Shown: positions 1 through 23,030 of the stretch, in pieces
Layout: each line of letters opens with the position of its first letter
Position numbering within the stretch: the first letter of the stretch is position 1
From: a virus
Strand: one strand, 5' to 3'
IMG/VR virus record: IMGVR_UViG_3300021961_000668
Span: 1 to 23,030 of that record
DNA: 23,030 nt
Translations under genes and position numbers: made by a program
The notes under the pieces: model-generated
The model's input: the letters and a program-made list of their open reading frames with translations, nothing else
What the model was told of the DNA's origin: nothing
Database searches by the model: none

Positions 1-121
1 CAAACTGCCCACCGTCCTGTTTTTGGAAGCCGTGTTCCTGCATCCAGATATCGAAAGCATATTCCCAATTGCAGGTTACACCATCGCAATCGGTTAGGAT
101 AACTCTATCTTTCATTAGCAT
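1..121 (-). CDS. HAD-like phosphatase, N-terminal part (runs off left edge)
   Basis: The first 40 codons of a minus-strand gene cut by the window edge. Translation shows VILTDCDGVTCNW near the start, the DxDG(V/T) motif I of the haloacid dehalogenase superfamily, whose first Asp forms the phospho-aspartyl intermediate. Phage members include 5'(3')-deoxyribonucleotidases and polynucleotide phosphatases; too little is visible to choose. ATG codons at 136, 121 and 115 are all in frame. I prefer 121 because AGAGG lies 5 nt upstream, whereas the AAGG before 136 is only 2 nt away. A strong sigma70-like promoter (184..156) lies just upstream, so it may be an early gene. The family call rests on motif I alone. 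Confidence 0.7.
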   Translation of the reverse strand, partial: MLMKDRVILTDCDGVTCNWEYAFDIWMQEHGFQKQDGGQF

Positions 122-155
122 TAGTGCCTCTTTCATTGCCTTATTTTACTTTGTT

Positions 156-184
156 AGTATAGCTTCAAATCCTTAGTTTGTCAA
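156..184 (-). promoter_or_regulatory. sigma70-like promoter for the HAD gene
   Basis: On the minus strand TTGACA (184..179) and TATACT (161..156) are separated by exactly 17 nt. This is a near-consensus host RNA polymerase promoter. The expected start is near 149, about 28 nt before the preferred ATG at 121. Confidence 0.7.
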
Positions 185-205
185 GCCCCAATCTAATATA
201 ACATT

Positions 206-213
206 GATAAATA
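206..213 (+). promoter_or_regulatory. late-type promoter GATAAATA before the HNH gene
   Basis: GATAAATA matches the T4-like late -10 element (NATAAATA). It lies exactly 5 nt before ATG 219, so initiation would fall on the start codon. No Shine-Dalgarno sequence is present. One short AT-rich match could occur by chance, but the spacing is the same at two other genes here. Confidence 0.45.
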
Positions 214-218
214 TTATT

Positions 219-746
219 ATGGAAAAAGTATTACACAAACATCATATTATACCCAAACACGCCGGTGGAACCGACGACGAATCCAATCTTGTATATCTAA
301 CTGTTGAAGAACATGCAGAAGCACATCGCTTATTATTTGAACAATATGGCAGGCAGGAAGATTATCTTGCTTGGCGAGGTCTCGCAGGACTCGTAGGCAA
401 AGACGAAATGCTAAGAGAAAAGCTATCTTTAAACTCGGCCCGGCCCGGTGAGTTAAATCCGTTCTACGGCAGGAAACATACAGAAGAAACTAAAAAGAAA
501 ATATCGGAAAGTAGAACAGGAAAGAATATTGGCGTTGTAAACAATACGTGGTTGCCAGAAGCGAGACAAAAGATATCAGAATCTCGTAAAAAGAATTCTG
601 CCAAATATACTTTTAAACATCCCGAACACGGTGAGTTTTATGGAACAACCGGAGACTTAGCAAGAGCCTATAACTTTAGCAGAGCATCTGAAGCATACAA
701 GTTAGCTAAAGGCGAATACAAATCCTACAAAGGTTGGACTCTTTAA
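219..746 (+). CDS. HNH homing endonuclease with NUMOD3 repeat
   Basis: A 175-residue free-standing homing-type nuclease. Residues 8-9 (HHIIPKH), N23, H32 and H36 form an HNH zinc/metal site. Residues about 77-102 carry the NUMOD3 signature (GELNPFYGRKH followed by KKISESRTGK), a DNA-binding module typical of phage GIY-YIG and HNH homing enzymes, with a second partial copy (QKISESRKK). The C-terminus (EFYGTTGDLARAYN...) resembles a NUMOD1-type helix-turn-helix. A TTG at 204 is also in frame, but ATG 219 starts directly before the HNH core. It is the only complete plus-strand gene and sits between two minus-strand genes, as expected for a mobile gene that spreads by cutting HNH-less alleles. 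There is no SD; a late-type promoter abuts the ATG. Confidence 0.9.
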   Translation: MEKVLHKHHIIPKHAGGTDDESNLVYLTVEEHAEAHRLLFEQYGRQEDYLAWRGLAGLVGKDEMLREKLSLNSARPGELNPFYGRKHTEETKKKISESRTGKNIGVVNNTWLPEARQKISESRKKNSAKYTFKHPEHGEFYGTTGDLARAYNFSRASEAYKLAKGEYKSYKGWTL

Positions 747-758
747 CTACTCAGTTAA
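743..758. terminator. weak bidirectional hairpin between convergent genes
   Basis: TTAACT-ACTC-AGTTAA forms a perfect 6-bp stem overlapping the HNH stop codon. It lies between the ends of the plus-strand HNH gene and the minus-strand spike gene. The stem is AT-rich with no good U-tract on either strand, so terminator activity is uncertain. Confidence 0.3.
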
Positions 759-773
759 TTAATTTGTCAACGA

Positions 774-1805
774 TTATCTAAATCTTTTTAGGCCGGTATA
801 GAAAGTACCAGCATACATTGTCTTCACTTGCCTACGCTGTTGGGATTTGTTTGGATCAAAACTCAAGTGAATCCAAACTTTTCTTCCATATTCATATAAG
901 AATTGATCATACATAATATTATCTTTAATCCACTGTGCATTTTTCCAATAATCATCATAAGACCAACCTGGCCATTGTAGATCAACTGCCATACCCTTGT
1001 TGTGTTGGCTGTTGTTTTGTTTGTTTCTAAAACCGCTGTTAACCCTAGGAGTAGGGAATTGAGCTCTTACTGGTTCTAAGCAATTTACAGCCACAGCCTT
1101 TAGATTGCCTTTTATTTGTGCTACACTAAGTCCTTTATTTGGTTGTAGCCTACATTTAAAAACGGTCCTAATAGTTAAATCACCAACGGTGTAATTTGTT
1201 GATATCTTTTCGTTATAGTCAATATTATTGTTTAATCCTGTTGTGTCAACTTTTTGAACTTCAGGATTTTTAGCAGGAGGTTTATCGTTAGATTCTTTCT
1301 GAGCTTCGCCAGTTACAGTGTCAGTACGAGATTGATTTGCAGCATATGCAGGATTCGAACCACCGCCATCGGGTGCGCCGTCACTGCCGCCGTCGTCGTC
1401 ACCGGGTGCAGCTCTTCCAACTTGATTTCTTATTGCTGCTGTTGCAGCTGGGCTTTCTGGATCAGTAGGAACTAGAATACCGTCTATTACTACCGCGCTG
1501 CCATTAGATACTGATAAATCTCCAACATATACAGTACCTTGGTTAGTTACTACTGTTTTAGCAGTACAAATTCTTAAATCGTTGTTTCTATGTGCTGGGG
1601 TAGAATATACAAACGTACTAGGAGCATATGTATCAGTGTATGGATCGCAATGTAGAGGTGCAGGACAAACATCATCAGGTTCTGCATGATCCAAATGTCT
1701 AATAACGGGTATTCCGTTTATAAAAACTGTTTGTGGATTAGTTGCTATTAATCCGCCGGCGCCATCAGTATTAGGATCTCCCTGAACTGCCCATAACTCT
1801 GCCAT
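774..1805 (-). CDS. PAAR-like spike protein fused to M15-type peptidoglycan peptidase
   Basis: A 343-residue protein with two parts. Residues about 1-115 are rich in Gly, Pro, Asp, His and Cys (NGIPVIRHLDH...VCPAPLHC) and resemble the PAAR-type tip of contractile-tail spikes. A Gly/Asp-rich linker follows at about 130-200. Residues about 205-340 match the M15/VanY D-Ala-D-Ala peptidase fold: SGFRNKQNNSQHNKGMAVD supplies H268 and D275, and VWIHLSF supplies H313 as zinc ligands, with E305 a candidate catalytic acid. The likely role is to pierce the outer membrane and cut peptidoglycan cross-links during injection, replacing the lysozyme domain of T4 gp5; it could also serve in lysis. SD AAGGA precedes the ATG. 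It is the last gene of the nrd-side cluster. Confidence 0.82.
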   Translation of the reverse strand: MAELWAVQGDPNTDGAGGLIATNPQTVFINGIPVIRHLDHAEPDDVCPAPLHCDPYTDTYAPSTFVYSTPAHRNNDLRICTAKTVVTNQGTVYVGDLSVSNGSAVVIDGILVPTDPESPAATAAIRNQVGRAAPGDDDGGSDGAPDGGGSNPAYAANQSRTDTVTGEAQKESNDKPPAKNPEVQKVDTTGLNNNIDYNEKISTNYTVGDLTIRTVFKCRLQPNKGLSVAQIKGNLKAVAVNCLEPVRAQFPTPRVNSGFRNKQNNSQHNKGMAVDLQWPGWSYDDYWKNAQWIKDNIMYDQFLYEYGRKVWIHLSFDPNKSQQRRQVKTMYAGTFYTGLKRFR

Positions 1806-1815
1806 TGCTCATTCC

Positions 1816-2106
1816 TTAAACCATTTGAATGCTACTTGTACTGCTCAAATACTGTTTGGCCATTTCGCCATCAGTCTTATGAACAAATAGTAGCGCACTC
1901 TTATTTAGTTTAAGTTTTGAGCTTGGATTGATAGTGAAGCTAAAAGGTCCTAGTCCTAGTCCTTGCTGCGTAGCCATAACAACCATAGGTTTTTCTAAAG
2001 TAATAGTTTCGTTGTTTTCTTCAACAAATCTTCCAATTACTTCAGATCCTCCAGAAGTCATAACAGTAACGGCATCGCTTGCTTTGTAGGGCGTTTCTAA
2101 TAACAT
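1816..2106 (-). CDS. conserved small protein, possibly Sm-like fold
   Basis: A 96-residue protein of unknown function. The sequence alternates short hydrophobic stretches with turns (VTVMTSGGSEVIGRFVEENNETITLEKPMVV), a beta-rich pattern reminiscent of Sm/LSm barrels, followed by a Lys/Ser-rich segment and KTDGEMAKQYL. The Sm-like idea is a pattern impression, not a motif match. SD AGGAA lies upstream. It sits 10 nt before the spike gene and 1 nt after the glutaredoxin gene, so it is co-transcribed with both; proximity to the spike suggests a baseplate or assembly role, but that is inference. Confidence 0.7.
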   Translation of the reverse strand: MLLETPYKASDAVTVMTSGGSEVIGRFVEENNETITLEKPMVVMATQQGLGLGPFSFTINPSSKLKLNKSALLFVHKTDGEMAKQYLSSTSSIQMV

Positions 2107-2107
2107 A

Positions 2108-2365
2108 TTAAGTTCCTATTGTATGACCGGTTCCATTGTATCCAGTTTCTTCAATGTAGCTTGCCAGTTTATCGTAGCCGCCAATCTTGAAGCCGCCAAC
2201 GATAATTTGTGGTACAGTACGAGCTCCTGGGAACTGTTCTAGTAATTCTTCTTTTGTATAATCAGTACCTAATGACTTATAGGTGTATGCTAAACCGTGT
2301 GTCTCGCAAAATGCCTTTGCTCTTTCACAAAACGGACACATTGGTTTACCGTAAATTTCAATCAT
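2108..2365 (-). CDS. grx: glutaredoxin
   Basis: An 85-residue thioredoxin-fold protein with the dithiol active site C10-P-F-C13, the cis-proline TVPQI motif (about 50-54) and the glutathione-site GGYD motif. Length and motif order fit a classical dithiol glutaredoxin. Its start overlaps the nrdB stop in an ATGA (4 nt), so the two are translationally coupled. Known role of the family: passing electrons from glutathione to class Ia ribonucleotide reductase, here probably to the cysteine pair at the C-terminus of the adjacent NrdA. T4 likewise encodes a thioredoxin/glutaredoxin-type protein (NrdC) for its reductase. Confidence 0.93.
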   Translation of the reverse strand: MIEIYGKPMCPFCERAKAFCETHGLAYTYKSLGTDYTKEELLEQFPGARTVPQIIVGGFKIGGYDKLASYIEETGYNGTGHTIGT

Positions 2366-3465
2366 AATTTAAATCCTTTTAAAACATTAATATCAGCATC
2401 TTGTTTAATGCCGCCAATTACATAGCTTTCAACTTCTGTCTCTTGTGGTGCAACTTGCAACCCTGAGCTAGATAACCAATGAGTTGTCCACGGTAATGGA
2501 TTTGTGTTTACAGGAGCATCAAAAATAGCATCATACCCTAGTGCTTTTAACCTACGATTTGCAATATATTCTACATATTGAAATAGCAAGGTGTCGTTCA
2601 ATCCAATCATAGATCCATCTTTAAAAAGATACTTAGCCCATGATTTTTCTTCTTCTACGCAAGTGCGCCACATTTCATAAACTTCTTCTTCACACTCTTG
2701 TGCAATACTAGCCATCTCTGGATCGTCTTTGCCGCTCATCCAATTTTTAATAACGTGTGTGCTTAGTGCAAGGTGTTGTGCTTCGTCTCTGGCAATAAGA
2801 CTAATAATTTTAGCACTACCTTCCATTAGTTTTAGTTCACCAAATGCAAACGTGCAGGCAAACGAAACATAAAATCGCAATCCCTCCAAGATGTTAACGT
2901 TCATCATTGCCAAGAACAATTTCTTTTTGACATCACGTAGTGTACCTTCTTTGCGATGAGTAAATGCATCAGCTGCTTGAATAAACGCATCGTAGTTTTT
3001 AGTTACGCTAATTGCACGTTCAATAATTTTTTCATCATCTAAGATTGTATCAAATACTACACTTGGATCTGCGTATACATTTTTCATAATATGTGTATAG
3101 CTGCGACTGTGAATAGTTTCAAAAAAATCCCAAGTTACAATACAACCTTCTAGTTCTGGAATACTCACATGCGGCAAAAATGCCAAACAAGGGCCACGGC
3201 CTTGCACACTGTCTAGCAGTGTTTGATACTTTAAATTAGCAGTAAAAATATGTTTTTGTTCTGGTCGAAAGTTTTGATAGTCTGCTCTATCTTTTTGCAA
3301 GCTAACTTCTTCTGGCCGCCAAAAATAACCAAGCATTGTTTGGTTAAGTTTATCAAATACAGGATACCGAAAAACATCGTATCTCTGTGTGTTCTGCTCT
3401 TCACCAAAAAACATATGTTGTTTAGTGAAGTCTACCTTTTCTTTATTGAAGACACTTTTTGTCAT
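2362..3465 (-). CDS. nrdB: ribonucleoside-diphosphate reductase class Ia, beta subunit
   Basis: A 367-residue R2 protein holding the diiron-tyrosyl radical cofactor. All ligands are present by comparison with E. coli NrdB: D85 (LLDSVQG), E116 and H119 (ETIHSRSYTHI), E194 (ILEGLRFY), E228 and H231 (RDEAQH), with radical tyrosine Y123. The C-terminal tail that docks on R1 ends GFKL. SD AAGGG precedes the ATG. An almost perfect sigma70-like promoter lies in the 54-nt gap after nrdA, so nrdB-grx can be transcribed independently of nrdA. With NrdA it makes dNDPs for phage DNA synthesis. Confidence 0.97.
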   Translation of the reverse strand: MTKSVFNKEKVDFTKQHMFFGEEQNTQRYDVFRYPVFDKLNQTMLGYFWRPEEVSLQKDRADYQNFRPEQKHIFTANLKYQTLLDSVQGRGPCLAFLPHVSIPELEGCIVTWDFFETIHSRSYTHIMKNVYADPSVVFDTILDDEKIIERAISVTKNYDAFIQAADAFTHRKEGTLRDVKKKLFLAMMNVNILEGLRFYVSFACTFAFGELKLMEGSAKIISLIARDEAQHLALSTHVIKNWMSGKDDPEMASIAQECEEEVYEMWRTCVEEEKSWAKYLFKDGSMIGLNDTLLFQYVEYIANRRLKALGYDAIFDAPVNTNPLPWTTHWLSSSGLQVAPQETEVESYVIGGIKQDADINVLKGFKL

Positions 3466-3487
3466 AATTAACCCTTTTTATGTTTTA

Positions 3488-3516
3488 ATAATACACTACG
3501 AAAGGTAGTATGTCAA
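3488..3516 (-). promoter_or_regulatory. sigma70-like promoter for nrdB-grx with palindromic spacer
   Basis: TTGACA (3516..3511), a 17-nt spacer and TATTAT (3493..3488) on the minus strand. The spacer contains an inverted repeat ACTAC-CTTTC-GTAGT, positioned where a repressor could block polymerase. It begins right after the nrdA stop codon. The promoter call is strong by sequence; the operator idea is inference. Confidence 0.75.
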
Positions 3517-3519
3517 TAA

Positions 3520-5835
3520 CTAAATTGCACATGCTTCACAAACCTCTTCAGAATCGGCTGTAGAGCTTGGAGTAGATGACGGTTGAAGTTGAACTTCTTT
3601 TTCGTCATCAACAAGTGATGAGGGATCTTCTTTGTAATCATAAGTGTTTTGATAATATGAGGTTTTCCAACCATACTTGTATGTTGTTAAAAGGTCCTGT
3701 AGCATTACACTCATTGGAACCTCATTGTCCGGATAATGAGTAGGATTATAACTCCAGTTACCGGATATACTTTGATCAAAAAACTTTTGCATTGCTGCTA
3801 CTATTTTTATATAACCTTCATTAGAAGGCATATCCCAAAGTAGTGTATAGTAATTTTTTAATGTTTGGTATTGAGGAACAATCTGTTTCAAAGGTCCTTT
3901 TTTAGATTTCTTTACACTTAAATAACCGCGCGGTGGTTCAATACCGTTTGTAGCGTTAGAAACAATAGAGGAGCTCTCACTTGGCATCTGTGCTGATAGT
4001 GTGCTGTGACGTAGTCCGTCTTTTTTAATTTCTTTTCTAAGAGTTTCCCAATCTAAGTTTAGCGTGTTTGGAACTATTTCATCAAAGTCTTTTTTGTAAG
4101 TATCGATTGGTAGTAAGCCGTCTGCGTATTTTGTTCTAGAAAAATATTCGCACGGGCCTCGTTCTTTAGCAAGTTGGTTGCTTGCTTTTAACAAATAATA
4201 TTGGAACGCTTCTGACAGATCATGTACTAGCTTCCATGCTTTTGGATCTTCATACTTTGCATGATTACGAGCTAGATAATGCGCTAGCCCAATATAACCA
4301 ATACCAAGTGAGCGTCTAGCCTTAGTTGACTTTTCAGCAGCTAATATAGGATAACGCTGATATTCAATAATTTCTTCTAGTGCTCTAACTGCAAGATCAC
4401 ATAATTCTTCTAAGTCATCTAGTGATTTAATAGTGCCTACGTTAATTGCACTAAGGATACACAGTGCGATTTCACCATTTGAATCATCAATATGAGTCAA
4501 CGGCTTAGTTGGCAGTGTAATCTCTTGACACAGATTACTCATATAAATTTTGTCTTTAAATGAGCTGTGTGTATTTGAATGATCTACATTCATAATATAG
4601 ATGCGTCCAGTTTCTGCACGTTCTTTGATTAGTGCAGAGAACAACTCCATTGCATCGATGCGCTTTTTCTTAATGCTGATTTTGCGCTCATACATTTCAT
4701 ACATTTCTTTAAATGCTTCTGGATCTCCAAAATATGCTTCGTAAAGACCTGGTACATCGTGCGGTGAGAATAGAGTTATTTCCCCTCCAGTAATCAATCT
4801 TTCATACATTGTCTTGTTTAGCTGTATTGAATAATCTAGCTTACGTACTCTATTATCTTCTGTGCCTTTATTGTTTTTCAACACAAGAATGTCTTCAATC
4901 TCTTGATGCCAAAATGGAAAATGGACTGTAGCTGAACCTCCACGTACACCATTCTGTGTGCAACAACGCACGGTTGCTTCAAACTTTTTAAGGAATGGAA
5001 CAATACCTGTATGTGCTACTTCTCCTCCTCGGATCTTGCTGTTGACCCCGCGTATCCTTCCGCTATTGATGCCAATACCTGCTCGTTGCGCAGTATAACG
5101 TCCAATAGCCATGTCACTAGCAAAAATGGAATCGAGAGTATCGTCACTATCAACAAGGACGCAACTAGCAAACTGCCTAATAGGAGTACGAACACCGGCC
5201 ATAACAGGTGTTGGGATGTTGATCTTAAAAAGTGAGGTCGCATCATAATATCTTTTAACATAGTACATTCGTTCATCTTTTGGATAACGAGCAAACAATG
5301 TTGCTGCTATCATCATATACATAAACTGAGGAGTTTCAAAAATTTCTCCGGAACTACGATCTTGAACAAGATACTTGTCTACAATTTGACGTAGTCCTGC
5401 GTATGTAAAATTTTCATCACGTTTATGACTAATAAACGTGTCAAGGCGAGAAATTTCTTCATCTGAATAATAAGATAAAAATTCAGCATCATAAACGCCT
5501 CTGTTAACATTTTTTAATACAATGTCTTTAAATGATAATGGTTCAAACTGTCCAAATACTTCTTTGTTCAAACTATAACTTAGCAAACGAGCAGCAGCAA
5601 ACTGATAGTTTGGATTTTCTAATGATACTAGATCACTTGCACTTCTAATTAAAATTTCTTGAATTTCTTTTGTACTCATACCTTCGTAAAACTGTAGATT
5701 TGCATTCATCTCAATTTGCGAACTACTTACTCCGGCTAAATTCTTACATGCTTCTGCTACAACAAAATGTATTTTGTCAATATTGAGATGCTCTTTTCTT
5801 CCGTCTCGTTTTGTAATCATAGTACCGTTGGACAT
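3520..5835 (-). CDS. nrdA: ribonucleoside-diphosphate reductase class Ia, alpha subunit
   Basis: A 771-residue R1 subunit, close to the 761 of E. coli NrdA. An N-terminal ATP-cone covers about residues 5-95 (MITKRDGRKEHLNIDKI...). Catalytic residues align with E. coli: C225 (FASCVLVD) and C459 (IALCILS) as the redox pair, N434/C436/E438 (SNLCQEI) with C436 as thiyl-radical site, and Y727-Y728 (TSYYQ) in the radical path. The tail ends C766-E-A-C769-A-I, a CxxC rather than the Cx4C of E. coli, and is the probable target of the adjacent glutaredoxin. SD AGGAG precedes the ATG, and a late-type promoter AATAAATA lies at 5877..5870. It is intact, with no intron or intein visible. Confidence 0.97.
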   Translation of the reverse strand: MSNGTMITKRDGRKEHLNIDKIHFVVAEACKNLAGVSSSQIEMNANLQFYEGMSTKEIQEILIRSASDLVSLENPNYQFAAARLLSYSLNKEVFGQFEPLSFKDIVLKNVNRGVYDAEFLSYYSDEEISRLDTFISHKRDENFTYAGLRQIVDKYLVQDRSSGEIFETPQFMYMMIAATLFARYPKDERMYYVKRYYDATSLFKINIPTPVMAGVRTPIRQFASCVLVDSDDTLDSIFASDMAIGRYTAQRAGIGINSGRIRGVNSKIRGGEVAHTGIVPFLKKFEATVRCCTQNGVRGGSATVHFPFWHQEIEDILVLKNNKGTEDNRVRKLDYSIQLNKTMYERLITGGEITLFSPHDVPGLYEAYFGDPEAFKEMYEMYERKISIKKKRIDAMELFSALIKERAETGRIYIMNVDHSNTHSSFKDKIYMSNLCQEITLPTKPLTHIDDSNGEIALCILSAINVGTIKSLDDLEELCDLAVRALEEIIEYQRYPILAAEKSTKARRSLGIGYIGLAHYLARNHAKYEDPKAWKLVHDLSEAFQYYLLKASNQLAKERGPCEYFSRTKYADGLLPIDTYKKDFDEIVPNTLNLDWETLRKEIKKDGLRHSTLSAQMPSESSSIVSNATNGIEPPRGYLSVKKSKKGPLKQIVPQYQTLKNYYTLLWDMPSNEGYIKIVAAMQKFFDQSISGNWSYNPTHYPDNEVPMSVMLQDLLTTYKYGWKTSYYQNTYDYKEDPSSLVDDEKEVQLQPSSTPSSTADSEEVCEACAI

Positions 5836-5869
5836 CTTAACTCCTATTCTTGTTCTTGTTTGTATTCAA

Positions 5870-5877
5870 TATTTATT
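5870..5877 (-). promoter_or_regulatory. late-type promoter AATAAATA before nrdA
   Basis: AATAAATA fits NATAAATA, with a predicted start near 5864 and a 29-nt leader containing SD AGGAG. It is embedded in an inverted repeat TTCAAT-AAAT-ATTGAA (5880..5865) and overlaps the stop codon of the preceding gene. A late-type element for an RNR gene is unusual, so it may reflect continued expression. Confidence 0.5.
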
Positions 5878-6298
5878 GAAGAGGCGGCATCACATATGCC
5901 TGTTGCGAAATAAAATCTTGCGGAAGTTCATTTGTATTATTGTATGTGGTTTCATCGTAACCTATAACCATGTTGTTTACATAAAGAAGATAATAAACGT
6001 TTGAACTAGATCTGCTATATTCTATATGTATCTCAAAGTGCTCATGTTTAAAACGATCAGTTAACTGTAACGTATAGCAAATTGCTAACAGTTTCACAAA
6101 TTCGCAATATTTATTTTCCTCAATGATTTCCCAAGGTGAAGGCCATGTAGCCTGATCATACGGATCACACTGAAATTTTGTTGTTGGTGCATGTTTGTAA
6201 AAGTCTATTACATGTTGTAATGGGTTTTCTGAATTTTCAAGTGTTTGCCTGAAATCTCGCCAGGCGAGTAGCCTTTGTTCGTACGGTTTACTGAACAT
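5873..6298 (-). CDS. conserved hypothetical protein next to tail fibre
   Basis: A 141-residue protein of unknown function. It is rich in aromatic residues (W, Y, F) and contains a segment KYCEFVKLLAICYTLQL followed by beta-like stretches (FEIHIEYSRSSSNVYYLLYV). No catalytic motif is evident. It starts in a TAATG overlap (1 nt) with the tail-fibre stop, has no strong SD and is therefore probably translated by coupling. The constant linkage suggests a fibre chaperone or attachment partner, which is inference only. Confidence 0.7.
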   Translation of the reverse strand: MFSKPYEQRLLAWRDFRQTLENSENPLQHVIDFYKHAPTTKFQCDPYDQATWPSPWEIIEENKYCEFVKLLAICYTLQLTDRFKHEHFEIHIEYSRSSSNVYYLLYVNNMVIGYDETTYNNTNELPQDFISQQAYVMPPLQ

Positions 6299-7923
6299 TA
6301 ATTTTCGGTCTTAACTCTAAAATAAAAATCTGCATTATCATTATTAGTAGAGTTTAACACCATCAGAGCCACTGTGTCAACCACTGTGTCACCGTCATCA
6401 TCAAAATTTTCTGTTCTAAATTGTAAGCTTTGCTCGTAAGAATTGTTTCCAACAAAATCATAGTTATCGGACATTATGTTGCGATCAGAAATAGGCGACA
6501 CTGTAATATTAATCGTTCCTTTTCTTACAGCATCAACCTGATTGCTCTTATAAAAATAGTCAACTTCTATGTTTTTTGGTCCGTTTGCTGGAAACTTAAT
6601 TATTTTAGTGTAAGATCCTAGCTCAGTTAACCTAACGTATTGAGTATACTTGTGTTGTGTAATTACAGGACCAGCTACTTCTGGAACATAAGGTGTATTG
6701 AATAGGTACTCTAGTCCGTATCCTAACTCTTCAGAACGTTGAAACCAATCATTATCACTATTGTTATTATGATTTCCAAATTCTATACACGGATATGTTG
6801 GAGAAACTGACGAACCTCCGTTGTTACCTACAAGATAAAATTTGTTGTTTGTACTTAAATTTTTATAACCTTTGTCTATCCAGATACCTTGTCTTGAGAT
6901 CTCATCAAAAATACAATTATTAAAAGTATTTGCTGATGGACCAGTCAATTGACCGCTTGATCCCAGAACTGTATCTACGCCAAAATGTACTCCGTATGCT
7001 GCATTTTTAAAGATACATCTTTCCCAAACATTATCACGAATATCATGTTTAGAATATACACTATGAGAAAGTCCATCAACGTTTACATCTTCAAAAACAT
7101 TCAATGAAGAAGTAACGCCATTGGTTCCTAGCGCATTTATTCTAAATCCTGCACTGTCAATGCTAACTGGATCACCGTGACGCCATGGTCCTATGATATC
7201 GATATTTTTAAAGGTACTTCTTGTACAACTTTCTAATTGAAAACCTTGCATTGATGGTGCTGTTGTTGTTATTGTAAAGTCACTCAAGTGAATATGTCTT
7301 GCTTGATTACTTTCAGTTGTTGTAGAATCGTTTGCACGGACCAACGGTGTACTATTACCGTTAATTGTTCTAAAAGCAGGGCCATCGCCGGCTATATTAA
7401 AAACAGTTTTTGATTTACCTGCACCTTTAATTGTTACGTATGGCGGCAAGTAAATTGTAGATACAAAGGTATAGGTGCCAGGCTCAACATATAGTACCAC
7501 ACGACTCTGTGGATTTACTTTATTTGCATCGTTTAAGAATAATTCGTATATTGCTCTTTGGAACTGTGCTGTTTGATCAGTTCCGTCACCCGAACAACCA
7601 AATGCTCTTACACTTACTGTATCATCAAGTCTTGCTTGTAGTGTACGAAGTACTGGATTGTTTGGCGATGGTCCTGTTTGTATGTAGGCAGCATCATCTC
7701 TGTATGCATAAGTGTCTGCTAAACGAAAAAGATTTGATTTTTCTGTGAGGATTTCAGTATTTCCAACAAATGGAGCACCCTCTGCAACTGAGCCGTTTCC
7801 AATTAGCAGTTTCTGTGTATCAACTGCCCAACCAAACTCTCCGCTTGCTAATTGAGGTACGCCTGAGCCTTGATTCTCACGCCCACGTCTTATTTGTATT
7901 CTTGAGATTTGCACTACTGCCAC
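6298..7923 (-). CDS. tail fibre/spike with pectate-lyase-like beta-helix
   Basis: A 541-residue structural protein. The N-terminal 60 residues (IQIRRGRENQGSG, PQLASGEFGWAVDTQKL, IGNGSVAEGAP) match the virion-attachment domain recurring in marine T4-like fibre proteins. From about residue 100 (VSVRAFGCSGDGTDQTAQFQRA) it has the entry sequence of pectate-lyase-3/glycosyl-hydrolase-28-type right-handed beta-helices, followed by repeated N- and G-rich coils (NVFEDVNV, NTFNNCIF). The C-terminal about 130 residues look like a separate beta-sandwich tip. The start is GTG at 7923 with SD AGGAG 6 nt upstream. Likely role: binding or trimming surface polysaccharide. Two late-type promoters precede it. 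Confidence 0.88.
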   Translation of the reverse strand: MAVVQISRIQIRRGRENQGSGVPQLASGEFGWAVDTQKLLIGNGSVAEGAPFVGNTEILTEKSNLFRLADTYAYRDDAAYIQTGPSPNNPVLRTLQARLDDTVSVRAFGCSGDGTDQTAQFQRAIYELFLNDANKVNPQSRVVLYVEPGTYTFVSTIYLPPYVTIKGAGKSKTVFNIAGDGPAFRTINGNSTPLVRANDSTTTESNQARHIHLSDFTITTTAPSMQGFQLESCTRSTFKNIDIIGPWRHGDPVSIDSAGFRINALGTNGVTSSLNVFEDVNVDGLSHSVYSKHDIRDNVWERCIFKNAAYGVHFGVDTVLGSSGQLTGPSANTFNNCIFDEISRQGIWIDKGYKNLSTNNKFYLVGNNGGSSVSPTYPCIEFGNHNNNSDNDWFQRSEELGYGLEYLFNTPYVPEVAGPVITQHKYTQYVRLTELGSYTKIIKFPANGPKNIEVDYFYKSNQVDAVRKGTINITVSPISDRNIMSDNYDFVGNNSYEQSLQFRTENFDDDGDTVVDTVALMVLNSTNNDNADFYFRVKTEN

Positions 7924-7948
7924 GGGTTTCTCCTAAACATATTTTAAG

Positions 7949-7956
7949 TATTTATC
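7949..7956 (-). promoter_or_regulatory. late-type promoter GATAAATA, tail fibre
   Basis: GATAAATA lies 25 nt from the GTG start, with a predicted transcript start near 7943 and SD AGGAG inside the short leader. This is a standard late-promoter layout. Confidence 0.65.
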
Positions 7957-7984
7957 CGCGGCTTTGGAGAATGTCTAACGTGCA

Positions 7985-8010
7985 TTAAAAATAAAGAGCC
8001 CTCACTCTTT
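7985..8010 (-). terminator. intrinsic terminator after exonuclease, or 5' hairpin of fibre mRNA
   Basis: On the minus strand AAAGAG-TGAGGG-CTCTTT is followed by ATTTTTAA, a plausible rho-independent terminator 20 nt after the exonuclease stop. It also begins 2 nt after the start predicted for the late-type promoter at 8025..8018, so it could be the 5'-terminal hairpin of a longer fibre transcript. Confidence 0.6.
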
Positions 8011-8017
8011 GCACATG

Positions 8018-8025
8018 TATTTAGT
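8018..8025 (-). promoter_or_regulatory. second late-type promoter ACTAAATA, tail fibre
   Basis: ACTAAATA lies just downstream of the exonuclease stop codon (8030) with a predicted start near 8012. The resulting RNA would begin with the hairpin at 8010..7993 and read into the fibre gene about 90 nt later. Confidence 0.45.
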
Positions 8026-8029
8026 TGTG

Positions 8030-8713
8030 CTAAGAGAATTTTTCATAGTACGTATATACTCGTTGCCACCACTTTTCTGTCCACTCGTCAAACTCTTCTG
8101 GAAGTAGGTCAAACTGTTGATATTCTTCATCTCTAGTACACATAAACACATGTCCTTCACATATATTTGTACCGTGAATTTCGTTGTGTGCAAGTGCATA
8201 AGCAGTCATTTGCAGGAAGTAATCTTCAATCCATTCTTTCTTTTTAGGCTTGTTAGACTGTTTAAAGTCCATAATACAAGGCTCGCCCTTGTAAACTCCT
8301 ACAAGATCCGTGGTGCCTGCATATAACTTAGGAATGTATAAAGGTACTTCGCTACCCCATATTTCACTAACATCATCAAGTGCGTGAACTTTAATACGAG
8401 TTGCCATTGCATGGGCCTTTTGAGCATACGGATTACTTCCGGGGATTGGCCAAGTGCCTGTATCAATATAATCTTCTAGATACTTATGCATACGAGTACC
8501 TACTCCAGCTGCCTCAGTTGTTATTTCTTTGGCCTTCTGTTCACCTACTCGTTTACGCCATTCTATAAGGTGTGTCATGTCCTTAGTTGCACTAAGTATC
8601 GTAGTAACACTTGCAACCGGAGGCCCACCGTCTGGTGTAGCGTATTTCCTTTTCCCGTTTGCTTCAACTCTAGATAGTTTTTCGTATATGTATTTGTTTG
8701 TTATAAGACTCAT
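8030..8713 (-). CDS. PD-(D/E)XK exonuclease, MGME1/Cas4-like
   Basis: A 227-residue nuclease. The motif series fits the PD-(D/E)XK superfamily branch with RecB-, Cas4- and MGME1-like enzymes: GTRMH76, E122, GTTD136, D149-F-K151 and Q168-MTAY172. D136, D149 and K151 are the expected catalytic core. Likely role: 5'-3' or single-strand DNA exonuclease in replication, recombination or host DNA breakdown; it has no CRISPR neighbours. The start MSLITNKYIYEKL has no SD, and a sigma70-like promoter lies so close (8749..8721) that initiation is expected on or 1 nt before the ATG. It ends at a hairpin terminator. Confidence 0.87.
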   Translation of the reverse strand: MSLITNKYIYEKLSRVEANGKRKYATPDGGPPVASVTTILSATKDMTHLIEWRKRVGEQKAKEITTEAAGVGTRMHKYLEDYIDTGTWPIPGSNPYAQKAHAMATRIKVHALDDVSEIWGSEVPLYIPKLYAGTTDLVGVYKGEPCIMDFKQSNKPKKKEWIEDYFLQMTAYALAHNEIHGTNICEGHVFMCTRDEEYQQFDLLPEEFDEWTEKWWQRVYTYYEKFS

Positions 8714-8720
8714 ACATTAC

Positions 8721-8749
8721 ACTATACTATCAGAGACCCTTTAAGTCAA
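8721..8749 (-). promoter_or_regulatory. sigma70-like promoter directly abutting exonuclease ATG
   Basis: TTGACT (8749..8744), a 17-nt spacer and TATAGT (8726..8721), followed by only 7 nt before the ATG at 8713. The -35 box lies within the end of the upstream ORF. The geometry predicts a leaderless or nearly leaderless early mRNA. Confidence 0.65.
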
Positions 8750-9056
8750 CCGCATTTTTGGCCATTTGTCCAACAGTATCCTTTGGGCGGCCTGGATTGC
8801 CTGGAAGTTTTCCTACGTCGTCAACTTCGCTAGTTTTTAACTCAATAGTTTTTTGATCAAAGTTTGTTACAAGGGCTTGTAAACGAGGATCAGCATCGTA
8901 TGCTGCCTTAAAAGAATCATAGGTAAAGTTTCCTTTACCCATGTTCTGCATAAGTTTATCTAACTTTTCAATTGATAGTTTGGTTTTGTTTGTGTCCTTC
9001 AAATGCTTTAGCACTTGAAAGATAACAGTTGAATCAGAACCTTCAGTTACTTTAAC
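8730..9056 (-). CDS. C-terminal extension reached by -1 frameshift (ORF2 of the slippery-site gene)
   Basis: This open frame has no ATG. The only start-like codon, GTG 9014, has no SD. The frame is open from the slippery run at 9057-9065, reading VKVTEGSDSTVIFQV, then KHLKDTNKTKLSIEKLDKL and ending DTVGQMAKNAVDLKGL. It is therefore best read as the C-terminal part of the upstream 246-codon gene, giving a fused product of about 352 residues (244 + 108). Read independently from GTG it would encode 94 residues. No catalytic motif is visible; the segment looks helical with a GNFTYDSFKAAYDADP motif. An indel in the A-run would give the same picture. Confidence 0.65.
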   Translation of the reverse strand, partial: VKVTEGSDSTVIFQVLKHLKDTNKTKLSIEKLDKLMQNMGKGNFTYDSFKAAYDADPRLQALVTNFDQKTIELKTSEVDDVGKLPGNPGRPKDTVGQMAKNAVDLKGL

Positions 9057-9787
9057 TTTTTTTTTGAGTGCTGTATTGATTCGCGCTTTTCACGACCAAG
9101 TTCTTCGTCGCCGCCGGCTGCTGGTTCAGCTGCTGCACCCATATCGTCAGTTGGCGCAACTTCTGCATCTGTATCAGCATCAACTGTTGGTTCCATGTCT
9201 GCTTCTGGTTCTACACCCATAGTGTCTACAGGCTCAGCTTCACCGGTTAGTTGTCCAACACCCTGTGTTAGTACGCCACGGGTTGATTCCATTGCGGCAT
9301 ACATTGCTTCTAGTGCTGGCTTAACTGTGCTTGTGAATGTTTCTGCTGCTTCACTACCCATTTCATCACGAATAGCATCAGCTAGCTCTAACATTGATTC
9401 TGTCTGCATTTCAGCAGTATCTTCCATCCAGCCAGTAACACGATCAACCATGTCCTTAGCTGCCATTACTAGTTCTGCTTTGTCTTCTTCGCCTTCGTTT
9501 AGACGTTCAATTGCTTCATCAATAGCAACACTTACATCATCGCGTTCTAAAATAGCAGCATTTAAAACATCAAGGAAGAGTTTGTTTTTCTGATAGCTAA
9601 TAGATTGCGTAGTGTTATAACTTTCACTAGTTTGCATTTGACTTAAAGATGTACGTATCTTATTACGGACATCCTGTAGTTGTTCTGTTGTAAACTTTTC
9701 TAAATCAATTTTTGCGCCAAAGCGAGTTGCTAGGCTTTCGTTTAGCTTTTTAGCTGTTACTGGTTTTGTAAATTCTCTAATGTTCAT
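9047..9787 (-). CDS. acidic conserved phage protein with slippery 3' end
   Basis: A 246-residue protein recalled from marine T4-like phages as hypothetical (MNIREFTKPVTAKKLNESL start, then FTTEQLQDVRNKIRT). Residues about 1-170 are helical, with KDMVDRVTGWMEDTAEMQTESML; about 175-228 is a very acidic Ala/Asp/Glu/Pro linker; the end is REKRESIQHSKKKLK. The acidic helical character would suit a scaffold or core protein, but that is inference. SD GGAAGAG and a late promoter CATAAATA (9825..9818) precede it. The last codons contain A-AAA-AAG in the zero frame, the classical -1 slippery heptamer, only two codons before the stop. Confidence 0.85.
   Translation of the reverse strand: MNIREFTKPVTAKKLNESLATRFGAKIDLEKFTTEQLQDVRNKIRTSLSQMQTSESYNTTQSISYQKNKLFLDVLNAAILERDDVSVAIDEAIERLNEGEEDKAELVMAAKDMVDRVTGWMEDTAEMQTESMLELADAIRDEMGSEAAETFTSTVKPALEAMYAAMESTRGVLTQGVGQLTGEAEPVDTMGVEPEADMEPTVDADTDAEVAPTDDMGAAAEPAAGGDEELGREKRESIQHSKKKLK
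9057..9065 (-). other. candidate -1 ribosomal frameshift site (A-AAA-AAG)
   Basis: Nine A residues followed by G, read in the zero frame as TCA AAA AAA AAG. Slippage by -1 places the ribosome at GTT AAA GTA ACT, the open frame that continues for 109 codons including stop. I see no strong downstream hairpin (only a weak GTAAC/GTTAT pairing) and no clear upstream SD stimulator, so efficiency is unknown and a true indel remains possible. Confidence 0.5.
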
Positions 9788-9817
9788 TGTCTCTTCCCAA
9801 ATGAATGCTTTGTATGT

Positions 9818-9825
9818 TATTTATG
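9818..9825 (-). promoter_or_regulatory. late-type promoter CATAAATA
   Basis: CATAAATA lies in the 41-nt gap after the 9829 stop. The predicted start near 9812 gives a 25-nt leader with SD GGAAGAG before ATG 9787. Confidence 0.65.
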
Positions 9826-9828
9826 TCT

Positions 9829-10254
9829 TTAGAATATAAATCTATCCAAATCTCTTTTCAAAACTCTTGATCTTGCAATTGTTAAATCTAATCTATGTTG
9901 TCTAGATTCTATAACTGTAACATCATCTGAAGATTTCATTCTTTTTCTATAATAAACAGCATCGTTATAGTGCTTTAATAGATTTTTATCTATGTCAATA
10001 ATGTACTGTGTGCTGTTTTTTCCTTCTAAAAGGCTTTTAGCTATTGCAACCGCCGAAATTTTGAAGTTAGTTACTGCAATTCGTGCATTGTTGGCACAAT
10101 CGTAAATTTGGTATCCGCGAGCATTTTTACGGATAGCATATTTGCCAATGCGTATACTATTTCCCTTTTGATAGGGTAGTACTACACTTGTTGATTCAAG
10201 TTTTGTATCAATTAGCTCAAATATTTCATCTACTAAAGAAGGATCATAGTTCAT
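9829..10254 (-). CDS. conserved hypothetical protein of T4-like marine phages
   Basis: A 141-residue protein starting MNYDPSLVDEIFELIDTKL, a pattern I recall from cyanophage and pelagiphage genomes without known function. It contains a short antiparallel-like block (NSIRIGKYAIRKNARGYQIYD) and a basic helical C-terminus (RQHRLDLTIARSRVLKRDLDRFIF). No catalytic motif is visible. It overlaps the preceding small gene by 11 nt, and its weak SD lies inside that gene, implying coupled translation. In relatives the same pair occurs together, so the two products may act in one complex. Confidence 0.78.
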   Translation of the reverse strand: MNYDPSLVDEIFELIDTKLESTSVVLPYQKGNSIRIGKYAIRKNARGYQIYDCANNARIAVTNFKISAVAIAKSLLEGKNSTQYIIDIDKNLLKHYNDAVYYRKRMKSSDDVTVIESRQHRLDLTIARSRVLKRDLDRFIF

Positions 10255-10447
10255 TTTTCTTCACCATTATGTTGCCATTATGTACGATTTTACTTATAAG
10301 GCTCTTCCTTACAAGATTGCTGATTACGAATCTTTCTCTTTCATTGAAGCTAGTCAGAGGTACGATGTCGTTCATGCTTTCTAGTATAGCACGTTCTTCG
10401 TTAGTTGTAAAGACATTAAAGTCCCTGATCAGCTCATTTATTTTCAT
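10244..10447 (-). CDS. small conserved hypothetical protein
   Basis: A 67-residue protein, MKINELIRDFNVFTTNEERAILESM..., a helical, probably winged-helix-sized domain recalled from T4-like cyanophages. Function is unknown. The SD AAAGGAA sits in the loop of a small hairpin (ATGTTT/AAACAT), 13 nt before the ATG. It overlaps the following gene by 11 nt. Confidence 0.78.
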   Translation of the reverse strand: MKINELIRDFNVFTTNEERAILESMNDIVPLTSFNERERFVISNLVRKSLISKIVHNGNIMVKKNEL

Positions 10448-10452
10448 TTTTT

Positions 10453-10471
10453 ATGTTTTTCCTTTAAACAT
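10453..10471 (-). promoter_or_regulatory. hairpin presenting the SD of the 10447 gene in its loop
   Basis: On the minus strand ATGTTT pairs with AAACAT around the loop AAAGGAA, which is the SD. Such an SD-in-loop hairpin could be a binding site for a translational repressor. The 6-bp stem is weak, so this is tentative. Confidence 0.35.
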
Positions 10472-10484
10472 ATTATTACTTATC

Positions 10485-11054
10485 TTACTTTACTCTAAAG
10501 TTCATACTAATTACAATCCTATAATCATCGCTAAGATTGCGTGTTACAAAATGAGGAAGTGTACTATCAAACATAGCAAACTTGCCTGCTTCTGCTTTAA
10601 CAGTAGTTTGTTCAATTATGTAAGGATTTGTATTGTATTGAAATACCAAGTCGCCACTATCAGGAGGAACCTTAACCCAAAATGCTGCGCTAACATGTGC
10701 TCCTCCTTTATAGTTGTCTGATGTTTCGTGACTGTGTAAGTTGGTAGATTGATTATGTCCGTGTACTACTGCCCATATAGCACTGTTGGGATCGTCTGTG
10801 CTGCCGACTTGCCAACACAGTTCGATTTCGGTCCCATATTCTTTTTGCCATACAGATTCCAGAGTTTTAACTACTCGTTGTAATTCTCTAGTGTAACTAA
10901 CTCTAACATCTTCAGCACGGATGCTATCTTCGTAACTGGACATAAATCTCTTATTGTTGTAACTATCCATTACTAACAATTCTATTTCACTGAGATTTAC
11001 ATCCAGGTATCCGGTTAAAAACTCTCTAGTAAAAAGAGTAACCTTTTCTGCCAT
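10485..11054 (-). CDS. 2OG-Fe(II) oxygenase family protein
   Basis: A 189-residue protein. The core NLHSHETSDN (H107, H109), AAFWVKVPPDSGDLVFQY, FDSTLPHFVTRN (H168) and YRIVISMNF (R179) matches the phage 2-oxoglutarate/Fe(II) oxygenase group (2OG-FeII_Oxy_5-like), where the HxH-type and PH histidines bind iron and the Arg binds 2-oxoglutarate. These enzymes hydroxylate proteins or other substrates; the substrate is unknown. It starts in a TAATG overlap with the fibre-like gene upstream, so the two are translationally coupled. The linkage suggests modification of a virion protein, but that is inference. Confidence 0.83.
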   Translation of the reverse strand: MAEKVTLFTREFLTGYLDVNLSEIELLVMDSYNNKRFMSSYEDSIRAEDVRVSYTRELQRVVKTLESVWQKEYGTEIELCWQVGSTDDPNSAIWAVVHGHNQSTNLHSHETSDNYKGGAHVSAAFWVKVPPDSGDLVFQYNTNPYIIEQTTVKAEAGKFAMFDSTLPHFVTRNLSDDYRIVISMNFRVK

Positions 11055-12337
11055 TAGACTAGTTCAGGCAATTTACTATAATCTACTTGATAGTATCCTG
11101 ACTTGTGTATGCTAACAGCATCAGCATAGTCAGAGTCTAACAGTTCATGTGCTAATACTCCTGTTTGTTCTTCTTTATCCCAAACATAGTTGTAGGTATA
11201 CACATTAAGTCCGTTAACTGTTTTAGACAACTTAACATTTTCTTTTAAACGCACATCTGAAAACAGTTTCTTAAATGCCTTGCCGGTATCTTTAGCGGCC
11301 TTGCTTGCACCTTTGCCGATGTCGTCTGCTGTTTTACTCACAGCTTTGCCAGCGTCATTAACAACAGTAGTAGCAGTATTAGCAACAGCATTGGCAGCTT
11401 TTTCTGTTTCTTTTGCTACATCGTTGGCTACATCAACGGTAGTTTCAGCAACAGCATTAGCAGCTTTCTCTGTTTCTTTAGCAACCGTGTTTGCTACCTT
11501 TTCTGTTTCTTTTGCTACATCGTTGGCCACTTTAACAGTAGTATCTGCCACCTCAACTGCGGCATCTTGTATTGGTTTGGTATCAACACTAACGCTTAGG
11601 TCAACATCGACACCTGCTATTAGAGCAAGCTCACCTTCTACACCAACTGTAAGCACATCATCTTTCATTGTGGCTCCACCACCAACTTCAGCACCTACTT
11701 GTGCGCCTACACTAACGCCAGCGCCAGCACTTGCTCCGTTGCCGTGACTGTCATAGGCACTGGTTGTATTGTCTACTCCAACACTTGCTCCTGCCACTGC
11801 GCCTGCATGTCCTGCTACACCATCTTTACCAACTTGTGCATCTGCTCCTGCATGAGCACTTGCTTCTGCGTGTACTGATGTTTCATTCTTTACTTCAACA
11901 TCGCCCACTTGCTGGCTAACACTTGCTCCTGCTTCTGCGCTTGCGCCTACTTCAGCACCTACTTGTGCATAGGCATTGCCGCCACTTACACCTGCTTGAG
12001 CACCTGCTTCTGCGTGTGCTTCTGCACCTGCATGACCTTCTACTGTAGTATCACCGTAAGTAGCACTTGCTCCTGCTTCTGCACTAACGCCTGCTTCGGC
12101 ACTAGCTGCGGCAGTGGTTGATGTTACTTCTGTACCTGCACTTGCATGAGCTTCAGCACCCGCATGTGCTTCTAGATCAACTCCGCCTACTGTAGTACTT
12201 GTGCTTGTGTCAGCACCTACTGCAACACTTGCTTGCGGATCGCTTATTTCTTTTCCTGCGGTGAAATCATTGCTGACTCCAACTTCTAGGCCTTCGTCTT
12301 CTTTTTCAGCCTCAGGCTTTTTGTTTTCATCAGACAT
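11054..12337 (-). CDS. Ala/Gly-repeat fibre protein with mini endosialidase-type C-terminal domain
   Basis: A 427-residue low-complexity protein. Residues about 30-250 consist of short repeats rich in Ala, Gly, Glu and His (AEAGAS, AEAHAGA, VGAEVGAS), as in trimeric autotransporter-like or collagen-like stalks. Residues about 265-355 are repeats of VAKETEKAANAV, probably an alpha-helical bundle or coiled coil. The end (about 360-427) begins SDVRLKENVKL and contains GVLAHELL and YYQVDYSKLPEL, hallmarks of the intramolecular chaperone (peptidase S74) domain, here in a short form ending right after VDYSKL. Probably a trimeric fibre or appendage. SD AAGGAG lies upstream, and the 2OG oxygenase gene follows with a 1-nt overlap. 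Confidence 0.83.
   Translation of the reverse strand: MSDENKKPEAEKEDEGLEVGVSNDFTAGKEISDPQASVAVGADTSTSTTVGGVDLEAHAGAEAHASAGTEVTSTTAAASAEAGVSAEAGASATYGDTTVEGHAGAEAHAEAGAQAGVSGGNAYAQVGAEVGASAEAGASVSQQVGDVEVKNETSVHAEASAHAGADAQVGKDGVAGHAGAVAGASVGVDNTTSAYDSHGNGASAGAGVSVGAQVGAEVGGGATMKDDVLTVGVEGELALIAGVDVDLSVSVDTKPIQDAAVEVADTTVKVANDVAKETEKVANTVAKETEKAANAVAETTVDVANDVAKETEKAANAVANTATTVVNDAGKAVSKTADDIGKGASKAAKDTGKAFKKLFSDVRLKENVKLSKTVNGLNVYTYNYVWDKEEQTGVLAHELLDSDYADAVSIHKSGYYQVDYSKLPELV
11360..11560 (-). repeat. coding tandem repeats (VAKETEKAANAV units)
   Basis: Three imperfect DNA repeats encode units such as DVAKETEKAANAVA within the fibre-like gene. The repeated stretch reads TTTCTGTTTCTTTTGCTAC on the plus strand. 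Such repeats can expand or contract by slippage or recombination. Confidence 0.65.
11690..12240 (-). repeat. coding Ala/Gly/Glu/His repeat tract
   Basis: An imperfect repeat region encoding AEAGAS/AEAHAGA-type units. The biased codons leave long open frames on the opposite strand here, which are not genes. Confidence 0.6.
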
Positions 12338-12355
12338 TAATTTCTCCTTGTGTGT

Positions 12356-12604
12356 TTAATGTTTATGCTGTTTGAGATATTCTATATCTCGTTTGATTAA
12401 CTCAACTTCAGTAGTGTTACGACTGGGTTGTTTCTTATAGCTTTCAAAACTTTGAACTAACATTTTGAGTTCAGTTTCAAGTATATGAATACGTTCTTGT
12501 GTTTTAAACACATACCAGCTGGCGCTCAAAAAGAATACCAATACCGTAATTAACAATTTTAACGGTATTTGCAGTTCTGTTTTTTCGTCAACGTGTATGG
12601 TCAT
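12356..12604 (-). CDS. small membrane protein with coiled coil
   Basis: An 82-residue protein with one predicted membrane segment (LLITVLVFFLSASWYVF, about 17-34) and a C-terminal helical, charged part (ERIHILETELKMLVQSFESYKK, IKRDIEYLKQ) likely to form a coiled coil. The short N-terminus followed by one TM suggests a type II or inner-membrane anchored protein. The size and topology would suit a holin accessory or spanin-like lysis protein, but no lysis motif is recognised. SD GGAAG overlaps the end of the 24-codon proline-rich ORF just upstream. Confidence 0.72.
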   Translation of the reverse strand: MTIHVDEKTELQIPLKLLITVLVFFLSASWYVFKTQERIHILETELKMLVQSFESYKKQPSRNTTEVELIKRDIEYLKQHKH

Positions 12605-12606
12605 AC

Positions 12607-12681
12607 TTAATCTTCCGTTGGCGGCGGCGGCGGTGGCGGTGGCTTCGGTCCGGTTCTTATAGGTCTAGATGGATTTGACAA
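12607..12681 (-). CDS. 24-residue proline-rich peptide (TTG start)
   Basis: A micro-ORF too short for ordinary gene calls. From TTG 12681 it reads MSNPSRPIRTGPK, then eight prolines, then TED and stop. A perfect SD AGGAG (12694..12690) is 8 nt upstream, immediately after the stop of the preceding gene, and the next gene starts 3 nt after its stop. The proline run explains the GC-rich patch here, which is unusual for this AT-rich genome. Small Pro-rich peptides occur at this kind of position in other marine phages as far as I recall; function unknown. Polyproline would slow translation without EF-P. Confidence 0.6.
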   Translation of the reverse strand: MSNPSRPIRTGPKPPPPPPPPTED

Positions 12682-12696
12682 TGTTATTTCTCCTAA

Positions 12697-12936
12697 TCAC
12701 ATGTGTCTTACTAAAACTTTGTCGCCGGGTTTAATGCCACGATCAACTGTGCCTTTAGCTTTGGTATCTAATGTTAGATTGCCGCGCTCGTCTTTAGCGA
12801 TAGCGCCAGGCTTAGTAGGATCTTTAGGGACTACTGTTCTTATTTTAGTCTTTGGATCAATTAGCGTGGTTTGTTTTTCATCATCTAACTCGATCTGTAA
12901 AAATTGATCTTCAACTATTAACTCACTTATTTTCAT
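12697..12936 (-). CDS. small conserved hypothetical protein
   Basis: A 79-residue protein beginning MKISELIVEDQFLQIELDDEKQT, the MKI-x-ELI start common among small T4-like marine phage proteins. It ends in a beta-like segment (KGTVDRGIKPGDKVLVRHM), where KPGDKVLV resembles an SH3/KOW-type barrel turn. Function unknown. SD AAGGA precedes the ATG, which overlaps the previous gene's stop by 4 nt. Confidence 0.68.
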   Translation of the reverse strand: MKISELIVEDQFLQIELDDEKQTTLIDPKTKIRTVVPKDPTKPGAIAKDERGNLTLDTKAKGTVDRGIKPGDKVLVRHM

Positions 12937-13259
12937 ATCTTTTTCCTTTTAAACAGTCTTTTCCTAGATACACGTTTTTTCAATCGTCTTGCTCCAACGT
13001 TATAGCCTTTTAATCTACGAGATGCAGCATTTGTCCGTTTAGTTATTCTTGTCTTTTGTGCTTGCGATGCACCTTTGCGAGCTCGAACTGCTTTAAACTT
13101 CATTGACTTTGTTGGGCTTAGTGGCGCATTACAAGTAGTTGCCTTTGATACAATTCTACCGCGTCTTGGACCCGATGTGCAACGATATTTCCTTACGGTT
13201 TCGCCGCCCTTTCTACCAAATATCTGTTTATAGCCTTCAGTTATTTCAAGTACTAGCAT
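12933..13259 (-). CDS. basic protein, paralogue of its upstream neighbour
   Basis: A 108-residue, strongly basic protein (many Arg and Lys). It shares the block VRKYRCTSGPRRGRIVS...C...KTRITKRTNAASRR with the adjacent 95-residue protein, including two conserved cysteines about 16 residues apart. The charge and fold-like repeat suggest binding to DNA or RNA, perhaps in packaging, but no known domain is recognised. SD AGGT lies 10 nt from the ATG. The two genes look like a tandem duplication that has since diverged, this copy having a longer basic tail (KKRVSRKRLFKRKK). Confidence 0.72.
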   Translation of the reverse strand: MLVLEITEGYKQIFGRKGGETVRKYRCTSGPRRGRIVSKATTCNAPLSPTKSMKFKAVRARKGASQAQKTRITKRTNAASRRLKGYNVGARRLKKRVSRKRLFKRKKI

Positions 13260-13263
13260 TGCG

Positions 13264-13551
13264 TTACCTACTCTTGTTTAACGCTTGTACTCTGCGACTG
13301 GCTGGGTTAATTCTTTTAGTTCTACGAGCTTTGCGTACTATACGTTGTCCTAGTCTAGCTTTGATTCTTTTAAGGCGAACTCGTTTCTTAATGTCAGGTG
13401 AAGCAAAACATTGCTGCGGTGTTGCAACTACACGACCGTGACGACGACCTCCTTGACAGCGATATTTGCGGACGACCTTTTTACCTGATCGTGCCCAAAC
13501 TTGCTTTTCTTCAAGAGGTTCTTTGGTTATAAAAAATTCTCGCAATAACAT
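13264..13551 (-). CDS. basic protein conserved in T4-like marine phages
   Basis: A 95-residue basic protein (MLLREFF..., VWARSGKKVVRKYRCQGGRRHGR, C48, RRTKRINPASRR). I recall near-identical layouts from cyanophage genomes, annotated as hypothetical. A nucleic-acid-binding role is likely from charge. It has no SD: the sequence before the ATG is GCTAAATA-ACTAC-ATG, a late-type promoter 5 nt from the start codon. It is the paralogue of the gene that follows it. Confidence 0.75.
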   Translation of the reverse strand: MLLREFFITKEPLEEKQVWARSGKKVVRKYRCQGGRRHGRVVATPQQCFASPDIKKRVRLKRIKARLGQRIVRKARRTKRINPASRRVQALNKSR

Positions 13552-13556
13552 GTAGT

Positions 13557-13564
13557 TATTTAGC
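13557..13564 (-). promoter_or_regulatory. late-type element GCTAAATA 5 nt from an ATG
   Basis: GCTAAATA matches the CTAAATA variant seen at several other genes here. Initiation 6 nt downstream would fall on the A of ATG 13551, giving a leaderless mRNA. Confidence 0.5.
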
Positions 13565-13570
13565 GGATTT

Positions 13571-13810
13571 TTAGAACTTCATTAATATTACGACTATAGT
13601 GGAAAGTAGGCCCGCGATAATAGTGCCTGTTGCACCAACTAACACTTTAACAAGACTGGTCTGGCCGTGACGCATGTCTTCATGAATTTCATCTAAACGT
13701 TCTTCAACTTTGTTCATTCGACTATCTAATTGCTGATAGCGAAGAGCGCACAAATCGACATGTGCTTCTAAACTCTGTCTTTCTAATTCAGTTGTTGGGC
13801 TTGTTGACAT
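13571..13810 (-). CDS. small coiled-coil protein with C-terminal membrane anchor
   Basis: A 79-residue protein. Residues about 8-50 form a charged heptad-like helix (LERQSLEAHVDL, RMNKVEERLDEIHEDM), and residues about 55-78 are a hydrophobic segment (VKVLVGATGTIIAGLLSTIVVILM). The layout resembles XhlA/holin-accessory proteins and other tail-anchored phage lysis or host-membrane proteins; no decisive motif is present. SD GGAGAAG and a perfect late promoter TATAAATA (13908..13901) precede it, so it is probably a late gene. Confidence 0.72.
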   Translation of the reverse strand: MSTSPTTELERQSLEAHVDLCALRYQQLDSRMNKVEERLDEIHEDMRHGQTSLVKVLVGATGTIIAGLLSTIVVILMKF

Positions 13811-13874
13811 CTATTCTTCTCCGTAATTACTCAACAATTAAAAAACGTTGGTGCCTTGTAATAGATGCCTAGTA

Positions 13875-13895
13875 TGTAGTATGATATATGCTACA
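13875..13895 (-). promoter_or_regulatory. 5'-terminal hairpin of the 13810 transcript
   Basis: TGTAG/CTACA arms around an 11-nt loop begin at the predicted first base of the transcript from TATAAATA. A 6th pair is possible. This is one of several 5'-end hairpins in the window. Confidence 0.4.
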
Positions 13896-13900
13896 TGTAT

Positions 13901-13908
13901 TATTTATA
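13901..13908 (-). promoter_or_regulatory. late promoter TATAAATA
   Basis: An exact match to the T4 late consensus in the 114-nt gap before the 13810 gene, with a predicted start at 13895. Confidence 0.8.
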
Positions 13909-13924
13909 TGAGTGTATTACGATA

Positions 13925-14314
13925 TTAATCTACGCAGTTAAATGTTAAGTTCTTAAATTTACTATCTTTAGTAAGGAATAAGTTTTTTCCTAATTTTACA
14001 GTTTCATTCAAATTATTTATTATTGGAACGAAATCAAAGTCATCATCTAACATGTCAACTGTCAAACCGCCTTCATACTCTACACCAAAACTGCCCTTCC
14101 AAACTTGTTGTTTTCCTTTATACTCAGTCCCAAAGTCAAATGCCGATACATCTTCTTTTACAGTTTCAACTTTTAAATTAACTGTATTCACACGTAAACT
14201 TAACGTTTGTGTAAAGGTTAAAAAGTTTTGTTGCTGTAACCATGCAGCATCATTTTTATTAAACCTAACACTAGTTTCGGTTATATCAACAAGAGTATAA
14301 AAAACAAAATTCAT
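13925..14314 (-). CDS. conserved hypothetical protein of T4-like marine phages
   Basis: A 129-residue protein, MNFVFYTLVDITETSVRFNKND..., whose start matches a cyanophage hypothetical family I recall. The middle (AFDFGTEYKGKQQVWKGSFGVEYEGGLT) and VDMLDDDFDFVPIINNLNETV suggest a beta-sandwich, possibly virion-associated; no enzymatic motif. It has no SD: CGTAAATA-CTGT-ATG abuts the start. Because an intrinsic terminator ends at 14332, its promoter must fit in the 17 nt between, which favours a leaderless transcript. Confidence 0.78.
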   Translation of the reverse strand: MNFVFYTLVDITETSVRFNKNDAAWLQQQNFLTFTQTLSLRVNTVNLKVETVKEDVSAFDFGTEYKGKQQVWKGSFGVEYEGGLTVDMLDDDFDFVPIINNLNETVKLGKNLFLTKDSKFKNLTFNCVD

Positions 14315-14318
14315 ACAG

Positions 14319-14326
14319 TATTTACG
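14319..14326 (-). promoter_or_regulatory. late-type element CGTAAATA 4 nt from an ATG
   Basis: GTAAATA is a one-base variant of the late motif, squeezed between the terminator at 14361..14332 and ATG 14314. No other promoter candidate or SD fits in this gap. Confidence 0.5.
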
Positions 14327-14331
14327 GTCAC

Positions 14332-14361
14332 AAAAAAAACGCCACTATAAAAGTGGCGTTT
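14332..14361 (-). terminator. strong rho-independent terminator
   Basis: On the minus strand AAACGCCACT pairs with AGTGGCGTTT around a 5-nt loop (10 bp, GC-rich) and runs directly into a U-tract (eight A on the plus strand at 14332-14339, part of them pairing). It lies 26 nt after the stop of the 86-residue gene. It is the best terminator in the window. Confidence 0.92.
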
Positions 14362-14386
14362 CCTTCCCATCCCTAAGGGTTAATTA

Positions 14387-14647
14387 TTATGGGTTCTGAG
14401 CAAAAGTTGCTACAACTGTGCCACCAGTAATAGATGGAGTTGCTGTACCCTGTAGAGCGATATGATCGCCGTTACCTGTACCTTCAACACCTGCTACTGT
14501 GAAAACGTTGTCGTTTGCGTCACCAGTGGTTGCTTCTGTGATAGCTGCTGCTACTGTTGCTGTACCTGTGTTGATTGATACAATATATGTGTTGCCGCCG
14601 AGGCCATTACCTGCGACTACTGCTGCGTTTGATGTTACTGCTGCCAT
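14387..14647 (-). CDS. small Ala/Gly/Thr-rich protein, probable abundant virion protein
   Basis: An 86-residue protein made almost only of small residues and beta-formers (MAAVTSNAAVVAGNGLGGN, YIVSINTGTATVAAAI), without Cys, Trp or Leu-rich segments. It looks like a small beta-sandwich such as capsid-decoration proteins, but this is inference. Its transcription unit is exceptionally complete: late promoter ACTAAATA (14713..14706), a 9-bp hairpin at the 5' end of the mRNA, SD GGAG 8 nt from the ATG, and a strong terminator after the stop. A private, stabilised mRNA suggests high late expression. Confidence 0.8.
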   Translation of the reverse strand: MAAVTSNAAVVAGNGLGGNTYIVSINTGTATVAAAITEATTGDANDNVFTVAGVEGTGNGDHIALQGTATPSITGGTVVATFAQNP

Positions 14648-14673
14648 TTTATTTCTCCTATAATCTTTAATGG

Positions 14674-14697
14674 CAAGTTCATTACTCTATGAACTTG
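14674..14697 (-). promoter_or_regulatory. 5'-leader hairpin of the 86-residue gene
   Basis: CAAGTTCAT/ATGAACTTG is a perfect 9-bp stem with a 6-nt loop, starting about 3 nt after the predicted transcript start (14700). It lacks a U-tract, so it is more likely an mRNA-stabilising 5' stem than a terminator of the upstream gene. Confidence 0.6.
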
Positions 14698-14705
14698 TAT
14701 ACTTT

Positions 14706-14713
14706 TATTTAGT
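14706..14713 (-). promoter_or_regulatory. late-type promoter ACTAAATA
   Basis: ACTAAATA lies in the gap after the 14736 stop. The same 8-mer precedes the fibre gene and the 19981, 21188 and 22260 genes, which supports it as a true promoter variant in this phage. Confidence 0.65.
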
Positions 14714-14735
14714 CATTTTGGAAAAAATATAGCTA

Positions 14736-15680
14736 TTAACGCCTTTTTAAAGCTCTCTTATGCAGAGCTCTAAGGTTTTGTACATATGCAGGACCAGCCT
14801 GAACAATATCATCTATTAGCTGTATTGCTGGCATATATGCTTCTACATATGCTGCGGGAATACCACGTCCGTCAGCAGCCATTTCTAAAAACTTTTTAGC
14901 TAGCATTAAATTTTTAGTTCCTACAAGATAACGATAAAGGGCAATTTCTCTAGTAGTACCTACTAGATCAGGTTTACTTACAACTGGTTCAGGACTTGTT
15001 TCCGTGTCCTTCTCCATATTATTGTTTGATGCCCAATGTTCAAAGTTAGATATAATGTCAGAACTTCCTAGCTTTGCTCTTACTGCAAATATTAAACGAG
15101 TTGCTACAGTTCTTTTGTCTTGCCTAGTAATTTTCCCCCAATCACCCAGCTGTCTACGAATTGCTTTGTAATCAGTGTTTGTTATTCTTAAAGCCGACTC
15201 TAGCTTAATTAACAAACTGTTTACAAGTGTTGGCTCTGCGCCTTTAGCAAGAGTGCTAATGTACCTGTTTAGATCTAATATAGGAAGTTTTGTATTAGCT
15301 TTTAGCTCAATAGCCTTTTCAGGATCTTTTAATTTACGCTGAGCACTATTGTCGCCTACAATAAAATAGATAAAATTATATAGGTCTGTACCCATAATAC
15401 GGTAAAACTTGTACAGTTCAAATCCTGCTGTTTTATTTGTGTAGTCTTTTACAAAACTAGCATAACTAGGATAACGCCTTAGTGTTTCTAACACAAGAAG
15501 CATTAGATATAATCGTTCGCAACAATCAGAATAGGTTAGCTTTTGTGAATTACCGTTGTCTTTAGTCATCCTTGATTCGTGGATGTCTTTTAAGAAGGCA
15601 AATGGTTCTACTTTGGGAACAGACACATCGTGTCCGCCCTCCATTGCTGCCCATTCTAATGATGTGTAACGATCTTCCAT
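14736..15680 (-). CDS. conserved hypothetical protein
   Basis: A 314-residue mostly helical protein, MEDRYTSLEWAAMEGG..., with a central hydrophobic helical block (CCERLYLMLLVLETLRRYPSYA, LYNFIYFIVG) and a basic end (LRALHKRALKRR). The start resembles a hypothetical family in T4-like marine phages. No catalytic motif. Residues about 220-240 (MEKDTETSPEPVVSK) look like a flexible linker between two helical halves. No SD; AATAAATA lies exactly 5 nt before the ATG, predicting a leaderless late mRNA. Confidence 0.78.
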   Translation of the reverse strand: MEDRYTSLEWAAMEGGHDVSVPKVEPFAFLKDIHESRMTKDNGNSQKLTYSDCCERLYLMLLVLETLRRYPSYASFVKDYTNKTAGFELYKFYRIMGTDLYNFIYFIVGDNSAQRKLKDPEKAIELKANTKLPILDLNRYISTLAKGAEPTLVNSLLIKLESALRITNTDYKAIRRQLGDWGKITRQDKRTVATRLIFAVRAKLGSSDIISNFEHWASNNNMEKDTETSPEPVVSKPDLVGTTREIALYRYLVGTKNLMLAKKFLEMAADGRGIPAAYVEAYMPAIQLIDDIVQAGPAYVQNLRALHKRALKRR

Positions 15681-15684
15681 ACTG

Positions 15685-16809
15685 TTATTTATTGAAACTG
15701 TTGTTAGGATTATAATAATTGATCATGTCTACATCATCAACAAAGCTAGCGTTACTATCTATTGATTTATTTTGATGATAAGAAAATATTAATACTCTTT
15801 GTAAACTTACTTTTTTACCCTTCCTATTAAAGTATTCATTGTCTTTAGTAAAATCAAAAATAAACTGCTTTGCATGTGGTTTGTAATCATTTTTGCCTGT
15901 ATGATAACGACCTACTAGCATACTCCATTTTTGAAAATTTTGAGAAGAAAAGAAAACTTTATAATATTTGTCTATTAAATCTTTATCAAGGGTTGGCATA
16001 CTAGCTAGACTATAACCAAAGTAAAAGTGCTGAAATTTTAAATTAAAGTAAATCCACCAAAAGAAATCAAAATTGCTTTTGATCTCACAAGGTGCATGAT
16101 TAATATTATCTACTAACAATTCCCACCACAAATCTTTTTGAAGATCTGTTTTTTCATTAATTGAACTATTTGTTGAGTCAACCCACCATTTATGATATAG
16201 ACCGTTTTGCCAATTGTCCATCATTGCGTCGTTGCCATACCGTCCTTGTGCCCATTCTGTTAGTTTATAAGGATAGGTCATGTCAGCAAGATCGCCTGTA
16301 ACAACAATATAATCTTTATTAAAATATTGTGGTAGATGGAGGCTACTGACTATTTTAAAATTCTTTTGAATAAACTTATAATAAAAACTTGTATATTCTC
16401 GAATGCTATCAATAGACATGCAAACAACTACTTTATCTTTTAAACTGTTGATGTCTTCTAACATCATCAAACTCACTAGTATAGATGTCGAGTCAACACC
16501 GCCAGAATACATTAGCAGCAAAGGTTTATTCATATTGCGGCTCGATTCTAATAGATTTTTTGCTGCTTCTAAACAACAGTCTTTGTATGACATATTAAAA
16601 TTAGTTAGATCAGTTGGTAATTGACAATTTTTATAAACTTCGTAGTTAAAAGTTGACTGTATTCTACCTAGTCGATCTATTATGTTTCCGCGAGGTGTGT
16701 ACCTATCAGTGATTGCCCACATATTTGCAAAATCTAATCTTTTATCTTTTTGTTGATCTAGCAGACTAGTTCGACCATAAAAAAGTTTTTTAGAATTGGA
16801 TGGATGCAT
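15685..16809 (-). CDS. PP-loop ATP pyrophosphatase-like protein (asparagine synthetase/QueC fold)
   Basis: A 374-residue protein. LLLMYSGGVDSTSIL (about residues 97-111) is the PP-loop (SGGxDST) that binds ATP and releases PPi in asparagine synthetase, QueC, TilS, NAD synthetase and related amidating or sulfurating enzymes. The next conserved-looking parts are KVVVCMSIDS (nucleotide-fold strand) and DYIVVTGDLADM, as in Asn-synthetase-like domains where a second acidic loop follows. There is no N-terminal glutaminase domain, and no QueC zinc CxxC cluster is evident. The product could be a modified base, amino acid or peptide; unknown. Start uncertain: ATG 16833 is in frame, but 16809 gives less overlap and a GGA 12 nt upstream. 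Trp, Tyr and Lys are unusually frequent. Confidence 0.75.
   Translation of the reverse strand: MHPSNSKKLFYGRTSLLDQQKDKRLDFANMWAITDRYTPRGNIIDRLGRIQSTFNYEVYKNCQLPTDLTNFNMSYKDCCLEAAKNLLESSRNMNKPLLLMYSGGVDSTSILVSLMMLEDINSLKDKVVVCMSIDSIREYTSFYYKFIQKNFKIVSSLHLPQYFNKDYIVVTGDLADMTYPYKLTEWAQGRYGNDAMMDNWQNGLYHKWWVDSTNSSINEKTDLQKDLWWELLVDNINHAPCEIKSNFDFFWWIYFNLKFQHFYFGYSLASMPTLDKDLIDKYYKVFFSSQNFQKWSMLVGRYHTGKNDYKPHAKQFIFDFTKDNEYFNRKGKKVSLQRVLIFSYHQNKSIDSNASFVDDVDMINYYNPNNSFNK
15686..15693 (-). promoter_or_regulatory. late-type promoter AATAAATA 5 nt from an ATG
   Basis: AATAAATA-ACAGT-ATG: initiation expected on the start codon of the 314-residue gene, which has no SD. The element overlaps the end of the PP-loop gene. 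Confidence 0.55.
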
Positions 16810-17443
16810 GTTCAGATATTTTCCAGAATGCATCTTGACATTCTTTATAGTTTTTTGATCTGTTTATCTGCTGTTTTAAATGTTCGTAGGCTGCATATAA
16901 TCTCATAGAGTACAGCATATATGATTCATGCTTCATTTTTAACTCATTATACGCAACTTCAGGCTCTATAGAATTTATCTTAGCATATTCTTTTACTAGA
17001 TAATTTTTGCTGCCTTGAGCTAGTTCGTGACCTAACGAATTCATAAAATTTAGATCGGTAGTTAAGCAATATCTTTTTTGTATAGACATTAGATTTTGAT
17101 AGAATTTAGTTAAAAATTCTTTTCTTATTTTTGCAAGATCAATAATATCTTTTACATCTTGAGGAGGATTATCGACTAAATCAATTAGAAGAGGCTCAGT
17201 ATTAATCCATCTACGATACTGTAGATAAAGTTTAATAAATTCTTTTTCCAACACAGGTTCTAAACTAAAATTGCTTTCCTCTAACTTTTTAAGAAATTCT
17301 TTATTATTAACATTGAACTCGTGTGGTATAATAACTTCAACATCTGTAAAGCCTTCTATTAGAGCATCTGCCACTGCCGGTATGTTTGTTGCTGCAATGA
17401 TGTAACCAGAAGAGACATCGTATAACAGATATTCTTCACTCAT
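16790..17443 (-). CDS. hypothetical helical protein upstream of PP-loop gene
   Basis: A 217-residue protein. The N-terminus (YLLYDVSSGYIIAATNIPAVADALIEG) looks like a small beta-alpha domain, and about residues 100-215 are helical with many charged and aromatic residues (KIRKEFLTKFYQNLMSIQKRY, SYMLYSMRLYAAYEHLKQQINRSK). No recognised motif. It overlaps the PP-loop gene, so the two are probably translated together and may act on the same substrate. No SD is visible before the ATG (only T-rich sequence), and there is no promoter there, so its translation may depend on the upstream gene 8 nt away. Confidence 0.7.
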   Translation of the reverse strand: MSEEYLLYDVSSGYIIAATNIPAVADALIEGFTDVEVIIPHEFNVNNKEFLKKLEESNFSLEPVLEKEFIKLYLQYRRWINTEPLLIDLVDNPPQDVKDIIDLAKIRKEFLTKFYQNLMSIQKRYCLTTDLNFMNSLGHELAQGSKNYLVKEYAKINSIEPEVAYNELKMKHESYMLYSMRLYAAYEHLKQQINRSKNYKECQDAFWKISEHASIQF

Positions 17444-17451
17444 GTAAAAAA

Positions 17452-17814
17452 TTAGAATTTTTCGTCGTCTTCGGGCTCATCAGGAACATCGTCACCTTTG
17501 AGTTCAACTGGACCATGTTTCTTAGCTAGATCTAGCATACTTGCAATTTCTTCCTTGCTTAGACCTGTTTTCTTAATTAGATCATTTAGGTTTTTTGCAC
17601 CAAATGCTGTACCATAAGCTGTTAGCTCATCGCCCAATCTCGACATCTTATTTGATCTATCAACTTCTGCATCGCTAACGCCTTTGCCCATTGGCATCTT
17701 TGCGCTAATGTCCATTAGTCGACGGCCATAATCTGCGAGTGTGTATTCAGCTTTTGAAGCTTTATAACCTGGATTTACGTTTGCACTTGCTTCTGTAATT
17801 TCTTTAATTTTCAT
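17452..17814 (-). CDS. hypothetical protein
   Basis: A 120-residue protein starting MKIKEITEASANVNPG. The start at 17814 is chosen because AAGGA lies 10 nt upstream and this removes an overlap with the ligase-like gene. The protein is helical (YTLADYGRRLMDISAKM, LNDLIKKTGLSKEEIASMLDLAKKHG), where the last part resembles a small helix-turn-helix, and ends in an acidic tail (DDVPDEPEDDEKF). It follows the ligase-like gene by 10 nt in the same operon. Confidence 0.7.
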   Translation of the reverse strand: MKIKEITEASANVNPGYKASKAEYTLADYGRRLMDISAKMPMGKGVSDAEVDRSNKMSRLGDELTAYGTAFGAKNLNDLIKKTGLSKEEIASMLDLAKKHGPVELKGDDVPDEPEDDEKF

Positions 17815-17824
17815 TTCTATTTCC

Positions 17825-18925
17825 TTAATTAGGTGTCCAACGATGACGTGGAACAAGTTTGGTTTTACTTCCAAGTGCGACATAGCCTTCGCCGCCCTTT
17901 TCGCCTTTTGTGCTTGCCTTCACATCTGCATCTGCTGAGTCAAGTTGATCAATTAGATCATTCTTAACCGCCATTATCTTTCTAACCAATTCAAAAATAG
18001 CAGGCAATGCATTAGGATTAGCCTCGTTCATCGAAGCAATTTTTGCTTGCTTAGGCTCGCTTACTTTGCTAGTTTTAAGCCAATCAAAAAAGTTACTTCC
18101 TAATCCTTCTAGGTTTCCGCCTTTGCTTTGTGAGTTAACATATGTATATATGATATTCTTCATATCACTTAATCCTGCAACAGGTGCTAGAAACTGATCT
18201 ATTGCTTTACCATTTTTAGCTGTTAAACTGCGTATTTCTTTTACATGACTTGTATCAACTTTAGGCTGATGTGTTACATATGTTTGTCCTAAAACAACTG
18301 CATCTTTATTATTCAGTGCCGCTGTATCTTCAATAGGTGTACTAGTTTTACCCCCAAACTCATCATACTGTGAATGTACTACGACACCAACTTTTGATCC
18401 TGCTATGCGTTTACCAAGTTGGCTATCTGTAGTTACTGTGTAGGTGACTTTGTTGGGAGTAAATTGTATTCCTTCTTTACCTGCGGTAAAGGGCTTGCCA
18501 GGCATGTATAATATATCTCCATATACATATCCTCGAAAGCCCGGAGGTGTTGCTTTTTCTAAAATGTTAAAAGTAGCAGCCATGTTATTACCAAAGTCTT
18601 CACGCCACGGCTCACCTTCTACACCTTTGCCCGAGTTTTTAATGAACTTGCTTAGATCGGCTGCGTTGGTAGATTTATTCTTGCCCCAACCATTCTTGCC
18701 AACCATTACAAACTGTCCATCTGACTCGCGACCCCAATACACTGTGGGATTACCGTCCCACTTGATGCTTACATCACTGGTGTCAGTACCTAGCTTGTCT
18801 AGTATGTCTGCTGCTTCATTTGCACCTTCGGCGCCGTCAACAAACACTAGATCTTCAAGGTGTTGAAAGTCGCGGCCTACTTTGGCTGCTTCTGTTAGTA
18901 TTGTGCGAAATTCTTGGAATCTCAT
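17825..18925 (-). CDS. ligase-like covalent nucleotidyltransferase (DUF6267-like)
   Basis: A 366-residue protein that resembles the phage family I recall as DUF6267. Motifs fit the DNA/RNA ligase and mRNA-capping superfamily: motif I K55-W-D-G58 (SIKWDGNPTVYWG) with K55 as candidate AMP/GMP-accepting lysine, motif III-like YGDILY (134-139), motif IV-like EGYV (346-349) and motif V-like K354-T-K356. About 200 residues separate III from IV, longer than in classical ligases. Its ATG overlaps the stop of the nucleotidyltransferase gene (ATGA). Probable role: sealing, capping or adenylylating nucleic-acid ends; no substrate can be deduced. Confidence 0.72.
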   Translation of the reverse strand: MRFQEFRTILTEAAKVGRDFQHLEDLVFVDGAEGANEAADILDKLGTDTSDVSIKWDGNPTVYWGRESDGQFVMVGKNGWGKNKSTNAADLSKFIKNSGKGVEGEPWREDFGNNMAATFNILEKATPPGFRGYVYGDILYMPGKPFTAGKEGIQFTPNKVTYTVTTDSQLGKRIAGSKVGVVVHSQYDEFGGKTSTPIEDTAALNNKDAVVLGQTYVTHQPKVDTSHVKEIRSLTAKNGKAIDQFLAPVAGLSDMKNIIYTYVNSQSKGGNLEGLGSNFFDWLKTSKVSEPKQAKIASMNEANPNALPAIFELVRKIMAVKNDLIDQLDSADADVKASTKGEKGGEGYVALGSKTKLVPRHRWTPN

Positions 18926-19731
18926 TTGTTAAATGCTCCCGATACCATCACAGTATGATTTAACAAGTGACCTGTTATTTCTTTTATACGGTTCAACTGG
19001 CGGTCAGCAAGTGTTTCTTTAGGCTGTACTTTTGCTTTGTTCCATCCTGACTCTGGGTCTTCTTCCTGAGCAGCTATTAACGCCTTAGCGTCTGGTTTTA
19101 CTTTAAGTATACTTTCAACTGATCCTAGATCTTTTGCACCGGCATTAGGACCCAATAGTATCTTTGCAATCTCATCTAGATCACTTGACACTAATGAGTC
19201 GTCGCGTCTTGCTAGTAAACCTTTGTATGCACTCCACTTAAATCCTTCTGGATATTCTGGAGTTGTTGCATTTTTTGCTAGGTCTGCAATTAGTATTTGC
19301 TTGTGTACGCCTTTGTAGGGCGAACCTTTTGGAATGTCGTGTACGTGAAACTTTTGTGCTGTTTCGCCGTTGTCAACAACCATGATATCAACTTGCTGTG
19401 CAGAATCACCCACAGTAGTTTTAACGTGAACACTTGTACCTGTTTTCTTTGTATCAAACCCTGCTTGTTGGAATAGTTTTTCTAGTTCTACTCTAGCACC
19501 TTTAGCATCTTTTACTTTGAAGAAGTCTATTAGCTTACCAGCGTCTATAATCATGTCAAGGTCGCCGCTTCGCTTGCCTGGTGTAGGTGTTGCACCAGAA
19601 CCCATAGGCAGAGCTTTTGCGCCTGTTTTAGATACCACACTATTGATCTGCTTCATCATATCCGGTATGATAGCATGATCAAAGTCAGTAGTCTGATCTG
19701 GCCAAATGTTGCCGCCTTCAGTTAGATTCAT
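18922..19731 (-). CDS. pol-beta-superfamily nucleotidyltransferase
   Basis: A 269-residue protein. PMGSGATPTPGKRSGDLDMII (about 42-62) is the GS...DxD signature of pol-beta-type nucleotidyltransferases with metal ligands D57 and D59; the third Asp is D115 in QVDIMVV. The domain continues with KGVHKQILIADLAKN. The family includes CCA-adding enzymes, poly(A) polymerases, MNT-type toxins and antibiotic NTases. ATG 19731 (SD GAGAG) is preferred over TTG 19746. It overlaps the 87-residue gene by 14 nt upstream and the ligase-like gene by 4 nt downstream, so all three are translationally linked. Confidence 0.8.
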   Translation of the reverse strand: MNLTEGGNIWPDQTTDFDHAIIPDMMKQINSVVSKTGAKALPMGSGATPTPGKRSGDLDMIIDAGKLIDFFKVKDAKGARVELEKLFQQAGFDTKKTGTSVHVKTTVGDSAQQVDIMVVDNGETAQKFHVHDIPKGSPYKGVHKQILIADLAKNATTPEYPEGFKWSAYKGLLARRDDSLVSSDLDEIAKILLGPNAGAKDLGSVESILKVKPDAKALIAAQEEDPESGWNKAKVQPKETLADRQLNRIKEITGHLLNHTVMVSGAFNK

Positions 19732-19981
19732 TTTGTTTACTCTCAATAATTCTGGTCATTGCACGACGAAACTTACGAGGATCGCCGCTTTTGATACTGT
19801 TAAGGAACCGGCGCTCTAATTCACTAGCGGTTTCAATATCATATACCGAGTGTATTCTACTCAAAAGGTTAATTGAACTTTCTATAATATTATTGGCTGT
19901 GCTATCGATAAAACGATCGTTATCACGCTTACCGTAAACACTGTTAAGTTCTTCTAATATGCTTCTAGTCCGTTTTCTCAT
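19718..19981 (-). CDS. small conserved helical protein
   Basis: An 87-residue protein, MRKRTRSILEELNSVYGKRDNDRFIDSTANNIIESSINLLSRI..., ending SGDPRKFRRAMTRIIESK. It is helical and basic at both ends; I recall a similar short protein next to other conserved genes in T4-like cyanophages, with no known function. SD AGGAA and late promoter ACTAAATA (20010..20003) lie upstream, making it the first gene of the NTase-ligase operon. Confidence 0.78.
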   Translation of the reverse strand: MRKRTRSILEELNSVYGKRDNDRFIDSTANNIIESSINLLSRIHSVYDIETASELERRFLNSIKSGDPRKFRRAMTRIIESKQNESN

Positions 19982-19994
19982 TACAGCAATTCCT

Positions 19995-20023
19995 ATGTAT
20001 AGTATTTAGTACATTTTATACAT
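19995..20023 (-). promoter_or_regulatory. late promoter ACTAAATA inside an inverted repeat
   Basis: ACTAAATA (20010..20003) with predicted start near 19997, flanked by ATGTATA/TATACAT arms (7 bp, 15-nt spacing). The arms could be a regulator site or a hairpin ending the upstream transcript. Confidence 0.55.
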
Positions 20024-20027
20024 TACA

Positions 20028-21188
20028 TTAGACAAAGTTTACTCTTTGAGAACAACCAAATTCGTTAGATGTACAGTATTTTGTACTGTCTGGGTCACTT
20101 AGTAAGTCATATTCAGTTAAAACACCGTTTTTAAACTTTAGAGATATAAGTTTGTTTTCTGATACTCGAGTAGTTGGTCTTGCCCACATTATGATGTAGA
20201 CTTCCTTGTTATCTACAATTAGTTCTGATACTCTTTTACAAGACATATATGTTAGAAATGGATTTTCTAAATCACCATACTTATCCGTGTAAAACTGATC
20301 AACTGCTACAGTACTTGCCATAAAACCAAAACTTGTAATGAAATAACTATTGTAATCTTTTGGCAAACTGTCAGTCATACTATCAAACATAATATACTTT
20401 TGATTTTTTAGTTCTGCAATATAATCCTCAGGGTAGTTAAACAGGTCTTTTGATAATTCTAAGGATTCACTTAGGTTATTTTTATCTAAACAAACCATGT
20501 TTTTTTTAAATAGTCTACTTAAAGCAGGGGTCATAAATCCTCCCCCTATGTCTAGGCCTATATCGGCATCATTAATGGATTGTGTATCTACTTTTATAAA
20601 TTTATCTAGATTGTCATATCTTTTTCTGAAACTAAAAGTTTCGCCCCCAAGTTTTTTTAAATATCCATATTCTTTTATTAAACGATCTAAAAAATCATCA
20701 AAGTGAGTTTCTGAAAATAAAAGCTTCAAATCGTCCATAGACGATAAATTTATTTTTCGATTATATAATTTTTTGAATACAAAGATAAAAAAGAGATGAA
20801 AATAAGGTATTTTATTTCGACCTTTACCGTCGTCTAATAAGTGAATTATTTTTCTTGTATTTTTATAATTGCTATTATATAAGAATAAAAGATTAGATAA
20901 GTATTCCTGTCCTGTAAGCTGATTAGGAAACCATTTAAAAACATGAAACATGCTGGATTCTTTTTCGCCTTTTTCTAGAATCCTCTGCACCCATGGTTGC
21001 GATTTATTAATATAAACTTCTTTATGTATCCGCGGTCTTTTAACAATTAACCTAAATAATTCAAATGTAACTTGATCTATAGAGCCGCCATTTTGTAAAC
21101 TTTGCAATACATCTTGGGTAGTATAGTTGTCGGTATTCTTGTGTATTTTTATTATTTCTTTTACTTTTTCAACTTCTTCTTGTGTCAT
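20028..21188 (-). CDS. possible Rossmann-fold (SAM methyltransferase-like) protein
   Basis: A 386-residue protein. ATG 21188 is preferred (SD GAGGG 9 nt upstream); ATG 21203 is in frame. The N-terminal 200 residues are helical and basic. ADIGLDIGGGFMTP (about 209-222) followed by NMVCLDKNN (D235) is the glycine-rich loop plus acidic end of strand 2 found in SAM-dependent methyltransferases; YNSYFITSFGF could be strand 4. There is no DPPY/NPPY or Cys catalytic motif, so it is not a typical DNA methylase. Substrate unknown. AT content and Lys/Asn/Phe use are higher than in most neighbours, hinting at separate ancestry. It has both a sigma70-like and a late-type promoter. Confidence 0.65.
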   Translation of the reverse strand: MTQEEVEKVKEIIKIHKNTDNYTTQDVLQSLQNGGSIDQVTFELFRLIVKRPRIHKEVYINKSQPWVQRILEKGEKESSMFHVFKWFPNQLTGQEYLSNLLFLYNSNYKNTRKIIHLLDDGKGRNKIPYFHLFFIFVFKKLYNRKINLSSMDDLKLLFSETHFDDFLDRLIKEYGYLKKLGGETFSFRKRYDNLDKFIKVDTQSINDADIGLDIGGGFMTPALSRLFKKNMVCLDKNNLSESLELSKDLFNYPEDYIAELKNQKYIMFDSMTDSLPKDYNSYFITSFGFMASTVAVDQFYTDKYGDLENPFLTYMSCKRVSELIVDNKEVYIIMWARPTTRVSENKLISLKFKNGVLTEYDLLSDPDSTKYCTSNEFGCSQRVNFV

Positions 21189-21215
21189 AATGACATCCCT
21201 CATGTGCTTTAAGAA

Positions 21216-21223
21216 TATTTAGT
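21216..21223 (-). promoter_or_regulatory. late-type promoter ACTAAATA
   Basis: Predicted start near 21210, with a 22-nt leader containing SD GAGGG before ATG 21188. Confidence 0.6.
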
Positions 21224-21237
21224 GTAGAACAGATGTA

Positions 21238-21266
21238 ATTATAACACAAGTGTGACAGGAAGTAAA
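21238..21266 (-). promoter_or_regulatory. sigma70-like promoter for the 21188 gene
   Basis: TTTACT (21266..21261), a 17-nt spacer and a perfect TATAAT (21243..21238). The spacer includes ACAC-TT-GTGT. With the late element 15 nt downstream it forms an early/late tandem. Confidence 0.65.
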
Positions 21267-21276
21267 GGGTTAAATT

Positions 21277-21304
21277 GGGCAGGCGTCAAAACTGCCCGTT
21301 TTTA
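21277..21304. terminator. hairpin after the PiT gene
   Basis: GGGCAG/CTGCCC with a 9-nt loop. The best U-tract (GTTTTT) is on the plus strand; on the minus strand, where the PiT gene ends 22 nt earlier, the tail is AATTT. It is probably the PiT terminator, perhaps bidirectional. Confidence 0.6.
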
Positions 21305-21318
21305 ACTACATAGGTACT

Positions 21319-22260
21319 CTAAAACTCTTGAATTAGCATTACAATTCCAACAGAAGCTGCAACACCAACCATTAATTTAAAGAAGTCTTTTGCTACTAGA
21401 GGGAACACGCCTTTGAACTTTACCTTGTCAGTAAATGTTGCATGAGCAAGTTCTCGTCCAGTTAGCAAGCCAACGAACACCCAAGTTGTACTCATTGGAA
21501 TGTTATTAAGTTCTTTAAAGAAGAACAGTATAACCAAGTACACTAGATCAATAAGTGTCGCTGAACGCACATAACGTGTGTTGTGTTTTTCCAAAATAAT
21601 CTTTTGAATCTTACCACCACGTTCGTGAAACATAAATCCTAGTCCTGCTACGAATATTGCTGATATTGCTATCATCATGTCTGCAGGAATTTGTCTAGGC
21701 AAGAACACAGCAATGTTAGCCATATCATGACTTAGCCATGTCCACCATAGGAAGCCTGTAACTACCCATTGTGCTGCTCGCCACTTGCCTTTGTTTTCTT
21801 CTTTAACTGGTTTCGATTCATCAAAGTACTTGGTTATTCCCCACCATATTAAATATGCTGAAACACCTGCTAGAGCATAGCCCATTACTGATTTCATTAG
21901 CATTGACTGTAGAACAAAACTACTTGCAAATGCACTCAGTACAATAAACGATGTACTGACTGGCATACCTATACGTGTCAGTACCACAAGCACAAGCGGA
22001 GCCAATGCATGATACCACTGTGGTTCTACGTAAGGTATCTTTGCTAGTCGTCCATAGGAAATGTCGCCACTGTGTGTAAACCAAGCATACCAAATTGCCC
22101 ATAATAAAACCGCACTTGCTGCGGCCCACATTACTTTCCAATCAAATCTCTCATTGTTTGATGCGATCCATGTGCCGAGAGTCTGCACAGAATCATTTGC
22201 TATAACGGAATATGCTGCCAGCATAAAGCCAACTGCCATCCATAACGTGAGTGCGTCCAT
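21319..22260 (-). CDS. PiT-family-like inorganic phosphate permease
   Basis: A 313-residue integral membrane protein with about 9-10 hydrophobic segments. The two inverted PiT repeats can be seen: IANDSVQTLGTWIASN (residues about 20-35) and WLSHDMANIAVFLPRQ, each with the (G/S)xxND-type signature in first or degenerate form, and GMPVSTSF and NIPMSTTWVFVGLLTGRELAH matching the P-x-S-T-T motifs. PiT proteins are Na+- or H+-coupled phosphate symporters in the inner membrane. In a phage it would raise phosphate uptake for DNA synthesis in low-phosphate seawater. ATG 22260 has SD AAGGAG; an upstream in-frame ATG (22335) lies in the leader. A structured leader and late promoter precede it. Confidence 0.83.
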   Translation of the reverse strand: MDALTLWMAVGFMLAAYSVIANDSVQTLGTWIASNNERFDWKVMWAAASAVLLWAIWYAWFTHSGDISYGRLAKIPYVEPQWYHALAPLVLVVLTRIGMPVSTSFIVLSAFASSFVLQSMLMKSVMGYALAGVSAYLIWWGITKYFDESKPVKEENKGKWRAAQWVVTGFLWWTWLSHDMANIAVFLPRQIPADMMIAISAIFVAGLGFMFHERGGKIQKIILEKHNTRYVRSATLIDLVYLVILFFFKELNNIPMSTTWVFVGLLTGRELAHATFTDKVKFKGVFPLVAKDFFKLMVGVAASVGIVMLIQEF

Positions 22261-22279
22261 TTGTTTCTCCTTATTGCTT

Positions 22280-22335
22280 GACGGCTTTACCCCGTCGCTC
22301 ACTTTAGGTGAAGGTGCTTGACGCTGCCCCTTCAC
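22280..22335 (-). promoter_or_regulatory. structured 5' leader of the PiT-like gene
   Basis: Two hairpins lie in the leader: GTGAAGG/CCTTCAC (22335..22308), starting at or within 2 nt of the predicted mRNA start, and GACGG/CCGTC (22296..22280). The string CGTCAAGCA occurs twice, in the first loop and at the end of the second stem, so the two copies could compete for the same GACG. Possible cis-regulation, not matched to any riboswitch I know. Confidence 0.4.
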
Positions 22336-22338
22336 GGT

Positions 22339-22346
22339 TATTTAGT
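22339..22346 (-). promoter_or_regulatory. late-type promoter ACTAAATA for PiT-like gene
   Basis: ACTAAATA 31 nt after the stop of the outer-membrane protein gene; predicted start near 22333 with a leader of about 73 nt. Confidence 0.6.
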
Positions 22347-22377
22347 GATAGTAAGATTACAAAATGATTACTTTAAA

Positions 22378-22707
22378 TCAAAATGTGTATCTTATTTCTG
22401 TTTCAAATTTTGATTTTGCAACACCTGTATCTTTAGTTTCAAGTTTGCCTTTAAACTCTAAACGTGGTAGTGCATCTAGTTTAAACTTGTAGCCTGCTTC
22501 CCAACTTGTTCCGTGTGTCATTGGACCAATTTCAAAATAAGGCTTGCCCCATGTTGAATCTGCTTGATAACCAAAACGTAGATGATCAACTTTTTTATCG
22601 TAGTTAAAGTCTTTCATTTCGTATTCGTTCTTGTATTCTACATATGGTGCTGCTTGTACTGCAAAAGAAAAAACACTCATAATGAGTGCTGCTATTTTAG
22701 TTTTCAT
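22378..22707 (-). CDS. secreted mini outer-membrane beta-barrel-like protein
   Basis: A 109-residue protein with a Sec signal peptide (MKTKIAALIMSVFSFAVQA, cleavage after AQA). The mature 90 residues contain about six amphipathic strands separated by turns (YVEYKNEYEM, HLRFGYQAD, PYFEIGPMT, WEAGYKFKLD, RLEFKGKLET, FETEIRYTF) and end in Phe with an alternating aromatic pattern, the BAM recognition signal of outer-membrane proteins. Six strands are fewer than a normal 8-strand barrel, so it may oligomerise. ATG 22707 has SD AGGAG 5-6 nt away. A late-type promoter with a 5' hairpin precedes it. A receptor-blocking or porin-like role is possible. Confidence 0.75.
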   Translation of the reverse strand: MKTKIAALIMSVFSFAVQAAPYVEYKNEYEMKDFNYDKKVDHLRFGYQADSTWGKPYFEIGPMTHGTSWEAGYKFKLDALPRLEFKGKLETKDTGVAKSKFETEIRYTF

Positions 22708-22723
22708 AAACTCTCCTAGTTTG

Positions 22724-22740
22724 GGCAAATTGATTTTGCC
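22724..22740 (-). promoter_or_regulatory. 5'-terminal hairpin of the outer-membrane gene mRNA
   Basis: GGCAAA/TTTGCC with a 5-nt loop. The first G is exactly the predicted first base (22740) of the transcript from CTTAAATA. Confidence 0.45.
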
Positions 22741-22745
22741 AACAC

Positions 22746-22753
22746 TATTTAAG
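22746..22753 (-). promoter_or_regulatory. late-type promoter CTTAAATA
   Basis: A TTAAATA variant of the late motif, 38 nt before ATG 22707. Support comes mainly from its position and the hairpin that follows. Confidence 0.45.
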
Positions 22754-22800
22754 ATTAATATGATTAAGGTTTTGTTACAGTAAGATTAATTGTTGATTAA
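22753..22800. repeat. four GATTAA direct repeats
   Basis: GATTAA occurs at 22753, 22762, 22784 and 22795, spaced 9, 22 and 11 nt, roughly in helical phase. It lies in the 323-nt gene-free stretch (22708-23030) between divergent transcripts. A protein-binding site or replication iteron is possible; in AT-rich DNA chance is not excluded. Confidence 0.35.
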
Positions 22801-22846
22801 TTTGGATCCTTGCAAAAAACGCATGGCTGTTTTGCTTAAAAATCTA

Positions 22847-22875
22847 TTGATTTTATTGCTGCGGTGCAGTATATT
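22847..22875 (+). promoter_or_regulatory. sigma70-like promoter, rightward
   Basis: TTGATT (22847-22852), a 17-nt spacer and TATATT (22870-22875). The spacer contains CTGC-GGT-GCAG, an inverted repeat. It starts a plus-strand transcript near 22882. Confidence 0.55.
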
Positions 22876-22877
22876 AG

Positions 22878-22885
22878 TATAAATA
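22878..22885 (+). promoter_or_regulatory. late promoter TATAAATA, rightward
   Basis: An exact T4-type late consensus on the plus strand, with a predicted start at 22891, overlapping the sigma70-like promoter region. It shows that genes to the right are transcribed in the opposite direction to most of this window. Confidence 0.75.
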
Positions 22886-22887
22886 GT

Positions 22888-22998
22888 ATTAGTGAAAACC
22901 ATTACAGGTTAACACTAATCCTTTCTAGAGCGTCTTCAGCTCTTTAAAAATGAAGGGCATATCCTATGCCATACAAAGGTGACGGCGGAAGAGACCGC
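22888..22998 (+). other. structured leader RNA at the right edge, with possible small ORFs
   Basis: Four hairpins in about 110 nt: ATTAGTG...CACTAAT with an inner AACC/GGTT stem (22888-22919), AGAGC/GCTCT (22927-22943), GGCATA/TATGCC (22956-22970) and GCGG/CCGC (22985-22998). A 13-codon ORF (ATG 22966 to TGA 23007, MPYKGDGGRDRGT) has AAGGG 8 nt upstream. Another frame, GTG 22979, stays open to the window edge (VTAEETAVREALNHTHL) but lacks an SD. It may be a non-coding RNA or a long mRNA leader. Confidence 0.4.
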
Positions 22999-23030
22999 GG
23001 TACGTGAAGCCTTAAATCACACACACTTAT

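Follow-up and report, generated by a model that had tools for sequence, protein, structure and literature searches.

Probable start-codon-adjacent T4-type late promoters and predicted leaderless or near-leaderless mRNAs in an uncultured virus and its relatives

The late promoters of phage T4 (TATAAATA), which are associated with gp55, gp33, and gp45, consist of a single -10-like element with a TAAATA core and no -35 element. This element covers positions -13 to -6 relative to the transcription start site (PMC1524935; reviewed in PMC2988020). In T4, KVP40, and Syn9, late elements lie about 17-36 nt 5′ of genes led by a Shine-Dalgarno (SD) sequence and never at 4-5 nt. The late promoters of Aeromonas phage Aeh1 and cyanophage S-PM2 (CTAAATA, NATAAATA) have relaxed positions before TAAATA. 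A leaderless arrangement has not been described for these two phages, and Aeh1 contains one match to the closely spaced promoter-ATG pattern considered here versus four for the reversed pattern.

Leaderless mRNAs are exemplified by lambda cI and are common in mycobacteria and Deinococcus. Their start codon is the 5′ terminus or lies close to it, they lack an SD, and they strongly prefer AUG, which is needed in this position for their translation (PMC9031893). Attempts to predict middle and late promoters in pelagimyophages reportedly failed, and the arrangement presented here was not described (PMC7029224). A literature search turned up no account of leaderless late genes in phages of the T4 type; this absence is uncertain, as subscription papers were mostly not covered. 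The combination of T4-type late promoters with leaderless mRNAs, each known separately, appears to be new, with its novelty not certain.

The window, meaning the whole 23,030-nt stretch analyzed here, comes from an uncultured virus and is only a 23-kb fragment. Among the proteins it encodes are ribonucleotide reductase subunits, virion structural proteins, an endolysin, and an HNH homing endonuclease, and a near-identity search returned only short matches from isolates. The putative late elements of the window meet the traits of T4-type late promoters: the TAAATA core is conserved, the first two positions are relaxed as in Aeh1 and S-PM2, and no -35 element is needed. The genes they precede are in part small and uncharacterized and lie inside a mainly structural region, as expected of late genes. 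Leaderless expression is known for a single repressor gene, lambda cI, and for host genes, whereas the arrangement considered here involves an entire class of late genes, those for virion proteins among them, that large lytic phages would express from their own late promoter.

It is proposed that TAAATA forms the core of a late promoter of the T4 type, which host RNA polymerase presumably recognizes with the help of a gp55-like sigma factor of the phage. With the last promoter base fixed 4-5 nt (sometimes 6-9 nt) 5′ of the ATG, transcription would start on, or a few nt from, the first base of the ATG. The resulting mRNA would be leaderless or nearly so and would be translated without an SD through recognition of its 5′-terminal AUG. 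In the same genomes, the element is also found 17-36 nt 5′ of SD-led genes. Late genes with such an ATG-adjacent promoter very probably make leaderless or near-leaderless mRNAs, the window examples being the genes that start at 13551, 14314, and 219; the sigma factor, the start site, and the mode of translation are inferred. The choice between strict leaderlessness and a leader of 1-4 nt is likewise a matter of inference, with no RNA 5′-end or ribosome data.

Short-spaced start sites in the window

The first-pass annotation had placed a late motif 4-5 nt from the ATG of four window genes, and all four sites are found. On the plus strand, the late -10 element GATAAATA (206..213, with TAAATA at 208-213) lies 5 nt from the ATG at 219. 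On the minus strand, GCTAAATA (13557..13564, TAAATA 13557-13562) lies 5 nt from the ATG at 13551, CGTAAATA (14319..14326, TAAATA 14319-14324) lies 4 nt from the ATG at 14314, and AATAAATA (15686..15693, TAAATA 15686-15691) lies 5 nt from the ATG at 15680. Two ordinary late elements, also on the minus strand, serve as comparison sites: one at 20003..20008, 21 nt 5′ of the ATG at 19981, which has an SD, and one at 7949..7954, 25 nt 5′ of the GTG at 7923, which has a strong SD. The reversed pattern does not occur in the window.

None of the four genes has a usable SD, as had been claimed. Anti-SD duplex energies at 219, 13551, 14314, and 15680 are -0.7, +1.8, -3.4, and +0.8 kcal/mol, whereas most other window genes fall between -4 and -9 kcal/mol. 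The companion statement that all other complete genes with a free upstream gap have good SDs, except 8713 and 17443, needs a small correction: 11054, 16833, 6298, and possibly 9014 also lack an SD. Most of these additional cases overlap or abut an upstream gene, so their missing SD can be explained by translational coupling.

By the T4 geometry, the ATG would begin exactly at +1 when the spacing is 5 nt. The earlier proposal that initiation would fall on the A agrees with this geometry at 5 nt, but a 4-nt spacing would put +1 on the T and requires a 1-nt shift.

Chance in AT-rich DNA, with translation by coupling after upstream read-through, could in principle produce the coincidence of motif, spacing, and missing SD. 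When the 40 nt 5′ of every window gene were shuffled 3000 times with dinucleotides kept and scored for TAAATA at 4-5 nt, each shuffle gave 0, 1, or 2 such genes and none reached the observed four, which upholds the original judgement that missing SDs at a fixed spacing are hard to ascribe to chance. Tens of loci conserve the arrangement of 13551, 14314, and 219, which contradicts the chance reading for these three genes. Overall, chance is rejected on the basis of the shuffles together with the permuted motifs described below, and as an account of the window it is scarcely tenable.

The chance reading probably does hold for the site at 15680, the start of a 314-aa gene (14736..15680, minus strand). 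Here the motif lies inside the last codons, AAT AAA TAA (stop included), of the upstream ORF 15685-16833. The motif is missing at this distance in orthologues of this gene, which directly abut their upstream gene and mostly lack a clear SD themselves. These orthologues rule out 15680 as a conserved member of the class and do not support it as an example of a leaderless gene. Judged from this context, the TAAATA at 15680 is probably coincidental, and coupling or reinitiation, not a leaderless mRNA, most likely accounts for translation of the gene. An 86-member family of the 15680 protein was left out as a product of loose single linkage.

Two spacing classes among relatives

The sample of relatives comprises 175 viral loci gathered via four window proteins, plus the window. 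For each long ORF, spacing was taken as the distance between TAAATA and its first in-frame ATG. These distances are bimodal. Forty-eight starts lie at 4 nt and 76 at 5 nt, bins from 6 to 16 nt hold 1-10 each with almost none at 6-7 nt, and a second, broad hump extends from about 17 to 36 nt. Short spacing spans 75 protein families, 21 of which recur in at least two records. The bimodal shape was not seen with permuted hexamers, and at 4-5 nt permuted A4T2 hexamers show no enrichment other than frame-shifted overlaps of TAAATA. The permuted motifs that are raised at this distance look like one-base-shifted overlaps, such as AAATAT within TAAATAT.

The two classes differ in more than distance. 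An SD energy of -5 or lower occurs in 1% of the 4-5 nt class versus 62% of the 17-36 nt class, and a pyrimidine lies directly 5′ of the ATG in 120/124 short-spaced starts versus 143/349 long-spaced ones. At 4-5 nt, the starts are 124 ATG, 3 TTG, and 0 GTG. Three sequence traits of leaderless mRNAs are thus seen: SDs are nearly absent, the start is almost always AUG, and, in the 14314 family and the divergent pair treated below, the ATG follows the terminator or promoter too closely to accommodate a leader. The differences between the classes are those expected of leaderless versus leadered genes.

TAAATA next to the ATG might instead be an AU-rich translational element, S1-binding or Kozak-like, on leadered mRNAs and not a promoter. 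AU-rich sequence around non-SD starts can help initiation, and the motif sits where an SD would be. However, the same hexamer also lies 17-36 nt 5′ of SD-led genes, too distant for a role at the start site, and a merely AU-rich signal is not supported by the lack of enrichment of the permuted hexamers. RNA polymerase start sites usually prefer a pyrimidine followed by A, and the pyrimidine-A step at the short-spaced ATGs fits a transcription start. With the terminators and the divergent gene pair discussed below also against it, the translational reading is highly unlikely.

A closer variant of the promoter reading is that these are real promoters that start slightly upstream and give leaders of 1-6 nt, with near-leaderless translation. 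It draws support from the baseplate wedge gene gp25, where the element lies 5-6 nt from the ATG in HTVC008M-like contigs, with 6 nt at many pelagimyophage loci, and 7-9 nt in more distant, Melnitz-like contigs. A spacing of 8 nt also occurs at loci L138 and L172. By the T4 geometry, spacings of 7-9 nt make a leader of 2-4 nt more likely. For the class at large, the sharp peak at 4-5 nt, the single counts at 6-7 nt, and the pyrimidine before the A favor initiation on the A, and starts slightly upstream remain possible but rather unlikely. Short leaders of this kind would imply essentially the same translation mechanism.

Conserved families, terminators, and a divergent pair

The gene at 13551 (13264..13551, minus strand) encodes a 95-aa basic protein (MLLREFF...RKYRC...) and is predicted to have a leaderless mRNA. 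TAAATA-N5-ATG is kept in nearly all of the 80 loci orthologous to it. When the orthologues are thinned to 29 rows that diverge upstream of the gene, TAAATA is still invariant in the alignment at 2.0 bits per column and the spacer holds 1.55 bits, while positions -45 to -14 average 0.40 bits. The product is 57-76% identical to its orthologues, with an invariant start Met (family alignment A2), and searches against Pfam and PHROG gave no match.

The gene at 14314 (13925..14314, minus strand) encodes a 129-aa protein of unknown function, also with a predicted leaderless mRNA. Spacing in its 48-member family is 4 nt in 37 and 5 nt in 9. In the window, an intrinsic terminator composed of AACGCCACT-TTTAT-AGTGGCGTT and a T-run (14332..14360, minus strand) ends just 5′ of the late element. 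Of the 48 family loci, 47 have a terminator in this position, and in 46 of these terminator loci the T-run ends 8-10 nt from TAAATA. Transcription that reaches the ATG must therefore mostly start within the last ~20 nt, and the short distance from terminator to motif argues against a translational element on a leadered mRNA. The family alignment (A1) contains T-L-x-D-I-T near the N-terminus. The structure model of the 14314 product is confident (pLDDT 95.8), and a structure search found similarity only to uncharacterized phage proteins, including those of RaK2 and Atu_ph07, with no match in the PDB.

The gene at 219 (219..746, plus strand) encodes an HNH/NUMOD3 homing endonuclease, based on Pfam matches to NUMOD3 and HNH and a PHROG match to homing endonuclease. 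Its TAAATA-N5-ATG is kept in the orthologues at loci L417-L421, L426, and L427, which suggests that this mobile gene carries its own leaderless late promoter. Across the orthologues of 13551, 14314, and the HNH gene, the motif and its spacing are conserved and the upstream sequence varies.

A further arrangement is found in pelagimyophages, where the genes annotated as DNA end protector (minus) and head completion protein (plus) are divergent and about 26 nt separate their ATGs. This spacer contains head-to-head TATTTA and TAAATA elements, at distances of 5-8 nt from their respective ATGs. Among contigs that are 59-100% identical, the two elements are 2 to 9 nt apart and the motif-ATG distance is nearly fixed, which shows that the constrained distance is that from motif to ATG. 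No SD leader fits on either side of a ~26-nt spacer, unless the transcript originated within the opposing gene. Two divergent genes with one motif each in so short a space also speak against a translational element. The class of leaderless late genes proposed from the window alone is thus supported across relatives by spacing, SD loss, conservation, terminators, and the divergent pair, with the 5′ ends themselves inferred.

Breadth among phages

A count of motif-spaced ATGs in relatives against shuffled controls had been suggested as a check. Counts at 4-6 nt were compared with shuffled upstream regions record by record. Observed counts versus shuffled means are 22 versus 1.8 in G001 (shuffled maximum 4), 14 versus 1.7 in G002, 8 versus 0.9 in both G003 and G004, 10 versus 0.4 in G005, and 5 versus 0.5 in G006. 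Pelagibacter phage HTVC008M has 12 versus 1.0 and Pelagibacter phage Mosig 6 versus 1.1. The check thus came out in favor of the class, and by these counts the short-spaced class is evident in HTVC008M, Mosig, and the clade of the window. At 4-6 nt it was not detected in T4, KVP40, Syn9, RaK2, or Atu_ph07. The excess is not significant in Salicola phage SCTP-2 (9 versus 5.1), Melnitz (3 versus 1.25), cyanophage P-SSM2 (3 versus 1.35), AG-345-P14, or immuto. A genome-wide extension to SCTP-2 and Melnitz was dropped, as their counts are not above the null.

A gp55-family sigma factor is encoded by HTVC008M, with more distant homologues in G001 and SCTP-2. None was found in G002-G006; these records are fragmentary, as is the 23-kb window itself. 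gp33 was detected only in HTVC008M, Syn9, and T4.

The ribosomal protein bS21 is encoded by G001-G005, HTVC008M, Mosig, Melnitz, SCTP-2, and Atu_ph07, and was looked for and not found in T4, KVP40, Syn9, P-SSM2, RaK2, AG-345-P14, and immuto. bS21 adjoins the anti-SD region of the ribosome, and it is conceivable that the phage protein favors SD-less messages. A tight link between bS21 and the short-spaced class is suggestive but was rejected, since Atu_ph07 breaks it and phylogeny confounds it. Phage IF3 was found only in RaK2 and Atu_ph07, both without the short-spaced class. A broader hypothesis is that abundant marine T4-type phages have, across the lineage, a second mode of late expression, in which promoters joined to the start codon make leaderless mRNAs, one of them a palindromic bidirectional promoter for two oppositely directed leaderless late genes, and in which phage bS21 tunes ribosomes for such SD-less mRNAs; this is speculative and unlikely.

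The leaderless or near-leaderless reading predicts leaderless translation of some late genes in phages of abundant marine bacteria, SAR11 included, and is testable in the cultured pair HTVC008M/HTCC1062. If correct, it offers a reason for the failed late-promoter searches in pelagimyophages. It would also provide a natural system for the competition of leaderless messages during infection, which has been studied mainly with lambda cI and actinobacteria, and an internal signal with which to correct gene starts in marine phage annotation. The short-spaced genes of HTVC008M include those for a baseplate wedge subunit, a head completion protein, a tail-tube-associated baseplate protein, and a DNA end protector, each of which is homologous to the product of a T4 late gene. 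HTVC008M and Mosig share the arrangement at three such genes, namely those for gp25, the head completion protein, and the DNA end protector. In HTVC008M, the GenBank starts match the short-spaced ATGs.

A divergent late gene pair and a duplicated HNH gene

In the related viral locus L237, at 18890-18970 (HTVC008M 18891-18970), and in loci L498-L521, the genes for the DNA end protector and the head completion protein are divergently oriented, with head-to-head late elements in the spacer between them. Only 2-9 nt separate the two elements, and the spacer forms a compact bidirectional promoter driving two late genes that appear to be leaderless. The HNH gene is present in two copies (L419 and L420) on one viral contig of 117,666 bases, and both contain TATAAATACTTGT immediately before the ATG.

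Ribosomal protein bS21 is phage-encoded in five larger related viral records (G001-G005), HTVC008M, Mosig, Melnitz, SCTP-2, and Atu_ph07. Among the records tested, phage bS21 and the inferred leaderless class largely co-occur; Atu_ph07 is one exception.

Minus-strand genes of the window

Two genes lie upstream of 15680, at 15685-16833(-) and 16790-17443(-), one of which contains an SGGVDST ATP-pyrophosphatase-like motif; in the relatives inspected, the sequence directly 5′ of the 15680 gene differs from that in the window. The 13925-14314(-) product is modelled with confidence (pLDDT 95.8); its predicted fold matches no PDB entry, and it is similar to uncharacterised phage proteins, including those of RaK2 and Atu_ph07.

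Small basic proteins and shared N-termini

The neighbouring genes 13264-13551(-) and 12933-13259(-) encode paralogous small basic proteins with ~40% identity and an RKYRC core, which are perhaps internal head DNA-binding proteins. Many window proteins have similar short N-termini (MNIREF, MKINEL, MKISEL, MLLREF, MRFQEF, and MKIKEI), with minus-strand starts at 9787, 10447, 12936, 13551, and 18925 and at a minus-strand ATG near 17812. These may resemble T4 prohead-targeting peptides.
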